A DNA stretch of 64,000 nt from Mesonia sp. HuA40. GTDB taxonomy: Bacteria > Bacteroidota > Bacteroidia > Flavobacteriales > Flavobacteriaceae. The notes under the pieces are model-generated. The model ran no database searches and was not told the DNA's origin. It saw only the letters and a list, made by a program, of their open reading frames with translations. Shown piece by piece: positions 1 through 64,000 of this stretch. The stretch is from positions 1-64,000 of the forward strand of contig NZ_VRLT01000021.1 of assembly GCF_008017835.1 (NCBI RefSeq). The letters are read 5' to 3'. Positions within the stretch are counted from its first letter, which is position 1, and each line of letters starts with the position of its first letter. The position numbers and the translations under genes are program-made.

Positions 1-80
1 ATAACGGCATTCAGCAATTTTTGATTAAATTAAACTAATCATTATCAGATTTTTGGGGTGAATATTAAAAACATCTCAAA

Positions 81-1598
81 ATGAAAAAAACATTACTCTC
101 ATTATTTTGCTTAGCTAGTGCTAGCCTTTTTGCTCAAAATGTATACATACCCGATACAAATTTAAAAATTGCTTTAATTACTAATACGGCAATAAATACC
201 AATGGAGACTACGAAATTAGCTATCCCGAAGCAATGGCCTATACGGGTATAATTTCTGCTCCTAATTTAAATATTCAAGATCTAACTGGTTTAGATGCTT
301 TTACAAATATTACAGAAGTATACTTGCCTAATAACGATATTCATTTTGCCCATTTTACTGCTAATACAGCTTTAACTAAAATTAATATAGGCATAAACCC
401 GTTAACAACCTTAGATGTAACAGGACTCACCAATCTTACCACATTAGTAGCAGATTTTACTAATAGTCTTGCCTCGATAGATTTAAGTACCAATGTAAAT
501 TTAGAGGTCTTAAACTTAAATAACAATCAATTAACCTCTTTAGATGTTTCTAACAATCCTAATTTGGTTAATTTCTCGGCTGGACTTAATCAATTAACAA
601 CGATAGATTTAAGTACCAATGTAAATTTAGAGTACTTAACCTTGTCCCAAAATAACTTGAGTAGTTTAGATTTAAGCAATCAAACAAATTTAATTTGGTT
701 TGCTGTTAATTCTAATAATTTAACTGCTTCTAGCTTAACCTTACCTAACACATCAACTGTTACTACTGCTGATTTGCGTGATAATCCATTAGGAAGTATA
801 GATGTAAGTAATTTTACTAATTTAGAAAAACTAATAGTTAACAATACCAATCTTAACACGATAGATCTTTCTAGCAATACCGTTTTAGAAGAATTAGAGG
901 CAAATACTAATAATTTTACTTCTATAGATCTTTCTTCATTAGCTCAGCTTACAAGTTTAAAATTAGAAGAAAATGATCTTACCAGTATAGACTTATCTAA
1001 CAACCCGGGACTTTTACAATTGTATTTAGGAGATAACGATTTAACTTCTTTAGATGTTACAACTAATTTAAATTTAAATCACTTATATCTACAAGATAAT
1101 CTTTTCTCTAGTATAGATGTTTCGATGTTGCCATCTTTTCACACTTTGTATGTTTCAGATAACGCTAACTTACAAATTATAAATATGGCTAACGGCAATA
1201 ATGCTTCAATTAATGAATTTAATGCAACTAATTGTCCTAATCTTTCTTGTGTGCAATTAGATAACGGTTTTACACCTCCTGCGGCAAGCCCTGGTATATT
1301 TTGGATGATAGATTCAGATAAAGACCCAAACACCATTTATGGATATACTACTTGTACTTTAGGAATTGAGCAAAATATTTTAGATGCCATTTCTATTTAC
1401 CCAAATCCCTCGGCAGGTATCCTTAATCTAAATGGAATAGAAGAAGTTGACGAAATAAACGTTTTTTCTATGGCCGGTAAAAAGGTGCATACCACTAAAG
1501 AGTTAAAGATGAATTTAAATCATCTGTCAACTGGTGTCTACTTTATTCAGGTAAGAGCAAATCAGCAAAATAAAACTTTTAAATTCATTAAAAACTAA
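81..1598 (+). CDS. Secreted leucine-rich-repeat protein with T9SS sorting domain
   Basis: A 505-residue secreted protein. A signal peptide (about residues 1-19, ending SLFAQ) is followed by a short cap that contains NTNGDYEISYPE (39-50), which looks like an EF-hand or dockerin-type calcium loop. About a dozen LRR units follow, roughly 21 residues each (pattern LTSLDVSNN / LxxLxLxxN). The last 75 or so residues, from IYPNPSAG through STGVYFIQV to a basic end, are a typical type A C-terminal sorting domain recognised by the type IX secretion system. The product is therefore probably released or attached at the cell surface. The ligand is unknown; LRR surfaces usually bind protein or glycan. A strong terminator follows, so it seems to be transcribed alone. 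The cap is shared with the lipoprotein at 3327-3926. Domain calls are firm; the role is not known. Confidence 0.88.
   Translation: MKKTLLSLFCLASASLFAQNVYIPDTNLKIALITNTAINTNGDYEISYPEAMAYTGIISAPNLNIQDLTGLDAFTNITEVYLPNNDIHFAHFTANTALTKINIGINPLTTLDVTGLTNLTTLVADFTNSLASIDLSTNVNLEVLNLNNNQLTSLDVSNNPNLVNFSAGLNQLTTIDLSTNVNLEYLTLSQNNLSSLDLSNQTNLIWFAVNSNNLTASSLTLPNTSTVTTADLRDNPLGSIDVSNFTNLEKLIVNNTNLNTIDLSSNTVLEELEANTNNFTSIDLSSLAQLTSLKLEENDLTSIDLSNNPGLLQLYLGDNDLTSLDVTTNLNLNHLYLQDNLFSSIDVSMLPSFHTLYVSDNANLQIINMANGNNASINEFNATNCPNLSCVQLDNGFTPPAASPGIFWMIDSDKDPNTIYGYTTCTLGIEQNILDAISIYPNPSAGILNLNGIEEVDEINVFSMAGKKVHTTKELKMNLNHLSTGVYFIQVRANQQNKTFKFIKN
475..632 (+). repeat. Exact 32-nt direct repeat inside the LRR gene
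   Basis: The same 32 bases (beginning CGATAGATTTAAG) occur at 475-506 and at 601-632. They are 126 nt apart, which is 42 codons or two 21-residue LRR units. This near-perfect nucleotide identity between LRR units suggests recent unit duplication or gene conversion, and a site where repeat number could change by recombination. Confidence 0.85.
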
Positions 1599-1614
1599 TC
1601 CAATCTATTTGCAG

Positions 1615-1649
1615 TGCATCCAGCTTAATCAGCTGGGTGCATGCTTTTT
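1615..1649 (+). terminator. Rho-independent terminator after the LRR gene
   Basis: An 11-bp stem (TGCATCCAGCT paired with AGCTGGGTGCA, one G-U wobble) with a 5-nt loop is followed by TGCTTTTT. It separates the first LRR gene from the following three-gene unit. Confidence 0.8.
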
Positions 1650-1664
1650 AAATTCATTTAAGCT

Positions 1665-2174
1665 ATGAGACTTATATTACAATGCTTGATCTGCTTATTT
1701 TTATTAGGTAGCAGTGCAACTGTTCAGGCTCAGTTTTTTAAAAAAATAAAAGAAAAAGCTTCAGAAAGTTTAAACCTACCAACAAAAGCCAATAAAGAAA
1801 AAGAGCAGCAAGCTGCAAAGGCTATTGCTTTTCCTGAAGCTGGAGAACTTAATAAAGATACCGATTTGCATCAGGTAGCCTCAAAAGCATTAGAGAACTA
1901 TTATGCCAGTAAAAGTATGCAATTGGTAGCCTTTAATATTATTTCAGACAACTGGAAGGTGGTTACCCATAAAACTACAGGAGCGGTATTATATCAATGG
2001 GCCGTTGGTGCCTTAATACAGAAAAATTCTGATGGTAAGTGTATGCTGTTTCAATATATCTTAAAACAAGATTTTAACGGCAGTGGTTTTAACAAGGCTT
2101 ATTTTGCTGGAATAAGCAGAACTGCTCCAGTTCCTTACGGTTCCTATATCGCTTGTGAAAATGCGCCTAATTAA
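1665..2174 (+). CDS. Secreted protein of unknown function, paralogue of next gene
   Basis: A 169-residue protein with a clear signal peptide (residues 1-23, ending VQAQ). A short charged helix ([13 protein letters not shown]) and a conserved C-terminal domain of about 100 residues follow. This domain is shared with the C terminus of the next gene: both have NW/DWxxVxHKxTG, Y-x-W, a Cys, Q-x-ILKQ-x-NGSG and PYG-x-x-x-C. The two conserved cysteines may form a disulphide in the periplasm or outside the cell. I do not recognise a named family. It probably starts an operon with the two downstream genes, with gaps of 22 and 14 nt. The role is unknown. Confidence 0.75.
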
Positions 2175-2196
2175 TATCAACTAAAAATCTAAAACA

Positions 2197-3312
2197 ATGT
2201 TTAAACAAAAATTAACTTATCTGTTCGCCATTTTATTTTTGGCAGTTAGCCTTCCGGCGGAAGCGCAACTGGGTAAAATGTTAAAAAATAAAGTAAAAAA
2301 AGCAGCACAAGAAGCTGTATCTAACGATGCTTCAAGTGGTGACGCGAATACAGCTAAACCTGGACCATCGGGTAGAAAAAGTAGAATGCCAGGCAGCGTA
2401 CCACGTGGACCCCAAGCCAGTAGTGAAAAAGCTACCTTAAGTTTACAATTTAAAGATATAATAGGCTACAGTTCTGGTCGAAGCAATCATATAATAAAAG
2501 CCGCTAATTATCGTCAAGGAGAAGCAGAACAAGGTCACGCTGTTGTAATTTACCCAGACTTTGATTTAGACTTTGCGTGGTTGGAATTCATTTCTCCCCC
2601 AGTCTTAGATGCTTTTGCGCTAGATGGCGTGAGGGTATATGAGATGACAAGCGGAACTTATGCTATTAAGCACCCAGTAGATCCTAACCACCAACTAAAC
2701 TTAGGTACCGGCGGATTAATATTAACCCGTATGCTAAAACTAGACGAAGATGTATTTGTTTTATACGCTGGTGCATCTAAGGGAGGTCACAGCTATAATG
2801 TACCTTCATACGTAAAACCAGACGATTTAGTCATCACCAATATCATTGCACCTCCCGAAAAACTAAATTTATTTAGCAAAGAAAAAGCTAAGGAAATGGC
2901 CTTAGCGATTGAAGCAAAATTTAAAGCCAATTATGAAGAAGCTGCGGCGGCTGATTTAGCTGGTATTAAAATTCCTAAAGCTGGTAAGTTAGATACCAAC
3001 ACCAGTTTAAAGAATTTCGCTAAAGCGGAAATAAATAAAGTAATCAACAAGGATGGTGCAAAATTAAGGTACCACAGAATTGAATCTAATGACTGGAGCA
3101 TTGTTCATCATAAAATAACAGGGAGACCATTGTACCGTTGGATAAAAGGAGCTTTTACAGAAACTACACGACAAGGAGATTGTAAACTTCAAGGCTTTAT
3201 TTTAAAGCAGCAATATAACGGTAGTGGTTATAGCAATACCATCTTTGGTGGGGTTATACACGGACAAATGCCTTATGGTCAAAAAATAGATTGTAAAAAT
3301 GCACAACCATAA
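2197..3312 (+). CDS. Secreted two-part protein, C-terminal domain paralogous to upstream gene
   Basis: A 371-residue protein. The signal peptide (1-23, ending PAEAQ) is followed by LGKMLKNKVKKAAQEA, a basic amphipathic helix often seen just after the signal peptide in secreted Bacteroidota proteins. A low-complexity linker (about 45-80) comes next, then a unique central domain (about 80-250), then a C-terminal domain (about 265-371) that repeats the domain of the preceding gene (DWSIVHHKITG, NGSGY, PYGQKIDCKNA). The pair looks like a tandem duplication in which this copy gained or kept an extra domain. There is no sorting domain or lipobox, so a periplasmic location is likely. The function is unknown. 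Confidence 0.75.
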   Translation: MFKQKLTYLFAILFLAVSLPAEAQLGKMLKNKVKKAAQEAVSNDASSGDANTAKPGPSGRKSRMPGSVPRGPQASSEKATLSLQFKDIIGYSSGRSNHIIKAANYRQGEAEQGHAVVIYPDFDLDFAWLEFISPPVLDAFALDGVRVYEMTSGTYAIKHPVDPNHQLNLGTGGLILTRMLKLDEDVFVLYAGASKGGHSYNVPSYVKPDDLVITNIIAPPEKLNLFSKEKAKEMALAIEAKFKANYEEAAAADLAGIKIPKAGKLDTNTSLKNFAKAEINKVINKDGAKLRYHRIESNDWSIVHHKITGRPLYRWIKGAFTETTRQGDCKLQGFILKQQYNGSGYSNTIFGGVIHGQMPYGQKIDCKNAQP

Positions 3313-3326
3313 TCAAGAATAAAAAA

Positions 3327-3926
3327 ATGAAAAAAACATTAAGAAGTCTGGCTATAATCGCTTTTGCAACATTGGCAAGCTGCTCATCTGATGATGATAC
3401 AAACACAAATGTAGATCAAAGTCAATACGTAAAATTTAATGATGCGATTTTTAAACAAGCGTTGATCGACAACTCGGCTATCAACACTAATAACGATGAA
3501 GAAATAAGTTATCAAGAAGCAGAATTAGCTACTGAAATATTGAGTCTTGAAAATCTAGGGATTGAAGATCTAACGGGTATAGAGGCTTTCATAAATATAA
3601 AAACCTTATCAGCATTTAATAATCAATTAACTCAAGTAGATTTATCTAAAAATTCTAAGTTAAAGCAAATTTTACTTGAAAATAATAAATTAGTTGCTTT
3701 AGATATTAGTATGCTACCCGAGGTTGAAGATTTAAAAGTACACACTAATAACTTGAACAGCTTGAATGTGGCCAATGGCAATAATTTCTTTTTTAGCCGA
3801 ATGCAGGCACAAGGCAATGCTAATTTAAATTGTATTCAAATAGATCAAGATTTTAATCCGGGATCAAATTGGATAAGCGATATGCAAACTAATTATTCTT
3901 ATTCAGATTGCAATGAACCAAGATAA
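3327..3926 (+). CDS. LRR surface lipoprotein
   Basis: A 199-residue lipoprotein. The lipobox LASC puts the acylated cysteine at residue 19. It is followed by SSDDD, which fits the acidic lipoprotein export signal that sends Bacteroidota lipoproteins to the outer face of the outer membrane. The N-terminal part matches the cap of the LRR protein at 81-1598: a YVKFNDAIFKQAL segment, then the calcium-loop-like INTNNDEEISYQEAE, then LTGIEAF. Only about three LRR units follow. It is the last gene of a likely three-gene operon and ends at a bidirectional terminator. It may act with the secreted LRR protein at the surface, but this is inferred only from shared domains. Confidence 0.8.
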   Translation: MKKTLRSLAIIAFATLASCSSDDDTNTNVDQSQYVKFNDAIFKQALIDNSAINTNNDEEISYQEAELATEILSLENLGIEDLTGIEAFINIKTLSAFNNQLTQVDLSKNSKLKQILLENNKLVALDISMLPEVEDLKVHTNNLNSLNVANGNNFFFSRMQAQGNANLNCIQIDQDFNPGSNWISDMQTNYSYSDCNEPR

Positions 3927-3952
3927 GTAAGAATTTATTACTCTTAAATACA

Positions 3953-3988
3953 AAAAAAAGGCGGGTTAACAAACCCGCTTCTTTTTTT
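3953..3988. terminator. Bidirectional terminator between convergent genes
   Basis: A perfect 7-bp GC-rich stem (GCGGGTT / AACCCGC, 3961-3967 and 3972-3978) is flanked by an A-run on the left and a T-run on the right. It can therefore stop transcription from both sides. The tail overlaps the stop codon of the minus-strand LytTR regulator. Confidence 0.88.
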
Positions 3989-4739
3989 ATTGGTACACCT
4001 GTTGAATGAGTTTTAAAAACGACTCTTTATTAGATTTTGAGATAGGAACAGATTTGCCATTTTCCATAATCAACTGGTCTCCATCTTTGCGTGAAAATTC
4101 TTTTACATATTGCAAATTCACTAAAAAAGAGCGATGGCATTTAAAAAATAAAGAATCTTGCTCCAATTGTTCCACAAAATTTTTAAGCGGTTTTGAAATA
4201 CATTTTTTGGTGCTATCTCTTAAGAAAACATTCGTATACATCCCATCTGCCTCAAAATAAAGTATGTCTTTATGCTCTACAAATAGGATACCTTTCGCTA
4301 CCTCTAAAGCAATTTTATTTATGGCTACCTTTTTTAACGCCTTCGCCAAATCTTCTAATTTTGCTTCTAAATGCGCACCTTTATTAGCAGTACTGGCCTT
4401 TGAAACCGCTATTTCTAACTCATCTAAGTCTATAGGTTTAAGCAAATAATCGATGGCATTTTTTTTAAAAGCTTCTACAGCATATTGATTATAAGCTGTG
4501 GTAAATACAATTTGAAACGCATAGGGTGGAGGCAGCATATCAAAAAGCTCTAATCCGGAGTGCTGCGGCATTTCAATATCTAAAAAAAGTAAATCAATGG
4601 GTTCCTGTTTTAAAATTTCTAGTCCATCTAGTAAATTTTTGGCAGTTTGTATGTCAAAAGTATGAGCATCTAAGCCCAAAAGCATTTTTTCTAATAAGGT
4701 TCTGGCTCTAGGCTCATCGTCTATGATTAATACGCGCAT
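3987..4739 (-). CDS. LytTR-family response regulator
   Basis: A 250-residue response regulator. The receiver domain (about 1-118) has the acidic pair (IIDDEP), phospho-acceptor Asp54 (LFLDIEMP), the conserved Thr (FTTAY) and Lys101 (LLKPID). The C-terminal LytTR DNA-binding domain (about 145-245) has the hallmark KCHRSFLVNLQYV stretch. It starts one base after the stop codon of the histidine kinase, so the two are translated together and surely form a two-component system. Regulators of this type bind direct repeats upstream of target genes. The target is not identifiable here, though the LRR operon lies next door in convergent orientation. Confidence 0.93.
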   Translation of the reverse strand: MRVLIIDDEPRARTLLEKMLLGLDAHTFDIQTAKNLLDGLEILKQEPIDLLFLDIEMPQHSGLELFDMLPPPYAFQIVFTTAYNQYAVEAFKKNAIDYLLKPIDLDELEIAVSKASTANKGAHLEAKLEDLAKALKKVAINKIALEVAKGILFVEHKDILYFEADGMYTNVFLRDSTKKCISKPLKNFVEQLEQDSLFFKCHRSFLVNLQYVKEFSRKDGDQLIMENGKSVPISKSNKESFLKLIQQVYQ

Positions 4740-4740
4740 A

Positions 4741-7644
4741 TTAATTATTTATAGGAAATAGGATTTCTACCCGAGTTCCCTTTGGGACCGCAGAGCTTCC
4801 TAAATCGGTTATTTTTACTGTAATGGGGTAGGGGTTTATTTGGTTATATAAGGCAACTCTTCTCTGGTTAGCTTTTAAAGCAAAAGAAGTATGCGATTTG
4901 GTTTTATTAACATACATTTTGCTGGCAGCAGCACGACCAATTCCGTTATCTTCAATGGTGCAAGAAATAAATGATTGTTTGAATTTCTTGATAACAATTT
5001 TTAATTTTTTTGGTCCCGAAACGTGTAATAATCCGTGTTTAAAAGCATTTTCTACATAAGGTTGAATAAATATTGAGGGTACTTGAATGGTTTGTAAATT
5101 TAGACTATAGTCAATTTCTATCTGTACGTCAATTTCATCCTCAAACCTTAGTTTTTCTAAAGCAATATAAAGTTTTAAGGCTTCTATTTCTTCAGTTAAA
5201 CTGATTTTATCCTGCTGGGCGTGCTCTAAGTATAAACGAATTAACCTAGAGAATTTTACCAAATAATTGCTGGCTAATTTTTTTTCGTTAGATACGATAA
5301 ATTCTTGAATGGCATTAAGCGCATTAAAGATAAAGTGCGGATTCATTTGCGAGCGCAAATTCTCTAGGCTTAAGGCATTAATTTTGTTTTGTATTTTTAA
5401 AGATTTTATTTCCTTGTGTGCCTTTTTAGCTTTTTTATTCAATTGCCAACGATGTAATCCGTAAAGGAAAAATCCTAAAACCAAAATGCAAAACGCATAA
5501 AACCAGTTTTGCTCATAAAAATGTGGTTTTATGAGCAAATTTAGGCATAATTCCTCTTGACTCACCCGGCCAAACTGATCTTTAGATTTTATACTTAATT
5601 GGTAGCTACCTGTGGGTAAGTTGCTAAAATTTAAATTATTAGATCCCGATGATGTTTCCTGCCAAACAGCTTTTTCTTGGTTGATGTTGTACAGGTAATT
5701 GGTTTCTTGAGTGAGTTGTAAGCCTGGTGTATACAATTGAATTTCGAGTAATTGAGCTTCAGGCTCTAATTCAATTTCGTGGGTTATAGCTTGATTTTTT
5801 CCATCTATTTTGAGGCTTTTAATGCGGGGAGACTCCAAGGAGGCATAATGGCTTTTTACATTGGTGGGTAGGTAAATAAGCTTTTGGTTGCCTTTAAAAT
5901 AAAGATGATTGTCGAGGTAAAATAAATTGTTTAAACTATGGCCGTGAAAATCATTAAAAAAGGTTTTTTCATAAAGAATTTCTTTGTTTTGGTAACATTG
6001 TAAACCTTCTAGACCTAAAATCCAGATGCGGTCTTCACTGTCTACCGCAAAATCTAAAATTCCATTCTTAAAAAATAATTGTTCTTGGCTTATAAAAGCT
6101 TCAAGTTGGTTCTGATTTACTTTTAGTATTTCTTGATTAGTAGCCATTAATATATTGTTATTATATTTATTAAAGGCTGATGTAAAGATTGTATTATTTT
6201 TGTAACTAAGATATTCACTGTTAAAATTGTGGTCATAAACTCGTGTACCATCTATATAACTTATGTAAAGCCGCTTATTAATACTATCAAAAATTGCTGT
6301 TTTGGCCCGTTTGTCATTTAAAATAAGTCTTTGGTCAGGTTGAGTAAGATCTTTATAGAAGTAGGAGGCTTTAAAACTCAGGTTTACCAATCCGTTAAAA
6401 GCTTTTAATAAGCCTTTAGAACTTTTAATTTGATTTTTAAGGTTTTTTCTTTGAGCAGACTTAAGCTGGTATACGAAACCATCGGTATCTTTCAAACTCA
6501 CAACGAGCTTATCGCTAAGATCATCATAGAAAATAGCTTCAACTTTATGCGTGTTTTTAATGTTGAGCCGATTAAAACCATTTTGTATGTTGCCAAAGAA
6601 AATTTTCCCAAAATTAGTACCCACAAAAAGATTTTCGCCTTTAGCTTTAGCCAATGCACTTATGTATTCTCTATTTTTTAATTTTAAATCATATTGATAA
6701 TAATGATTCTTCGGAATAATAAATACGCCATTTTTAAGAGTGGTCACCCAAATATTACCTTGAAAGTCAAGTAGGGTTTTGCTTAATGAAAAATCTCTAA
6801 ATAGATGCTGCTTAAGCTTAAATCCTTTCTTTGATGACTGAGCAATAAATAAACCGCGATTAGTGCTTAAGTAAATATCATTATTGATACTATTAATATG
6901 ACGAATTTCTAAATTTTCAAGTCCTTCTATGCTTATTTTATTGATAAAAGCTTGCTGGCTTTCGTCATAGCTCAAGTAGCTGAGTTTACGATTTTGTACA
7001 TAAAATAAATACAATTTATCTTTGATAAAAAATAAGCCTAAATTTTTGATGTTGCTTTGATCGTTTGAAATAGGTAGGTGAGGAATAACCTTAAGTTGGT
7101 TGTTTTTAATTGCTTTAAGCTGATGGGTATTGGTTAGGTAATAAATTGTTTTGGTGTTAGGGTTTTGCGCCGAAGTTAAAATAAAGTCTAGATTGATTTG
7201 TTCAAGCGTTTGGGTAGGTAAATGTAAACTGCTGAGCCCCGCTTGACTCACGGCATAAACATTTTGCTGATGTTCATATAATTGGGCTAGTTTTCCTTTT
7301 AACTTGTCACTTAAATCGGCAACGACCATTAAACTGTCGTATTGCGTGCGTAACAATTGTCCGTAAAGGTTTATGGCATAAACGCTTTTGTTAGATTGAA
7401 TTAAACTAAAAACGGTCTTGCCCTTTTGTTGACTAGAATTAATATAGTCGAGATTCTTACCTGTTAATTTATAAAGTCCTTTATTAGCCGATAGCCAAAT
7501 GTTCTTTTCATCATCTTCAATAATGTCATAAAAAGTTTGATCGGGTAATGTGTTAAGGGTTTGCAGCGAAAAATAGCTTGGTTCTTGAGCCTGAACCAAA
7601 ATTATTGAAAAGAAGAAAGTTATTAATACAATTGTTTTTTTCAC
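4741..7644 (-). CDS. LytS-type sensor histidine kinase with two-component propeller
   Basis: A 967-residue membrane kinase. It starts at a GTG codon, with a signal peptide (ending LVQAQ). A long periplasmic region of propeller-type repeats (about 20-600, with units such as IWLSANKGLYKL and IWVTTLKNGVF) leads into a Y_Y_Y-like beta domain (about 620-700). One membrane helix follows near 705-722 (FYAFCILVLGFFLYG), then a HisKA_7TM/LytS-type kinase core. The phospho-acceptor is His770 in MNPHFIFNALN, and the ATPase motifs are YVENAFKHG and EDNGIGR. The partner is the adjacent LytTR regulator. Such propeller sensors often detect glycans or envelope signals, but the ligand here is unknown. The start was chosen because the upstream ATG is followed at once by a stop. 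Confidence 0.9.
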   Translation of the reverse strand: MKKTIVLITFFFSIILVQAQEPSYFSLQTLNTLPDQTFYDIIEDDEKNIWLSANKGLYKLTGKNLDYINSSQQKGKTVFSLIQSNKSVYAINLYGQLLRTQYDSLMVVADLSDKLKGKLAQLYEHQQNVYAVSQAGLSSLHLPTQTLEQINLDFILTSAQNPNTKTIYYLTNTHQLKAIKNNQLKVIPHLPISNDQSNIKNLGLFFIKDKLYLFYVQNRKLSYLSYDESQQAFINKISIEGLENLEIRHINSINNDIYLSTNRGLFIAQSSKKGFKLKQHLFRDFSLSKTLLDFQGNIWVTTLKNGVFIIPKNHYYQYDLKLKNREYISALAKAKGENLFVGTNFGKIFFGNIQNGFNRLNIKNTHKVEAIFYDDLSDKLVVSLKDTDGFVYQLKSAQRKNLKNQIKSSKGLLKAFNGLVNLSFKASYFYKDLTQPDQRLILNDKRAKTAIFDSINKRLYISYIDGTRVYDHNFNSEYLSYKNNTIFTSAFNKYNNNILMATNQEILKVNQNQLEAFISQEQLFFKNGILDFAVDSEDRIWILGLEGLQCYQNKEILYEKTFFNDFHGHSLNNLFYLDNHLYFKGNQKLIYLPTNVKSHYASLESPRIKSLKIDGKNQAITHEIELEPEAQLLEIQLYTPGLQLTQETNYLYNINQEKAVWQETSSGSNNLNFSNLPTGSYQLSIKSKDQFGRVSQEELCLNLLIKPHFYEQNWFYAFCILVLGFFLYGLHRWQLNKKAKKAHKEIKSLKIQNKINALSLENLRSQMNPHFIFNALNAIQEFIVSNEKKLASNYLVKFSRLIRLYLEHAQQDKISLTEEIEALKLYIALEKLRFEDEIDVQIEIDYSLNLQTIQVPSIFIQPYVENAFKHGLLHVSGPKKLKIVIKKFKQSFISCTIEDNGIGRAAASKMYVNKTKSHTSFALKANQRRVALYNQINPYPITVKITDLGSSAVPKGTRVEILFPINN

Positions 7645-7872
7645 GGCATTATTTAAGTGATAAATATAACCGAATCGGATGAATTTGAAACCAAAATCTT
7701 TTAACTTATTACATATAAGGGATGAATGCTTTATTTAAGTTGCTAAATCATAAAAACCTAGATTATACAATAAAGATTTAGTAGACAGTATTTTTAATTC
7801 GAGATATTTGATAATTAATACAATTTGGGGGATTAAACAGTTAAGTTATTCAAGTTGCATTGGCAATCACGG

Positions 7873-8169
7873 CTAAATGAATTGATATGCTTTGCCATCT
7901 CCATAAACTTTTAATACGAAACTATGAAATTTACCGATTGGCTTTCTGGGAAGTGGGTAGCGCACAGAACAGAATCCGGCGTTGTTTTTTAAGGAGACTT
8001 TACCTGTGAAAACTCCGTTGCCTTCTTCGTTAACTTTGATGTGACTATAAGATACTCCCCCCATAACGGTATCATTAACTGTTCTCCAATTATTTAATTT
8101 TGAGACTGCTGTAAACGTATAAATTGTTTCGAAATGAGTTGAATTATTCATTTTTTCAAAATACAACAA
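7873..8169 (-). pseudogene. Truncated CIA30-family gene
   Basis: A 98-codon frame, probably starting at the internal Met at 8151. It begins with the first half of a CIA30 (NDUFAF1-like) domain: NWRTVNDTVMGGVS, then FTGKVSLKNNAGFCSVRYP, then VYGDGKAYQF. It stops just after the DGKxYQF motif. Full members in related bacteria have about 60 to 70 more residues. I looked for the missing half in all minus-strand frames of the 228 bp downstream and found nothing similar. This suggests a 3' deletion, not a simple frameshift. A short functional product is possible but less likely. Confidence 0.7.
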
Positions 8170-8300
8170 AAACCATTTTTAGTAAAATGCTTTAGAAGTG
8201 TTTTATTATTTCCTTTAATGAAATCAGAATTAATTTGCTATTGAAAATAGCGTATACAAAAATGACTTATTGGCAAGTAAGCTAGCAGCTAGAATAAAAA

Positions 8301-8325
8301 AAGAGCATTGGTGATCAATGCTCTT
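8301..8325 (-). terminator. Terminator of the DUF3276 gene
   Basis: A perfect 10-bp stem (AAGAGCATTG / CAATGCTCTT) with a 5-nt loop. A run of A on the plus strand left of the stem gives a U-run on the minus-strand transcript. Confidence 0.85.
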
Positions 8326-8347
8326 TTTTATAAGGGTGTAGCCTTTG

Positions 8348-8719
8348 TTATATATCGTCAAAACTTACATCTGTAAATTGCTTTGGGGCTACATTATTCT
8401 CTATCTCGTTCTCATATTCTTTCTTAAAATCTTTTTGGTGACGCTCACTAATCACCTCTTCACCTTTTTCATCAATTATGTATTGAGTCATTTCTTTTAA
8501 GATTTCTTCAAAACCAGCAAAATCTTCTTTGTACAAATAAATCTTGTGCTTTTTGTAATGAAAAGACCCATCTTCATTGGTGAATTTCTTGCTTTCGGTG
8601 ATGGTCAAGTAGTAGTCATTGGCTTTAGTTGCTCTAACATCAAAAAAGTAAGTTCTTCTTCCTGCTCTTAGTACTTTTGAAAAAATTTCTTCTTTCGGCA
8701 TCGCTCCGTTATCACTCAT
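8348..8719 (-). CDS. DUF3276 family protein (PUR-alpha-like)
   Basis: A small protein of 123 residues that matches the Bacteroidota/Spirochaetes DUF3276 family. This family has a PUR-alpha-like single-stranded nucleic-acid-binding fold (compare BpuR of Borrelia). Seen in the sequence: EEIFSKVLRAGRRTYFFDVR near the N terminus, LTITESKKFTNEDG, and a basic-aromatic segment HYKKHKIYLYKEDF. The acidic C-terminal tail ends in FTDVSFDDI. I chose the ATG at 8719 over a TTG two codons upstream, because that TTG is the end of a TAAATTTG promoter-like element. It probably acts as a nucleic-acid-binding regulator. It stands alone between two other minus-strand genes with its own terminator. Confidence 0.85.
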   Translation of the reverse strand: MSDNGAMPKEEIFSKVLRAGRRTYFFDVRATKANDYYLTITESKKFTNEDGSFHYKKHKIYLYKEDFAGFEEILKEMTQYIIDEKGEEVISERHQKDFKKEYENEIENNVAPKQFTDVSFDDI

Positions 8720-8722
8720 AGT

Positions 8723-8730
8723 CAAATTTA
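8723..8730 (-). promoter_or_regulatory. Candidate -7 element of the DUF3276 gene
   Basis: On the minus strand, TAAATTTG fits the Bacteroidota TAnnTTTG element and ends only 3 nt before the ATG. No -33 element is visible at normal spacing, so this is a weak candidate. If used, the message would be leaderless. Confidence 0.4.
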
Positions 8731-8794
8731 ATTTGGTTATACGTTATAGTTGCTGTCAAAAATCTTAAAAAAATTAACAACCGGCAAATAAAAG

Positions 8795-10552
8795 TTACTT
8801 TTCTTTTTCGGCCAATTGTTTGTTGTAAAGGTCTAAATAAGGACCATTTTGGTTCATTAAATCTTGATGTACCCCTTCTTGAACAATTTTACCATCTTCT
8901 AGCACAATTATTTTGTCGGCATTTTTAGCAGTCGATACGCGATGACTAACCATTATCATAGTTTTATTTTTGGCAACGCGGTAGAGATTATTTAGTATTA
9001 TTTCTTCTGTTTCAGTATCTACCGCCGAAAGACAATCGTCAAAGAGTAAGATTTTAGGTGATTTAATTATGGCACGTGCAATAGAAACCCTTTGTTTTTG
9101 ACCACCAGATAGAGTAATTCCTCTTTCACCCAAAACAGTTTCATAGCCTTTGCTAAAACCAATAATATTTTTGTGTACATAAGCGTTTTTAGCCGCTTCA
9201 ATAATTTCTTCTCTCGTTGCATCCACTTTTCCAAACTGAATATTATTGGCAATGCTATCGCTAAATAAAAAAGCATCTTGAGGCACGTAGCCAATGGCTT
9301 CGCGTAGGTTGTTTAAATTTAGTTTTTTAATAGGAACTTTATCTATGGTTATAGTTCCTTCTGTGGCATCATATACCCGAGCAATTAATTCTAATAAGGT
9401 AGATTTACCCGAGCCAGTTTTACCTATTATAGCTAAGGTTTCTCCACTATTAATTTTAAATGAGATATTTTTTAATGCTTCAATATTGGTTTCTTCATAA
9501 GTGAAATTAACGTTCTTAAACTCAATATTGCCATCTATGGGAGTTTTACCTTCATTATAATTCTTTATGGATGGCTCTTGTTGTAAGAATTCATTAATTC
9601 GTTTTTGGGAAGCCTCTGCTTGTTGAACCATATTGGCCACAAAACCTACTGTTGCTACTGGCCAGGTGAGCATATTAACATACATTAAAAACTCAACGAT
9701 AACCCCAAAATTTTCAATTTCCCCACTAATTACTTGGTTTCCACCGATATAAATTACTATAAGATTACTAAAACCAATCAATAAAACCATCAACGGAAAA
9801 AAGAAAGCTTGAACCCGAACTAGGTCAAGGTTTTTATTTTTACTAGAATCGGATAAAGAAACAAAGTCTTCATTGACTTGATTTTCTAACCCATAACTTT
9901 TAATCACACTAATTCCGCTAAAACTTTCTTGGGTAAAGGTATTAAGTTTAGAAAGGTACAACTGCACAATGCTACTGCGTTTGTTGATTGTTCGGCTTAT
10001 TTTATAAATGGCGATTGATAAAAAAGGCAATGGGACCAGGGTATAAAGAGTAAGTAGAGGAGCGGTTTTGATCATATAGGTAATAACCACCACAAATAAG
10101 GTAATAGTGGTAATGCTGTACATCAAAGCTGGGCCTACATACATACGAACTTTAGAAACATCTTCACTTATGCGGTTCATTAAATCTCCTGTTCTATTTT
10201 TTTTATAGAAATTGATCGATAAGTTTTGGTATTGTGTGTACACTTCGTTTTTTAAATCGAACTCAATTCGTCGAGAGACCACTATAAAGGTTTGCCGCAT
10301 TAAAAAAGTGAAAAGCGCAGAGAGCAAGGTAGCTCCTAGAATTATTAAGATATTGTGTAAAAGTTCTTTTTTGACCAATGCTAAATCGGTTACCTCGCCG
10401 TTCACATATTGTTCAACTACGTGAGTAGAATCTCCTATAAATTGTGGAACGTAAACCGCGAATATACGGGCAGCTACCGTTATCACAAGTCCTAGTAATA
10501 GACTCCATTTATACTTGACAAAATATTTATTCAGGTATCGTAACTCTTTCAT
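8795..10552 (-). CDS. ABC transporter, fused permease and ATPase (exporter type)
   Basis: A 585-residue half-transporter of the MsbA/multidrug exporter class in the inner membrane. Six membrane helices lie in the first 310 residues. The nucleotide-binding domain follows at about 340-580 with Walker A GKTGSGKST, signature LSGGQKQR, Walker B ILLFDD and the switch His (VSHR). The residue after the Walker B Asp is Asp, not the usual catalytic Glu (FDDCLSAVD). That is typical of the degenerate site of heterodimeric exporters, but no partner half-transporter lies in the window. Family members export lipids, drugs or peptides; the substrate here is not predictable. It appears to be a single-gene unit. 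Confidence 0.9.
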   Translation of the reverse strand: MKELRYLNKYFVKYKWSLLLGLVITVAARIFAVYVPQFIGDSTHVVEQYVNGEVTDLALVKKELLHNILIILGATLLSALFTFLMRQTFIVVSRRIEFDLKNEVYTQYQNLSINFYKKNRTGDLMNRISEDVSKVRMYVGPALMYSITTITLFVVVITYMIKTAPLLTLYTLVPLPFLSIAIYKISRTINKRSSIVQLYLSKLNTFTQESFSGISVIKSYGLENQVNEDFVSLSDSSKNKNLDLVRVQAFFFPLMVLLIGFSNLIVIYIGGNQVISGEIENFGVIVEFLMYVNMLTWPVATVGFVANMVQQAEASQKRINEFLQQEPSIKNYNEGKTPIDGNIEFKNVNFTYEETNIEALKNISFKINSGETLAIIGKTGSGKSTLLELIARVYDATEGTITIDKVPIKKLNLNNLREAIGYVPQDAFLFSDSIANNIQFGKVDATREEIIEAAKNAYVHKNIIGFSKGYETVLGERGITLSGGQKQRVSIARAIIKSPKILLFDDCLSAVDTETEEIILNNLYRVAKNKTMIMVSHRVSTAKNADKIIVLEDGKIVQEGVHQDLMNQNGPYLDLYNKQLAEKEK

Positions 10553-10625
10553 TCCGTTTTGTAAAGTGAATTTTAAAAGATTTTTATTTTTAGATTAAAA
10601 ACCTAATTAATCTATAAACAATATG

Positions 10626-10633
10626 TATTTTTG
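10626..10633 (+). promoter_or_regulatory. Promoter -7 element of leucine dehydrogenase
   Basis: TATTTTTG matches the Bacteroidota TAnnTTTG consensus and lies 40 nt upstream of the start codon. The -33 element is not distinct. Confidence 0.6.
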
Positions 10634-10673
10634 CGCTACAAAATTAAGACATTAATAATTTAAATTTTATACT

Positions 10674-11771
10674 ATGAATGCTGAAATATTGAATGCCGAT
10701 GAAATTAAAAAGGTAGCGCCAGTTTTTGGTCAGCTTTCTTTTGATGAACATGAGCAGGTGGTTTTTTGCTATGACAAAGATACAGGTTTAAAAGCGATTA
10801 TAGGAATACATAACACAGTTTTAGGACCTGCTTTAGGAGGTACTAGAATGTGGAATTATAGCAGTGAGTGGGAAGCATTAAATGATGTGTTGCGTCTTTC
10901 TCGAGGAATGACCTTTAAAAGCTCTATTTCTGGATTGGATTTAGGAGGAGGAAAAGCGGTTATCATCGGTGATGCTAAAACGCAAAAGTCTCCTGAGTTG
11001 ATGCGTCGTTTTGGTAAATTTGTTGATTCTTTAAGTGGTAAATACATCACGGCAGAAGATGTAGGTATGCAAACAGAGGATATGGATACCGTTCGCGAAG
11101 TAACTAAATATGTAACCGGTATTTCTGAGCATTTGGGAGGATCAGGTAACCCTTCACCAGTTACAGGATACGGTGTTTATATGGGTATGAAGGCTGCTGC
11201 TAAATATAAATTTGGAACAGACAACCTAGAAGGTAAAAAAGTACTTGTTCAAGGAATAGGAAATGTGGGTGAAACCGTGGTGAAACATATTCGTGAAGAA
11301 GGAGGAGAAGTATTTATCTCAGACATCAATCAGGAGCGTTTAGAAGCAGTACAACAAAAATATGGAGCCAAAATTTATACTGGTTCAGATTTGTACACTG
11401 CAGATGTTGATATTTATGCACCTTGTGCTTTAGGAGCCACAGTGAATGATGAAACGATAGGTAAATTAAAAGCACAGGTAATAGCCGGGGCAGCAAATAA
11501 CCAATTAGAAAATGAGGCAAAGCACGGGAAACTACTTCAGGAAAAAGGAATAGTTTACGCACCCGATTTCTTGATTAATGCTGGAGGTGTGATTAATGTT
11601 TACGCCGAGTTAAAAGGTTATAACCGTCAAGAAACAATGGCCAAAACCGAAAACATCTATAACACAACTTTAGAAATTCTTAATAAGGCCGAAGAAAGCA
11701 AGATGACAACCCATCAAGCGGCCTTAAAAATTGCGCAAGAGCGCATTGAAAAAAAGAGGCAAGAAAAGTAA
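10674..11771 (+). CDS. Leucine (branched-chain amino acid) dehydrogenase
   Basis: A 365-residue Glu/Leu/Phe/Val dehydrogenase. It catalyses NAD-dependent oxidative deamination of leucine, valine and isoleucine to 2-oxo acids in the cytoplasm, and the reverse. The substrate domain has LGPALGGTRMW and the Gly-rich catalytic-lysine motif LGGGKAVI. The Rossmann domain has VQGIGNVGETV, and a late motif reads INAGGVINVYAE. Length and motifs fit leucine dehydrogenase better than the longer glutamate enzymes. It is monocistronic, with its own promoter and a strong terminator. Two later enzymes of leucine breakdown, HMG-CoA lyase and a methylcrotonyl-CoA-carboxylase-like subunit, occur elsewhere in the window. 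Confidence 0.93.
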   Translation: MNAEILNADEIKKVAPVFGQLSFDEHEQVVFCYDKDTGLKAIIGIHNTVLGPALGGTRMWNYSSEWEALNDVLRLSRGMTFKSSISGLDLGGGKAVIIGDAKTQKSPELMRRFGKFVDSLSGKYITAEDVGMQTEDMDTVREVTKYVTGISEHLGGSGNPSPVTGYGVYMGMKAAAKYKFGTDNLEGKKVLVQGIGNVGETVVKHIREEGGEVFISDINQERLEAVQQKYGAKIYTGSDLYTADVDIYAPCALGATVNDETIGKLKAQVIAGAANNQLENEAKHGKLLQEKGIVYAPDFLINAGGVINVYAELKGYNRQETMAKTENIYNTTLEILNKAEESKMTTHQAALKIAQERIEKKRQEK

Positions 11772-11801
11772 ATCAAATACCTAATTACAATAAATAAGTT
11801 T

Positions 11802-11809
11802 TATTTTTG
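11802..11809 (+). promoter_or_regulatory. Promoter -7 element of nusB, just ahead of a terminator hairpin
   Basis: TATTTTTG fits the TAnnTTTG consensus. The predicted start of transcription (about 11814-11816) falls inside the left arm of the terminator at 11812-11836. The nusB transcript would therefore lack a complete terminator stem, while read-through from the leucine dehydrogenase gene would be stopped. Confidence 0.5.
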
Positions 11810-11811
11810 CA

Positions 11812-11836
11812 GGGCGAATTTTATTCGCCCTTTTTT
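11812..11836 (+). terminator. Terminator of leucine dehydrogenase
   Basis: A perfect 8-bp stem (GGGCGAAT / ATTCGCCC), 3-nt loop and six T. Its left arm overlaps the predicted nusB transcription start. Confidence 0.9.
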
Positions 11837-11866
11837 AATCTTATAAATTAAGTTCTTTATTTATCT

Positions 11867-12808
11867 ATGTTAACAAGAAGACATATTCGTGTAAAAGTAA
11901 TGCAATCCTTCTATGCATTTACCCAATCTAAAAATCAAAATTTAGGTGCAGAAAAAAAGTTTATCTATAAGAGTATGGAAGATATGTACGATCTATTCTT
12001 ACTTAATTTAGATTTGCTTCTTCAAATAAGAAACAAGGCCCAAGATTTTATAGAAAAATCACAAAAGAAATATTTACCCACCGCTAAGGACATCAATCCT
12101 AGCTTAAATTTTGTTAACAATAAATTCCTCAAGCAATTGGAACAAAGTGGACAGTTAGATGAGCTTTTAGAAGACCATAAATTGAATAATTGGCATCAAG
12201 ATGACGAATATGTTGCCATACTGTGGGATTTAATCAAAGAAGATGAACGCTTTATAGCATACTTAGATCAAGAAGCCACAACCTATAAAGAAGATAAAAA
12301 AATTGTCACCTATCTTTTTAAAGAAATAATTGCACCCAATGATAAGCTTTATGAATATTTAGAAGATAAGAAATTAACTTGGTTAGACGATTTACCTTTG
12401 GTAAATACTGCGGTACTTAAGTTGATAAACAAGACCAAGGAAACGCAAGAACAAGTAAGAATCCCTGCTTTATTTAAAAATGAAGAAGATGAAGAATTTG
12501 CTATAGATTTGCTAGAAAAATGCTTATTGAATCAAGAATATTATAGTAATCTAATTCAAGATAAAACCCCCAATTGGGATAAAGACCGTATAGCAGATAT
12601 TGATAGCATTTTATTAAAAATGGCTTTATGTGAGTTTTTGAAGTTTCCATCTATTCCTGTAAAAGTGAGCATCAACGAATATTTAGAGATTGCTAAGGAA
12701 TATAGCACCCCTAAAAGCAGTATATTTATCAATGGTATTTTAGATAAACTATCTAAAGAATTAAAAGAAAAAGGAGAATTAAATAAAGTAGGTAGAGGCT
12801 TGATGTAG
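11867..12808 (+). CDS. nusB: Transcription antitermination factor NusB
   Basis: A 313-residue protein that starts MLTRRHIRVKVMQSFYAF, the typical start of the long NusB form found in Bacteroidota. The all-helical NusB fold lies in the C-terminal half (about 170-305), including the late motif PVKVSINEYLEIAKEYSTPKSS and FINGILDKL. NusB with NusE binds boxA RNA and supports transcription of rRNA operons. The N-terminal extension is usual for this phylum. The order nusB, DUF1573 lipoprotein, yajC is a common flavobacterial gene order. The gap to the next gene is 66 nt. Confidence 0.93.
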   Translation: MLTRRHIRVKVMQSFYAFTQSKNQNLGAEKKFIYKSMEDMYDLFLLNLDLLLQIRNKAQDFIEKSQKKYLPTAKDINPSLNFVNNKFLKQLEQSGQLDELLEDHKLNNWHQDDEYVAILWDLIKEDERFIAYLDQEATTYKEDKKIVTYLFKEIIAPNDKLYEYLEDKKLTWLDDLPLVNTAVLKLINKTKETQEQVRIPALFKNEEDEEFAIDLLEKCLLNQEYYSNLIQDKTPNWDKDRIADIDSILLKMALCEFLKFPSIPVKVSINEYLEIAKEYSTPKSSIFINGILDKLSKELKEKGELNKVGRGLM

Positions 12809-12874
12809 TTGAAACTTTTTTCTTAATTTTAGCTCCGTAAAAATTATATTTCAACAATTAAAAATTTAAACACA

Positions 12875-13384
12875 ATGAAAAAAGGATTATTGATTCTTGC
12901 CGCTGTAGCGGGAATTACTTTTACTTCTTGTAAAGAGAATGCCGCAGACAAAGTTAAAGAAGAAAACCAAAAAGAAGTTGCCGAGCGTGATGCAAAAGCT
13001 ACTGGAACACCAGTAATGCAATTCGAATCAGATTCACACGATTTTGGTACCATTAACGAAGGAGATATAGTAGAACATACATTTAAGTTTACGAATACTG
13101 GAGATGCTCCTTTGGTAATTTCAAATGCAAAGGCTAGCTGTGGATGTACTGTACCTCAATGGACAAAAACCCCTGTAGCTCCGGGTGAAGCTGGTGAAAT
13201 AAAAGTTAAATTTAATTCATCGGGTAGACCAAATAATCAATCTAAATCTATCCGCATAAGCGCTAACACGGCAAGCGGTCAAGAAACATTGAGAATTAGA
13301 ACTTTTGTAACTCCTAAAAATGGAGGAGCAGCTCAACAGACTGCAGGAAATGCAGCAGCTGGTCACGAAGGACATAATCACTAA
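12875..13384 (+). CDS. DUF1573 lipoprotein
   Basis: A 169-residue lipoprotein. The lipobox TFTSC gives an acylated Cys near residue 20. The DUF1573 beta-sandwich (an ASH/MSP-like fold) spans about 45-150, with the family signature HDFGTINEGDIVEHTFKFTN, then CGCTVP, then PVAPGEAGEIKVKFNSSGR. The tail is Gln/Ala/His-rich (HEGHNH). The N-terminal 45 residues after the Cys are charged and low in complexity. It is expected in the periplasm or outer membrane. It is probably co-transcribed with yajC, which begins 9 nt later. The exact role of the family is not known. Confidence 0.9.
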   Translation: MKKGLLILAAVAGITFTSCKENAADKVKEENQKEVAERDAKATGTPVMQFESDSHDFGTINEGDIVEHTFKFTNTGDAPLVISNAKASCGCTVPQWTKTPVAPGEAGEIKVKFNSSGRPNNQSKSIRISANTASGQETLRIRTFVTPKNGGAAQQTAGNAAAGHEGHNH

Positions 13385-13393
13385 TATTTTATA

Positions 13394-13690
13394 ATGGATC
13401 AAATATCTAGTTTTTTACCTTTTATTGCGATTATCATCGTTTTTTATTTCTTCATGATAAGACCACAACAAAAGAGGCAAAAAGAAGAAAGGAACTTTGG
13501 TGAAAGCCTTAAAAAGGGTGACAAAGTTGTAACCAGCGGTGGTATTCACGGCAAGGTAGTAGATTTTAGCGATAAGCTAAATGCAGTAATTATTGAAACC
13601 GGTGCTGGAAAAATAACCGTTAATAAAGCTTCTATCTCAATGGAACTAAGTAAATTAGTTCAAAGCCCTGAGAAAGAAACTAAAAAGTAA
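13394..13690 (+). CDS. yajC: Preprotein translocase subunit YajC
   Basis: A 98-residue inner-membrane protein. One membrane helix near the N terminus (LPFIAIIIVFYFFMI) is followed directly by RPQQKRQKEE, the family signature. A small cytoplasmic domain with KKGDKVVTSGGIHGKVVDF follows. It is an accessory subunit of the SecDF-YajC complex that assists Sec-dependent export. It ends at a hairpin terminator. Confidence 0.95.
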   Translation: MDQISSFLPFIAIIIVFYFFMIRPQQKRQKEERNFGESLKKGDKVVTSGGIHGKVVDFSDKLNAVIIETGAGKITVNKASISMELSKLVQSPEKETKK

Positions 13691-13712
13691 CTACTGCTTT
13701 CTATAGTAAAAA

Positions 13713-13743
13713 AAATCTCAAATTTAAATTTGGGATTTTTTTT
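13713..13743. terminator. Terminator after yajC
   Basis: AAATCTCAAATTT pairs with AAATTTGGGATTT (one G-U), and T-rich and A-rich flanks lie on either side. It sits between convergent yajC and the decayed YdeI-like gene and could serve both. Confidence 0.7.
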
Positions 13744-14331
13744 ATGACTTTCGGTATTTATCGTACAGCCCCTTTAAGGCTAGAATCATTGGAGTTATTT
13801 TTTCTAATCTCGAAATTTTAGTAGAAGCTCGTTTAGCCTCGGAAATGTACTGGCAATATTCCCGTTTTTTTCCAATGCTTAGTTTTTCAAAAGCTGTTTT
13901 TAGTGAGGTATTGCTATCAAAAGCAGCTTGAAGTTCTGGAGGAATCGTAATAGTTGTTTTTAGACTGGTCTTGCTTTTTACTCCAGTTTGTTCAATAGCT
14001 ATAACTTCCAGGATATAGGCTTTTATTTCCTTTTAAGGAATCTGATCTCCTGCTTTAAAGCGAATCTGACGCAGATTTTTTGTTTTACCTTCTTGAGGGT
14101 TGATGAGTAAAGACTGGTTTTTCTGCAATAGACTGCCTTTAAAAAACCATAGCGCACAATGGCTTTTAAAAGCACCTAACCCGATTACATTTTTATTGTT
14201 TAATGTATAAAAACGGGAGAACCCCATTTAATCGTTTCTTCAAGGGGAGTCTTTAATAAAAGCATTCGTAATTGTTGAAGTTGTTTACTCCAATTTTTAT
14301 GTTTGGTAATATAATCTTCAATTGGCCCCAT
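13742..14331 (-). pseudogene. Broken YdeI/OmpD-associated (DUF1801) family gene
   Basis: Translating the minus strand piecewise gives one broken protein of about 195 residues. It begins MGPIEDYITKHKNWSKQL and continues ETIKWGSPVF. The frame is then lost in an A5 run at 14209-14213 (T5 on the coding strand). It resumes as YTLNNKNVIGLGAFKSH, ALWFFKGSLL, to FKAGDQIP. It then meets an in-frame TAA (near 14034-14036) and continues KEIKAYILEVI, with the C-terminal YdeI/OmpD-associated part TITIPPELQAAF, FEKLSIGKKREYCQYI, ISRLEKITPMI. One frameshift plus one nonsense codon make a functional product unlikely. Family members are small cytoplasmic proteins of unclear role. Confidence 0.85.
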
Positions 14332-14371
14332 TTCAGGTAAAATAAATACATACTTCAAATTTGATATAAAA

Positions 14372-14407
14372 AAACAACCAAATTTAATATTATAAATTTG
14401 GTTGTTT
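14372..14407 (-). terminator. Terminator of pepT
   Basis: A perfect 15-bp stem (AAACAACCAAATTTA / TAAATTTGGTTGTTT) with a 6-nt loop. The A-run to its left is the U-run for the minus-strand transcript. It begins 25 nt after the pepT stop. Confidence 0.85.
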
Positions 14408-14431
14408 TTGTGTTGAATGAATTGACCGGTT

Positions 14432-15676
14432 TTATTTTTTGTACTGCTGGGCGGTCAACTCTGCAATTTTGAGAATTACTTGTGTAGCTTTAATCATACT
14501 TTCAACGGGTACATATTCATAACGACCATGAAAATTATGTCCGCCTGCAAAAATATTAGGGCAAGGTAATCCCATATATGATAGTTGAGAGCCATCTGTA
14601 CCTCCTCTAATAGGTTTTATAAGCGGTTCAATGTCTAATTCATTCATCGCTTGTTCGGCAATATCAACAATATGCATAACGGGTTCTACTTTTTCACGCA
14701 TATTAAAGTATTGGTCTTTTATCTCAATACTTACTGCTTCCCGGCCGTGCTGCTCGTTTATTTCTTTGGTTAGATCTAACATAACCTTTTTTCTAGCTTC
14801 GAAGTGCTCTTTATCATGATCGCGTATAATGTAATTTAAACGTGTTTCATCTACTTCACCCTCAATTTTGGTTAAGTGAAAAAAGCCTTGGCGTCCTTCT
14901 GTGTGTTCAGGAGTTTCTAATCTTGGTAAGGAATTGATGAAATCTTGAGCAATATACATGCTGTTAATCATTTTTCCTTTGGCATAACCAGGGTGTACAA
15001 TTTTACCAGTAATTTTAACCTGTGCGCCAGCAGCGTTAAAGTTTTCATATTCAAGTTCACCTACCTGGCTGCCATCCATCGTATAGGCCCACTCCGCACC
15101 AAATTTTTTAACATCAAATTTATGTGCACCGCGACCTATTTCTTCATCTGGAGTAAAACCAATTTTGATATCTCCGTGCTTTATTTCTGGATGTTCTACT
15201 AAATATTTTACTGCAGTCATAATTTCGGTAACTCCCGCTTTGTCGTCTGCACCTAGTAATGTAGTACCGTCTGTGGTAATCAAAGTTTGACCTTTGTACA
15301 TCAATAAATCTTCAAAATAATCGGGCGACAAAACAATGTTTTGTTCCTTGTTTAGTAAAATATCTTTTCCATCATAATTTTCTATTATCTGGGGTTTGAC
15401 ATCTTTACCAGTAAAATCTGGTGAGGTATCAAAATGTGATATAAAGCCAATACTCGGCACGGGATGTTCCACATTACTGGGTACTGTTGCCATAATGTAG
15501 GCGTGCTCATCTATACTAACATCTTTAAGGCCCATATCTTTTAACTCTTGAACTAGTTTATTAGCTATATCCCATTGTTTTTGGGTGCTTGGGGTGGTTT
15601 CAGAATTTGGGTCACTCTCGGTATCTATGGTAACATAGCTTACAAATCTTTCTATTAGTTCTTCTCTATTAATCAT
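14432..15676 (-). CDS. pepT: Peptidase T (tripeptide aminopeptidase)
   Basis: A 414-residue M20 family di-zinc aminopeptidase that removes the N-terminal residue of tripeptides in the cytoplasm. Seen motifs are [13 protein letters not shown] (metal His and Asp), [13 protein letters not shown] (bridging Asp), [16 protein letters not shown] (catalytic Glu pair), [14 protein letters not shown] and [13 protein letters not shown] use the internal Met ([11 protein letters not shown]) as start, because the frame's upstream 11 residues are not family-like. A near-consensus -7 element (TACTTTTA, 15700 to 15693) lies 16 nt before it. It stands alone, with its own terminator. Confidence 0.93.
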
Positions 15677-15797
15677 AAAGCATAAATTTTGGTAAAAGTA
15701 CATAATCAACTAGCCGAAAGCAATTTTAGCTCCTTAAGTTTCATAAAAAAACATTGGTTTTTTATTGCATTTAGTCTTGCCGTTTTTCAATTTAAAT

Positions 15798-15805
15798 TAT
15801 TTTTG
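15798..15805 (+). promoter_or_regulatory. Promoter of pyrD
   Basis: TATTTTTG fits TAnnTTTG, with a TTG at 15777-15779 about 18 nt upstream as a possible -33 element. The predicted message would begin near 15810. This supports the pyrD start at 15824 and not the far upstream codon of the same frame. Confidence 0.6.
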
Positions 15806-15823
15806 CATAAACCTATCATTACC

Positions 15824-16852
15824 ATGTATACCTCTTTAATACGGCCTTTGCTTTTTAAATTTGATCCAGAAAAAGTTCATCATTTTACTTTTAAAACACT
15901 AAAGTTTGCTTTTAAAATTCCAGGAGTGGAGCCCCTTATTAGAAAGCGCTTTGCTGTAAATGATATAAGTTTAGAGCGAGAGGTATTTGGTTTAAAATTT
16001 AAAAATCCTGTAGGATTAGCTGCGGGTTTTGATAAAGATGCTCAGCTTTTTAATGAATTAGGATCATTAGGTTTTGGTTTTGTTGAAATTGGTACTTTAA
16101 CCCCGAAACCCCAGGAAGGTAACCCTAAGAAAAGACTTTTTAGGCTTAAAGAAGATGATGCTATTATCAATAGAATGGGATTTAATAATCAAGGCTTAGC
16201 ATCCGCCGTAGAGCGATTAAAAAAGAATAAAAAGCAAGTTATCATAGGAGGTAATATTGGTAAAAATAAAATTACCCCAAACGATCAAGCTCTTTTAGAT
16301 TATCAAAAAGGTTTTGAGCAACTTTTTGATTTTGTAGATTATTTCGTAGTGAATGTAAGTTCGCCCAACACACCAGACTTAAGAGCATTGCAAGATAAAG
16401 AGCCATTAAAGAAAATACTTTTTGCTTTACAAGAACAAAACAAGCAAAAACCAAAACCTAAACCCATATTGCTGAAAATAGCGCCAGATCTGAGCGACGA
16501 GCAGTTACTGGATATTATTGAAATTGTACAAGAAACCAATATAGGCGGAGTAATTGCTACTAATACTACAATTTCTAGAGAAGGGTTGCAATCTGAAAAT
16601 AGAAAAGAACAAGGTGGTCTTAGCGGAAAGCCCTTAAAATCGAGATCGACTGAAGTTATACGCTTTCTTTCTCAAAATAGTAAGCAGTCTTTCCCAATAA
16701 TTGGGGTAGGAGGTATTCATTCTGCCAATGATGCTTTGGAAAAATTAGAAGCCGGAGCCAGTTTGGTTCAACTTTATACCGGTTTTATTTATGAGGGGCC
16801 GCGTTTGATTAAAGAAATAAACCAAAAACTAAGCGCTAAAATAAATGATTGA
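15824..16852 (+). CDS. pyrD: Dihydroorotate dehydrogenase (quinone)
   Basis: A 342-residue class 2 enzyme that oxidises dihydroorotate to orotate in pyrimidine synthesis, passing electrons to the membrane quinone. Seen: the N-terminal helical membrane-association segment [37 protein letters not shown] (FMN site), [43 protein letters not shown] with the catalytic Ser, and GGLSGKPL. The open frame extends 45 codons further upstream, but those residues do not resemble the family, and the promoter lies inside that stretch. It overlaps the next gene by 8 nt. Confidence 0.94.
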
Positions 16853-17459
16853 AACCCTGCTGTCATTTTGCGCAATAGTTTTTTTACTTGCACTTTCACC
16901 AGGTCCCGATAATATTTTTGTACTCACGCAAAGTTTGGTTTATGGCCGCAAATATGGTATTGCTACAGTTTTAGGGTTAATGACAGGATGTTTAGTGCAT
17001 ACTAGTCTGGTAGCTTTTGGATTGGCCGGGCTACTAAAGAAGTATCCAGAAGCTTTGTTTATGGTAAAAGTTTTTGGTGCAGCCTATCTGCTTTATCTAG
17101 CCTATAAAATTTATCAGCATAGTGCACCTATCAAGCTAAAGAAAGAAGAAGTAACTTTTAAATCAACAACGGCACTTTTTAAGCAAGGTTTTATAATGAA
17201 CATATTAAATCCCAAGGTGGCTTTGTTTTTCTTAGCTTTACTCCCCCAGTTTTTGTTTAATGAAAAGTGGAGTTTTATAGTGCAAATTTATACACTGGGT
17301 TTGCTTTTTATTGTTGTTTCTTTTTTTGTCTTTTCATCTTTTGCATTACTTGCTGCAGCAATTTCTAAACGATTTAATGAAAATAACAAATCCTTTAAAT
17401 ACCTAAACTATCTTCAAATTGTAGTTTTTGTAGGAATAGCCCTATTTTTATTTGTTTGA
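16845..17459 (+). CDS. LysE-family amino-acid exporter
   Basis: A 204-residue inner-membrane protein with about six helices. The LysE/RhtB signature [20 protein letters not shown] lies near residue 17 and is followed by [18 protein letters not shown] second conserved region is [22 protein letters not shown]. Members export amino acids or related metabolites. The substrate here cannot be told. It starts within the end of pyrD, so the two are probably translated together. Confidence 0.9.
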
Positions 17460-17509
17460 TTTTTCTTTACGGATTTGTAGCATAGGCTGTTTATTTTAAA
17501 CAGAACATG

Positions 17510-17517
17510 TATCTTTG
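17510..17517 (+). promoter_or_regulatory. Promoter -7 element of HMG-CoA lyase, leaderless type
   Basis: TATCTTTG fits TAnnTTTG and is separated from the ATG by only 5 nt (AGCTT). Transcription would therefore start at or next to the A of the start codon. Confidence 0.55.
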
Positions 17518-17522
17518 AGCTT

Positions 17523-18386
17523 ATGAAAGAAATTAAGCTTATTGAGTGTCCTAGAGATGCCATGCAAGGCATAAAATCGTTTATCCCTACAAGCCAAAAA
17601 ATCGATTATTTACAGGCGTTACTTCGCTGTGGTTTTGATACCTTAGATTTTGGAAGTTTTGTTTCCCCCAAAGCTATACCACAAATGCGAGACACGGCAG
17701 AGGTACTTGCCGGACTTGATTTGGATAACACAAAAACAAAACTATTGGCTATTGTTGCCAATTTACGCGGAGCCCAGGATGCCGTTCAACATCCCGAAAT
17801 TGATTTTTTAGGCTACCCGTTTTCTATTTCCGAGAATTTTCAAATGCGTAATACGCACAAAACCATTGGAGAATCGGTTAAGCTTTTACAAGAAATAATA
17901 AACTTGGCAGATCAACATAATAAAAAAGTAGTAGCTTATCTTTCTATGGGTTTTGGAAACCCATATGGCGACCCGTGGAATGTTGAAATTGTAGCAGAAT
18001 GGACAGAAAAGCTTGCCCAGATGGGTGTAGAGATTTTATCATTATCTGATACAGTTGGCACTTCTAATTCAGAAACTATTTCTTATCTTTTTTCTAATTT
18101 AATTCCGGCTTATCCTAATATTGAATTTGGAGCACACCTGCATACCACCCCAGACGCCTGGCATAACAAAGTAGATGCCGCATTTAAAGCGGGGTGTAAG
18201 CGCTTTGATGGCGCTATACAAGGTTTTGGAGGCTGCCCAATGGCTAAAGACAAGTTAACAGGAAATATGCCTACAGAAAAAATGTTAAGCTATTTTAACC
18301 AACAAAAGACCGAGTTTAATGTTAAGATGACGAGTTTTGAATCGGCGTATAATATGGCTACTCAAATATTCAAAACCTATCATTAA
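17523..18386 (+). CDS. Hydroxymethylglutaryl-CoA lyase
   Basis: A 287-residue TIM-barrel lyase that splits HMG-CoA into acetoacetate and acetyl-CoA, the last step of leucine breakdown. Seen: IECPRDAMQG with the catalytic Arg and Asp, DFGSFVSPKAIPQM, LSLSDTVGTS, FGAHLHTTPD (metal His pair) and the loop GFGGCPMAKD with the catalytic Cys. The length fits the family. It is transcribed alone. Leucine dehydrogenase and an MCC-like carboxylase beta subunit, from the same pathway, lie elsewhere in the window. Confidence 0.92.
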   Translation: MKEIKLIECPRDAMQGIKSFIPTSQKIDYLQALLRCGFDTLDFGSFVSPKAIPQMRDTAEVLAGLDLDNTKTKLLAIVANLRGAQDAVQHPEIDFLGYPFSISENFQMRNTHKTIGESVKLLQEIINLADQHNKKVVAYLSMGFGNPYGDPWNVEIVAEWTEKLAQMGVEILSLSDTVGTSNSETISYLFSNLIPAYPNIEFGAHLHTTPDAWHNKVDAAFKAGCKRFDGAIQGFGGCPMAKDKLTGNMPTEKMLSYFNQQKTEFNVKMTSFESAYNMATQIFKTYH

Positions 18387-18407
18387 AGCTAAGTTTCTGG
18401 TTAATAA

Positions 18408-19652
18408 AACTACAGTGTACGGCTTACTCTATTTTTTTTTACGCTTTTTATATCTGCAAAAGGTATAAGTCAGATTCAAGATTTCAGTAGTTTTTATTTA
18501 AACGAGGCAAAAAAAATCTACAAAAACGATGTATTTGAATGAGCTTCTTTAATCCGGAAAGCAGAAGCATTTTTAGAACGGTTCCCTAACGATAGTTTAA
18601 GGGGACTTACCTACAAAATTAGAGGTTCTTTAAGTTATATTCGAGGCGACTATGATGAGTCGTTGAAATATAACCAAAAGCCATAGAAAATTTAACGCTT
18701 CATTCACAATTGAGCGATTCGCTTTATAACAAAGAACAAGCACAAATTGTTGGTTTGTTAGAGCTAGATTTAAAGGAAAAAGAGAACCAATTACTACAAG
18801 AAAAAAATAAGGCTTCTCAAAATCAAATTAAATGGAGAAATAGCTTGCTTATCGGCGGTGGCCTATTCTTATTGTTGATTTTGTTTTTTATGTTTAAATA
18901 CAGAAAAATTGGTAAACAAATAGCGAGGCTTATCACTGAATTGAATCGAAAAAATAGGCATTTAAAAGAAATAGATGAGAATAAAAATGTACTATTCTCT
19001 ATCGTTTCACATGATTTACGTTCACCTATCGCTGCTATGACGCAATTAATGGATGATACCGTACTAAGCAGCTTGAGCTATGATGAAAAAGAAGAGGCAT
19101 TTAAAGAAATACGCTTACAGCTTACTCAAACTTCTCGAAATGTTAAACAATTTACTGGTTTGGGCGAATAGTCAGATTAATGGCCAGATAAAAAGCACAT
19201 TTGAGTCATTAGATATTCAGGAGGAGATGACGGATGTTTTAAGTATTTATAAAATTCCTGCAAAATATAAAGAGGTTCAAATAATTCATAATTGTATAGA
19301 ACAAAAGCCAATTGTAAAAATGCAAGTGGCTCAACTTCACGTAATCTTGCATAATATTTTAACCAACGCGCTTAAGCATACGCATGAAAAAGGCCGTGTT
19401 ATTATTGATTATGATACTAGCGACAAAGACAAGATCACCCTATCGATATTGAATGAAGGTGAGGTAATGCATCAAGATTTAATTGCTACTATACAAAACA
19501 TAAATCACTTAGAGCCAGTTAATGTTAAACCTAGCGCCAATAGTTTTGGTTTGGGGTTAAAATTGGTTAAAAAATACGTGCTAGAAAATAACGGAAGTTT
19601 AGAAATAATACCCAATAGCTTTACTGGAACAGAAATAAAAATTAACTTTTAG
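18408..19652 (+). pseudogene. Decayed TPR-containing sensor histidine kinase
   Basis: Fragments of one kinase are readable across three broken segments. The first (18408-18687) has a signal-peptide-like run (LFFFTLFISAKGIS) and then TPR-like helices (FYLNEAKKIYKNDVFE), an in-frame TGA, and ASLIRKAEAFLERFPNDSLR up to SLKYNQKP and a TAG. Most of the TPR array is missing. The second segment (about 18710-19171) has a coiled coil, a membrane helix and the phospho-acceptor box FSIVSHDLRSPIAAM. A frameshift near 19130-19150 follows. The third continues MLNNLLVWANSQING with the ATPase part, NILTNALKH and FGLGLKLVKKYV. There is no start codon for the first part. It is almost certainly inactive. Confidence 0.85.
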
Positions 19653-19896
19653 TTTAGAAATAAATTAAATTTTTAAAGTTCGTATGAAGCATAGTGTATT
19701 TACTATTCTTAAAGACTATTCTATAATTTTCTTTAATTAAATACCGTAAAAAAAGCCTATTTCTTATTCATTAATATTGTACTTAAATAATAATAAATCA
19801 ATAGGGCTAGTGTAAAATTAATTTCAGTTTATTCAGGTTGCTGATATTTATTCAGAAAAAAAAAGACATGATTCATTATAAGTAAGCATAATAACG

Positions 19897-19904
19897 TATT
19901 TTTG
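19897..19904 (+). promoter_or_regulatory. Promoter -7 element of guaB
   Basis: TATTTTTG fits TAnnTTTG and ends 23 nt before the start codon. The 275-bp region between the decayed kinase and guaB holds no other recognisable gene. Confidence 0.6.
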
Positions 19905-19927
19905 CATGCAATTAAACTCTAATTGCG

Positions 19928-21400
19928 ATGACTGCACACAACAACAAAATAGTAGGCGAAGGATTAACTTATGATGATGTATTGTTGATTCCTGCTTACT
20001 CAGAAGTTCTTCCGCGCGAAGTAAGTACTCAATCAAATTTTTCAAGAAATATTAAGGTAAATGTACCTATCGCTTCTGCTGCGATGGATACTGTAACCGA
20101 GTCACAAATGGCAATAGCCATGGCTCGGGAGGGTGGTATTGGTGTATTACATAAAAATATGACCATTGAACAGCAGGCATTAAAAGTAAGAAAGGTTAAA
20201 CGGGCAGAAAGCGGAATGATTATAGATCCGGTAACTTTACCACTCTGGGCTACCGTTCGCGATGCAAAAAATCAAATGCGCGAACATAGTATTGGTGGTA
20301 TTCCTATAGTAAACGAGTCTATCGAACTTATAGGTATAGTTACTAATCGCGATTTAAGATTCGAGAAAAATCTTGATCGCCCCATAAAAGAGGTTATGAC
20401 TAGTGAAAATCTAGTAACAGTTGCAGAGGGTACTTCGCTAGAGGATGCCGAAGAAATATTACAGCAAAATAAAATAGAAAAATTACCTGTAGTAAATCAG
20501 CAAAATAAACTCGCAGGTTTAATCACCTTTAGAGATATTACAAAATTAACCCAAAAACCTATTGCCAATAAAGATAAATACGGTAGGCTACGCGTTGCAG
20601 CAGCCATAGGGGTTACACAGGATGCGGTAGACCGTGCCGAGGCTTTGGTAAACGCCGGTGTAGATGCAGTAATTATTGACACGGCTCACGGACATACAAA
20701 AGGTGTGGTTGAGGTTTTAAAACAAGTAAAGTCTAATTTCCCAAATTTAGACGTGGTAGTAGGAAACATCGCCACCGCTAGTGCAGCTAAATATTTGGTC
20801 AATGCGGGTGCAGATGGAATTAAAGTGGGTATAGGACCAGGATCTATTTGTACAACCCGCGTTGTCGCAGGAGTTGGTTTTCCACAATTTTCGGCTGTTC
20901 TAGAAGTAGCAGCGGCCATAAAAGGGTCGGGCATACCGGTTATTGCCGATGGCGGAATTCGTTATACCGGAGATATTCCTAAGGCTATTGCGGCCGGGGC
21001 AGACTGCGTTATGTTGGGTTCTCTATTAGCAGGAACTAAAGAATCACCAGGAGAAACAATTATTTATGAAGGTAGAAAATACAAATCTTATCGCGGCATG
21101 GGTTCTGTTGAGGCTATGCAAAAAGGATCTAAAGACAGGTATTTTCAAGATGTCGAAGATGATATTAAAAAATTAGTACCAGAGGGCATTGTAGGTAGAG
21201 TACCTTATAAAGGTGAATTGGTTGAAAGTATGAACCAATTTATTGGAGGTTTGCGCGCAGGAATGGGGTATTGTGGAGCAAAAAATATCAATACCTTAAA
21301 AGAAGATGGAAAATTTGTAAAAATTACTTCTGCCGGTGTTTTTGAAAGTCATCCGCATGACGTCACCATAACAAAAGAAGCGCCTAACTACTCTCGCTAA
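19928..21400 (+). CDS. guaB: Inosine-5'-monophosphate dehydrogenase
   Basis: A 490-residue cytoplasmic enzyme that oxidises IMP to XMP with NAD, the committed step of guanine nucleotide synthesis. The barrel starts with [18 protein letters not shown] and [10 protein letters not shown]. Two CBS domains are inserted at about 95-200 ([16 protein letters not shown]). The active-site loop is [15 protein letters not shown] with the catalytic Cys, and the flap motif is [10 protein letters not shown]. Length and motifs are typical. It has its own promoter and terminator. Confidence 0.96.
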
Positions 21401-21428
21401 CCAGTAATTAGTAATTCCACTTATAGAA

Positions 21429-21463
21429 TAACCCTAGTTTTTAATGACTAGGGTTATTTTTTT
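21429..21463 (+). terminator. Terminator of guaB
   Basis: A perfect 10-bp stem (TAACCCTAGT / ACTAGGGTTA) with an 8-nt loop and seven T. Confidence 0.92.
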
Positions 21464-21573
21464 GGGTATTCCTGTTTTAATCTAAAACAGGCCGGGCTTT
21501 CACTACTCGCTTTATTTTTTCATAAAAAACAAGAGCTCAAACATGCCGTTCAATCCCTAATACAAGATTACTT

Positions 21574-22299
21574 TTAAAGTTGATAAGCTATAAAATTGCA
21601 AAGTAACCCCATTAATATAGCAATACCATAGCTTAACAAGGTTCCTATAAGTATATATTCGGTTAATTTACGGTCTTTTGCCTTGGTAAGATCACTAAAC
21701 CTAAAAATCGATTTTGCAGCAAGCAAAAACCCTATGCCTTCCCAGTGTTGCGTAATAACAAATAAAAAGACCAGAATTCTTTCTAGCATACCAATATATA
21801 GACCGGCTTTATGTAAGCTTTCATCTTTTTTAATCTCTGTTTTAGGGGTGTAATAGGCCAAAGCTGTTTTAATGGCAAACGCACAAGGAAAACTAAGAAA
21901 AAATAGCCCCGTACCATAAAGCCAAAATACATCAGGTAAAGTAAAGTCTTTCCATGAAAGAATTTTATGATGGTATCCGTAAAGTAAGGTAATTAAAAAA
22001 ATAGATAGCAAATGTAAAGTCTGATCGGTAAAAAACCAAAAGCGCCGATTGTGTTTTTTCTGCCGATATAATTTTAATAGGTCAATGAACCCATGGCCCA
22101 AAACCACTAGTGAAACGACATACCAATAACGCCAATGTGCTAAGAAAAGTAAGGACAAACCAGCATGTACCGCCAGGTGCAGATAAAATTTACCCGATTT
22201 TATTTTTTTCTTTTCCTTGCTGGCTACCCATGCATTAGGTTGTAGTAAAAAATCACCTAAAAGATGAGCCAGAAATAATTTTATAAATAGTAAAATCAT
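21574..22299 (-). CDS. DUF3307 membrane protein
   Basis: A 241-residue inner-membrane protein with about six helices. The DUF3307 signature is at the N terminus: LAHLLGDFLLQPNAWVASK, followed by HGFIDLLKLY and FFTDQTLHLLSIF. It overlaps the upstream SatD-like gene by an ATGA, so it is translationally coupled to it. The DUF3307-SatD pair recurs in bacteria, but its function is not known. Confidence 0.85.
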   Translation of the reverse strand: MILLFIKLFLAHLLGDFLLQPNAWVASKEKKKIKSGKFYLHLAVHAGLSLLFLAHWRYWYVVSLVVLGHGFIDLLKLYRQKKHNRRFWFFTDQTLHLLSIFLITLLYGYHHKILSWKDFTLPDVFWLYGTGLFFLSFPCAFAIKTALAYYTPKTEIKKDESLHKAGLYIGMLERILVFLFVITQHWEGIGFLLAAKSIFRFSDLTKAKDRKLTEYILIGTLLSYGIAILMGLLCNFIAYQL

Positions 22300-22904
22300 A
22301 GGTTTAAAGCCTTTACTTTTTCTTTAAATAAAGTATCAAATTCCTTTAATACGCCCCAATGTGAACGTTTAATACGCTCACTCACTGTATTTTGCTTTAT
22401 GCCTATTTTCTTGCCCAATTGCTCTTGGTTTAAATCAGGATAAGTACAGAGAAGGCTCACGATCTCGGCTGTGTTTTTAGTCCATTGTGAAATGGGTATT
22501 TCGCAAAGTTTAAAGCCTATATTAATTTCAGAATCAAATTTTTCATCCCCCGTGCGTATAGCTAGATTTTGTTTAGAATTTTTAATCTTTTCAAGTAATC
22601 TGCCAGAACGCAAGTAAGCACTTCCTTGTCGGGTCAGCAAGCTATCGCCTTGAAAAGTAATTTCGCCTATACCTATAGCGATGCGGGTTTTAATTTGACC
22701 TTTTTCAATTAAGTGCGCCTTAATTTGAAGCGCTAAAGCAAAACTATTTTCCGGTTCGGCCAATTCAATTTGAAAACTGTCACCACCAAAAAACTCATAA
22801 TTTAAATTTAAACGATTAAAAATAGAGCTGAGAGCACCTATATAAAGCTGAGGGTCTTTTAAATTTTGCGATTTTACAATATCGCCTGTTAGTGTGGCTA
22901 CCAT
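22296..22904 (-). CDS. SatD-family regulator-like protein
   Basis: A 202-residue soluble protein. The N-terminal part (about 1-120) has the SatD-like start VATLTGDIVKSQNL, then FFGGDSFQIEL and TRIAIGIGEI, which recalls a nucleotide-cyclase-like fold. The C-terminal part (about 140-195) is a predicted helix-turn-helix (LNQEQLGKKIGIKQNTVSER). It is co-translated with the DUF3307 membrane protein through an ATGA overlap. The AT-rich upstream region contains four copies of TATCGT/ACGATA, a plausible self-binding site. DNA binding is inferred from the HTH only. Confidence 0.8.
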   Translation of the reverse strand: MVATLTGDIVKSQNLKDPQLYIGALSSIFNRLNLNYEFFGGDSFQIELAEPENSFALALQIKAHLIEKGQIKTRIAIGIGEITFQGDSLLTRQGSAYLRSGRLLEKIKNSKQNLAIRTGDEKFDSEINIGFKLCEIPISQWTKNTAEIVSLLCTYPDLNQEQLGKKIGIKQNTVSERIKRSHWGVLKEFDTLFKEKVKALNL

Positions 22905-22925
22905 TACTAAATTATCTTTTTCAAA

Positions 22926-22998
22926 TATCGTTAATATTATTGATATTATTAATTATCGTTCTTTAAGACGATATTTTATACCGAGACAATATTATCGT
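22926..22998. promoter_or_regulatory. Cluster of TATCGT/ACGATA repeats between satD and DUF423 genes
   Basis: Copies of TATCGT lie at 22926-22931, 22954-22959 and 22993-22998, and the inverse ACGATA at 22968-22973. The middle two form an inverted repeat with an 8-nt spacer. They fill the divergent promoter region of the satD-like gene and the DUF423 gene. They may be an operator for the HTH domain of the SatD-like protein. Confidence 0.5.
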
Positions 22999-23034
22999 AA
23001 ATCTAAAATACCATATTTTCTAAGAAAAAAAGAA

Positions 23035-23042
23035 TAGCTTTG
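23035..23042 (+). promoter_or_regulatory. Promoter -7 element of the DUF423 gene
   Basis: TAGCTTTG fits TAnnTTTG and ends 9 nt before the ATG at 23052, giving a nearly leaderless message. It overlaps the earlier TTG codon of the same frame, which argues against that start. Confidence 0.5.
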
Positions 23043-23051
23043 TGCAAAAAA

Positions 23052-23429
23052 ATGCAAGATATCGTTATTAGTTTTGCTGCTATTCTTGGCGGGACAGCAG
23101 TTATATTGGGAGCTTTCGGGGCCCATGTACTACAGAGTAAATTGACTATAGACCAGCTTCATAGTTTAGAAACGGCAATTCGTTATCAAATGTTTCACGC
23201 CTTAGCACTATTGTGGTGCGGTAGCAGTTTATCGTGGGAAGATTCCTTAAGCGTCGCCTTAACTTGTTGCTTTGTAGTAGGTATTCTGCTTTTTTCAGGA
23301 AGTATTTACGGTTTAATATACTTGGGGTATAAGCAGAAGCCTAAAAAGTTTCTAGGTCCAATTACCCCCTTAGGAGGATTGTTTCTAATAGTAGGATGGG
23401 TTTTGTTGGGATTAAAATATCTTTTGTAA
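23052..23429 (+). CDS. DUF423 family membrane protein
   Basis: A 125-residue inner-membrane protein with four helices. The DUF423 signature is seen as GGTAVILGAFGAHVL near the N terminus and YQMFHALALL. A second conserved block is LLFSGSIYGL and LGPITPLGGLFLIVGW. I chose ATG 23052 because the promoter overlaps the upstream TTG start. The family is widespread but has no firm function. Confidence 0.85.
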   Translation: MQDIVISFAAILGGTAVILGAFGAHVLQSKLTIDQLHSLETAIRYQMFHALALLWCGSSLSWEDSLSVALTCCFVVGILLFSGSIYGLIYLGYKQKPKKFLGPITPLGGLFLIVGWVLLGLKYLL

Positions 23430-23486
23430 TTTCTAATCCATTTTAAAACCTCACTCTAATCTTATAATAATCTATATAAAGTTTGC

Positions 23487-24032
23487 TTAAAGTGCCATTT
23501 GAACCTTTTCCTCTTTCAATAATTCTAAGTAAAGAGCACTAGAAAAGTGTTGTTCACTAAAGCTTTCCTTATGTTCAGATTTTGTTTTTCGGCGCTGTAC
23601 TGCGCGCACAAAACGGCGTATATCGTTTTCAGTTTTTAATCTTAGTCCAGGAACTTCAACGCTTTGACCAGTTTCATCTTTAGCTACCATAGTAAAGTAG
23701 GATGAATTACAATGTTTTTTCTGTTGGGTTTTAATATTTTCGGCTTCAACGCGAATACCAATAACCATTGAGCTTCTACCTACGTAGTTAATAGAAGCAC
23801 GCATGGTAACCAACTCACCAATTTCAATTGGGTTTAGAAAATTCACCTTATCTACACTTGCCGTCACACAGTATGCCTCGCTGTGTTTTGAGGCACAAGC
23901 AAACGCAATTTGGTCTAATAAATTTAAAATATAGCCTCCATGTATTTTGTTATTAAAATTGGAGTGAGAAGGGAGCATAAGCTCTGAAAAGGTAACTTGA
24001 GACTCTTTAATTGTTTTATATCTTGTTTGCAT
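23487..24032 (-). CDS. Acyl-CoA thioesterase (hotdog fold)
   Basis: A 181-residue cytoplasmic hotdog-fold thioesterase of the YciA/ACOT type, expected to hydrolyse acyl-CoA. Seen: SQVTFSELMLPSHSNFNNKI, HGGYILNLLDQIAFACASKH (the hotdog helix with the catalytic Asp region), VDKVNFLNPIEIGELV and YFTMVAKDETG. The C-terminal 35 residues are basic and outside the core. It is the last gene of a long minus-strand run that begins with the B12 transporter genes, 14 nt after the preceding gene. Confidence 0.88.
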   Translation of the reverse strand: MQTRYKTIKESQVTFSELMLPSHSNFNNKIHGGYILNLLDQIAFACASKHSEAYCVTASVDKVNFLNPIEIGELVTMRASINYVGRSSMVIGIRVEAENIKTQQKKHCNSSYFTMVAKDETGQSVEVPGLRLKTENDIRRFVRAVQRRKTKSEHKESFSEQHFSSALYLELLKEEKVQMAL

Positions 24033-24046
24033 ATTTAGTTACTGAA

Positions 24047-24412
24047 TTAACGTCTAAAATGGGGAGAAGATGAGCGTTCAACTTTAGTTACAAAATATTT
24101 TGTATCTCCCCAGAATACAAAGGTGCCAAATCTTTCTATATAGGTAAGTTTAACATATTCTCCCTGGTATTCTTTTAGTTTTTCAATTACCTCTTTATTT
24201 TGATCTAAAACCGAAAACTGAAATATCTGAGCTCCGCTTATACCTTGACTTATTTCACCTTCCCATGTTTTGATAATCACCCCACGGTTACTAAATTTTA
24301 TAAGTTCACCCGCTCGTGTACCTTCGCTATAAGGCACAAAATAAATAAAAGCATAGTAGGCTACAGCTAAAACGCTAATACCTAAAAGTACAATACTTAA
24401 TGTTTTCTTCAT
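24047..24412 (-). CDS. Conserved Bacteroidota membrane-anchored protein, unknown function
   Basis: A 121-residue protein with one N-terminal membrane helix (about 5-27) and a small periplasmic domain. The conserved stretch is SEGTRAGELIKFSNRG, KTWEGEI and VKLTYIERF. Homologues are common in Bacteroidota and are often labelled 6-phosphogluconate dehydrogenase. Nothing in this sequence (no Rossmann motif, far too short) supports that name. It lies between rmuC and the thioesterase in the same transcription unit. The function is unknown. Confidence 0.75.
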   Translation of the reverse strand: MKKTLSIVLLGISVLAVAYYAFIYFVPYSEGTRAGELIKFSNRGVIIKTWEGEISQGISGAQIFQFSVLDQNKEVIEKLKEYQGEYVKLTYIERFGTFVFWGDTKYFVTKVERSSSPHFRR

Positions 24413-24432
24413 AAGTTTGAATTTAACGAAAG

Positions 24433-25749
24433 TTACTGTTTTTCTAATTGTTTATTGGCTTTTGCTCCTAGTTTTTTAAGCTTTTCGACCTTTGAAATCA
24501 AGTTGCCTTTTCCCGTTAATTTTTTCATACCACGATCGTAAGTTCTTTGTACTGTAGTAATCTGTTGGCCTAGTTTATCTAATTCTTCAATTAGTAAATG
24601 AAACGAGTCATACAAGGCACCCGCTCGGGTAGCGATTTCAATTGCATTTTGTTGCTGCTTTTCGTTTTGCCACATACTATCAATTGTTCGCAGTACAGCT
24701 AAGAGGGTAGTAGGCGTAACAAGAATGATATTTTTATCAAAGGCTTGACCGTATAATTGCGGATTTTCTTGACTCGCCAAGGCAAATGCAGCTTCTATAG
24801 GAATAAACAATAAAACAAAATCTGGACTTTGTTCTGGATATAGTTTTTGGTAATTTTTTTCGCTTAAACTTGAAATGTGTTTCTCAATTGATAGCAGGTG
24901 TTGTTTAAGGGCTACTTTCTTTTCAGATTCTTCTCGCGTATTGCAATAAGTTTCATAAGCGGTAAGCGAAACTTTTGAGTCAACCACCATTTTCTTTTCT
25001 CCTGGTAAAGCAATAATCACATCGGGGAAGTAACGCTTGCCTTTGTCTGTGGTAAAATGCTGCTGCACAAAGTACTCACTATTTTTTTGTAATCCGCTTC
25101 GCTCTAATACGCGTTCTAGAATCATCTCACCCCAATTTCCTTGCATTTTAGAATTTCCTTTGAGGGCCTTTGTTAGATTAGTAGCCTCTTCGCTTATCTT
25201 TATGTTTTGCTGATTTAAAAACTGCAGTTGCTTTTCTAGCGCAGAATATTGCTTGGCCGCATTAATATTGGTTTGGTCAACTTTGTTTTCAAAACTTTTG
25301 ATTTTTTCTTGCAGCGGGTTAAGCAATTGATTGATTTGTTCATGATTTTGTTTGGTAAACTTTTCAGATTTTTGTTCTAGAATTTTTTGCGCTAAGTTTT
25401 CAAAATCGGTTTTAAATTTTGCTTGTAAATCGGTTAGTTCTGTTTTTTGAGTATTTAATTTTTGCTGTAAATTTTGCTCCATAAAAAGACTCTGGCGCAG
25501 GTCTGATTTGGTTTCAAATAATTCCTTCTCAGCCTTCTTATAATCGGCCTGCAGATCAATAATTTGCTCTTCATATCTGTCTATTCTGGTCTTGTAATTG
25601 ATCTCTTGATTTTCAAGTTGGGTTTGGTGTTGTTTTACCAAATTTTCTATTTGCCTTTTACTGATTTGATTATACAGTATGAATAGAATTAAAGCACCTA
25701 AAAAAAATCCGCTTAAAGCGAAAATGATAATAATAATCTCATTACTCAT
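24433..25749 (-). CDS. rmuC: DNA recombination protein RmuC
   Basis: A 438-residue protein with an N-terminal membrane helix (about 5-25). A long coiled coil follows (about 30-190), then the RmuC domain (about 200-400), a PD-(D/E)XK-like nuclease fold. Seen: KGNSKMQGNWGEMILERVLE, YFPDVIIALPGEKKMVVDSKVSL with the likely catalytic Asp and Lys, and LLFIPIEAAF. RmuC limits DNA inversions at short inverted repeats. It begins 6 nt after the B12 transporter ATPase gene, so the two are probably on one transcript. Confidence 0.92.
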   Translation of the reverse strand: MSNEIIIIIFALSGFFLGALILFILYNQISKRQIENLVKQHQTQLENQEINYKTRIDRYEEQIIDLQADYKKAEKELFETKSDLRQSLFMEQNLQQKLNTQKTELTDLQAKFKTDFENLAQKILEQKSEKFTKQNHEQINQLLNPLQEKIKSFENKVDQTNINAAKQYSALEKQLQFLNQQNIKISEEATNLTKALKGNSKMQGNWGEMILERVLERSGLQKNSEYFVQQHFTTDKGKRYFPDVIIALPGEKKMVVDSKVSLTAYETYCNTREESEKKVALKQHLLSIEKHISSLSEKNYQKLYPEQSPDFVLLFIPIEAAFALASQENPQLYGQAFDKNIILVTPTTLLAVLRTIDSMWQNEKQQQNAIEIATRAGALYDSFHLLIEELDKLGQQITTVQRTYDRGMKKLTGKGNLISKVEKLKKLGAKANKQLEKQ

Positions 25750-25755
25750 ATTACA

Positions 25756-26538
25756 TTATTTAATGATAGTATCTTTAATTTTAAAACTTTTACTGTTTTT
25801 GTCAAAATAAATAAGTTCTGATGGAAACATTTGATTTAAAATATTGCTCTCTATAACTTGATGGGTTTCGTATTGTTTGACTTTGGCTTGATGTACCAGA
25901 ATAATTTTATCGCACAATTGTAGGGCTAGATCAATTTCATGCGAGGCAAATACAATTGCTTTATTGGTTTTTTTACTTAAAAAGCGCAAAGTTTTTAAAA
26001 CAAATACCTTATGATATAAATCAAGATGGGAGGTAGGTTCGTCTAAAATAATGAGTGGCGTGTCTTGAGCAATCGCCCGGGCAAGCATAGCTTTTTGCAG
26101 TTGGCCGTCGCTTAAATTGGAACACGAAGCACGCTTTTTATGAGCTATGTCGAGCAAATTAAGCGCTTCAATAACTTTTTTTTTGTCTTGGTTTGTAAGA
26201 TTCCCTAGCCAGTTGGTATAGGGCTGTCTTCCTAAAGCCACTAGTTCTTGAACACTCAGGTGGGTTGAAAAATCGGTTTTGGTTAATACAATGGCAATTT
26301 TCTTAGCTAATTCAAGAGCAGATAATTGGCAAACAGGGGTATTATTAATACTTACCTTTCCTGATTGAGGAGATAAGTTTCCTGACAGCGTTTTTAGTAG
26401 AGTAGATTTTCCCGCTCCGTTTTTACCGATAATGGCTACGAGCTCACCTTTGTTGATGTTCAAATCATCTACTTGAGCGATGCATTCTTGGTGGTAGCCA
26501 ATACTTAGGTTTGTTGTATGTAAAATCGGCTTGGTCAT
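25756..26538 (-). CDS. btuD: Cobalamin ABC transporter ATPase
   Basis: A 260-residue FecE/BtuD-type ATPase. Walker A is IGKNGAGKSTLLKTL, the Q-loop lies in IAIVLTKTDFS, the signature region is LSDGQLQKAMLARAIAQ, Walker B is LIILDEPTSHLD and the switch His is FASHE. The signature reads LSDGQ instead of LSGGQ, which is common in this subfamily. It is the third gene of btuFCD, 3 nt after the permease. The B12 assignment rests on the adjacent riboswitch-controlled receptor; iron-chelate uptake is the alternative. Confidence 0.85.
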   Translation of the reverse strand: MTKPILHTTNLSIGYHQECIAQVDDLNINKGELVAIIGKNGAGKSTLLKTLSGNLSPQSGKVSINNTPVCQLSALELAKKIAIVLTKTDFSTHLSVQELVALGRQPYTNWLGNLTNQDKKKVIEALNLLDIAHKKRASCSNLSDGQLQKAMLARAIAQDTPLIILDEPTSHLDLYHKVFVLKTLRFLSKKTNKAIVFASHEIDLALQLCDKIILVHQAKVKQYETHQVIESNILNQMFPSELIYFDKNSKSFKIKDTIIK

Positions 26539-26541
26539 TGC

Positions 26542-27561
26542 TTAAAAACTCATTTTCTTTTTGCGCACCAATAGCCATATTACTACTGGAGCTCCAAAAA
26601 TCGAAGTTACAGCATTAATAGGTAAGGTAAACTGGAAACTGGGCATTTGTGCTATTAAATCACTTATTAACATTAGTAAACTTCCTAGAATTATGCAAGC
26701 AGGAAACAAAAATGCATGGTTACTTTGTTTTATAATGAGTCTTGCGAGATGGGGTATTGCCAAGCCAATAAATGCAATGGGTCCCGCAAATGCAGTGATT
26801 GAACCTGCTAAAATACTTGTTGCTAAAATAACTAAAATTCTATTTTTTTTAATCTGTGTACCCACACTTTGAGCATAGGCTTCGCCCAATAATAAAGCGT
26901 TTAATGGTTTAATGGTAAGCAAAGAAAGCGATAGTCCTATAAACCAACTAGAAGCAAGCCAAATTACCTCTTCCCAGGTTAAATCTCCTAAACTTCCGAA
27001 TGACCAAAAAATATATTGTTGCAGTTTTTCGGCGTTGCTAAAGTAAGAAAGAATACTAACCGCCGCTGCAGTAAAACTCGCAAACATAAGACCAATTATT
27101 AAAATAGCCATGGTATCTCGTACCCGCCTGGCTACGATTAATACAGCCAATAAAACCAGAAAACTCCCTAAACTACTGGCAATGATAATACTCGTGTTGT
27201 TAAATAAATTTATGGTTAATAAACCACCCAAAAATTGGCTTCCCAAAATAACCAAAGCTACTCCCAAGCTGGCGCCACTGCTTAATCCTAATACATACGG
27301 CCCGGCCAGTGGATTTCTAAATAGGGTTTGCATCAATAATCCGCTTAAAGCTAAACCAGAACCTACTAAAATTGCTGTAATTGCCTTTGGGAGACGATAA
27401 GAGAGTACGATGTACTTCTCAACCGAATCTTCGGCTTGAAAGCAAAGAATTTTGAGTACCTCTTCAAAAGGAATAGCAGCCGAACCAAAACTAATATTGA
27501 TCAAGAAGAAAGTTAAAACGAGTAGTATACCCAAAAAAAGCAGGCGTTTAGGTTTTTGCAA
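26542..27561 (-). CDS. btuC: Cobalamin ABC transporter permease
   Basis: A 339-residue FecCD/BtuC-type permease with about ten membrane helices. Seen family motifs are YRLPKAITAILVGSGLALSGLLMQTLFRNPLAGPYVLG near the N terminus (read in two parts), ASLGVAL, LWSFGSLG-like FWSFGSLGDLTW, and the coupling region GPIAFIGLAIPHLARLI. It forms the membrane channel of a periplasmic binding-protein-dependent importer. It is tightly packed with its neighbours (gaps of 3 and 4 nt). Confidence 0.87.
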   Translation of the reverse strand: MQKPKRLLFLGILLVLTFFLINISFGSAAIPFEEVLKILCFQAEDSVEKYIVLSYRLPKAITAILVGSGLALSGLLMQTLFRNPLAGPYVLGLSSGASLGVALVILGSQFLGGLLTINLFNNTSIIIASSLGSFLVLLAVLIVARRVRDTMAILIIGLMFASFTAAAVSILSYFSNAEKLQQYIFWSFGSLGDLTWEEVIWLASSWFIGLSLSLLTIKPLNALLLGEAYAQSVGTQIKKNRILVILATSILAGSITAFAGPIAFIGLAIPHLARLIIKQSNHAFLFPACIILGSLLMLISDLIAQMPSFQFTLPINAVTSIFGAPVVIWLLVRKKKMSF

Positions 27562-27565
27562 AATA

Positions 27566-28714
27566 TTAAGGGTTTAGAGGCTTAAAAAATGTAAAATCAT
27601 AATTGGCTAAATTTGGGTGAAATATTTTAATCAAATCCATTAAGATTAAATCGGGTCGGTTGGGGCCCAATTCATAAAATAGCACCCCACCTGTTTCCCC
27701 AGTAGTTAAAGCAATAGTGTATACTTCTTTATTCTGATACGCGCTAAGCTGACTGTAATGTTGATTACTTTCAAGTAAGGCCTTGTAGCTTGTAAAACTA
27801 CCAGGAGAAATCCAAATGTTGGCATTTTGCGCATTTGCTAAAACCTCTTCTAAAGCCAGCGAGAGGCTTCCTTTTCCTTTGGTTTTTTCATAGACGTAAT
27901 TGGCGTTAGCGTCTTGAATTAGTTGTGCCTGCCACGAGTCTCCTGCAGGCGCATACCAAACATCTTTATATAAACTACCGCTTACAACTAAGGGTTTTGA
28001 AGTGGCTTTTTTAGCTATTTTTTTAGCGTTAAGGTAATTTGTCTCAATTTGATTAAAGATAGAGTCGGCTTGTTGCTCTTGATTTAATAAAACCCCAAAA
28101 AACTTAATCCACTCGGCTTTACCAAGAGGGGTTTCTTCTACCCAGTCTCCGTTATAAATAACAGGAATCCCATTGCGTTCTAAAGTACTGAATGATTTAT
28201 TGTTGGCATTGATAGCCGAAGCCACAACTGCGTCTGGTTGTGAAGCTAATACAAGCTCTGTATTTAACTGATTTTTATTTCCTACCTCTAAGACCTCACC
28301 ATTCTCTATTTTTGTTCGTACCGCCGGCGAAGAAATATAATTTAAGTTAGGAAAAGCAATGAGTTTGTCTAATTGTTTTAGGGATTCTAGTGCAGGAATA
28401 TGAGTAGTAGAGGTAACGATTAACCGATTTAATGTACGCGGTACAAAAGCATCATAAACTACACTGTCTGGAATATTGATTTTATTTTCGGCTATAGCAT
28501 AAATAAAATCTTTTTGCGCGTCGGGCCATGGTTGACTAACCGATAGCAAGGTGTAATTTTCGTATTTATTTACAGCAAATCCACTAGCATACTTTAATTT
28601 TAAAGTTTCGTTTTTGTTCTGAAGCGGTGGGGTAAAAGTAGCTGAAGCAGAAGTTTGCTTTTTACAACTTAATAGGCTTGTAAGAATTAAAACACAAAAA
28701 AAGAATTGACGCAT
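27566..28714 (-). CDS. btuF: Cobalamin-binding lipoprotein of the ABC importer
   Basis: A 382-residue lipoprotein with lipobox LLSC (Cys 17) and a periplasmic-binding fold of the BtuF/FhuD (class III) type. Seen: RTLNRLIVTSTTHIPALESL, PDAVVA, GIPVIYNGDWVEETPLGKAEWIKFFG, and the C-terminal VFYELGPNRPDLILMDLIKI-like end. It should hand the substrate to the permease. It is the first gene of a minus-strand unit and diverges from the riboswitch-btuB region. Its own leader is short and has no riboswitch. Confidence 0.84.
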   Translation of the reverse strand: MRQFFFCVLILTSLLSCKKQTSASATFTPPLQNKNETLKLKYASGFAVNKYENYTLLSVSQPWPDAQKDFIYAIAENKINIPDSVVYDAFVPRTLNRLIVTSTTHIPALESLKQLDKLIAFPNLNYISSPAVRTKIENGEVLEVGNKNQLNTELVLASQPDAVVASAINANNKSFSTLERNGIPVIYNGDWVEETPLGKAEWIKFFGVLLNQEQQADSIFNQIETNYLNAKKIAKKATSKPLVVSGSLYKDVWYAPAGDSWQAQLIQDANANYVYEKTKGKGSLSLALEEVLANAQNANIWISPGSFTSYKALLESNQHYSQLSAYQNKEVYTIALTTGETGGVLFYELGPNRPDLILMDLIKIFHPNLANYDFTFFKPLNP

Positions 28715-28730
28715 AGTTTTGAAATTTATG

Positions 28731-28738
28731 CAAAAGTA
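28731..28738 (-). promoter_or_regulatory. Promoter -7 element of btuF
   Basis: On the minus strand, TACTTTTG fits TAnnTTTG. The ATG follows after 16 nt, so the leader is about 10 nt long. There is no room for a riboswitch on the btuFCD transcript. Confidence 0.55.
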
Positions 28739-28779
28739 ATATTATTTAATTTTAACTACACCTCGCTTTAAAAAATGTT

Positions 28780-28787
28780 TATATTTG
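28780..28787 (+). promoter_or_regulatory. Promoter -7 element of the riboswitch-btuB transcript
   Basis: TATATTTG fits TAnnTTTG and ends just before the start of the cobalamin riboswitch. Confidence 0.55.
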
Positions 28788-28792
28788 CCCAA

Positions 28793-28985
28793 ATTTTGGT
28801 TAAAATCGAGATATCAATCCGGTTTTATTAAAAGGGAATTCCGTTAGAATCGGAAGCTGTTCCCGCAACTGTAAGCTTAGTTTTTTAACGCTTTATAAAT
28901 ATTTCTTCAATACCACTGTCGTTTAGATGGGAAGGTTTTTTATAAAGACGCAAGCCAGGAGACCTGCCAAAAGTAATTTTTTAAA
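28793..28985 (+). promoter_or_regulatory. Cobalamin riboswitch upstream of btuB
   Basis: The leader shows the conserved parts of the adenosylcobalamin riboswitch in order: GGTTTTAT..AAAGGGAATTCCG, AGCTGTTCCCGCAACTGTAA (28855-28874), ACCACTG (28912-28918), GGGAAGG (28929-28935) and the B12 box AGCCAGGAGACCTGCC (28953-28968). It ends about 30 nt before the btuB start, so control of translation or early transcription by bound B12 is expected. The outer boundaries are approximate. Confidence 0.93.
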
Positions 28986-29016
28986 TCAATTTGCTCGGGA
29001 TAAGCAAGTATAGGTT

Positions 29017-30846
29017 ATGAGGCAAAATTTATTTTTAATCTTACTTTTATTTTTAGGTTATGCTGGTCAAGCGCAAAAACGAGAACTTCTCGATTCTGTT
29101 GTGCTTAAAGCAAGCAATATTAGAACCCAATCTGTAGGCCAAAATATTGTCGAAATCAAGGGTAATGAGATAAAGAAGTACCGCCCGCAACTCACAGATG
29201 TACTAAATTTTGAAACGCCTATTTTTTTTAAAGAGAATGGTTTAGGTATGGTTTCTTCGCCTAGTTTTAGGGGTACAACGGCGCAGCAAACAGCGGTTTT
29301 ATGGAATGGTATAAACGTAAATTCTACTTTTTTGGGGCAAGTGGACTTTAATACTCTTTCGGCACATGGATATTCTGATATTTTGGTTCGATCTGGTGGT
29401 GGTTCGGCGCAATTAGGCTCGGGTGCAATTGGAGGAAGTGTTTTACTGCAAAATCAACTTGATTTTGATAAAGGCCATCAATTCTCTTTAAATTCGGCAT
29501 TAGGCAGTTTTACTACTTTTAACCAAAGTTTAGATTACCAGTGGTCCAATCAAAAATTTAGTGTACAAGTAGGAGGTAATTATGTGCGATCTGAAAATGA
29601 TTATCCATTTTTAAATTCTAATGCAAAGAATGAAAATGCAGCTTTTAATCATTTAAATTTATATCTCAACGCTTCTGTCAAGCTTAATAATTTTCATGAA
29701 TTTACTTTTTATGCAAATGCATTTGATAGCGAACGACATTTTCCTATTTTAGAATCTACACAAATCCGAACCAAATATCAGGATGAAAATTATAAAAGCC
29801 AAATTGCTTGGGAGTATGTAAAAGGTAAATGGAGTGCCAAAGCTCGCGGTGCATATTTACAAGAAAAGTATACCTATTTTCAAAACATAGAGCGGCCAAA
29901 TTTAAAAGATCACGGCACCGCCAAATCTTTAGTGAGTATACTTCAAACTGGTTTTAAACCGATTAAAAACTTGTATACAGAGGTGCGTTTAAATTTACGT
30001 AAAGATTGGGCAGAAGGTACAGCTATTTCTGCCGCTTCGCGCCAGATTAGCAAGGCTCATCTTTTTCTTAAACAACATCTTACTGCGAATTGGATTTATC
30101 AAGCTCAAGTAAGCTTGCAGCACACAGAAGATTTTAATATGCCAATACTTTATCAAATAGGGACCGATTTTCAATTAAACAAAAACCATAGTTTAAAAGC
30201 TAGTTTTTCAAAAAATTACCGAATACCTACTTTTAACGATTTATTTTGGCCCGGTGCTGGTAATTTAGATTTGAAACCAGAGACCTCAAGACAATTTGAA
30301 GCGAGTTATAGTTTTAAACACAAAAGATGGCAATTCGGTTTAACCGGATATAACATTAAAATAAGCGATATGATTAGGTGGTTGCCAGCCGAAGCTTCGA
30401 TATGGAAACCTATAAATACGCATAAAGTACGCACAAGAGGGATTGAAGGAAATGCAGCCTATAAAACTACCTTTAAAAAATTAGATGTTCAAGTAAAAAG
30501 TATCTATGCCTTTACCGATGCTACAAATTTAGTGACACGAAACACCCTTATTTATGTTCCTAAGCATAAGTTAACCGCTAAGTTAGACCTAATTTATAAA
30601 AACTGGAATTTCATTGCTCAAACCATTTATACTGGTAAAGTATATACCCAAACCAATAATAACGAAAAAACAGCTCTTAAGGCTTATCCTATTATCCAAA
30701 CCAGTTTAAGTTATACCTATTCAAATACTTTTAATTGGGAGTTAGGGGCACGGGTGCGCAACCTTAGCAATGAAAATTATTTTGTGGTTAATTATAAGCC
30801 AATGCCAGGAAGAAATTTTGAACTTTTTTTTAATTTAATTTTATAA
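29017..30846 (+). CDS. btuB: TonB-dependent vitamin B12 outer-membrane receptor
   Basis: A 609-residue outer-membrane receptor. A signal peptide (ending GQAQ, about 1-20) is followed by a plug domain (about 30-150). The plug contains LTDVLNFETPIFFKENG, PSFRGTTAQQTAVLWNGI and VRSGGGSAQLGSGAIGGSVLL. The C-terminal beta-barrel ends in an aromatic-rich strand (MPGRNFELFFNLIL). The B12 riboswitch in its leader fixes the substrate: binding of cobalamin outside, and TonB-driven passage into the periplasm, where BtuF takes over. The next gene, a BtuG-like lipoprotein, starts 11 nt later. Confidence 0.94.
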   Translation: MRQNLFLILLLFLGYAGQAQKRELLDSVVLKASNIRTQSVGQNIVEIKGNEIKKYRPQLTDVLNFETPIFFKENGLGMVSSPSFRGTTAQQTAVLWNGINVNSTFLGQVDFNTLSAHGYSDILVRSGGGSAQLGSGAIGGSVLLQNQLDFDKGHQFSLNSALGSFTTFNQSLDYQWSNQKFSVQVGGNYVRSENDYPFLNSNAKNENAAFNHLNLYLNASVKLNNFHEFTFYANAFDSERHFPILESTQIRTKYQDENYKSQIAWEYVKGKWSAKARGAYLQEKYTYFQNIERPNLKDHGTAKSLVSILQTGFKPIKNLYTEVRLNLRKDWAEGTAISAASRQISKAHLFLKQHLTANWIYQAQVSLQHTEDFNMPILYQIGTDFQLNKNHSLKASFSKNYRIPTFNDLFWPGAGNLDLKPETSRQFEASYSFKHKRWQFGLTGYNIKISDMIRWLPAEASIWKPINTHKVRTRGIEGNAAYKTTFKKLDVQVKSIYAFTDATNLVTRNTLIYVPKHKLTAKLDLIYKNWNFIAQTIYTGKVYTQTNNNEKTALKAYPIIQTSLSYTYSNTFNWELGARVRNLSNENYFVVNYKPMPGRNFELFFNLIL

Positions 30847-30857
30847 ATACAAATCTT

Positions 30858-31895
30858 ATGAAGCATTTTTTTAAATCTTGGATACTGCTAGTTGCGGTAA
30901 GTTTAACTATCATTTCTTGTAACAACGACGACGATAACTCGGGTTTGCCTACCCCACAAGGTAAGTACGATTTGGGCTATATTATTTCAAACGAAGGTAA
31001 TTTTGGTTCGCCCACCGCTAGTGTAAGTTTTCTAAGTGCCGATTTTGCAACTTTAGAAAATGGTATTTACGCCAATGCAAATAACGGGAATTCTTTAGGT
31101 GATGTACTCAATCATTTTACTACCAATGAGAACTTCGCATTTTTAGTACTTAACAATAGCAATAAAATAGAGGTGGTTAACCGATTTACTTTTGAAAAAG
31201 TAGCCACGATAAGTGAAGAAATTGAATTACCACGATTTGCTGCGGCAAATGATAATGTATTGTATATAAGCAACAGCGGTTCACAGTCGATTACGGTTTA
31301 TTCTTTAACTGATTTTAGTTTATTGCGTAAAATAGAATTGAACAAGAGTGTAGAGCAATTAGAACTAACAGACAACTATTTATTTGTTCAAAACGCTTCT
31401 TTTGGTACAGGGAAAGAAATAACACCAATAAAAGTATCAGACTTTAGTGTTGAGCAGGCCATAAATTTACCCGATAACATCAATGCCATAGAAGAGGAAG
31501 ACGATATTCTTTATGTTTTGCACCAATCAGGGGTAAGCAAGTTTAATATTAATTCAAAACAAAAAATTACTACCATTCCTTTTGCAGATGGTTTCACCGG
31601 GGTTTCAAAATTTGATGTTGAAGATAATTTTATTTATTTCACACAAGGGAGCAGCATTTACAAGAATGCCACCAATGCAAATATAATGACCGCAACCGCC
31701 TTGGTTGATACCAATGCAGACGGAGCAAGTTGGGGTGTTGGTTATGGATTTGCCGTAGAAGAAGATCATATTTTTTATACCGATGTTAATGGTTTTACCG
31801 AAAATAGTGATGTGATGATTTACAACCTAGAAGGTGAGCTTATTCAAAGTATAACCACAGGAATAGGGGCAAATGGAGTTGAGTTTAATGATTAA
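30858..31895 (+). CDS. BtuG-like surface B12-binding beta-propeller lipoprotein
   Basis: A 345-residue lipoprotein with lipobox IISC (Cys 21). The Cys is followed by NNDDD, which fits the Bacteroidota surface-export signal. The rest is a repeated beta-propeller of the YncE/DUF5074 type, with blades such as GDVLNHFTTNENFAFLVLNN, NNKIEVVNRFTFEKV and NVLYISNSGSQSITVYSL. In Bacteroides, BtuG proteins of this build sit on BtuB and catch cobalamin with very high affinity. The place directly after a riboswitch-controlled btuB makes the same role likely here. A terminator follows. Confidence 0.82.
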   Translation: MKHFFKSWILLVAVSLTIISCNNDDDNSGLPTPQGKYDLGYIISNEGNFGSPTASVSFLSADFATLENGIYANANNGNSLGDVLNHFTTNENFAFLVLNNSNKIEVVNRFTFEKVATISEEIELPRFAAANDNVLYISNSGSQSITVYSLTDFSLLRKIELNKSVEQLELTDNYLFVQNASFGTGKEITPIKVSDFSVEQAINLPDNINAIEEEDDILYVLHQSGVSKFNINSKQKITTIPFADGFTGVSKFDVEDNFIYFTQGSSIYKNATNANIMTATALVDTNADGASWGVGYGFAVEEDHIFYTDVNGFTENSDVMIYNLEGELIQSITTGIGANGVEFND

Positions 31896-31944
31896 TAATA
31901 TCCAGTTCGCTTAAATAACATTTGCAAGTAAATTGTAATGCATA

Positions 31945-31983
31945 AAAATCCCCTTTTTAGTTTATGGCTAAGAAGGGGATTTT
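31945..31983. terminator. Bidirectional terminator between btuG-like and S41 peptidase genes
   Basis: An 11-bp stem (AAAATCCCCTT / AAGGGGATTTT) lies between convergent genes, with A- and T-rich flanks. Confidence 0.85.
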
Positions 31984-32009
31984 ACTTAAATAAGGCTATT
32001 AAAAGTTCG

Positions 32010-33416
32010 TTACGGGAGTTCTTGAGCGCCAATAAACATTTTATTATAGTAGTTTGATTTTTGGTTACTATTATACAAATGTTTTACGTCAAATTCTCTT
32101 ACAATAGGAGTCGGTTTTCCAACACCAGAAATATCATCTAAAGCTGCTTTTAAAAGTGGTTCTTGTTCATCTCCTAAGACGCCTAAGTTCCCAAAATCTT
32201 CTTCAATAAAAAGCTGTGGTTCTATACCATTAAAATAATCGGTAAAACCGTTTTTATTGATAGATTTTAATACTAAAGGTTGCATAGCGTAACTGTGATT
32301 AATAGAAAGATTAGAACCATTTCTGGAATAGTTATCAGAATCGTATAAGGTTACTGAACCTTCAAATTTTCCTCGGGTACGATCGCCAATTTGTTTAACA
32401 TTTATATAGGGCTTTAAGCCGCTAATTAATAATTCGCTTGCCGATGCCGAGTTGGTTGTGGTAAGCACGTATACTTGATTTAAATTAAGGCTGTTTATAC
32501 TAGCGTCATTACTAAGTTTATTGTTGAAAAACCGTGGTACATCTTCAAAATTACTATTGTAACGTTGAGTAATAAAGAGTTCTTGGTTAAATTGACCGGT
32601 AATCATGCTGGCCAAATCATTACACATTTCAATACTTCCACCTGGGTTGTACCTTAAATCAACCACCAATTCTTGAATATTAGCCGCTTTAAATTCCGCG
32701 AAAGCTGTATTTAGTTCATTTTCAAAGCTGGTAACAAAACCATTATACATAAGATAGCCTACTGGGGTCTGACCGCTATTGATTATTTTAGTTAAAAAAA
32801 CTGGATTTTCGGTAAATTCTATTTTATTCAATTTTATTTGTTGGTCTAAACGCACTAACTGGCCTTGATTTATTGCTGCTAGTCCTATAGTAAAGCTATC
32901 TTGGTTTAGAAGTTCAAGGTAGTTGTCTTCAGTTAATTCAGTTTCATTTATCCTGTCAAAAAGCATTCCTCGAGAAACACCTTGATTGGCAGCGGGAGTA
33001 TTGGGTAAAACATAGCGCACATATCCAAATACACTGCTTGTTTCTGAGATTCTAACCAATCCGTATTCCATACCCGTGGTTAGGCTAATGTTGTTAAAGC
33101 TGTTTTCTAATGCTCTAAAGTCACTAACTATAAAACTAAAGCGATCTCTGTTACTCAATAAGCTTTCAAAAAATTGGATAGGATTAGCATCACCTTCTAA
33201 GAATGTGCGATAACTGGCATTATCATTAAAGTAATTGTTGGCTAATTGTGGCACATCTGGCTTGTATAAGTAAAATTGATTTAATCCTTTGTAAATAAAG
33301 TCATTTATCTCTACGCTAGAAGCTGGAATCACTTCGTCGTCTATATCTGAAAAACAGCCGGTTAAGCTTGTGAAGAGGCTTAGTAAAAATAGAGGGAAAT
33401 AAAGGTTTCTTTTCAT
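32010..33416 (-). CDS. S41-family peptidase lipoprotein
   Basis: A 468-residue lipoprotein with lipobox LTGC (Cys 21), followed by FSDIDDE. A helical N-terminal domain precedes a PDZ-like segment (about 130-190, with YVLPNTPAANQGVSRGMLFD) and an S41 C-terminal processing peptidase core (about 220-400). The core holds LVVDLRYNPGG, the nucleophile region LTTTNSASASELLISGL and GDRTRGKFEG with the candidate catalytic Lys. It probably degrades or processes envelope proteins. It diverges from the ECF sigma gene across a 105-bp region. Confidence 0.88.
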   Translation of the reverse strand: MKRNLYFPLFLLSLFTSLTGCFSDIDDEVIPASSVEINDFIYKGLNQFYLYKPDVPQLANNYFNDNASYRTFLEGDANPIQFFESLLSNRDRFSFIVSDFRALENSFNNISLTTGMEYGLVRISETSSVFGYVRYVLPNTPAANQGVSRGMLFDRINETELTEDNYLELLNQDSFTIGLAAINQGQLVRLDQQIKLNKIEFTENPVFLTKIINSGQTPVGYLMYNGFVTSFENELNTAFAEFKAANIQELVVDLRYNPGGSIEMCNDLASMITGQFNQELFITQRYNSNFEDVPRFFNNKLSNDASINSLNLNQVYVLTTTNSASASELLISGLKPYINVKQIGDRTRGKFEGSVTLYDSDNYSRNGSNLSINHSYAMQPLVLKSINKNGFTDYFNGIEPQLFIEEDFGNLGVLGDEQEPLLKAALDDISGVGKPTPIVREFDVKHLYNSNQKSNYYNKMFIGAQELP

Positions 33417-33471
33417 AGCTAGCTTTAATTTTATGTCTAAAGATAGCTACAAATTAAAAACAAATAGATTT

Positions 33472-33502
33472 TTGTAACAAAAAATATAGCGAATCGTTAC
33501 AA
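33472..33502 (+). promoter_or_regulatory. Putative ECF-type promoter, also an inverted repeat, upstream of the sigma gene
   Basis: TGTAAC (33473-33478) and CGTTAC (33495-33500) are separated by 16 nt. This resembles ECF promoters with an AAC -35 core and a CGT -10 core. The same bases form a 7-bp inverted repeat, TTGTAAC / GTTACAA. It ends 19 nt before the sigma gene and may mark self-regulation. Confidence 0.45.
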
Positions 33503-33521
33503 CTATACAAAGCAAAGTATT

Positions 33522-34037
33522 TTGAGCGAAAGAGAATTTTTAGAATTTATTACTAGCGTTAAAGATAAAATGTACCGCCTATCGCTACGCCTATTAATAT
33601 CAAAAGATGCCGCTCAAGATGCTACTCAAGAGGTGATTTTGAAATTGTGGAAAATCAAGACTAAATTAAAAGAGTATCAATCACCTGAGGCTTTTGCAAT
33701 GACTATGACCAAGAATTATAGTTATGATCAATTAAAGGCTAAACGCAATAATCAAGTACGCCTGGTGCATACCAATTATGAAAACAACCAACAGAGTTCT
33801 TTGCAGTGCCAAATAGAGGCTAAAGATGAACTCAGGCAGGTTCAAAAAATTATTAGTAATCTAAATGAACAAGAGCAAACTTTAATTCAATTGCGCGATG
33901 TCGAACAATATAGCTATGATGAAATGGAAAAAATAACCGGTTTAAAGCCTACGGCTATGCGCGTATGTTTATCGCGTGCTAGAAAAAAAATAAGAACTGC
34001 AATGCTAAAGCAACATGAATATGGAGTCAGAAAATAG
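33522..34037 (+). CDS. ECF RNA polymerase sigma factor
   Basis: A 171-residue ECF sigma factor. Region 2 (about 10-75) has KDMYRLSLRLL-like DKMYRLSLRLL, DATQEVILKLW and KNYSYDQLKAK. Region 4 (about 110-165) has LIQLRDVEQYSYDEMEKI, then MRVCLSRARKKIR. It starts at TTG; the first ATG is at codon 17, inside region 2, and would remove conserved residues. It overlaps the next gene by about 20 nt. The layout sigma, membrane protein, DUF4252, DUF4252 recurs in flavobacteria. The stimulus is not known. Confidence 0.9.
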   Translation: MSEREFLEFITSVKDKMYRLSLRLLISKDAAQDATQEVILKLWKIKTKLKEYQSPEAFAMTMTKNYSYDQLKAKRNNQVRLVHTNYENNQQSSLQCQIEAKDELRQVQKIISNLNEQEQTLIQLRDVEQYSYDEMEKITGLKPTAMRVCLSRARKKIRTAMLKQHEYGVRK

Positions 34038-34470
34038 GATAGAAGAATTGATTGATAAATATCTAGAAGCCGAAACAAGCCTTGAAGAAGAATCGGTTTT
34101 AAGAGCATATTTTAAAGAAGAATCGGTTGCGCCACACTTAGTTGAATATAAGCCTATTTTTAGCTGGCAGGAGGTGACAAGGCAAGAGAAATATATAGAA
34201 CCATTACCGCAACTGAAGGTAGAGAAAAAGTGGTATTACCATCAGATTGCAGCGGTGCTTATTATTGGTTTTATGGCGTTGGGAGGCTTTTTTTTCTGGC
34301 CACAACCCCAAAAAGAAAAAGTGCCTTATGCTAATCAGAAATTGGCCTACGAAAATTCAAAAGATTTATTGGCTTTGCTGCCTGAAGCGCTCAAAGCTAG
34401 TCGAACAAAATTGAATTATATTAAAGTATTGCCAACAACCACAGAAAAAATTATTAAAATTAAAGATTAA
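34015..34470 (+). CDS. Probable anti-sigma-like single-pass membrane protein
   Basis: A 151-residue protein. The cytoplasmic N-terminal part (about 1-75) is acidic and helical (ENRIEELIDKYLEAETSLEEE). One membrane helix follows (about 78-97, IAAVLIIGFMALGGFFFW), then a 50-residue periplasmic tail. The N-terminal helix with Y-x-x-GE/AET-like spacing and the single helix fit small anti-sigma factors of Bacteroidota. The tight overlap with the sigma gene supports this. No zinc-binding HxxxCxxC motif is present. The second ATG (34021) is an equally good start. Confidence 0.7.
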   Translation: MNMESENRIEELIDKYLEAETSLEEESVLRAYFKEESVAPHLVEYKPIFSWQEVTRQEKYIEPLPQLKVEKKWYYHQIAAVLIIGFMALGGFFFWPQPQKEKVPYANQKLAYENSKDLLALLPEALKASRTKLNYIKVLPTTTEKIIKIKD

Positions 34471-34477
34471 AGAAACT

Positions 34478-35002
34478 ATGAAAACTAAAACTGTATTTCT
34501 ATTGGCCTTTTGTTTTTACCCTATCTTAAATTGGGGACAAGCCAACTTTACCAAGTATGAATCGATGAAAGAGGTAAGCGCTATGGTGATTACCCAGAAT
34601 ATGTTTAAACTGCTATCTGAAATAGACTTAGATACGCAAGATCAAGAAACCCAAGCTTATATTGATTTAATTGAAAACCTTAATGATATTAAAGTGTTAA
34701 CCACTAACAATGTAGAAATTGGTACAGAAATGAATACTGATTTCAATACTTATGTTGAATCCAGCCAGATAGAGGAACTTATGCGCTTTAAAGAGAAGAG
34801 TATGCAAGTAAAGTTTTACTCTAAACCAGGAAGTCAAGAGGGTTTTGTAAGTGAGTTATTAATGCTTATGACAGGGCAGGAAGAAGGAGAGCCTATTACT
34901 GTAGTAATGAGTATTCAAGGAGACATAGATTTAAAACAAGTTTCAAAATTAGCCAATGATCTAAAGGTTCCTGGGGCTAAGCAATTAAAAAATATTAAAT
35001 AA
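34478..35002 (+). CDS. DUF4252 secreted protein
   Basis: A 174-residue protein with a signal peptide (about 1-21, ending NWGQ) and a DUF4252 domain. Seen: VSAMVITQNMFKLLSEIDLD, the central LIENLNDIKVLTTNN, and the end IQGDIDLKQVSKLANDLKVP. It lacks a lipobox, so it is periplasmic or exported. It is part of the sigma operon, 7 nt after the preceding gene. The family occurs nearly always with this sigma factor, but its role is unknown. Confidence 0.85.
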   Translation: MKTKTVFLLAFCFYPILNWGQANFTKYESMKEVSAMVITQNMFKLLSEIDLDTQDQETQAYIDLIENLNDIKVLTTNNVEIGTEMNTDFNTYVESSQIEELMRFKEKSMQVKFYSKPGSQEGFVSELLMLMTGQEEGEPITVVMSIQGDIDLKQVSKLANDLKVPGAKQLKNIK

Positions 35003-35003
35003 T

Positions 35004-35561
35004 ATGAAAGTAGTTTTTCAAATATTCTTATTCTTGTTTTTAGGCGTACAACTTAGTAGCTGTAATCAAGAACCTACTTTGCAAAAGTATTTTGTAAACC
35101 ATCAAAATGATGAAGGCTATGTAATGGTAGATTTACCAGCTAGTATGTTTTTGAGTTTCAACGATGAGTTGGCCAGCGCAGATCAAGAAGCGATAGAGAG
35201 CGTAAAAAAAGTTAGTGTATTAGCCTATCCGTTAAACGGAACTAATACGGCTAATTATGAAACTGAGGTTGCTATTTTAAACAAAATATTATCCCAAGAG
35301 AAATATAAATTACTTATGAAAATTGGAAATACTACTAAAGGTATGCGAATAGCTTATTTGGGAGAAGAAAAAGCTATTGATGAGGTGGTTTTTTTTGGTA
35401 ATGATGGCGAAAAAGGATTTATTGTGGCTCGGGTTTTGGGTAAAAAGATGAATGTTGGCGAGCTAATGAAGCTGGTAGGGAAATTAGAAAATGGAGATAT
35501 AAAATTAAATCTTAAACAATTTGAAGAAACACTAGAATCCCTAGATGAAATTGAATCTTAA
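35004..35561 (+). CDS. DUF4252 lipoprotein
   Basis: A 185-residue lipoprotein with lipobox LSSC (Cys 20). The DUF4252-like body has GYVMVDLPASMFLSF, SVKKVSVLAYPLN and the regulatory-looking end FIVARVLGKKMNVGELMKLVGKLE. It follows the other DUF4252 gene by 1 nt and ends the operon at a hairpin. The two are probable paralogues, one soluble and one lipid-anchored. Confidence 0.84.
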   Translation: MKVVFQIFLFLFLGVQLSSCNQEPTLQKYFVNHQNDEGYVMVDLPASMFLSFNDELASADQEAIESVKKVSVLAYPLNGTNTANYETEVAILNKILSQEKYKLLMKIGNTTKGMRIAYLGEEKAIDEVVFFGNDGEKGFIVARVLGKKMNVGELMKLVGKLENGDIKLNLKQFEETLESLDEIES

Positions 35562-35574
35562 TTTAATACCAAAT

Positions 35575-35608
35575 AAAAAAGCCCGTTTTGCATAAAACTG
35601 GCTTTTTT
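35575..35608. terminator. Terminator after the sigma-DUF4252 operon
   Basis: AAAAAAGCC-C-GTTTT pairs with AAAAC-T-GGCTTTTTT, with one internal mismatch. The 4-nt loop and T-run are clear. It lies between the sigma operon and convergent hemN. Confidence 0.8.
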
Positions 35609-35649
35609 TTCAAACTAATTAAACTCAACTTAACTCAAAAATATAAAAT

Positions 35650-37017
35650 CTATATTGTCATAGAAAACAATTTTGTATCGGGTTTGTTACGTTGTAAGCG
35701 CCAGTCGAAAGCCATACAAGCATTGCGTACAAAAGCGCGACCAGCTGGTGTGATTTCCAACTCTTTTCCAGTAATACAAATTAATCCATCACTAATCATT
35801 TCATCTAGAAGCTGCAAGCTTTCAGGCAGTTTTTCAAAATAATCCTTTTGCTGTTGCCAATTGGTTTTTAATTGACACATAAGGTTTAAAATATGCTTGC
35901 GAATAACCAAGTCTTCTTGATTTAATATATGTCCTTTTACCACGGGTAATATTCCTTCTTCAACCATAGCCTGGTATTTTTCAACGCGTTTTTCGTTTTG
36001 GGCAAATCCGTACCAACTGTCGCTTATAGAAGATGTTCCTAAACCAATCATTAATTGTGTTTTTGAAGCAGTATACCCCATGAAATTGCGGTGCAATTTA
36101 TGATTTTGCATTGCCTGATACATAGAGTCAGATTTAAGCGCAAAATGATCCATTCCAATTTCAATGTATCCCATTTCTTCTAACAAAGCCTTACCTAACT
36201 CATATTGCTCTCTCTTAACAGTTGGTTTTGGTAAATCGTTTTCATTAAAACCACGCTGTCCATTCCCTTTTATCCAAGGTACGTGAGCATAGCTGTAAAA
36301 TGCGATACGGTCTGGTAATAGTTCTTTAGTTTTCAATATAGTTTCCTTAACTGCATTTGTACTTTGAAAAGGAAGACCAAAAATAATATCATGACTTACC
36401 GAAGTATAGCCTATTTCGCGCGCCCATTCTGTAACTTTTTTTACATTTTCAAAAGGTTGTATTCTATTAATGGCCTTTTGTACCGTAAGATTATAATCTT
36501 GTACCCCATAGCTAACACGTCTAAAACCTAAATCATATAAGGTTTGTAAGTGTGCTTTGGTTGTGTTGTTAGGATGCCCCTCAAAACTATATTCATAAGT
36601 TTCAGCTCGTGAAGCAAGTTTAAAAATACCTTCTATAAGTTGCTTTAAGTTCTCTGGCGAAAAAAAGGTTGGAGTTCCTCCACCTAGATGCAATTCTTTA
36701 ATAATTGGCCGGGCTGGAAGTAAATTACAGTATAAACGCCATTCTTTTAAAACACTTTGTAAATATGGAGTTTCTACTTCGTGTCTTTTGGTAATTCTTT
36801 TATGGCATCCACAAAAAGTGCAAAGTTGTTCACAAAAGGGTAAATGTATATAAATACTAATTCCTTCTTGTACGTTACTTTCTTTAAAAGATTTTATAAA
36901 TGTACTTTCCCAGGCTTTAGCAGTAAAACTTGACTCGTCCCAGTAAGGTACAGTAGGATAACTCGTGTATCTAGGGCCAGGGATATTGTACTTTTGTATT
37001 AAGCTATGTGTTTCCAT
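35650..37017 (-). CDS. hemN: Oxygen-independent coproporphyrinogen III oxidase
   Basis: A 455-residue radical-SAM enzyme that converts coproporphyrinogen III to protoporphyrinogen IX without oxygen, for haem synthesis under low oxygen. The iron-sulphur motif CEQLCTFCGC (CxxxCxxC) is near residue 60, with YIHLPF before it and LHLGGGTPTFF after. The N-terminal KYNIPGPRYTSYPTVPYW and the long C-terminal domain mark true HemN and not the HemW look-alike. It follows the universal stress protein gene by 2 nt. The shared promoter has an FNR-like box. Confidence 0.94.
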   Translation of the reverse strand: METHSLIQKYNIPGPRYTSYPTVPYWDESSFTAKAWESTFIKSFKESNVQEGISIYIHLPFCEQLCTFCGCHKRITKRHEVETPYLQSVLKEWRLYCNLLPARPIIKELHLGGGTPTFFSPENLKQLIEGIFKLASRAETYEYSFEGHPNNTTKAHLQTLYDLGFRRVSYGVQDYNLTVQKAINRIQPFENVKKVTEWAREIGYTSVSHDIIFGLPFQSTNAVKETILKTKELLPDRIAFYSYAHVPWIKGNGQRGFNENDLPKPTVKREQYELGKALLEEMGYIEIGMDHFALKSDSMYQAMQNHKLHRNFMGYTASKTQLMIGLGTSSISDSWYGFAQNEKRVEKYQAMVEEGILPVVKGHILNQEDLVIRKHILNLMCQLKTNWQQQKDYFEKLPESLQLLDEMISDGLICITGKELEITPAGRAFVRNACMAFDWRLQRNKPDTKLFSMTI

Positions 37018-37019
37018 CT

Positions 37020-37850
37020 TTATTCGTGTAAAACCAAAAATGGTATTTCTCTAGGATAGCTGATGTTTTTTTCTATAGGTTGAAAAAGCAGGTTTTGAAA
37101 AAGATAGACATTTTTAGCAGGAAGCGCGATCATTTGTATGTCTTCCAAAGTAATAAATTCTTGCAAAGCCTTACAGAGTGAGTTTTTTACTGTAAACTGA
37201 AAACTATGGGGTAAATATTTAATATATTCTTTCAAACGTGCCTTATTGCTGGTTTGGAAAGGTGTAAGCGAGTCGTTATTTTTTGCTACATATAGTACAC
37301 TTAAAGTCGAATGATTTAAATGAAGAATTTCGGCTAGATTTCTAAACACTCTTTCTTTGCTAAAATTCGAAAAATCTGTAGGAAAAACTATTTGCTCGGG
37401 TTTTTTATATTTAGTTTTTTCTGGTACCACCAAGATGGGGCATTGTATACGCTTAATTACATCTGCCGTGTTGGTGCCAATAAGACACTTTTCATTATTT
37501 GAAACACCTTTTGTACCCATTACAATATAGGTTATTTTCAACTGATTTATGATTTGTCGTAGTGTTTCAATTAAAAAACCAGTTTCTATATGAAAATTTA
37601 TTTGTTCTGATTGTAGCGGAAAATTTTTGGCAATCTTTTCTTTAAGCTGCTTTAATTTATCTTCGCCAACAGATATTTTTTTATCAATAGCTATATTTCC
37701 TGAAAACTCAAGGCTTTCCTCTTCTTGAGTGGAAGATTCAACGTGAACCACGTGAAAAACAACATTTACCTCCTTAAAGAATGCTAAACTATACTGTATA
37801 GCGTTCCAGGAATTTTCAGAGAAATCTGTTGGGATTAAAATGTTCATCAC
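37020..37850 (-). CDS. Universal stress protein, tandem Usp domains
   Basis: A 276-residue protein with two Usp domains. The first (about 1-145) starts MNILIPTDFSENS and has the ATP-site-like motif GTKGVSNNEKCLIGTNTADVI-type sequence (VMGTKG, then GTNTADVIKRI and CPILVVPE). The second (about 150-276) starts IVFPTDFSNFS and is less complete. Usp proteins support survival under starvation, low oxygen or redox stress. It is the first gene of the usp-hemN unit, 2 nt before hemN. A class-II-like FNR box lies upstream. Confidence 0.88.
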   Translation of the reverse strand: MMNILIPTDFSENSWNAIQYSLAFFKEVNVVFHVVHVESSTQEEESLEFSGNIAIDKKISVGEDKLKQLKEKIAKNFPLQSEQINFHIETGFLIETLRQIINQLKITYIVMGTKGVSNNEKCLIGTNTADVIKRIQCPILVVPEKTKYKKPEQIVFPTDFSNFSKERVFRNLAEILHLNHSTLSVLYVAKNNDSLTPFQTSNKARLKEYIKYLPHSFQFTVKNSLCKALQEFITLEDIQMIALPAKNVYLFQNLLFQPIEKNISYPREIPFLVLHE

Positions 37851-37866
37851 TCAATTTATTTGATAG

Positions 37867-37910
37867 CAAAAGTATGAGGATGAGACAAGTTAAAGAATGA
37901 CAAAAATCAG
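37867..37910 (-). promoter_or_regulatory. FNR-like box and -7 element of the usp-hemN promoter
   Basis: Read on the minus strand, the 15-bp box CTGATTTTTGTCATT (37910 to 37896) is followed by exactly 21 nt and then the -7 element TACTTTTG (37874 to 37867). The box has a TGA-N6-TCA core as in FNR sites. Its centre lies 36 nt upstream of the last base of the -7 element, near -41 from the predicted start. The trx promoter has the same layout. Confidence 0.65.
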
Positions 37911-37917
37911 TTTTGTA

Positions 37918-38961
37918 TTATTCTACAGTAGAAAGCCCTTTTTTATCTAATATTTTAATATTTCTTCCATCAATATCTATCAATCCGTCTTTTTTAAATT
38001 GTGATAAAGTTCTAATTAAACTTTCAGTGGCAATACCAGCAACACTCGCTAGATCACCCCGTGAGATTTTTATAGTCTCTCCTTGTTTAGGACTTAAAAC
38101 TTCTAAAAACTGTAAGATAGTTTGTGCTGTTTTCTTTCTTACAGAGCCATAAGCCATTTGTAAAAGTTGCAATTTCGTATGTGATAAATTTTCATTCATA
38201 ACATTCATCAATTCTAAAGCTAGCTCTTTATTTACCACCAATATTTCTTTAAGTTTTGTTTTGGGAATTCGGGTAAGTAGGCAGTTTTCTACAGCTGTAG
38301 CCGATTCTTCATAGGCAGTGGTTTCATCAAAAGAAGAAAAACCTAAGAAATCATCTGCTTGATAAAGAGCAGTAATAAGCTCTTTCCCATTTACCGCCAT
38401 ACGTTGTGTTTTTACCACACCCTTAATAATAAGGAAAACAAAATTGGCATGTTCTCCTTCTTGATATATAGGTTTACCTCGCTTTACCTCTAATTCTTCA
38501 CCAAAGTCGTAAAAGTAATTTTTCAGTTCATTTAAATTCCGTAAATCTTGAGCTTTTTGGGGTAAATCTATAGAAGTTTTATTTTCTAATAATTTAGATT
38601 TAGCAATACGACTATTAATGGCTGCCAATAAATCTTCTTCTTCATAAGGTTTGGTAAGGTAGTCGTCTGCTCCAAGATTCATGCCTGTACGCACTTCGGT
38701 ATGGTCTGTCTTTGCAGATAAAAATATAAATGGAATTGATTTTGTCTCTTCTTGTTCTCCTAAGGCTTTTAAAACTTCATACCCATTAAGCTCTGGCATC
38801 ATTATATCACAAACAATAATTTGAGGAAGACTTTTTTGAGCCAAATCAAGGCCTATTTTACCGTTCTTAGCCGTTATAACTTCAAACCCAGATAATTCTA
38901 GAAGTTCTGCTGTATTTTCTCTTAGAGCTTGATCATCTTCAATTAATAAAATTTTTTTCAT
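37918..38961 (-). CDS. Receiver-CRP/FNR fusion response regulator
   Basis: A 347-residue regulator. The receiver domain (1-120) has IIEDD-like LIEDD, phospho-acceptor Asp52 (CDIMMPELNG), and Lys104 (YLTKPY). A cNMP-binding-type beta barrel (about 150-265) is followed by a CRP/FNR helix-turn-helix (about 285-340). The recognition helix reads ATESLIRTLSQF. It keeps the Glu and Arg that contact the TGA half-site in CRP and FNR, but not the FNR Ser. No N-terminal cysteine cluster for an iron-sulphur sensor is present, so the signal should come by phosphorylation. It overlaps the PAS kinase by ATGA. The box upstream of usp-hemN is its best candidate target. Confidence 0.93.
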   Translation of the reverse strand: MKKILLIEDDQALRENTAELLELSGFEVITAKNGKIGLDLAQKSLPQIIVCDIMMPELNGYEVLKALGEQEETKSIPFIFLSAKTDHTEVRTGMNLGADDYLTKPYEEEDLLAAINSRIAKSKLLENKTSIDLPQKAQDLRNLNELKNYFYDFGEELEVKRGKPIYQEGEHANFVFLIIKGVVKTQRMAVNGKELITALYQADDFLGFSSFDETTAYEESATAVENCLLTRIPKTKLKEILVVNKELALELMNVMNENLSHTKLQLLQMAYGSVRKKTAQTILQFLEVLSPKQGETIKISRGDLASVAGIATESLIRTLSQFKKDGLIDIDGRNIKILDKKGLSTVE

Positions 38962-40196
38962 CTGGCTTTTAGTGGGTTTTTAGGTATTTTTAAGGTAAAT
39001 GTACTTCCTTTATTTTCAATACTTTTAAAGGATATTTTACCTTGTAAATGTTCCAAGTGATTTTTAATAATATTTAATCCGATTCCTGTTCCTTCTGCCA
39101 TCAAAGCATTTTCTGCTCTAAAGTAGCGGTCAAAAATAAACTTTTGTTCCTCTTTTGGAATCCCGATACCTTCGTCAATAATATTTATATAGAAATCCGT
39201 TTCATCTTGACCCAATTGAATATTAATTTCAGAATTCTCTTCGGAATATTTTATAGCGTTGTTTACCAAATTGGTTAAAGCTAGGGTTAGAATTTTTTCA
39301 TCAAAATTGATTTCTATACCATCGATGTTTTCTGGATATATGATATTTTGACCGTTCTTGAGAACCATGTTTGATTCGTAAATTACCTCATTGATAACTT
39401 TACTTAAAGGAAACTGAGTAAAGGAGTAACTTACCTTACCAGATTCAATTTTTTCTAAAGAAAGAAAATCAGTCAATATATCATTGAGGTATTTTACTTT
39501 TGATTTTATCGTTTTTAGGTGTTTATCTCTTTTATCTTGTTGATTTTCTTGAGTGTATTTTCCCGCTAAGGTTGCCGAGGTTAAAATACCGCTTAATGGA
39601 GTTTTAAACTCGTGCGAAACCATAGATAAGAATTTGGTTTTTAAATCGTTTAATTCTCGCTCTTTGTTCAGAGCATTTTTTATTCTATTTTCGGCCTCAA
39701 GTCTTTTTGTAATTTCAGATTTTAGATTGTTTACTGTTTCCTGTAGCTGTAAAGTCCGCTTGGCTACCATATCCTCTAAACGAGAATTTAACTCCCTGAT
39801 CTCTAACTCCGTTTTTTTACGGACACTGATATCGATTATCATAGCCATAATGTAGGTTTCGCCATCTAACTGAATGGGATTAAGGCCAATTTCAATAGGG
39901 AATTCGCTACCGTCTTTCTTTTTGCCATAAAGATCTCTACCAAAGCCCATTCGTCTCTTTTCTTGATTTTTCATGAAGTTACTAGCATACTTGGTATGGG
40001 CGTGCTTATAACGATCTGGTATCAATATTTCTAACAATTTACCTTTAAGTTCTCCAGCTTGGTATTGAAATAATTCGTTGGCAGAAGTATTACTAGCCAC
40101 GATGGTTCGATTTTTATTAACAACTACAATACCTTCCGAAACCGTTTCAAAAAGCAACTTGAAAATATCTTTGTTTTGTGATGCAAATTTTTCCAT
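38958..40196 (-). CDS. PAS sensor histidine kinase, FixL-like
   Basis: A 412-residue soluble kinase without membrane helices. The PAS domain (about 10-125) resembles that of FixL: LIPDRYKHAHTKYASNF places His67 at the FixL haem His, and RRMGFGRDLYGKKKDGSEFP places Arg87 at the FixL haem-ligand Arg. A coiled coil (about 125-185) leads to the phospho-acceptor His195 (SMVSHEFKTPL) and the ATPase domain (NLVNNAIKYS, DEGIGIP, GTGIGLNI). It is translationally coupled to the receiver-CRP regulator. Oxygen sensing through haem is plausible but not proven, as many PAS domains share this pattern without haem. Confidence 0.91.
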   Translation of the reverse strand: MEKFASQNKDIFKLLFETVSEGIVVVNKNRTIVASNTSANELFQYQAGELKGKLLEILIPDRYKHAHTKYASNFMKNQEKRRMGFGRDLYGKKKDGSEFPIEIGLNPIQLDGETYIMAMIIDISVRKKTELEIRELNSRLEDMVAKRTLQLQETVNNLKSEITKRLEAENRIKNALNKERELNDLKTKFLSMVSHEFKTPLSGILTSATLAGKYTQENQQDKRDKHLKTIKSKVKYLNDILTDFLSLEKIESGKVSYSFTQFPLSKVINEVIYESNMVLKNGQNIIYPENIDGIEINFDEKILTLALTNLVNNAIKYSEENSEINIQLGQDETDFYINIIDEGIGIPKEEQKFIFDRYFRAENALMAEGTGIGLNIIKNHLEHLQGKISFKSIENKGSTFTLKIPKNPLKAR

Positions 40197-40229
40197 AAAA
40201 CAGTTGTAGAAAAAAATTAGAAAGCTTAG

Positions 40230-40273
40230 TTGATATTTGTCATTGGAGAAACCTACTAATTTAAGTAACTTTG
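40230..40273 (+). promoter_or_regulatory. FNR-like box and -7 element of the trx-deoC-deoD promoter
   Basis: The 15-bp box TTGATATTTGTCATT (40230-40244) is followed by exactly 21 nt and the -7 element TAACTTTG (40266-40273). Box sequence (13 of 15 bases), orientation and spacing match the usp-hemN promoter. The box also lies in the divergent region upstream of the PAS kinase gene and could serve that promoter too. Confidence 0.65.
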
Positions 40274-40292
40274 TCTATAAGCACGTAAATTT

Positions 40293-40592
40293 ATGAAAAC
40301 TAATTTTAATTCGCTACTACAAGGTAAACAACTTGTTTTAGTAGATTTTTATGCCACATGGTGTGGGCCGTGTAAAGCCTTGAATTCCATTTTACAAGAG
40401 GTTAAAAAGGAGGTTGGTGAAGCGGTTAAAATAATAAAAATAGATGTAGACAAGAATCAAAATCTTGCTCAAAAGTTTCAAGTGCGCGGAGTACCTATTT
40501 TAATTCTTTTTAAAAATGCTCAACCTGTTTGGCGTCAATCTGGGGTAGTACCTGCAAACGATTTAAAACAATTAATTCAATCTAACTCATAA
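40293..40592 (+). CDS. Thioredoxin
   Basis: A 99-residue thioredoxin with the active site ATWCGPCKAL at about residue 23-32, the cis-proline motif RGVPILILF and the usual beta-alpha-beta fold. It reduces disulphides in cytoplasmic proteins. It is the first gene of a three-gene unit with deoC (gap 2 nt) and deoD (gap 3 nt). Its promoter carries an FNR-like box, so expression may respond to oxygen or redox state. Confidence 0.9.
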   Translation: MKTNFNSLLQGKQLVLVDFYATWCGPCKALNSILQEVKKEVGEAVKIIKIDVDKNQNLAQKFQVRGVPILILFKNAQPVWRQSGVVPANDLKQLIQSNS

Positions 40593-40594
40593 GC

Positions 40595-41233
40595 ATGAAA
40601 CAATTTATAGATCATACATTATTAAAACCAACGGCAAGCTTACAGCAAATTGAACAACTGTGTCAAGAAGCCAAAGAAAATGAATTTTTTGCTGTTTGTG
40701 TTAACGGTTGTTGGGTAAAACAAGCCGTAAGTTTTTTAAAAGATTCAGATGTTAAGGTGGCAGCAGTTGTAGGCTTTCCGCTAGGGGCAATGCATACCAA
40801 AGCCAAAGTTTTTGAGGCCAAGCAGGCTGTGGCAGATGGCGCACAGGAAATTGATATGGTGCTGAATTTGGGCAATTTTAAATCTGAAAATTATCATGCC
40901 GTAGAAGAAGATATTGCCGCCGTAAAAGAGGCTATAGGTGATTGCACGTTAAAGGTTATTTTAGAAACTTGCTACTTGGAAGAAGAAGAAATTGTAAAAG
41001 CCTGTGAGTTAGCTGTGGCTGCTAAAGCAGATTTTGTGAAAACCTCAACGGGCTTTGGAAGTGCGGGAGCTACCTTAGAGCACGTAAAATTAATGAAATC
41101 TTGTGTAGGAAAACAAGCTGAAGTAAAAGCAAGTGGAGGGATAAGAGATCGAGCCACGGCCGTAAAGTTTATTGAAGCGGGAGCAACACGAATAGGCACT
41201 TCTTCAGGGATTAAAATAGTAACCGATATTTAA
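40595..41233 (+). CDS. deoC: Deoxyribose-phosphate aldolase
   Basis: A 212-residue class I aldolase that splits 2-deoxyribose-5-phosphate into glyceraldehyde-3-phosphate and acetaldehyde in nucleoside salvage. Seen: IDHTLLKPTAS at the N terminus, VVGFPLGAMHT, EIDMVLNLG, and the Schiff-base lysine motif FVKTSTGFGSAGATLE. The proton-relay Lys is in VKASGGIRD. It works with the adjacent nucleoside phosphorylase. Confidence 0.94.
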   Translation: MKQFIDHTLLKPTASLQQIEQLCQEAKENEFFAVCVNGCWVKQAVSFLKDSDVKVAAVVGFPLGAMHTKAKVFEAKQAVADGAQEIDMVLNLGNFKSENYHAVEEDIAAVKEAIGDCTLKVILETCYLEEEEIVKACELAVAAKADFVKTSTGFGSAGATLEHVKLMKSCVGKQAEVKASGGIRDRATAVKFIEAGATRIGTSSGIKIVTDI

Positions 41234-41236
41234 ATT

Positions 41237-41935
41237 ATGAGTATTCACTTAGAGGCAAAAGAAGGGGATATTGCCGAAACTGTTCTCCTACCAGGAGACC
41301 CCTTACGAGCAAAATGGATTGCCGAAACCTTTTTAGAAGATGTAGTATGTTATAACCGGGTTAGGGGAATGCTAGGTTTTACAGGAACTTTTAAAGGAAA
41401 AAGAATTTCGGTGCAAGGCACAGGTATGGGTATACCCTCGGCCTTGATTTATTGTACAGAGTTGATTCGCGATTATGGGGTTAAAAAACTTATACGGGTA
41501 GGCTCGGCTGGAGCTTATCAAGAAAATATTGATTTGCGTGATATTGTAATAGCCATGGCGGCTTCTACTACTTCTGGAATGAACAAAAGTAACTTTGGTG
41601 AGGCTACTTTTGCTCCTACAGCAAACGCCGATTTATTTCTGAAAGCGGTTGAAGTAGCTAAGCAAAAAAATATTGCTTTTAAAGCCGGTAATGTTTTATC
41701 TGGCGATGTTTTTTATGACGATGACCCTAACTTTTATAAAAAATGGGCGCAATACGGAGTTTTATGTGTAGAGATGGAAACCGCCGGATTATATACCATA
41801 GCAGCCAAATTTAATGTTCAAGCCTTGGCTATTCTTACCATTTCAGACTCCTTGGTTACCAAAGCAGAAACCTCTCAAGAAGATAGGGCCAGTAGTTTTA
41901 ATCAAATGATAGAAATTGCATTAGAATTAGCATAG
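41237..41935 (+). CDS. deoD: Purine-nucleoside phosphorylase, DeoD type
   Basis: A 232-residue hexameric-type phosphorylase that releases purine bases and (deoxy)ribose-1-phosphate from nucleosides. Seen: [40 protein letters not shown] with the phosphate-binding Arg, [15 protein letters not shown], and LTISDSLVT with the base-binding Asp. Last gene of trx-deoC-deoD; a strong terminator follows. Confidence 0.94.
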
Positions 41936-41960
41936 ATTATTTAAAATCAATGATTAAAAA

Positions 41961-41984
41961 AACCTGCCAATCGGCAGGTTTTTT
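41961..41984 (+). terminator. Terminator after deoD
   Basis: A perfect 8-bp stem (AACCTGCC / GGCAGGTT) with a 4-nt loop, flanked by A- and T-runs. Confidence 0.93.
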
Positions 41985-42157
41985 ATTTAACTCTTAAATT
42001 TTAAGGGCTAAATATCAAATACGATTAATTTTCTTTTAAATTATTTGTATTTTTATGGGTATTTAAGGTTTGTAATGATGTTGGTAAGTTGCTATGATTT
42101 ATGCTGAAAAAGCCTCAAGTTTATTTAATACTATTCTATATTTAAAAATTAACTATT

Positions 42158-42964
42158 ATGATAAGAAACGCGCATGAAATCGATTTTCAAATTTTTGGAG
42201 AAGAAATGCAATATGTCGAAATAGAGCTAGACCCGCAAGAAGCGGTCGTTGCCGAAGCTGGCTCTTTTATGATGATGGATGAGGGAATTCAGATGGATAC
42301 CATTTTTGGCGATGGTTCTGATAAAAACAATGGTTTTTTTGGTAAAGTACTAGGAGCCGGTAAAAGACTCTTGACTGGGGAGAGCTTATTTATGACCGCT
42401 TTTCAAAATGTTGTTACCGGAAAGAAAAAGGTGAGTTTTGCTTCTCCGTATCCAGGGAAAATTATACCTATAGATCTTAACCGTTTTAATCATAAGTTTA
42501 TATGCCAAAAGGATGCTTTTTTATGTGCGGCCAAGGGTGTTTCTGTTGGAATTGAATTTTCGAAAAAAATAGGAAGAGGCTTTTTTGGTGGTGAAGGTTT
42601 TATAATGCAAAAATTAGAGGGTGATGGGATGGCCTTTGTACACGCAGGGGGAACTACAGCAGTTAAAGAACTTGCTCCCGGTGAAAAATTAAAAGTAGAC
42701 ACTGGTTGCATCATAGGCTTTGATGCTAGTGTAGACTATGATATTCAATTTGTTGGAGGTATACGCAATACTTTATTTGGAGGAGAGGGAATGGTTTTCG
42801 CTACACTCACAGGACCAGGAACAGTTTACATCCAGTCTTTACCTTTTAGCAGATTAGCCAGTCGTGTGTTTGCTGCAGCGCCACAAGGAGGAGGAAAAGA
42901 TAAAGGAGAAGGAAGTATTTTAGGTGGTTTAGGAAATCTGCTTGACGGTGATAACAGATTTTAA
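42158..42964 (+). CDS. TIGR00266/AIM24 family protein
   Basis: A 268-residue protein of the TIGR00266 (AIM24) family. Its Gly-rich beta-structure repeats are seen as VVAEAGSFMMMDEGIQMDT, GRGFFGGEGFIMQKLEGDG, FVHAGGTTAVKELAPGEKLKVDTG, and LFGGEGMVFATLTGPG near the end. The C-terminal tail (about 235-268) is Gly- and Lys-rich. The protein is probably cytoplasmic. The family's function in bacteria is unclear. It stands alone; the 220 bp upstream hold no recognisable gene. Confidence 0.88.
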   Translation: MIRNAHEIDFQIFGEEMQYVEIELDPQEAVVAEAGSFMMMDEGIQMDTIFGDGSDKNNGFFGKVLGAGKRLLTGESLFMTAFQNVVTGKKKVSFASPYPGKIIPIDLNRFNHKFICQKDAFLCAAKGVSVGIEFSKKIGRGFFGGEGFIMQKLEGDGMAFVHAGGTTAVKELAPGEKLKVDTGCIIGFDASVDYDIQFVGGIRNTLFGGEGMVFATLTGPGTVYIQSLPFSRLASRVFAAAPQGGGKDKGEGSILGGLGNLLDGDNRF

Positions 42965-43013
42965 AAACCACAGCAGTGTTTATTCTTGACTGGAATAATG
43001 TAAAAAAACAAAA

Positions 43014-43045
43014 AAAAATCCTGAGTTTTTTGACTCAGGATTTTT
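43014..43045. terminator. Bidirectional terminator between AIM24-like and OmpA genes
   Basis: A 13-bp stem (AAAAATCCTGAGT / ACTCAGGATTTTT) with a 6-nt loop lies between convergent genes. Confidence 0.92.
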
Positions 43046-43065
43046 ACGTTTTCAGCTATTCTAGC

Positions 43066-43911
43066 TTATTTTGCTTTTTTCATTCCTTCTTCAATCATAC
43101 TATAGAATTGATCTAACTTAGGAAGTACTACAATTCGGGTTCTACGGTTAGCAGCTTTACCGCTTGCTGTATCATTTCCTGCAACAGGCACGTATTCTCC
43201 ACGACCAGCGGCTGTCATTCTAGCCGGATCTACACCAAATTCATTCTGTAAAATTCTAACAATAGAAGTAGCACGCTTTGTACTCAAATCCCAATTGTCT
43301 TTTATACAAGAATTACTAATAGGGTCGGTATCGGTATGACCTTCAACCATAAATTCAAAATCTGGTTTGTTTTTAACCACTTTAGCAACTTTTCCTAGCA
43401 CTTCTTTTGCACGATTAGAAACTTGGTAACTCCCGCTTCTAAATAAAAGTTTGTCAGATATAGAAACAAATACTACTCCTTTTTCTACGTTTATTTGGAT
43501 ATCCTCATCGTTCAAGTCGCCCAATGCTCCCTTTAGGCTGGTAACTAAAGCTAAGGTAACAGAATCTTTTTTGTTGATTGCATCACGCATCGTCTTGATT
43601 TGCAAATCTTTTTCTCTAATGCTTTCTAATGACCGCTCTAAATTTTCTGCTCCTTTTTTAGACAGCGTGGCGAGATCGCCTTGATTATTTAATAATGCAG
43701 AGTTAGTATTTTTCAGAATGCTAATTTGCTCATTTAAAGAACTAATTCGAGACTCTTTATCTTCAAGGCAAGAATTAAGTTTAACAGTTGCTGTGTTTAA
43801 TAAATCTTTAGTTTCTTTTTGCTTGGCTTCTAATTCTGCATATTTCTTTTTAGAAACACAAGAAGAAAACAATAATGTAATGGCTGCTGTAGCTAAAAAA
43901 ATACGTTTCAT
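43066..43911 (-). CDS. OmpA-family peptidoglycan-associated lipoprotein
   Basis: A 281-residue lipoprotein. The start at the internal MKRIFLATA gives a lipobox LFSSC; the eleven residues before it in the same frame do not belong to a signal peptide. After the Cys comes a long coiled coil (about 25-125) and then an OmpA-like peptidoglycan-binding domain (about 150-270) with LFRSGSYQVS, FMVEGHTDTDPIS, NWDLSTKRATSIVRIL and AAGRGEYVPVAGN. It links the outer membrane to the cell wall. Confidence 0.92.
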   Translation of the reverse strand: MKRIFLATAAITLLFSSCVSKKKYAELEAKQKETKDLLNTATVKLNSCLEDKESRISSLNEQISILKNTNSALLNNQGDLATLSKKGAENLERSLESIREKDLQIKTMRDAINKKDSVTLALVTSLKGALGDLNDEDIQINVEKGVVFVSISDKLLFRSGSYQVSNRAKEVLGKVAKVVKNKPDFEFMVEGHTDTDPISNSCIKDNWDLSTKRATSIVRILQNEFGVDPARMTAAGRGEYVPVAGNDTASGKAANRRTRIVVLPKLDQFYSMIEEGMKKAK

Positions 43912-43998
43912 AGTATGTTTGTTTGTGTATAATTTAAAAGCCAAAGTTAATTATTTTACCGAGTCTTTTAAGCGGATTAACAAATTTTTAATGGCAAC

Positions 43999-44997
43999 TT
44001 ACAACTGGTTAAACTTATTCTTTTTTTGTATAAAGTACTTGAAGACTATAGAGAAATTACTAGGTTTAACCTGGTGGGTGTGCCGAATGTTTTTACGTTT
44101 TTTGTTGATGTGATTAAAATTTTTATAAAAACTAAAATGTGCCTGTAATATAGCTTTGAAATGATGAATTTTACCTTGCATTAAAAATTGAATTCCTGCC
44201 AATCCGTCTAGTATCATTCGAATAAAAATGGTGATTAAGGCTTGTGGTAAGGATTGATTTTTTAGTAAATTGTATAAAGAATTTCTGAAGTTTAAAAATG
44301 TTTTTTTAGGATTTGCACTTGCTAAGGTGGCTCCGCCTAAATGGTATACTTCGCTTTGGTAGCAGTACTCCACTAAAAATCCTTGCAATTGTGCACGCCA
44401 ACAAAAATCTATCTCTTCTTGATGGGCAAAATAATCTTCATCAAAACCACCAAGGCGTTTAAAAAGATTGTTGCGTACTACCAAACACGCACCACTTGCC
44501 CAAAAAATTGGATAATTTGAATTGTATTGACCTTGGTCTTTTTCTAAAGTGTTAAAAATTCTTCCTTTACAAAAAGGATAGCCCAATTGGTCTATATAAC
44601 CTCCTGCTGCTCCGGCATACTCAAAATATGTAGGATTTTTTAAATCTTTAATTTTAGGTTGTAGAATACCAACGCGTTCATCCTCATCAAACCTACTTAA
44701 AAAGGCTTGTAACCAATTAGGAGTAACCGCAACATCACTATTGAGTAAAACCAAGATTTCTTCATTAATTTGTTTTAAACCTAAATTATAACCACCTGCA
44801 TATCCTAAATTTGAGCTGAGTTGAATGCATTTTACACTCGGGAAATCGGTTTTTAATAAGGTAACAGAATCATCTGTAGACGCATTGTCAATAACATAAA
44901 TAGTGGCTTCGGGTGAGTGCTTTATTAAATTGGGTATAAACCGCTTTAATAAATCACGACCATTCCAGTTTAGCACAGCTACAGCTACTTTTTTCAT
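43999..44997 (-). CDS. Family 2 glycosyltransferase
   Basis: A 332-residue GT-A fold transferase. Seen: VLNWNGRDLLKRF, IYVIDNASTDDSV, LVLLNSDVAVTPNWL (metal-binding DxD-like motif) and GGFDEDYFAHQEEIDFCWRAQ, typical of rhamnosyl- or similar transferases acting on surface polysaccharides. The C-terminal region (about 230-330) is hydrophobic and basic, so it is probably associated with the inner membrane. It follows the HsdR_N-domain gene by 8 nt and shares its transcript. The exact sugar is unknown. Confidence 0.88.
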   Translation of the reverse strand: MKKVAVAVLNWNGRDLLKRFIPNLIKHSPEATIYVIDNASTDDSVTLLKTDFPSVKCIQLSSNLGYAGGYNLGLKQINEEILVLLNSDVAVTPNWLQAFLSRFDEDERVGILQPKIKDLKNPTYFEYAGAAGGYIDQLGYPFCKGRIFNTLEKDQGQYNSNYPIFWASGACLVVRNNLFKRLGGFDEDYFAHQEEIDFCWRAQLQGFLVEYCYQSEVYHLGGATLASANPKKTFLNFRNSLYNLLKNQSLPQALITIFIRMILDGLAGIQFLMQGKIHHFKAILQAHFSFYKNFNHINKKRKNIRHTHQVKPSNFSIVFKYFIQKKNKFNQL

Positions 44998-45005
44998 TAT
45001 TTTTA

Positions 45006-45446
45006 TTAATAGAGAGGAAGTTCGGGTAAAAAATTATATTGCTGTTTGTTGTAGTCCATCTTACAAAAATAGTGCGACAACCCGTTAGTTACCATCAAAA
45101 AGTCTGCTTTTAGACTCAAGTTATAGCGAGCAATTTGATCAAAAGTTTCTTGGGTGATTTTTACCTTAGGTGCTTTGCACTCTACAATTAATTGTAAGTC
45201 TCCTGTGGTTTTAAAACCTACTACATCATAGCGTTTTGGCAACTGGTTTACTAATACTTGCTTTTCTACATTGATCATTGACCAGGGGTAATTTTTTTCA
45301 TAGTGAAGGTAATGAACCACATGTTGCCGAACCCACTCTTCGGGTGTAAGTATTATAAACTTTTTACGAATGCTATCAAAAATAGCTGTTTTATTTTGTT
45401 TATTTTTGAACCTAAATGAATAGGCAGGAAAATTTAAGGCTGTCAT
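45006..45446 (-). CDS. Stand-alone HsdR N-terminal (PD-(D/E)XK) domain protein
   Basis: A 146-residue protein that consists only of the type I restriction HsdR_N_2 domain. Seen: KKFIILTPEEWVRQHVVHYL, then the nuclease-core motif RYDVVGF and LIVECKAPKV, followed by ITQETFDQIARYN. The helicase part of real HsdR is absent, and no hsdM or hsdS is near. It is not a truncation: compact homologues of this size are common in Bacteroidota. Its place beside a glycosyltransferase and across from holA is typical of flavobacteria. The role is unknown. Confidence 0.85.
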   Translation of the reverse strand: MTALNFPAYSFRFKNKQNKTAIFDSIRKKFIILTPEEWVRQHVVHYLHYEKNYPWSMINVEKQVLVNQLPKRYDVVGFKTTGDLQLIVECKAPKVKITQETFDQIARYNLSLKADFLMVTNGLSHYFCKMDYNKQQYNFLPELPLY

Positions 45447-45451
45447 AGCAG

Positions 45452-45459
45452 CAAAAATA
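45452..45459 (-). promoter_or_regulatory. Promoter -7 element of the HsdR_N gene, leaderless type
   Basis: On the minus strand, TATTTTTG fits TAnnTTTG and is separated from the ATG by 5 nt (CTGCT), as at the HMG-CoA lyase gene. This predicts a message that starts at the start codon. Confidence 0.55.
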
Positions 45460-45537
45460 TATAATTTGCCTGTGCATTGCTTATTAATCGCTTAATAAAT
45501 CCGGCAAAAGCCAGCAACAAATTTTAATTTATAGAGA

Positions 45538-46545
45538 ATGAAAGAAATAAACGCGGTACTTCGCGATTTAAAGCAAAGAAAGTTCAAAAAGGTTTATTTG
45601 CTTATGGGTGAAGAGACGTATTATATTGATAAAATAAGCGAATATATAGCTCGACATGCCCTTACCGAAGAAGAACGCGCATTTAATCAAGTGGTTTTAT
45701 ACGGAAGAGATATTGAGGTAGATCAAATTATTAGTGAATCGAAGCGCTTCCCAATGATGGCAGAACATCAGGTGGTTATAATTAAGGAGGCACAAGAGTT
45801 AAATAAGAGCATATATAACCTGGATAGTTTTATACCGCAATTGCAAGAAAGCACCATATTGGTACTATGCTATAAATACAAAAGCATCGATAAGCGCAAG
45901 GCGTTATATAAAAACATTAAAAAAGAAGGAGTTGTAATTGAAAGTAAACCCTTGTATGAAGATAAGGTGCCGGGCTGGATAATTGAGGAAGTAGCGAGAA
46001 GAGGCTACCGCATAGAACCCAAATCGGCAATGCTTCTAGCTGAGTTTTTAGGAACTAGCTTGGGTAAAATTAATAATGAACTCGATAAACTTTGCCTTAT
46101 TTTGCCAGAAGGCAGTTTAATTACTCCTGCCGTAATTGAAGAGAATATAGGGATAAGTAAAGATTTTAATTCTTTTGAACTTCAAAAAGCGCTGATTAGT
46201 AGAGACCAAAAAAAAGCTTTTAGAATTATAAATTATTATGCTCAAAATAGTAAAGAGCACCCCATATTAAAAACCATTCCTGTTTTATATAATTTCTTCT
46301 CAAAGTTATTGCTATATCATGGTCTAAAAAATAAAGGTAACCGCAATGAGGTGGCTAGTGCATTGGGAATTTCGCCCTTTTTTGTCAAAGATTTTACTTT
46401 GGGAGCTCAAGCTTACTCTATGAAAAGTGTAAGTGCTATTGTGGCGAGTTTGCGAGAACTCGACTTGAAGGCCAAGGGAGTAGGAGCACAAAATTTACCG
46501 GCAGCCGAATTATATAAAGAACTGCTAATTAAATTAAGAGCCTGA
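45538..46545 (+). CDS. holA: DNA polymerase III delta subunit
   Basis: A 335-residue clamp-loader subunit of the DNA polymerase III holoenzyme. Seen: the N-terminal YLLMGEETYYIDKISEYI, the delta-type fold (VVIIKEAQEL, STILVLCYK), and a C-terminal helical domain with LLAEFLGTSLGKINNELDKL, FNSFELQKALI and GVGAQNLPAAELYKELL. It opens the sliding clamp during loading. It overlaps menA by one base (stop/start), so the two are coupled. Confidence 0.93.
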   Translation: MKEINAVLRDLKQRKFKKVYLLMGEETYYIDKISEYIARHALTEEERAFNQVVLYGRDIEVDQIISESKRFPMMAEHQVVIIKEAQELNKSIYNLDSFIPQLQESTILVLCYKYKSIDKRKALYKNIKKEGVVIESKPLYEDKVPGWIIEEVARRGYRIEPKSAMLLAEFLGTSLGKINNELDKLCLILPEGSLITPAVIEENIGISKDFNSFELQKALISRDQKKAFRIINYYAQNSKEHPILKTIPVLYNFFSKLLLYHGLKNKGNRNEVASALGISPFFVKDFTLGAQAYSMKSVSAIVASLRELDLKAKGVGAQNLPAAELYKELLIKLRA

Positions 46546-47441
46546 TGCAAAAAGCTATCACTTGGGTAAAAGCCGCTCGTTTGCGTACTTTGCCCTTATC
46601 CATTTCTGGAATTTTATTGGGAGCAGTATTGGCTCACCTTGAACAAGATTTTCAACTTTCTATTTTTATTTATGCTTTGTGTACCACCTTGTGCTTACAA
46701 ATACTTTCTAATTTCGCCAACGATTATGGTGATGGTGTTAAAGGCACCGATAATGAAGAACGGGTAGGGCCAATGCGAGCCCTACAAAGTGGCATCATTA
46801 CCGACAAGCAAATGAAGATAGGAATGATTTTTTGTAGCCTTTTGTCTTTAGCTTTTGCAGTTTTACTGATTTACTCAGCTTTCGGAAGCGAAAATTTCGC
46901 CTTAAGCATTTTCTTTTTCCTTTTGGGAATAGCTGCTATAACCGCTGCTATAAAATATACCGTTGGTAAAAGTGCATACGGTTATAGAGGTTTAGGAGAT
47001 GTCTTTGTATTCTTATTTTTTGGATTGGTAGCCGTGGTAGGTAGTGCCTTTTTATTTACGCATCAAATAAAACTCACTTATTTTTTACCAGCCATTGCGG
47101 TAGGAGCTATGAGTGTAGCTGTACTAAACCTTAATAATATGCGAGATCGTTTGAGTGATGCCAATTCCAAGAAAAACACTTTGGTGGTTAAATGGGGCAT
47201 CCATAAAGCAACAAACTATCATATTGGTCTAATTTTGTTAGCCTTTTTGTGCCTTTTGTTGTTTAATTACAATTTACCTATTCAATATAATTTAGCTTTA
47301 ATTCCATTTATACTTCTATTTAAGCATTTAAATACCGTGATACAACACGAAGAGCCAAAAACTTTAGATCCAGAATTAAAGAAAGTTGCTTTAAGCACCT
47401 TTATAATTGCCTTAATATATTTGTTACTGGCGTGGATTTAA
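46545..47441 (+). CDS. menA: 1,4-dihydroxy-2-naphthoate polyprenyltransferase
   Basis: A 298-residue inner-membrane UbiA-superfamily enzyme with about eight or nine helices. It attaches the prenyl chain to DHNA in menaquinone synthesis. The first Asp-rich motif is NFANDYGDGVKGTDN, with GPMRALQSG after it. The second motif lies in LNLNNMRDRLSDANSKK. It heads a set of menaquinone genes (menA, menC, menE) interrupted by other functions. Confidence 0.93.
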   Translation: MQKAITWVKAARLRTLPLSISGILLGAVLAHLEQDFQLSIFIYALCTTLCLQILSNFANDYGDGVKGTDNEERVGPMRALQSGIITDKQMKIGMIFCSLLSLAFAVLLIYSAFGSENFALSIFFFLLGIAAITAAIKYTVGKSAYGYRGLGDVFVFLFFGLVAVVGSAFLFTHQIKLTYFLPAIAVGAMSVAVLNLNNMRDRLSDANSKKNTLVVKWGIHKATNYHIGLILLAFLCLLLFNYNLPIQYNLALIPFILLFKHLNTVIQHEEPKTLDPELKKVALSTFIIALIYLLLAWI

Positions 47442-47528
47442 TTTGTTATAAATTTTTTAATTCATATAAATTTTAAGTGCTATTGCTTATTTTTAGCCAT
47501 CAACTAAGACAATAAAAAACAAAAAAAT

Positions 47529-48209
47529 ATGAAAATTACATTTTACGGGCAAAATACCCTAGCGTTAGAGATCAATAGTAAACATATCATTGTAGATCCT
47601 TTTATTACAGGTAATCCTTTGGCAAATGAGAAAGTAGATATACAAGATTTAAAAGCCGACTATGTGTTGCTAACCCACGCGCATCAAGATCATACCTTAG
47701 ATGCAGAGGCAATAGCTAAGCAAAATGAAGCCACCTTGGTGAGTAACTTTGAGATTGCCAATCATTACCAAGCAAAAGGCATTAACGTGCACCCTATGAA
47801 TCACGGTGGTAGCTGGGAATTTGATTTTGGAACTGTAAAATATGTAAATGCCATACACACCAGTTCTTTTCCAGATGGTAGTTATGGAGGGCAACCCGGA
47901 GGATTTATCATTGAAGCCAATGAAAAATGTCTTTACATTGCGGGAGATACTGCATTGCATGCCGATATGAAATTAATCCCATTGAGGCATCAAGTAGATT
48001 TAGCTGTTTTACCTATTGGTGATAATTTTACAATGGGCGTAGATGACGCTATTTTAGCAAGCGATTTTATTGAATGCAACAGAGTTCTAGGTTGTCATTA
48101 TGATACTTTTGATGCGATTAAAATTGACCATGACTTAGCGCTTGAAAAATTTAAAATGAAGAAAAAAGAATTGATTTTGTTGCCCATTGGTGAAAGTGTA
48201 AGCATTTAA
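47529..48209 (+). CDS. UPF0173 metal-dependent hydrolase
   Basis: A 226-residue metallo-beta-lactamase-fold protein of the UPF0173 type. The metal motif is LLTHAHQDHTLDA (HxHxDH). Other ligands are in NHGGSW, IHTSSFPDG, and YIAGDTALHADMKLI. Substrate unknown. It lies between menA and menC in the same direction, so a link to menaquinone synthesis is possible but only by position. Confidence 0.88.
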   Translation: MKITFYGQNTLALEINSKHIIVDPFITGNPLANEKVDIQDLKADYVLLTHAHQDHTLDAEAIAKQNEATLVSNFEIANHYQAKGINVHPMNHGGSWEFDFGTVKYVNAIHTSSFPDGSYGGQPGGFIIEANEKCLYIAGDTALHADMKLIPLRHQVDLAVLPIGDNFTMGVDDAILASDFIECNRVLGCHYDTFDAIKIDHDLALEKFKMKKKELILLPIGESVSI

Positions 48210-48220
48210 AAGTAATCTCA

Positions 48221-49261
48221 TTGAAAGCAAGATTTATAAAACATTCATTACAATTTAAAACCCCAGGAGGCACTTCTCGTGGGGTTTTAAAAATCAAAAA
48301 TACTTGGTTTTTGATACTTGAACATCAGGGTAAAAGAGGTTATGGAGAATGCGGAATGTTTGAAGGGTTAAGCTATGATGATGTTCCGCAATTTGAAGAA
48401 AAATTACAGTGGATTTGTGAGCATATTCATCTAGGTGAAAAGCAACTTTTAGCACAACTCAGCGAATTCCCCGCACTGTTTTTTGGTGTAGAAATGGCAT
48501 TTGCCTCGCTGCGATCAAAGACGGGGTTTGAATTGTTCCCTTCGGCCTTTACGCAAAAAGAGCAAGGAATAACCATAAATGGTTTAATCTGGATGGGTGA
48601 TAAAAACTTCATGAGAAAGCAAATCACCGATAAATTAAACCAAGGTTTTCACTGTATAAAATTAAAAATAGGAGCAATAGACTTTCAAGAAGAATTGCGA
48701 CTTCTTAAGTACATTCGATCAGAATTTACAGCCAGCGATGTAGAGCTTCGGGTAGACGCTAATGGGGCGTTTTCACCAACAGAGGCGCTAGAAAAACTAA
48801 AAAGATTGAGCGACTATGAACTGCACAGTATTGAGCAGCCCATAAAAGCGAAACAAATAGAAGATATGGCTTCGCTATGTGCTGCCACTCCTTTACCCAT
48901 TGCATTAGATGAAGAGCTTATTGGAGTAACCCAAAGGCCTGCAAAAGAAGAGTTGCTAAAAACCATTCAACCCCAGTACATCATTCTAAAACCTACCTTG
49001 GTAGGAGGCTTTGCTGGTTCAAGTGAATGGATTGAAATCGCTGAGCAGCAAAATATTAAATGGTGGATCACCAGTGCTTTAGAAAGCAATGTAGGACTAA
49101 ATGCTATTGCACAATTTACCTATCAATTAAACAATAAAATGCCGCAAGGCTTGGGCACAGGTAGCTTGTTTACCAATAATATTGCTAGTCCGTTATACGT
49201 TAAAAAAGATCAATTATTTTATAATCCTAACCAAGATTGGGATTTAACCCTTTTATCTTAA
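48221..49261 (+). CDS. menC: o-Succinylbenzoate synthase
   Basis: A 346-residue enolase-superfamily enzyme that dehydrates SHCHC to o-succinylbenzoate in menaquinone synthesis. It starts at TTG; the first residues (MKARFIKHSLQFKTPGGTSR) match the family start. Active-site parts seen are CIKLKIGAIDF (KxK), LRVDANGAF (metal Asp), HSIEQPI (metal Glu), IALDEELIG (metal Asp) and IILKPTLVGG (second Lys). The gap to the next gene is 5 nt. Confidence 0.92.
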   Translation: MKARFIKHSLQFKTPGGTSRGVLKIKNTWFLILEHQGKRGYGECGMFEGLSYDDVPQFEEKLQWICEHIHLGEKQLLAQLSEFPALFFGVEMAFASLRSKTGFELFPSAFTQKEQGITINGLIWMGDKNFMRKQITDKLNQGFHCIKLKIGAIDFQEELRLLKYIRSEFTASDVELRVDANGAFSPTEALEKLKRLSDYELHSIEQPIKAKQIEDMASLCAATPLPIALDEELIGVTQRPAKEELLKTIQPQYIILKPTLVGGFAGSSEWIEIAEQQNIKWWITSALESNVGLNAIAQFTYQLNNKMPQGLGTGSLFTNNIASPLYVKKDQLFYNPNQDWDLTLLS

Positions 49262-49266
49262 ATTAT

Positions 49267-50205
49267 ATGTTTATAGAGCAAGCTTTTCGCGGTAAAACCG
49301 ATTTTTGGCGGTACCTCATCGGGTCTTTAATTATTGCAATTGTGGCTTCAATTGGGCAATTGCCCTTACTTTTCGCCGTGCTGCTAAAAAGTGGTTTTGA
49401 TCCTATGGCTTTGCAAGCCGATCGCTTAATGCAAACCTTAGATAAAAACTCGACCACTTTTTTTATTTTAATCTCTTTTGCTATTGGTTTTATTGGTTTA
49501 TGGCTAGCACTTAAATTTCTGCATGAAATTAATCTAAAAACCATCACGACCACCCGAAAAAAAGTGGACTGGAAACGCGTTCTGCTAGGTTTTTCATTGG
49601 TAGGAATATTTACATCGGTAAGTGTTTTGGTGAGTTACCAAATGACACCCGAAAATTATATATGGAATTTTAAACCCGATAAGTTCTTAATACTGTTTGT
49701 GATGGCTATTGTGTTAGTGCCTATTCAAACCAGTCTAGAAGAATTTATCTTTCGTGGATATCTTATGCAAGGCTTTGGAGTACTAGCTAAAAACAGGTGG
49801 TTTCCTTTAATAATGACCAGCCTAATTTTTGGTTTACTACACATTGCCAACCCAGAAGTTGGTAAAATGGGGTATAGTATTTTGATTTTTTATATCGGCA
49901 CGGGATTATTTCTAGGAATAATAACCCTTATGGATGAAGGTACAGAGCTTGCTTTAGGCTTTCATGCAGCTAATAATTTAATTGCCATCTTGTTGGTTAC
50001 TGCAGACTGGACAGCCTTTCAAAGTGAGTCGGTGCTTATAGATATTGCAGATCCCACCGTTACTTGGGATACCTTTTTACCCTTGATTATTTTATATCCT
50101 ATTTATTTTATAATTATGGCAAAAGTCTATAAATGGAAAAACTGGAAAGAAAAGCTAACCGGAAAAATTCAAGTACCTGTACCCGAACAAAATCCATCAA
50201 TTTAA
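49267..50205 (+). CDS. CPBP-family intramembrane metalloprotease
   Basis: A 312-residue membrane protein with about eight helices and the CPBP (Abi, CAAX-protease-like) signature: SLEEFIFRGYLMQGF with the Glu pair, FGLLHIANP and GFHAANNLIA. I start at MFIEQAFRG, because the frame's upstream ten codons overlap menC and are not family-like. These proteases act on membrane or prenylated substrates, and the role here is unknown. It sits between menC and menE. Confidence 0.87.
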   Translation: MFIEQAFRGKTDFWRYLIGSLIIAIVASIGQLPLLFAVLLKSGFDPMALQADRLMQTLDKNSTTFFILISFAIGFIGLWLALKFLHEINLKTITTTRKKVDWKRVLLGFSLVGIFTSVSVLVSYQMTPENYIWNFKPDKFLILFVMAIVLVPIQTSLEEFIFRGYLMQGFGVLAKNRWFPLIMTSLIFGLLHIANPEVGKMGYSILIFYIGTGLFLGIITLMDEGTELALGFHAANNLIAILLVTADWTAFQSESVLIDIADPTVTWDTFLPLIILYPIYFIIMAKVYKWKNWKEKLTGKIQVPVPEQNPSI

Positions 50206-50219
50206 TTAGAATTAGCAAT

Positions 50220-51290
50220 ATGCACCCCGATTTTAAACTTAACGGATTAAATTATACTGCTTTTAAAACCCAAATTTTAAATGAACTAACTGAAGAAGAA
50301 CAAGCTTTTTATTCAGCAGTAAATGATTTTATCACCGATTGGCTGTCGGGCCGTGCTGAGGTCGAAGTGCAAACCTCTGGCTCTACAGGAAAACCAAAGC
50401 GTATTAAATTAAGTAAGACCGCTATGCGGGCTTCGGCAGAGGCAACAGGAGAGTATTTTAATCTTCCTGCGCAAACTTCGGCTTTTCTGTGCTTACCAGT
50501 GAGTTATATAGCTGGTAAAATGATGTTGGTAAGGGCCATGCATCTGGGCTGGCATCTAGATTTGGGCTTACCAAAATCAAATCCGCTTGACGCTAACACC
50601 AAACAATATGATTTTTCTGCTATGACCCCTTTTCAAGTGAGTCATAGCCTTGATGATTTGCATCACATAAATAAATTGATTGTTGGCGGTGGCGCTTTGT
50701 CTAACTTACAAGTACAGGCTGTTCAAGCTTTAAAAACCCAAGTTTTTGAAACTTATGGAATGACCGAAACCATTACCCATATTGCAGCCCGACCAGTGAA
50801 TCAAGCCCCGCAAAAAAACGTGGCTTTTACGGCACTGCCTCAAGTTAGTTTAAGCGTAGATCAACGCAATTGTTTGCAAATTGATGCGCCGCGAATTTCA
50901 CCAACTAAAATACAAACAAATGATGTTGTTCAGCTGCTCGATGCGCATAGTTTTTATTGGAAGGGTAGGTATGATCGAGTGATTAATACCGGAGGTGTTA
51001 AGGTTTTTCCCGAAGTTATTGAGCGTAAGTTGAGTAATTTGCTTCCAGAACGATTCTTTGTTGCTGGTTTACCGCATAAGGATTTGGGCGAACAAGTAGT
51101 TTTGGTAGTTGAAACCGCTCCCTCAGCAGTAACCGAACAAGATCTTTATAATAGGTTGAATAATATGAAGAACTTGGAAAAATATGAACTACCCAAGAAA
51201 ATTTTATGCGTTGCAAAATTTACCGAAACCCACACAGGAAAAGTGCAAAGACAACAAACCTTAGCCAGCTATCTAAATAAAAACGCATAA
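50220..51290 (+). CDS. menE: o-Succinylbenzoate-CoA ligase
   Basis: A 356-residue adenylate-forming enzyme that activates o-succinylbenzoate with CoA. The P-loop is VQTSGSTGKPKRIKLSK, the adenine motif is FETYGMTETITHIA, the hinge region is YWKGRYDRVINTGGVKVFP and the catalytic Lys lies in HTGKVQR. It is shorter than average, as MenE of Bacteroidota often is. The start at 50220 is preferred over upstream codons in the CPBP gene. menB, menD, menF and menH are not in the window. Confidence 0.9.
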   Translation: MHPDFKLNGLNYTAFKTQILNELTEEEQAFYSAVNDFITDWLSGRAEVEVQTSGSTGKPKRIKLSKTAMRASAEATGEYFNLPAQTSAFLCLPVSYIAGKMMLVRAMHLGWHLDLGLPKSNPLDANTKQYDFSAMTPFQVSHSLDDLHHINKLIVGGGALSNLQVQAVQALKTQVFETYGMTETITHIAARPVNQAPQKNVAFTALPQVSLSVDQRNCLQIDAPRISPTKIQTNDVVQLLDAHSFYWKGRYDRVINTGGVKVFPEVIERKLSNLLPERFFVAGLPHKDLGEQVVLVVETAPSAVTEQDLYNRLNNMKNLEKYELPKKILCVAKFTETHTGKVQRQQTLASYLNKNA

Positions 51291-51305
51291 TACTTAAAGA
51301 AACTT

Positions 51306-52943
51306 TTATTTTTTTATTCGCTTAAAGCGGATGTAGTACTCCGCACGGGGATAGCCAATTTCATCAAGGCTTAAATCAAAATCAATAGTTTGCCATTGGG
51401 TGTTTAAATCAAAAACTTTATTTTTCTGTTGGTTACCTAGCCGAATGGGCATAGAAAAATTAGGAACATCGGCTACCCAACGACCGAATAATTTACCTTG
51501 CTTTTCTTTAATTTGCAATTCAGGTAAGTCGGGATAATTGAGGTATTGAAGAAAAATAGGACTAACCTCTACAGACGTATGCACCTCAAAAAAGTCCACT
51601 ACCTCTTGGGTGTTGGTTACTTGATGCTTAAAGTTGAGACTAAAGGCTTTCAACAAAGTCCACCATTCTTTGTCATCACCAATTATACTACGTAGCGTAT
51701 TTAGCATATTAGCTCCTTTATAGTACATATCTGCAGATCCTTCATGATTTACTCCGTAGGTGCCAATAATAGGAGACTGGTTTTTAATATTTGCCCTAAT
51801 TCCGTAAAGGTATTTTAGCGCATCTTCTTTACCCCAACGGCACTCCACATAAATTGATTCTGCATAGGTTGTAAAAGCTTCGTGAATCCATAAATCGGCT
51901 ATATCGCTGGCGCTTATAGAGTTGCCAAACCACTCATGCGCGCTTTCGTGAATGGTGATAAAATCCCATTTTAAACCTACACCAGTTCCCGATAAATCTC
52001 TACCCAAGTAACCATTGTTAAATTGATTGCCATAGGCTACAGCGCTTTGGTGTTCCATACCCAAATAGGGCGTTTCTACCAATTTGTAACTGTCTTCAAT
52101 AAATGGATAGGCGCCAAATTTCTCATAAAAACAATCCATCATTGGTTTAACTTCCTTAAAATGTTGCCTGGCTTTATCTTCGTTATAAGAAAGCACATAA
52201 TAATGTAAATCTAACCCCTTATGCTCGTCTTTTATCAATGTATAATCTCCTACATTTAAAATAATATTGTAATTGTTAATAGGGTTTTTAACCTCCCAGC
52301 TCCAACGTGTGAGATCGGGTGAAATTGCTTTTTTACCCAACAGCCGACCGTTTGAGACATTCATTAATCCATTAGGTACACTTACGTGGATGCGGGCACT
52401 TTCGGGTTCATCGCTTAAATGATCTTTGTTGGGATACCATAAACTGGCTCCTGTGCCTTGTACGGCCACACTTACCCAAGGATTACCATTTTTGTCTTTT
52501 GAAAAAATAAATCCACCATCCCAAGGAGCATTAACCGCTACCTTAGGTTTACCGCTATAATATACGCTAAAAACGATTTGCTTTTTCGCTGGTAATTTTT
52601 TTTCAAAATCGATGAAAAAAGCATTTCCTTCACGCTCATAAGCTAGAGTTCTCCCTTGATAAATTACCGAATCTATTTGCATATTCTTAAATAAATCAAG
52701 CTGCATAAAGCGTTGCTCATAAAGTACTTTTGCTGTAATTTCATTAAACCCTCGAATGCTTTTATTTTTAATGTCTAAGCTGATGTCTAGATTGTACTTT
52801 AGCACATCAAAATGAGATCTTTCCGGGCGTAAACTTCCGCGTAAGCTGTCGGCACGAGTAAAGTTTGATGGTTTAGAATCGAGTAATTGTGCTTGCATCG
52901 AGAAGCCGAGTAGAATAAAACAAAGAATTGAAAACAAACGCAT
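51306..52943 (-). CDS. M1-family metallopeptidase
   Basis: A 545-residue exported zinc aminopeptidase. The signal peptide (about 1-18, ending SMQAQ) is followed by the M1 N-terminal beta domain and the catalytic domain. Motifs seen are YLGMEHQSAVAYG (GxMEN-like; here MEH) and the zinc site HESAHEWFGN, with the third ligand Glu in LWIHEAFTTYAE. The usual GAMEN motif is altered to GMEHQ, as in other flavobacterial M1 proteins. It probably trims peptides in the periplasm. Not obviously linked to its neighbours. Confidence 0.9.
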   Translation of the reverse strand: MRLFSILCFILLGFSMQAQLLDSKPSNFTRADSLRGSLRPERSHFDVLKYNLDISLDIKNKSIRGFNEITAKVLYEQRFMQLDLFKNMQIDSVIYQGRTLAYEREGNAFFIDFEKKLPAKKQIVFSVYYSGKPKVAVNAPWDGGFIFSKDKNGNPWVSVAVQGTGASLWYPNKDHLSDEPESARIHVSVPNGLMNVSNGRLLGKKAISPDLTRWSWEVKNPINNYNIILNVGDYTLIKDEHKGLDLHYYVLSYNEDKARQHFKEVKPMMDCFYEKFGAYPFIEDSYKLVETPYLGMEHQSAVAYGNQFNNGYLGRDLSGTGVGLKWDFITIHESAHEWFGNSISASDIADLWIHEAFTTYAESIYVECRWGKEDALKYLYGIRANIKNQSPIIGTYGVNHEGSADMYYKGANMLNTLRSIIGDDKEWWTLLKAFSLNFKHQVTNTQEVVDFFEVHTSVEVSPIFLQYLNYPDLPELQIKEKQGKLFGRWVADVPNFSMPIRLGNQQKNKVFDLNTQWQTIDFDLSLDEIGYPRAEYYIRFKRIKK

Positions 52944-53002
52944 TTAAGATGACTATTTACTAAATTAACTATAGGGAAGATACAACTTTTTTAAAAAAAT
53001 AA

Positions 53003-53038
53003 CCGGAATGCAAATAACCCTATCGATTTGCATTCCGG
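53003..53038 (-). terminator. Terminator of the carboxylase gene
   Basis: A perfect 13-bp stem (CCGGAATGCAAAT / ATTTGCATTCCGG) has an A-run on its left, which is the U-run of the minus-strand message. Confidence 0.9.
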
Positions 53039-53061
53039 TGAATTATAAGTTGATAACTTTA

Positions 53062-54690
53062 TTAAGTTTGAATTACGCCAAGATTAAAATCTTTGGTAAT
53101 AGGAGCATGGTTTGCCGCTTCAATACCCATTGACACCCATTTACGCGTATCTAACGGGTTGATTACCGCATCGGTCCAAATTCTGGCTGCGGCGTAATAC
53201 GGACTAATTTGCTTGTCATAATCTGCTTTGATTTTATCGAACAAAGCTTTTTCTTTTTCAGGAGTAATTTCTTCTCCTTTCTTTTTAAGCGATGCCGTTT
53301 CTATTTGTAGCAATACTTTGGCCGCAGAATTGCCACTCATCACCGCCAATTCTGCACTAGGCCAAGCCGCTATAAGTCGGGGGTCATAGGCTTTACCGCA
53401 CATTGCATAATTTCCTGCACCGTAGGAGTTACCTATTACGATGGTAAACTTGGGTACCACCGAGTTGCTCACTGCATTAACCATTTTGGCACCGTCTTTA
53501 ATTATTCCGCCGTGTTCGCTTTTACTTCCTACCATGAATCCTGTAACGTCTTGCAAAAATACCAGCGGGATTTTTTTCTGGTTACAATTGGCGATAAAAC
53601 GCGTAGCTTTATCGGCAGAATCAGAATAGATTACGCCGCCAAATTGCATTTCCCCCTTTTTGGTTTTAACAATTTTACGCTGATTGGCTACAATACCTAC
53701 GGCCCAACCGTCTATGCGAGCATAACCGGTGATTATGGTCTGCCCATAACCAGCTTTATATTCTTCAAAAGCAGAATCATCAACTATACGTTTAATGATA
53801 TCCATCATATCATATTGGTCGCTTCTCTTGGCAGGTAAGAGTCCAAAAAGTTCTTGCTCATCTAATTTTGGCGGAGCGGCTTTTTTTCGGTTAAAGCCGG
53901 CTTGATCAAAATCTCCTATTTTATCAACAATATTTTTTATTTTGGTTAAAGCATCTTTATCATCGCTAGCCTTATAATCGGTAACGCCGCTTATTTCGCA
54001 ATGAGTGGTAGCTCCGCCAAGGGTTTCATTATCTATACTCTCACCAATGGCTGCTTTCACTAGATAGCTACCTGCTAAGAAAATACTTCCTGTTTTATCT
54101 ACGATTAAAGCCTCGTCGCTCATTATAGGCAAGTAGGCACCGCCTGCTACGCAACTACCCATAACCGCAGCAATCTGAGTAATACCCATACTGCTCATAA
54201 CCGCATTATTTCTAAAAATTCTTCCAAAATGCTCTTTATCGGGAAAAATTTCATCTTGCATAGGCAGGTAAACCCCGGCACTATCTACCAAATAAATAAT
54301 AGGTAATCTATTTTCTATTGCGATTTCTTGAGCACGTAAGTTTTTCTTTCCGGTAATGGGAAACCAAGCGCCAGCTTTTACAGTAGCATCATTGGCAACC
54401 ACAATAACCTGTTTACCTTGTACGTGACCTATTTTAACCACAACACCACCACTGGGGCAACCCCCGTGTTCTGCATACATGCCTTCACCGGCAAAAGCTC
54501 CAATTTCTATTGCCTCTTTAGGCTGGTCTAACAAGAAATCTATACGCTCGCGCGCCGTCATTTTTCCTTTAGCGTGATGCTTTTCTATTCGTTTTTCACC
54601 GCCACCCAAATACACTTTTTTAAGTTTATGTTTTAGGTCTGCAACGAGTAATTTGTTATGGTCTTCGTTTTTATTGAATTTTATATCCAT
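53062..54690 (-). CDS. Acyl-CoA carboxylase beta subunit, methylcrotonyl-CoA type
   Basis: A 542-residue carboxyltransferase subunit that moves CO2 from biotin to an acyl-CoA. Seen: GKMTARERIDFLLD, YLVDSAGVYLPMQDEIFPDKEHFGRIF, MGSCVAGGAYLPIMSDEALI, GSIFLAGSYLVKAAIGE and LGGATTHCE in the N domain. In the C domain: LFLQDVTGFMVGS (as VFLQDVTGFMVGS), IVIGNSYGAGNYAMCGKAYDPRL. The FPDKEHFGRIF block resembles the methylcrotonyl-CoA carboxylase beta subunit more than propionyl-CoA carboxylase. The biotin-carrying alpha subunit is not in the window. A 13-nt palindrome CGGCTTAAAGCCG (54728-54740) lies in the 5' leader. Confidence 0.87.
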   Translation of the reverse strand: MDIKFNKNEDHNKLLVADLKHKLKKVYLGGGEKRIEKHHAKGKMTARERIDFLLDQPKEAIEIGAFAGEGMYAEHGGCPSGGVVVKIGHVQGKQVIVVANDATVKAGAWFPITGKKNLRAQEIAIENRLPIIYLVDSAGVYLPMQDEIFPDKEHFGRIFRNNAVMSSMGITQIAAVMGSCVAGGAYLPIMSDEALIVDKTGSIFLAGSYLVKAAIGESIDNETLGGATTHCEISGVTDYKASDDKDALTKIKNIVDKIGDFDQAGFNRKKAAPPKLDEQELFGLLPAKRSDQYDMMDIIKRIVDDSAFEEYKAGYGQTIITGYARIDGWAVGIVANQRKIVKTKKGEMQFGGVIYSDSADKATRFIANCNQKKIPLVFLQDVTGFMVGSKSEHGGIIKDGAKMVNAVSNSVVPKFTIVIGNSYGAGNYAMCGKAYDPRLIAAWPSAELAVMSGNSAAKVLLQIETASLKKKGEEITPEKEKALFDKIKADYDKQISPYYAAARIWTDAVINPLDTRKWVSMGIEAANHAPITKDFNLGVIQT

Positions 54691-54758
54691 TTTATTTCAA
54701 ATAATTGATCTTAGTGGGTTATTCGTTCGGCTTAAAGCCGACTAAAGCCACGAAAATA

Positions 54759-54766
54759 CAAAAATA
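54759..54766 (-). promoter_or_regulatory. Promoter -7 element of the carboxylase gene
   Basis: On the minus strand, TATTTTTG fits TAnnTTTG. The leader of about 60 nt contains the palindrome CGGCTTAAAGCCG, a possible hairpin or operator. Confidence 0.5.
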
Positions 54767-54799
54767 CTACGGCTAATAAACCAATGCTCGCCTATAAAA

Positions 54800-54831
54800 T
54801 TGGATTATTCTATAATTTGATTGTATTTTTG
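54800..54831 (+). promoter_or_regulatory. Promoter of the CAL67264 gene
   Basis: TTG at 54800-54802, a 21-nt spacer and TATTTTTG at 54824-54831 fit the Bacteroidota -33/-7 pattern well. Confidence 0.65.
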
Positions 54832-54857
54832 TTAATCTAAATTATAAATTCGATTTC

Positions 54858-55040
54858 ATGGCGATGAATAAAAATACAGTATTAGCTTGGGCAACTTTTA
54901 TTATGATTATTGTAGGTGTAGCTTTAATTGCATTAGGCGCATTTAGATACAATGATGTAGCCGGATATGGTTTTGCAGCCGTTGGTATTGGTTTTTTTGC
55001 CATTGCATGGGTTTTCAATGCTTTGAAAGGACGCGTTTAG
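54858..55040 (+). CDS. CAL67264-family small membrane protein
   Basis: A 60-residue protein with two membrane helices (about 9-28 and 38-54). The sequence (NTVLAWATFIMIIVGVALIA, then FRYNDVAGYGFAAVGIGFF, then AWVFNALKGRV) matches a small flavobacterial membrane protein family named after Gramella locus CAL67264. A good promoter and the strict family ending KGRV support it as a real gene. The function is unknown. Confidence 0.85.
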   Translation: MAMNKNTVLAWATFIMIIVGVALIALGAFRYNDVAGYGFAAVGIGFFAIAWVFNALKGRV

Positions 55041-55077
55041 TTTTAATTACCAAAATTTCTTTAGCCCCTTAAATTTT

Positions 55078-55782
55078 ATGAAGTACAAGTTATTCTCAGT
55101 TTTAACGCTAATTTTTTTGTTTTCACTGACAGCTTGCCGGTCTGATAAAAAATTAGAAAATGAAAAAGATATAGCCGTGTTTTGGGTGAATGCTTACCGA
55201 AGCAATTGCGATGCAGGTGCTGGCACCAAAAATTGTTTAATGGTGAGCGATGCCGACCAGTGGAGTGATACGTTGAGTTATACCTACTTTTACAACGCTA
55301 TAGAGGGCTTTGAGTTTAAACCGGGTTATTTTCAGAAAATTAAAGTGAAGGTGATTAAAAAAGAGGCGAATAATTTACCCGCCGATGTTTCTAACTTAAA
55401 CTATAAGTTGATTGAGGTTATACAAGAAAAGCAAGATGAGCTATTTCAACTACACGGCAATTGGAAGCTTTCTACTTTAAATGAAGAACCTTTAGACGGT
55501 CTCGACGATAGCCCCCGTTTACAAATTGATTTGGCAACCCAAAAAGTATATGGCAACAACCTATGCAACGCATATAACGGAAGCATAAAAAAATTAGATG
55601 CCACTAGTTTTCATATAAATAGCATTGCACAAACTAGAAAGGCCTGCCCAGAAGAAAAACAAGACCTAGCTAAAAATTACACTAGAGCCCTGTTAAAAGC
55701 ACGTAAATATGCTTTACAGGAAGAAGCTTTAACTTTATATGATTTAAATGATCTTCAAGTTCTTCGTTTTATAAAGGAGTAG
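55078..55782 (+). CDS. DUF4377/META-domain lipoprotein
   Basis: A 234-residue lipoprotein with lipobox LTAC (Cys 20). The first half (about 30-120) fits DUF4377: VNAYRSNCDAGAGTKNCLMV and YNAIEGFEFKPGYFQKIKVKV. The second half (about 120-234) is a META domain: LHGNWKLSTLNEEPL, YGNNLCNAYNGSIKKLD and TRKACPEEK. Both domains are common in envelope and stress lipoproteins of unclear role. It stands 37 nt after the CAL67264 gene and may share its transcript. Confidence 0.85.
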   Translation: MKYKLFSVLTLIFLFSLTACRSDKKLENEKDIAVFWVNAYRSNCDAGAGTKNCLMVSDADQWSDTLSYTYFYNAIEGFEFKPGYFQKIKVKVIKKEANNLPADVSNLNYKLIEVIQEKQDELFQLHGNWKLSTLNEEPLDGLDDSPRLQIDLATQKVYGNNLCNAYNGSIKKLDATSFHINSIAQTRKACPEEKQDLAKNYTRALLKARKYALQEEALTLYDLNDLQVLRFIKE

Positions 55783-55963
55783 GCTGTTTTTTATAGTTTT
55801 CTTTCCTCTAAGCTTGATGCTGTAAGCCCTTCCTGTAAATTGGTCTAGATTGCTATGTTTTTTCTTACCTACCCAGTATTGGGTATATTTCATTATATTT
55901 TTTAGATTATTTGCAATTTTACAGGATTATAGGTAAGTGTGAGAAAATATTAACAATTAAACT

Positions 55964-57304
55964 ATGTATTTAAGTAAAAAGCAAGCAATTGCTTGCACAC
56001 ACACACACACACCTGGGCGTAGATTTAAAGCTGGTGTTGAATTTCCTTTTAGCATAGACAAATGGGTCGTTTCTACAAACACAGAACCGGGTAATTTAAT
56101 AATTTATACAGAGCCGGTAGATGCGAATGAACCTATAACTGACCCTTGTGATAGGATATTAATGGGTATTTTAGCCGATGAATACAGTCCGCAGCACATA
56201 AGTGACTTCTTAGGTATTAGTTTAGCCGATTTAAATTACTTAATGAAACCAGAACACCTACAGTTCTTTATAAATTCATTATCTTTATTATATGAATCTT
56301 CATTTAGCACCAATGCGATCAATCATTTTCATGAGGCATTGCAAAACTATAGAGATTCCCAAAACCCTATAACCGATTTAGAATTTGTTTATAGCAGTTT
56401 TGATGATATGCTTGAAGAGGATGCACAAAAGCAAAACGTTATAGATTTTTTAGTTCAAAACAATTATAGCGATTAAGCATTTGCTTTTTTACGCGAAGCT
56501 ATGCCAGCGCTGCAAGACAATGATGGTGATGGACAACCCGATGCAGAAGTGGATTTTGCTTATCAAGTTATAGTAGATAAATCTTTTAAGGATAATCCTT
56601 GTCTTATGAATGTATATACCGCGATGGGAAAAGCACCCACCTTTGATAACTACCTCAAAAATTTTGACAGTGAAATGTCTGTGGCGAATTTAAAATTTGG
56701 AGCAGATCCTAATTTTGCCCAAAATCCAGATTATGTAGATTACACCAACGCTATGGCGATAACCAACCCACCATTGACTTCCAATATGATCAATATAGAT
56801 TTTAATACAGATCCTTCTACCAGCGGTAATATTTTAAACAAACCAGATGTATTTAAAGCAGTTTCCCTGATTCACGAGGTATTACACGCAGAAATGTACC
56901 GGAAAATGCTGGATGCAGTAAGAGCAGCCGAAATAAGTGGTAACAATTTAAACTGAACTTCTTGGACGAGTGAACAATTTTATAACGATTTTTTAAACAG
57001 TTTGGAAAATAAATATTTTGGAATATTTGATTATTTTACGAGATATAATTATGGTATACCCGTTGGCAGCAATCCTAATGATTATCAACACCAACAGTTG
57101 GCACAGCATTATCGGGATATTATAAAACAAGCTTTGACCGATTATGACCCAAGCCTTACATCCGCACAAAAAGAAGCGCTCTCTTGGATAGGTTTAAATA
57201 CTGCTGATATAAAAGCTTAGCAACTAAAAACGCTTCAGAAGCAACAAGCTATAAAAGATCAAATTACCAATATGAAAAACACTTTTCCCAATGGCTGCAA
57301 TTAA
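55964..57304 (+). pseudogene. HExxH protein frame broken by three in-frame stops
   Basis: One reading frame of 447 codons is interrupted by TAA (56474-56476), TGA (56954-56956) and TAG (57218-57220), with no frameshift. The joined product reads DPCDRILMGILADEYSPQHI, LFFINSLSLLYES-like helices, then after the first stop AFAFLREAMPALQDNDGDG, LIHEVLHAEMYRKML with a zincin-like HEVLH, then after the second stop TSWTSEQFYNDFLNSLEN and IIKQALTDYDPSL, and after the third a short end MKNTFPNGCN. Similar HExxHAE proteins occur in flavobacteria as the end of larger secreted proteins. Here the N terminus is short and runs over a CA repeat. It is most likely a decaying remnant. Confidence 0.75.
55981..56012. 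repeat. 16-bp palindrome followed by a (CA)8 dinucleotide run
   Basis: GCAAGCAATTGCTTGC (55981-55996) is a perfect palindrome. It runs directly into CACACACACACACACAC (55996-56012) within the first codons of the broken HExxH frame. Slippage in the CA run would change the reading frame. Confidence 0.85.
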
Positions 57305-57695
57305 AATTTTAAATTTACTATTGATTTTATGCCCGATACTTTATTTCGGGCAAAAATCGATATATCCGAAAGACACAATCTTTATCCGCTATAATAAAGA
57401 TATACATTCAAAAAAGATTTTAAATCACCCGCAAAGGGGTAAAAATTTATATTTTAAAAATCTAGGGGTATATTATTCTTATTCAGAAAAAGCAGATACA
57501 CTTTGTATAGAAAAGCTGAAAGATTATCATTTTTCTGATTTGGAAGAAATCAATGAAAAAAGAAACCGTTGGATTTTTGACAATAAAAGGCCTCCAGCCA
57601 GTAGAAATGGCGTTTTCCAAACTTATGTGATTGAGGTGATTTCAGATAAAAAGTATGTGAAGTATCCCGTAAACTGGAGGAATGAGCGGATATGA
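57291..57695 (+). CDS. Small secreted protein overlapping the broken HExxH gene
   Basis: A 134-residue protein with a signal peptide (about 1-20, ending LYFGQ). A short domain contains DTIFIRYNKDIHSKKILNHP, YSEKADTLCIEKLKDY and YVIEVISDKKYVKYPVNWR. The start codon lies 14 nt before the end of the broken frame, so the two were once translated together. This layout, a large exported protein followed by a small exported partner, recalls effector-immunity or protease-inhibitor pairs, but I do not recognise the family. Whether it is still translated without its partner is open. Confidence 0.65.
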   Translation: MAAIKILNLLLILCPILYFGQKSIYPKDTIFIRYNKDIHSKKILNHPQRGKNLYFKNLGVYYSYSEKADTLCIEKLKDYHFSDLEEINEKRNRWIFDNKRPPASRNGVFQTYVIEVISDKKYVKYPVNWRNERI

Positions 57696-57989
57696 CGATG
57701 CTTAGTAAATAGTTAAGGACAACCTTTCACTCTTTTAACATCTACTAAATACAACTATTTCTTTTAAGCTGTTTTTCTATTTGTTTCCGAATTACACTTA
57801 GTTCATAATAAAGCTAAGCACGTAATTCAAAAGCCTAAAGTAATTTAAGAGACTAGATAAGAGCGGCGTATTGTTTATCCTAAATCGGTTGAAATTATTA
57901 AATCCTTTGTACGTTAGGCTTAGAACGGTATAACTTAAATCGAGAGACTTAAAAGTCTTTATTTAATGTGGGAGAGGTATATCTAAACA
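57696..57989. other. Intergenic stretch without recognised gene
   Basis: I found no coding signal, tRNA or known RNA in these 294 bp. A small stem (AGACTT / AAGTCT, 57945-57958) with a T/A-rich side may terminate the minus-strand thioredoxin-like gene, but it is weak. Confidence 0.5.
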
Positions 57990-58319
57990 TTAGTCGCTTT
58001 TCATTTGTTCATATAAAGTATATAAGCGCTTCACTTCGTTTATAAAAACGTGTACACTAACATTTCCTCCTTTACGGATGTATTCTTTTTGGTTTAAGAA
58101 AACCAATAAACAAGGAACTTGAAACACCTGAAAATGGGCAGCGATTTCGGGGTGCATTTCGGCAGCTATTTCAAGAAACTCCATTTTAGGAAAGTTTTCG
58201 GTTACCGCAGCTCTAATTTTAGGCTTAAGACTGTGGCAAACACTGCATTGTTTTCCGCTAAAATAAAATAATAGCGGCTGCCCTTTATCTATCTTTTGTT
58301 TTATATCAACTAACCGCAT
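57990..58319 (-). CDS. Thioredoxin-like protein
   Basis: A 109-residue thioredoxin-fold protein with active site GKQCSVCHSL (CxxC at about 25-28) and cis-Pro motif FQVPCLLVF. The CSVC active site and the Cys after the cis-Pro differ from standard thioredoxin (CGPC). It has no signal peptide. It probably acts in redox reactions in the cytoplasm. No operon partner. Confidence 0.85.
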   Translation of the reverse strand: MRLVDIKQKIDKGQPLLFYFSGKQCSVCHSLKPKIRAAVTENFPKMEFLEIAAEMHPEIAAHFQVFQVPCLLVFLNQKEYIRKGGNVSVHVFINEVKRLYTLYEQMKSD

Positions 58320-58398
58320 AGCGTTATTTTTACTACAAAAATAAAGTTTCTTTTCTTGAAGGCTTTATTATTTTCATCAACTTATTTTTTAGATATTT

Positions 58399-58482
58399 GC
58401 GTTAGCGATAGCAGTGACATCCTTTTTAGGTATTTTACCTAAAAAGATACAACGAATAGCGCGACCCTAAATAGGGTAACGC
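58399..58482. repeat. REP-like nested palindromic element
   Basis: An outer arm pair GCGTTA (58399-58404) / TAACGC (58477-58482) encloses a perfect 11-bp inverted repeat CTTTTTAGGTA-TTT-TACCTAAAAAG (58422-58446) and a smaller one CCCTA-AA-TAGGG (58465-58476). The block lies in the region before ettA. It looks like a dispersed intergenic repeat of flavobacteria, and could also act as a leader hairpin. Confidence 0.55.
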
Positions 58483-58510
58483 CCAAATTAACAGCTTTAA
58501 ATATATTATC

Positions 58511-60205
58511 ATGGCAGATGACAAAAAGGTGATTTTTTCTATGTCTGGGGTAACCAAGACCTATAAAAATGCGAATACACCGGTATTAAAGAACATTTAT
58601 TTGAGCTTCTTTTACGGAGCTAAAATCGGAATTTTAGGTTTAAACGGTTCGGGTAAATCTACTTTGCTACGCATTATTGCTGGCGAAGAAAAAAACTACC
58701 AAGGTGATGTGGTATTTTCTCAGGGCTACTCGGTGGGTTATTTACCCCAAGAACCCGAGTTAGATGAAGATAAAACCGTGCTTGAAGTGGTAAAAGAAGG
58801 GGTTGCCGAAACGGTGAAAATCCTTGATGAATATAACGCAATCAATGATCAATTTGCTTTGCCAGAGGTGTATGAAGATGCCGAAAAAATGGAAAAGTTA
58901 ATGGATAAGCAAGCCAAGTTACAAGATGCGATAGATGCAAGCAACGCTTGGGAAATTGATACTAAGCTAGAAATTGCTATGGATGCTTTAAGAACCCCAG
59001 ATTCTGATAAAAAAATAGGGGTGCTTTCTGGTGGTGAACGCCGCCGCGTGGCTCTTTGCCGCTTGCTGTTACAAGAACCCGATGTGCTATTGCTAGACGA
59101 GCCTACCAACCATTTAGATGCCGAGTCGGTACATTGGCTAGAGCACCATTTACAGCAATACAAAGGCACGGTGATTGCTGTCACCCACGACCGTTACTTC
59201 TTAGATAATGTGGCCGGATGGATATTAGAATTAGATCGTGGTGAGGGTATCCCTTGGAAGGGGAATTATTCGTCGTGGTTAGACCAAAAGTCTAAACGAA
59301 TGGCGCAAGAGCAAAAAGCTGCTTCGAAACGTCAAAAAACCCTTGAGCGTGAGTTAGAATGGGTGCGTATGGCGCCTAAAGGTAGACAGGCCAAGCAAAA
59401 AGCACGTTTAAATAATTATGATAAGTTGCTGAGTCAAGACCAAAAGCAAATGGATGAAAAATTAGAAATTTACATTCCAAACGGTCCGCGTTTAGGTACA
59501 AACGTGATAGAAGCCAATGGTGTAAGCAAAGCTTATGGAGATAAATTGTTGTATGAAGACTTGAACTTTAATTTACCCCAGGCTGGTATTGTGGGTATCA
59601 TAGGTCCTAATGGGGCAGGAAAAACTACTATTTTTAAAATGATAATGGGTGAAGAAACACCAGATAAAGGATCTTTTAAAGTAGGGGAGACGGCCAAAAT
59701 TGCTTATGTTGATCAAAGTCATTCTAATATTGATCCCGAGAAAACCATTTGGCAAAACTTTAGCGATGAGCAAGAATTAGTTATGATGGGAGGTCGCGAG
59801 GTGAACTCTAGAGCTTACTTGAGCCGATTCAATTTTAGTGGAAGCGAGCAAAATAAAAAGGTTAATATGCTTTCTGGTGGTGAACGTAACCGTTTGCATT
59901 TGGCTATGACCCTAAAAGAAGAGGGGAACGTTTTGTTATTAGATGAGCCCACCAACGATTTAGATGTAAATACTTTACGTGCGCTTGAGGAAGGATTAGA
60001 AAATTTTGCAGGTTGTGCCGTAGTAATCTCACACGACCGTTGGTTTTTAGATAGAATTTGTACACATATTTTAGCTTTTGAGGGTGACTCTCAAGTATAT
60101 TTCTTTGAAGGAAGCTTCTCTGATTATGAAGAAAATAAGAAAAAACGTCTAGGCGGAGACTTAATGCCAAAACGTATAAAATACAAACGATTAACACGGG
60201 GCTAA
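58511..60205 (+). CDS. ettA: Energy-dependent translational throttle protein EttA
   Basis: A 564-residue ABC-F protein with two ATPase domains and no membrane part. Domain 1 has GLNGSGKSTLLRIIAG, LSGGERRRVALCRLL and LLLDEPTNHLD. Domain 2 has GPNGAGKTTIFKMI, LSGGERNRLHLAM and LLLDEPTNDLD. Both keep the catalytic Glu. The linker between them holds the tRNA-interacting region (KAASKRQKTLERELEWVRM, GRQAKQKARLNNYDKLL). EttA binds the ribosomal E site and gates the first peptide bond according to energy level. A terminator follows. Confidence 0.95.
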   Translation: MADDKKVIFSMSGVTKTYKNANTPVLKNIYLSFFYGAKIGILGLNGSGKSTLLRIIAGEEKNYQGDVVFSQGYSVGYLPQEPELDEDKTVLEVVKEGVAETVKILDEYNAINDQFALPEVYEDAEKMEKLMDKQAKLQDAIDASNAWEIDTKLEIAMDALRTPDSDKKIGVLSGGERRRVALCRLLLQEPDVLLLDEPTNHLDAESVHWLEHHLQQYKGTVIAVTHDRYFLDNVAGWILELDRGEGIPWKGNYSSWLDQKSKRMAQEQKAASKRQKTLERELEWVRMAPKGRQAKQKARLNNYDKLLSQDQKQMDEKLEIYIPNGPRLGTNVIEANGVSKAYGDKLLYEDLNFNLPQAGIVGIIGPNGAGKTTIFKMIMGEETPDKGSFKVGETAKIAYVDQSHSNIDPEKTIWQNFSDEQELVMMGGREVNSRAYLSRFNFSGSEQNKKVNMLSGGERNRLHLAMTLKEEGNVLLLDEPTNDLDVNTLRALEEGLENFAGCAVVISHDRWFLDRICTHILAFEGDSQVYFFEGSFSDYEENKKKRLGGDLMPKRIKYKRLTRG

Positions 60206-60225
60206 TTTCTAAATTGATCTTTTAT

Positions 60226-60259
60226 AAAAAGGCTGCTTTATTTTAAAGCAGCCCTTTTT
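60226..60259 (+). terminator. Terminator of ettA
   Basis: AAAGGCTGCTTTA pairs with TAAAGCAGCC-CTTT, with a 3-nt loop and T-run. The next 170 bp up to the terminator of the minus-strand gene hold nothing I recognise. Confidence 0.87.
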
Positions 60260-60429
60260 GTTTTATTGTAATTCTTAATAGAAAATAAATGTCTTGAGCT
60301 TGGTTTTGATTTTTAGACCTCTTTTTTTAATGGGTCAAGAAAATGGAAAGCTATAAGTTAGTATGACGAATAGTTATAATCAATTTTTTAAATTATCAAT
60401 TGATTCCTAAGTACAAAATCCAGTAAAAA

Positions 60430-60465
60430 AATAGGCTCAAATTGAAGGTGCAATTTGAGCCTATT
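60430..60465 (-). terminator. Terminator of the transketolase-OMP operon
   Basis: A perfect 15-bp stem (AATAGGCTCAAATTG / CAATTTGAGCCTATT) with a 6-nt loop and an A-run to its left (U-run on the minus strand). Confidence 0.9.
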
Positions 60466-60492
60466 CATTAATTTAGTTGTAGCCTGTTAGCT

Positions 60493-61089
60493 TTAAAACT
60501 TAAAGGATAAACTTAGAATTAATTCACTTTGATCAATATTTAAGCGATTTAACTCTGGTGTATTGTTAAAGTTATTTTGTAAAAACTCAACCTCATTGTC
60601 GCTAAAGCCACGAGAGTAACGCAAATCTATACCAAAATCTCCCAACTGCACCCCAGCACCAGCGTGCAAGCCTAAGCTCCAATCTTCATTAGGTTTTTCT
60701 AAATCTTTATTACCAAATTTACTGTCTAGATTATACTGTAAATTGGGACCCGCAAAAACATGCAATGGGCCAATCAGTTTTATGCCTACTAAAACGGGAA
60801 CGTCAAGACGTTGTAATTCAAAGTCTACCCCCTCATATTCACTTTGTGTTTTGGTGTAAATTAGCTCAGGTCTTAAGTAAATCGGACTTAGGTTAATGTT
60901 TCCAAAAACCCCAATGTGGTACCCAACGCCTGCTTCGGCTTCAAATTTGGCATCATTGCTCAGGTTTTTTAATTCACCATTCGTGTTATGACTTAGACCG
61001 GCTTTTACTCCCCATCCGTTTTCATCGGTTTGTGCCCATCCGCTAAGGCATAGCAAAATTATGATAAGGCTTACAAAATTTTTAAACAT
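60493..61089 (-). CDS. Outer-membrane beta-barrel protein
   Basis: A 198-residue small barrel with a signal peptide (about 1-19, ending GWAQ). Seen: WGVKAGLSHNTNG at the start of the barrel, GYHIGVFGNINLS, LRPELIYTKT, VPVLVGIKLIGPLHVFAGPNLQYNL, LHAGAGVQLGDFGIDLRYSRG and a final aromatic strand LILSLSFKF. This is the OMP_b-brl_2 (PorT-like) type. It starts 4 nt after the transketolase subunit gene and is on the same transcript. The function is unknown. Confidence 0.88.
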   Translation of the reverse strand: MFKNFVSLIIILLCLSGWAQTDENGWGVKAGLSHNTNGELKNLSNDAKFEAEAGVGYHIGVFGNINLSPIYLRPELIYTKTQSEYEGVDFELQRLDVPVLVGIKLIGPLHVFAGPNLQYNLDSKFGNKDLEKPNEDWSLGLHAGAGVQLGDFGIDLRYSRGFSDNEVEFLQNNFNNTPELNRLNIDQSELILSLSFKF

Positions 61090-61093
61090 GGTT

Positions 61094-62047
61094 TTATTTT
61101 CTTTGGATTACTTTTTTACTTGCAGCAACAATAGACTTAGCATTAAGTCCGTATTTCTCCATTAATTGCTCGGGAGTTCCGCTTTCTCCAAAAGTATCCT
61201 TAGTGGCGATAAATTCTTGTGGGCTTGGGTGTTCTGTGCTTAAAACACGAGCTACACTTTCTCCTAAACCACCTAAATAATTATGCTCTTCTGCGGTGAC
61301 TACACATCCCGTTTTTTTAACTGATGCAAGAATGGCATCTGCATCAAGCGGTTTTATAGTGTGTATGTTAATCACTTCTGCGGTAATTCCCTCTTCTGCT
61401 AAGGTTTCGGCTGCCTGTAGTGCTTCCCAAACTAAATGACCTGTTGCTACTATTGTAACGTCGTTTCCTTCGGTTAATTGTACGGCTTTACCAATTTCAA
61501 AATTTTGGTCTTCTGGAGTAAAATTAGCTACTTTTGGTCTTCCGAAACGCAAATAAACAGGACCGTCGTGATCAGCAATAGCTAAAGTTGCTGCCTTGGT
61601 TTGATTATAATCACAGGTATTAATTACCGTCATACCTGGTAACATTTTCATAAGCCCCAAATCTTCTAAAATTTGATGAGTGGCGCCATCTTCGCCAAGC
61701 GTTAGACCAGCGTGCGAAGCGCAAATTTTCACATTTTTACCCGAGTATGCCACACTTTGTCTAATCTGGTCATACACACGTCCTGTTGAAAAGTTTGCGA
61801 AAGTACCAGTAAAAGGAATTTTACCCCCTATGGTCATACCTGCAGCCATTCCAATCATATTTGCCTCGGCAATACCTACTTGAAAGAAGCGCTCTGGGTG
61901 GTTATTTTTAAATGCATCCATTTTAAGTGAACCCGTAAGGTCTGCACAAAGGGCTACCACATTTTCATTCTTTTTTCCTAATTCTTCCAAACCGGCTCCA
62001 AATCCAGAACGGGTGTCTTTTTTGCCAGTGTCTATATATTTTTTCAT
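61094..62047 (-). CDS. Transketolase, C-terminal subunit
   Basis: A 317-residue subunit that carries the pyrimidine-binding and C-terminal domains of transketolase. Seen: DTRSGFGAGLEELGKKNE, ALCADLTGSLK, FFQVGIAEANMIGMAAGMTIGG with the catalytic Glu, SHAGLTLGEDGATHQ and YLRFGRPK. The split into two genes is the rule in many Bacteroidota and archaea. It pairs with the next upstream gene to move two-carbon units in the pentose phosphate pathway. Confidence 0.93.
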   Translation of the reverse strand: MKKYIDTGKKDTRSGFGAGLEELGKKNENVVALCADLTGSLKMDAFKNNHPERFFQVGIAEANMIGMAAGMTIGGKIPFTGTFANFSTGRVYDQIRQSVAYSGKNVKICASHAGLTLGEDGATHQILEDLGLMKMLPGMTVINTCDYNQTKAATLAIADHDGPVYLRFGRPKVANFTPEDQNFEIGKAVQLTEGNDVTIVATGHLVWEALQAAETLAEEGITAEVINIHTIKPLDADAILASVKKTGCVVTAEEHNYLGGLGESVARVLSTEHPSPQEFIATKDTFGESGTPEQLMEKYGLNAKSIVAASKKVIQRK

Positions 62048-62067
62048 GATTTTGTCCTTTTTAAAAA

Positions 62068-62913
62068 TTAATAATCGCCTAAAGTTTCTGGATTTTGCGC
62101 AAGGGCTATTTCAAGTTGCTCATCATTAGGAGCTTTACCGTGCCACTCGTGCGTATGCATCATAAAATCAACCCCGTTACCCATTACTGTATGCAACAAA
62201 ATACAAACCGGCTTTCCTTGACCTGTTTTTTCTTTTGCATCTTGCAACCCTTGAATTACTTCGGTAATGTTGTTTCCATTTTTAACCTCTAAAACTTCCC
62301 AGCCAAAAGCCTCAAACTTATCTTTTAAATTTCCTAAAGGTAACACACGATCTGTAGAGCCATCTATTTGCTGTCCGTTTAGGTCAACGGTTGCAATTAA
62401 ATTATCAACTTGGTTACCGGCCGCATACATTATGGCTTCCCAATTCTGCCCCTCCTGTAATTCGCCATCACCGTGTAGAGAGTAAACCAAATGTTTGTCT
62501 TTATTTAATTTTTTAGTTTGAGCTGCTCCAATGGCTACAGACATTCCTTGACCAAGCGATCCCGATGCGATGCGTACTCCCGGTAAATTTTCGTGGGTGG
62601 TAGGGTGTCCTTGCAATCTAGAATCTATTAGTCTAAAGGTGTTTAATTCATCAACAGGAAAAAATCCGCTTCTAGCTAAAACGCTGTAGAATACAGGCGA
62701 GATATGTCCGTTTGATAAAAAGAAAAGATCCTCGTTGTTGCCGTCCATTTTAAAATCGGTGGTATAGTCCATAATTTCTTGGTACAGCGCCGTAAAAAAT
62801 TCTGCACAACCTAGAGAACCGCCAGGGTGCCCCGAGTTTACCTTATGTACTTGCCTAAGAATATCTCTTCTTACTTGCGTAACAAAATCTTCTAATTGTG
62901 TTGTGTTTGCCAT
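62068..62913 (-). CDS. Transketolase, N-terminal subunit
   Basis: A 281-residue subunit that carries the thiamine-diphosphate-binding domain. Seen: VNSGHPGGSLGCAEFFTALY, FLSNGHISPVFYSVL, ASGSLGQGMSVAIGAA, and the metal/ThDP motif HGDGELQEGQNWEAIMYA (GDG-N type). The last part is FMMHTHEWHGKAPNDEQ. The start is set at MANTTQLED; the ten residues before it fall over the promoter. First gene of the operon with the C-terminal subunit and the OMP. Confidence 0.93.
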   Translation of the reverse strand: MANTTQLEDFVTQVRRDILRQVHKVNSGHPGGSLGCAEFFTALYQEIMDYTTDFKMDGNNEDLFFLSNGHISPVFYSVLARSGFFPVDELNTFRLIDSRLQGHPTTHENLPGVRIASGSLGQGMSVAIGAAQTKKLNKDKHLVYSLHGDGELQEGQNWEAIMYAAGNQVDNLIATVDLNGQQIDGSTDRVLPLGNLKDKFEAFGWEVLEVKNGNNITEVIQGLQDAKEKTGQGKPVCILLHTVMGNGVDFMMHTHEWHGKAPNDEQLEIALAQNPETLGDY

Positions 62914-62940
62914 TGTTGTGTGGTTTAAAATCTGTTTGCG

Positions 62941-62948
62941 CAAAAATA
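62941..62948 (-). promoter_or_regulatory. Promoter -7 element of the transketolase operon
   Basis: On the minus strand, TATTTTTG fits TAnnTTTG and lies 27 nt upstream of the ATG at 62913. Confidence 0.6.
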
Positions 62949-63083
62949 CTTTTATTTGTAGGCAATTGAAAATAAAAGTAAATAAATGTAAGTTTGGTTT
63001 TGGTTTTCTTTACGGAAGGCAATCCGTACAGCGATAAAAGTTAATAAATGAAACTAGCATCTGTTTGCTTTTAAGAAATTAAT

Positions 63084-63091
63084 TACCTTTG
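63084..63091 (+). promoter_or_regulatory. Promoter -7 element of tgt
   Basis: TACCTTTG fits TAnnTTTG and ends 19 nt before the start codon. A TTTG at 63064-63067 could be a -33 element, but the spacing (16 nt) is short. Confidence 0.5.
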
Positions 63092-63110
63092 CCCATCTAA
63101 AATTTTATGC

Positions 63111-64000
63111 ATGCAATTTAAGCTTGAAGCGAATGATGTGGGTAGCAAGGCTAGAGCCGGAACAATAACCACAGATCACGGAAGTATAGAAACGCCTATT
63201 TTTATGCCTGTAGGCACCATTGCTACAGTTAAAGGGGTGCATCAACGTGAATTAAAAGAAGAAATAAATCCCGATATCATATTGGGAAATACCTACCATT
63301 TGTACATGCGTCCACACACTGATATTTTACAAAAGGCAGGGGGCTTGCATAAATTTATGAATTGGGACAGGAACATTCTTACCGATAGTGGTGGGTATCA
63401 AGTTTATTCTTTGTCGGCCAACCGAAAGATAAAAGAAGAAGGGGTAAAGTTTAAATCGCATATAGATGGCTCATACCACTTTTTTACTCCAGAAGGGGTA
63501 ATGGATATTCAGCGCCAAATAGGGGCCGATATTATTATGGCCTTTGATGAATGCACACCCTACCCTTGCGATTATAATTATGCTAAGCGGTCTATGCACA
63601 TGACACACCGCTGGTTAGAGCGCTGCTTAAAGCGTTTTCACGATACTCCGCCTTTATATGGTTACGAGCAAACCTTATTTCCTATTGTGCAGGGAAGTAC
63701 CTATAAAGATTTAAGGCAGCAATCTGCAGAATATATTGCCAATGCCGGTGCTCCAGGAAATGCAATTGGTGGCCTGTCGGTTGGTGAACCTGCCGAAGAA
63801 ATGTATGCGATGACCGAGGTGGTAACCGCCATTTTACCCGAAGATAAACCACGCTATTTAATGGGAGTAGGTACGCCTATTAATATTTTGGAGAATATTG
63901 CGTTAGGAGTAGATATGTTTGATTGTGTGATGCCTACGCGAAATGGTAGAAATGGTATGTTATTCACAGCACACGGAACCATAAACATTAAAAATAAAAA
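63111..64000 (+). CDS. tgt: Queuine tRNA-ribosyltransferase, partial at window edge
   Basis: The first 296 codons of tRNA-guanine transglycosylase, cut by the window end. It swaps the wobble guanine of Asp, Asn, His and Tyr tRNAs for the queuosine precursor. Seen: MQFKLEANDVGSKARAGTIT at the start, TPIFMPVGTIATVKGV, LGNTYHLYMRPH, ILTDSGGYQVYSLS with the first catalytic Asp, AFDECTPYPCDY, IGGLSVGEP and MFDCVMPTRNGRNGM with the nucleophile Asp. The zinc-binding C terminus lies beyond the window. An ATG 4 nt upstream is out of frame and stops after four codons. Confidence 0.94.
   Translation, partial: MQFKLEANDVGSKARAGTITTDHGSIETPIFMPVGTIATVKGVHQRELKEEINPDIILGNTYHLYMRPHTDILQKAGGLHKFMNWDRNILTDSGGYQVYSLSANRKIKEEGVKFKSHIDGSYHFFTPEGVMDIQRQIGADIIMAFDECTPYPCDYNYAKRSMHMTHRWLERCLKRFHDTPPLYGYEQTLFPIVQGSTYKDLRQQSAEYIANAGAPGNAIGGLSVGEPAEEMYAMTEVVTAILPEDKPRYLMGVGTPINILENIALGVDMFDCVMPTRNGRNGMLFTAHGTINIKNK

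Follow-up and report, generated by a model that had tools for sequence, protein, structure and literature searches.

Among described systems, FixL-FixJ-FixK of rhizobia and Caulobacter combines a heme-PAS kinase and a response regulator with a CRP/FNR protein that lacks an iron-sulphur cluster, and acts on low-oxygen genes including cco (PMC4999443). In hFixL-FxkR-FixKf of Rhizobium etli and R. leguminosarum, a FixL-type sensor controls a FixK-type output (PMC4999443; PMC7888657). A recent structural paper describes the CRP/FNR family as one-component, without kinase or response-regulator domains (PMC12937710), and a Flavobacteriales CRP/FNR homologue has been treated as MalR-like (PMC8510549). 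Judged at the level of search results, no flavobacterial receiver-CRP or FixL system was found in the open literature; PMC8547461 was rejected as a close precedent because it concerns c-di-GMP-binding CRP/FNR proteins.

Here, we describe a locus of Mesonia sp. HuA40 in which a FixL-like kinase, a receiver-FNR fusion and class II promoters are likely to make up a locus that controls a low-oxygen regulon.

Gene content of the locus

The window, i.e. the whole stretch of DNA analysed (64,000 nt), contained the following genes at the locus.

35650..37017, minus strand: hemN, oxygen-independent coproporphyrinogen III oxidase (NCBIfam TIGR00538, 421.8 bits, cut-off 324.95)
37020..37850, minus strand: usp, universal stress protein, gene 1 of usp-hemN (Pfam PF00582, E 1.8e-22)
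37918..38961, minus strand: receiver-CRP/FNR regulator of 347 aa, REC, cNMP-fold and Crp HTH (domain matches)
38958..40196, minus strand: PAS histidine kinase, FixL-like (domain matches and closest solved PAS)
40293..40592, plus strand: trx, thioredoxin (TIGR01068, 109.4 bits, cut-off 96.8)
40595..41233, plus strand: deoC, deoxyribose-phosphate aldolase (TIGR00126, 266.3 bits, cut-off 117.3)
41237..41935, plus strand: deoD, purine-nucleoside phosphorylase (TIGR00107, 317.2 bits, cut-off 232.25)

The gene calls of the preliminary description were borne out, with HemN, thioredoxin, DeoC and DeoD above their NCBIfam cut-offs and Usp above the Pfam cut-off. The regulator matched Response_reg, cNMP_binding and HTH_Crp_2, and the kinase matched PAS, HisKA and HATPase_c, also as described. 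The kinase gene overlaps the start of the regulator gene. For usp, the sequence favours the ATG at 37847 as the start codon.

Box-plus-promoter units

The preliminary description had also reported a common FNR-like box at a fixed distance from the -7 elements of the usp-hemN and trx promoters. Both 43-bp units were confirmed, at 37867-37909 (minus strand) and 40231-40273 (plus strand), and comprise, together with an element facing the kinase gene:

37867..37874, minus strand: usp-hemN -7 promoter element TACTTTTG (sequence)
37898..37909, minus strand: FNR-like box TGATTTTTGTCA, 23 nt ahead of the usp-hemN -7 element (sequence and conservation)
40201..40208, minus strand: degenerate -7-like element TACAACTG on the kinase side (sequence; function inferred)
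40231..40242, no strand assigned: palindromic FNR-like box TGATATTTGTCA, flanked by the divergently oriented promoters of kinase and trx (sequence)
40266..40273, plus strand: trx-deoC-deoD -7 promoter element TAACTTTG (sequence)

The 15-bp boxes agreed in 13 of 15 bases, with mismatches at positions 1 and 6, and the spacer was equally long in both units (21 nt counted from the 15-mer, 23 nt counted from TCA). TAnnTTTG is the -7 consensus of Bacteroidota. The pattern TGA-N6-TCA-N23-TANNTTTG occurred twice in the window against a mean expectation of 0.01, and none of 100 shuffles contained two. The 15-bp box alone, with up to two mismatches, was at chance level in the window (2 matches, 2.07 expected). 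Genome-wide, TGATN4GTCAT without the promoter part gave 17 matches versus 21 for the reversed pattern and, not being enriched, was dropped as a search unit. The signal is thus the box, the fixed spacing and the -7 element together, not the box alone.

In 299 Flavobacteriaceae genomes, the arrangement was found 2213 times versus 47 times in reversed form; a control with 5 nt of extra spacing gave 72, counted among the rows listed. At 80 loci, 160 spacings measured 23 nt, 21 measured 24 nt and 9 measured 25 nt, with at most 8 at any other length. The unit was kept between regulator and usp in 78 of 80 relatives (best 80 of 522). Lack of conservation of the box upstream of usp, or lack of enrichment at other low-oxygen genes, would have refuted the preliminary description; the former is excluded by these 78 loci, and box-plus-promoter units were both enriched and present at other low-oxygen genes. 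Of 17 loci outside the family, only four gave a loose match, none of which fitted TGAY-N4-RTCA; for these loci the operator is thus not demonstrated.

A distance of 23 nt implies a box centre at about -41, with transcription starts inferred. In class II CRP/FNR-dependent promoters the site is centred near -41.5. As the box lies mostly at this distance ahead of TAnnTTTG, class II activation is inferred, in the absence of expression data.

The trx promoter does carry the shared box, but the box also faces the kinase gene, 46 nt ahead of its start codon, and trx was the first gene past a site at only 2 loci of the best 80 of 522 relatives. TACAACTG lies 4 nt ahead of the kinase ATG and 22 nt from this common box. 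Many relatives have an autoregulatory-looking box on the kinase side, and an intact TAnnTTTG 4 nt ahead of the kinase ATG is present in many.

Predicted regulon

In the whole-genome scan of Mesonia sp. HuA40, all seven exact sites preceded ORFs, namely those of cbb3 oxidase, nosZ, a ferredoxin reductase-like protein, usp-hemN, trx-deoCD, a P-type ATPase and a secreted protein. No low-oxygen link was evident for the secreted protein. Allowing one mismatch added 13 places versus 9 for the reversed pattern, which is near background, and several of these lay inside ORFs or antisense to them. By gene context, a heavy-metal ATPase ahead of ccoS and a copper-receptor-type operon are likely additional sites. 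The regulon had been called small; with seven exact sites in this genome and as many as 29 in relatives, the predicted regulon is less small than proposed. Sites were also annotated in two further genomes with the regulator as the only homologue found, chosen because all their sites were listed. Both had sites at ccoS-ccoN and hemN; one also had nosZ-like, usp and ferredoxin-reductase-like sites, and the second a copper-receptor-like operon site. Several sites in these two genomes preceded genes without an evident low-oxygen link.

The sensor kinase

The kinase PAS domain, followed by HisKA and HATPase_c, had FixL as its best PDB match (E 4.8e-17). Among the 14 sequences of solved structures matching it at E≤1e-5, 13 were FixL, DosP or DosP-type heme PAS proteins, the last being in part our own presumed assignment. 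FixL H200 and R220, which we take to be the proximal heme His and the distal Arg, correspond to H67 and R87, conserved in 79/79 and 76/79 of the relatives' kinases. An apolar equivalent of FixL I215 was absent: the position is R82 here and polar in most relatives (mostly Q). The heme pocket is therefore not canonical, and the kinase is termed FixL-like rather than FixL. The kinase next to one orthologue outside the family matched FixL at 2.1e-36; by eye, with only this one scored, kinases beside several such orthologues resembled rhizobial FixL.

Heme binding and an oxygen signal are inferences from this comparison. PAS domains bind many ligands, and this versatility, together with the polar I215 equivalent, leaves room for a reading that we consider unlikely, in which the regulator reads the box and the PAS domain senses redox state, another ligand or nothing, with the gene set explained via respiratory state. 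It is countered by the heme PAS proteins that make up nearly all of the closest solved relatives, by the invariant His and nearly invariant Arg, and by the FixL-like appearance of the kinases outside the family.

The protein reading the box

The regulator met the criteria of the CRP/FNR superfamily, with a cNMP-fold and a Crp HTH carrying the helix Glu and Arg. These residues, E313 and R317, were invariant in 80/80 relatives, in agreement with the preliminary description. That this protein reads the box is inferred, without binding data, and was examined by the distribution of sites. A query with the full-length regulator covered just 7 scored candidates in each genome and may overlook homologues; the search was repeated with the CRP half, with at most 10 scored, on which the regulator-only class rests. 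All 37 regulator-only genomes among the 299 had at least two sites (median 7). In the 56 genomes without a homologue the median was 0, and 35 had none. Among genomes of at least 2.5 Mb, the medians were 7 (35 regulator-only genomes) versus 1 (15 without a homologue). On recheck of no-homologue genomes with at least five sites, G205 and G138, with 5 sites each, once more yielded no homologue and G238 (11 sites) gave a weak match; G048 and G147 (9 and 7 sites), without a homologue, were outside this three-genome recheck.

A further 105 of the 299 genomes had only a standalone FNR-like homologue, with a median of 5 sites and two genomes with none. The presence of the box is therefore not enough to tell which regulator is at work. 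The recognition helix was nearly the same as that of the regulator in 12 of 16 aligned non-fused sequences. Elsewhere in flavobacteria, a standalone FNR-like protein thus probably shares the box, its binding being inferred from sequence. The proposed tie between box and regulator is supported by their co-occurrence, but the kinase-regulator pair does not have the box to itself. These data lend some support to the improbable case that another CRP/FNR protein reads the box and the receiver-CRP protein is a mere neighbour. This is opposed by the sites in every regulator-only genome and by the genome of Mesonia sp. HuA40, where all five candidates were scored and the regulator itself was the sole CRP-half homologue at E≤1e-15; no standalone FNR-like regulator was found there at this threshold. 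The three other CRP-like loci of this genome were considered as readers of the box. L002 was rejected as a relic broken by stop and frame, and L004 as lacking the recognition Glu. L003, a short protein ending just past the helix, was rejected only provisionally; it keeps the E-x-x-S-R pattern and is not fully excluded.

Phosphorylation and sign of regulation

In the receiver, D9, D10, D52 and K104 were invariant in 80/80 relatives (best 80 of 522), and position 82 was Ser in 78 and Thr in 2; the acidic pair, phospho-Asp, Ser/Thr and Lys are thus all present. Only C51, in the receiver, was conserved (next Cys column 10/81), and a 4Fe-4S cysteine cluster was not found. Control by phosphorylation rather than by a direct iron-sulphur sensor, as first suggested, is consistent with the intact phosphorylation site and the missing cluster; phosphotransfer itself is inferred, as no phosphorylation data exist.

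The cNMP-like fold is kept, and in some relatives (among them L095, L097, L103 and L106) about 11-12 nt separate the kinase box from the -7 element downstream, a placement at which protein binding should hinder RNA polymerase. The regulator might accordingly be a repressor, or act without phosphorylation through a cNMP-fold ligand. We regard this as very doubtful, given the fixed class II spacing, which favours activation, the invariant receiver residues, and E219, invariant in 80/80 and placed by eye at what we take to be the position of the cAMP-phosphate-binding Arg of CRP. That two AT-rich promoters are alike by chance, as the count for the 15-bp box alone would allow, is refuted by the box-plus-spacing counts and can be practically discounted.

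Proposed model

For the favoured low-oxygen control locus, we propose that the FixL-like PAS kinase would sense a fall in oxygen and phosphorylate the receiver of the regulator, whose DNA-binding half is predicted to be FNR/FixK-like. The activated regulator would bind TGAY-N4-RTCA. Its predicted targets are cbb3 oxidase and neighbouring assembly genes, nitrous-oxide reductase, a ferredoxin-reductase-like/ferredoxin-like pair, oxygen-independent heme synthesis, the universal stress protein, and genes for thioredoxin and nucleoside salvage; the operon of kinase and regulator is probably a target as well.

On balance, we lean towards a collapsed Fix cascade in Flavobacteriaceae, and perhaps other Bacteroidota, with operators handed between one-component and two-component regulators and the two-component system alone here. 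A FixL-type sensor would phosphorylate a receiver-FNR fusion, and the fusion would read the same operators as a standalone FNR-like protein that either coexists with it or can be replaced. A predicted flavobacterial regulon including cbb3 oxidase and nitrous-oxide reductase gains an operator definition and a target list.

Comparison with known systems

The locus resembles FixL-FixJ-FixK in its kinase, response regulator, CRP/FNR protein without an iron-sulphur cluster and low-oxygen targets including cco. In Mesonia sp. HuA40, however, the receiver and the CRP/FNR output are joined in a single protein, which leaves no FixJ and no separate step of transcription to FixK; the host is a flavobacterium, the promoter type differs and heme is inferred. 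In hFixL-FxkR-FixKf, FxkR and FixKf are separate and FxkR reads another motif. With FNR/FnrN the regulator shares the TGA-N6-TCA box, the helix Glu and Arg, an inferred class II position and predicted low-oxygen targets, but it has no conserved cysteine cluster, and a receiver replaces the direct sensor. Judged from comparative evidence, a receiver-fused CRP/FNR output with a FixL-like kinase seems to be wiring outside standard descriptions of the FNR family. The standalone flavobacterial FNR-like proteins (MSKCEQC type) have a nearly identical helix, and genomes with only that protein carry sites, but they have no receiver, and an N-terminal CxxC was present in 14 of 16 aligned sequences. As some genomes have one of the two regulators, some have both and some have neither, exchange between one-component and two-component control over one operator set is testable.

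Box and promoter arrangement

Four features of the window are concerned:

37867–37909, minus strand: usp-hemN promoter
37918–38961, minus strand: regulator (347 aa; receiver, cNMP fold and Crp HTH)
38958–40196, minus strand: kinase (PAS, HisKA and HATPase_c)
40231–40273, plus strand: trx-deoC-deoD promoter

Both promoters read as in the preliminary description, with the same box (TGA-N6-TCA), orientation and spacing (23 nt) to the −7 element (TAnnTTTG). The FNR-like box by itself was not unusual in frequency, and TGA-N6-TCA-N23-TANNTTTG occurred twice in 64 kb, versus 0.01 expected from shuffles. The unusual feature is the joint arrangement of box, spacing and −7 element, not the box alone. 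A genome scan of the kind that the preliminary description had proposed, run on Mesonia sp. HuA40, gave eight matches to TGAT-N5-TCA with a spacing of 22–24 nt versus none for the reversed pattern; the eighth was at the boundary between two genes that are both oriented against it. Seven matches to TGAY-N4-RTCA had exactly 23 nt, and each of these had a same-strand ORF starting at −3 to +31 nt relative to where the −7 element ends; cco and nosZ were among the genes behind them. With one mismatch allowed, 13 places were found (reversed control, 9 in all).

Across 299 Flavobacteriaceae genomes there were 2213 occurrences of the arrangement, 47 of the reversed control and 72 of a version with the spacer lengthened by 5 nt (hand count of listed rows); at least one was present in 262 genomes at 23 nt versus 62 with the longer spacer. 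In 80 regulator loci (the best 80 of 522 confirmed; 1.007 Mb in total), 160 sites had a spacing of 23 nt, 21 of 24 nt and 9 of 25 nt; no other spacing in the range 0–60 nt had more than 8. These relatives are phylogenetically redundant (many are Aquimarina), and the counts are not independent events. A lack of conservation of the box upstream of usp, which would have refuted the preliminary description, was not seen: 78 of the 80 loci have the site in the gap that separates the regulator from the first usp gene, and L055 and L099 have the box there with an imperfect −7 element. The profile of the 160 sites read AAAcTGAYwwwTRTCAT, and a T-rich stretch came after it. The search pattern itself dictated TGA, TCA and the −7 letters. 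It left free the A-rich letters upstream, the T at positions 8 and 13, position 4, which was Y (C 0.33, T 0.68), and position 9, which was R (A 0.49, G 0.51).

Candidate readers of the box

The receiver fusion was found in 138 of the 299 genomes (full-protein query, E ≤ 1e-40) and a homologue of its CRP half in 243 (E ≤ 1e-15).

Sites per genome by regulator content (class; genomes; median sites; genomes with zero sites)
Fusion as only match; 37; 7; 0
Fusion and another match (possibly a second fusion); 101; 11; 0
CRP-half match without fusion; 105; 5; 2
No match; 56; 0; 35

The contrast held in genomes of at least 2.5 Mb (median 7 sites with fusion only, n = 35, versus 1 with no match, n = 15), for which the rank-test p-values take no account of relatedness. 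Within genus g73, one genome (G073) had no match and no site, and another (G284) had the fusion and 11 sites. The CRP-half search scored at most 10 candidates per genome, and the 'only' and 'none' classes may be wrong for some. Five genomes (G048, G147, G138, G205 and G238) carried 5–11 sites, although this search gave no homologue of the regulator for them at E ≤ 1e-15; when the last three were rechecked with all candidates, two had no match and one a weak match.

Sixteen non-fused matches (15 genomes examined) were 222–256 aa long, 14 with an N-terminal CxxC motif and 12 with a TATES(A/S)IR helix; one example of the recognition helix read GTATESAIRVLSQFKKEGLI, versus GIATESLIRTLSQFKKDGLI in the fusion. 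Since most of the non-fused matches carry a nearly fusion-like helix, the fusion and the standalone homologue probably share an operator, as judged from sequence. In the HuA40 genome (GCF_008017835.1) the fusion was the sole CRP-half match at E ≤ 1e-15; three other cNMP-domain loci were set aside as box readers, since one is a broken relic, one lacks the Glu and the third, excluded only provisionally, encodes a short protein. The relic, L002 (G000:C4:4301-4555), is CRP-like; its reading frame is broken and interrupted by an in-frame TAG, and it is possibly the remnant of a lost regulator.

The CRP/FNR Glu and Arg attributed to the regulator were indeed retained (E313 and R317, 80 of 80 loci), as were D9, D10, D52 and K104 of the receiver; S82 was Ser in 78 and Thr in two. 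The only conserved cysteine, C51, lies within the receiver, and the CRP cAMP-phosphate Arg position held Glu in all 80. No solved chain matched both halves among the best 60 of 225 rows. Full-length homologues occurred in at least 56 of 395 Bacteroidota genomes (E ≤ 1e-50) from nine sampled families (f1–f5, f7–f10), a lower bound because just five candidates per genome were scored.

Predicted targets

Predicted targets in the HuA40 genome
1; ccoS-like ORF (named by eye), then ccoNO; NF011053, TIGR00780 and TIGR00781 above cut-off
2; cytochrome-c-like protein (by eye), then nosZ; TIGR04246 above cut-off
3; ferredoxin-NADP-reductase-like flavoprotein (best NCBIfam match below cut-off), then 2Fe-2S-ferredoxin-like protein (no NCBIfam match); both named by eye
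4; usp-hemN
5; trx-deoC-deoD
6; P-type cation ATPase
7; secreted protein
One-mismatch site; heavy-metal P-type ATPase upstream of ccoS; probably ccoI
One-mismatch site; small Cys-containing protein and TonB receptor; receptor's best NCBIfam match, a copper receptor, below cut-off

For targets 6 and 7 a later start is likelier because the called starts fall within the −7 element. The first ORF behind the 190 sites in the 80 loci was usp (106), the kinase (27), trx (2), hemN (2), another gene (31) or none (22); ten of the 31 encoded a hibernation-factor-like protein of 99 aa (named by eye). This gene lay behind the same box in 10 loci, including L043, and also in L155, and usp arrays of up to six genes stood behind the regulator in relatives.

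Besides HuA40, two of the 37 fusion-only genomes were opened (G143 and G027, nine sites each), with genes named by similarity to HuA40 proteins or by eye. Both had sites before ccoS-ccoN, before hemN and before three genes that look like those of an Mla-type ABC transporter. The Mla-like operons (L142 and L156, by eye) were an unexpected target, with a box before each and two in L156. Further sites preceded a cytochrome c gene with a nosZ-like gene, usp, a hibernation-factor-like gene with usp, and a ferredoxin-reductase-like gene in G027, and a copper-receptor-like operon and a 2-oxoacid-oxidoreductase-like gene in G143. The genes behind the remaining sites of these two genomes (L143, L146, L147, L148 and L157) had no evident oxygen link.

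Kinase and its upstream region

The best solved relatives of the PAS domain were FixL (E 4.8e-17) and DosP. Fourteen distinct solved sequences matched at E ≤ 1e-5: seven of FixL, four of DosP, two further heme-PAS entries and an unnamed multi-sensor kinase. The heme-PAS entry listed as yddU we take to be DosP. In the alignment, the counterpart of the heme His was invariant in 79 of 79 kinases (without a control for its frequency in non-heme PAS domains), and the counterpart of the distal Arg was Arg in 76. A polar residue takes the place of FixL I215 and points to a putatively modified heme pocket; because this one pocket feature failed, the kinase is called FixL-like, not FixL. The only other PAS_9 match in the HuA40 genome gave no readable motif in the alignment.

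Eighteen loci with distant regulators were fetched, 17 outside the family and one (L191) inside. In 15 of them the regulator had a same-strand kinase-like ORF as its neighbour, and five included hemN in the stretch. Among 16 aligned kinase-like ORFs the His was present in 15 and the Arg in 13; that of L182, on the other strand, failed to align. Kinases of L174, L178, L180 and L190 were nearly rhizobial-FixL-like at the aligned PAS residues, the L178 PAS domain matching FixL at 2.1e-36. The operator is undemonstrated outside the family, because a loose box arrangement occurred in 4 of 17 loci, none fitting TGAY-N4-RTCA; the loose arrangement was also present in L191.

TGA-N6-TCA lay within 100 nt of the kinase start codon in 50 of 79 relatives, a possible sign of autoregulation. 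In many cases it was at −48, and the −7 element followed 24 nt later, just 4 nt before the ATG. This placement suggests that the kinase–regulator transcript may be leaderless. The −7 element had this position in many of the loci L030–L109 (40197–40208 in the window). In an Arenibacter-like group the box was at about −36, 11–12 nt from the −7 element; a gap of 11–12 nt, not 23–24 nt, was seen upstream of the kinase in L095, L097, L102, L103, L106 and L107. Where the gap is this short, it suggests that the kinase operon would be repressed, not activated. The kinase of the window has the trx-side box at −46 and a degenerate −7-like TACAACTG 4 nt before its ATG; a single palindrome may thus work for both divergent promoters, and trx would be its lineage-specific user.

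Comparison with known systems

No description of this pair of a FixL-like kinase and a receiver–CRP protein was found in searches of the open literature (subscription journals were not covered), and priority is not established. A 2026 paper describes CRP/FNR regulators as one-component, without kinase or response-regulator domains (PMC12937710).

The data are most simply read as a two-protein Fix cascade, in which the FixL-like kinase would act on the receiver–FNR fusion and the fusion, in turn, at class II promoters (site centre inferred at about −41 from the spacing). The pair is proposed to work as FixL-FixJ-FixK does. The hibernation-factor-like gene and the usp arrays of relatives are reminiscent of the DosR dormancy regulon. 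The regulator differs from FNR in having no cysteine cluster, and from CRP in having no Arg at the cAMP-phosphate position.
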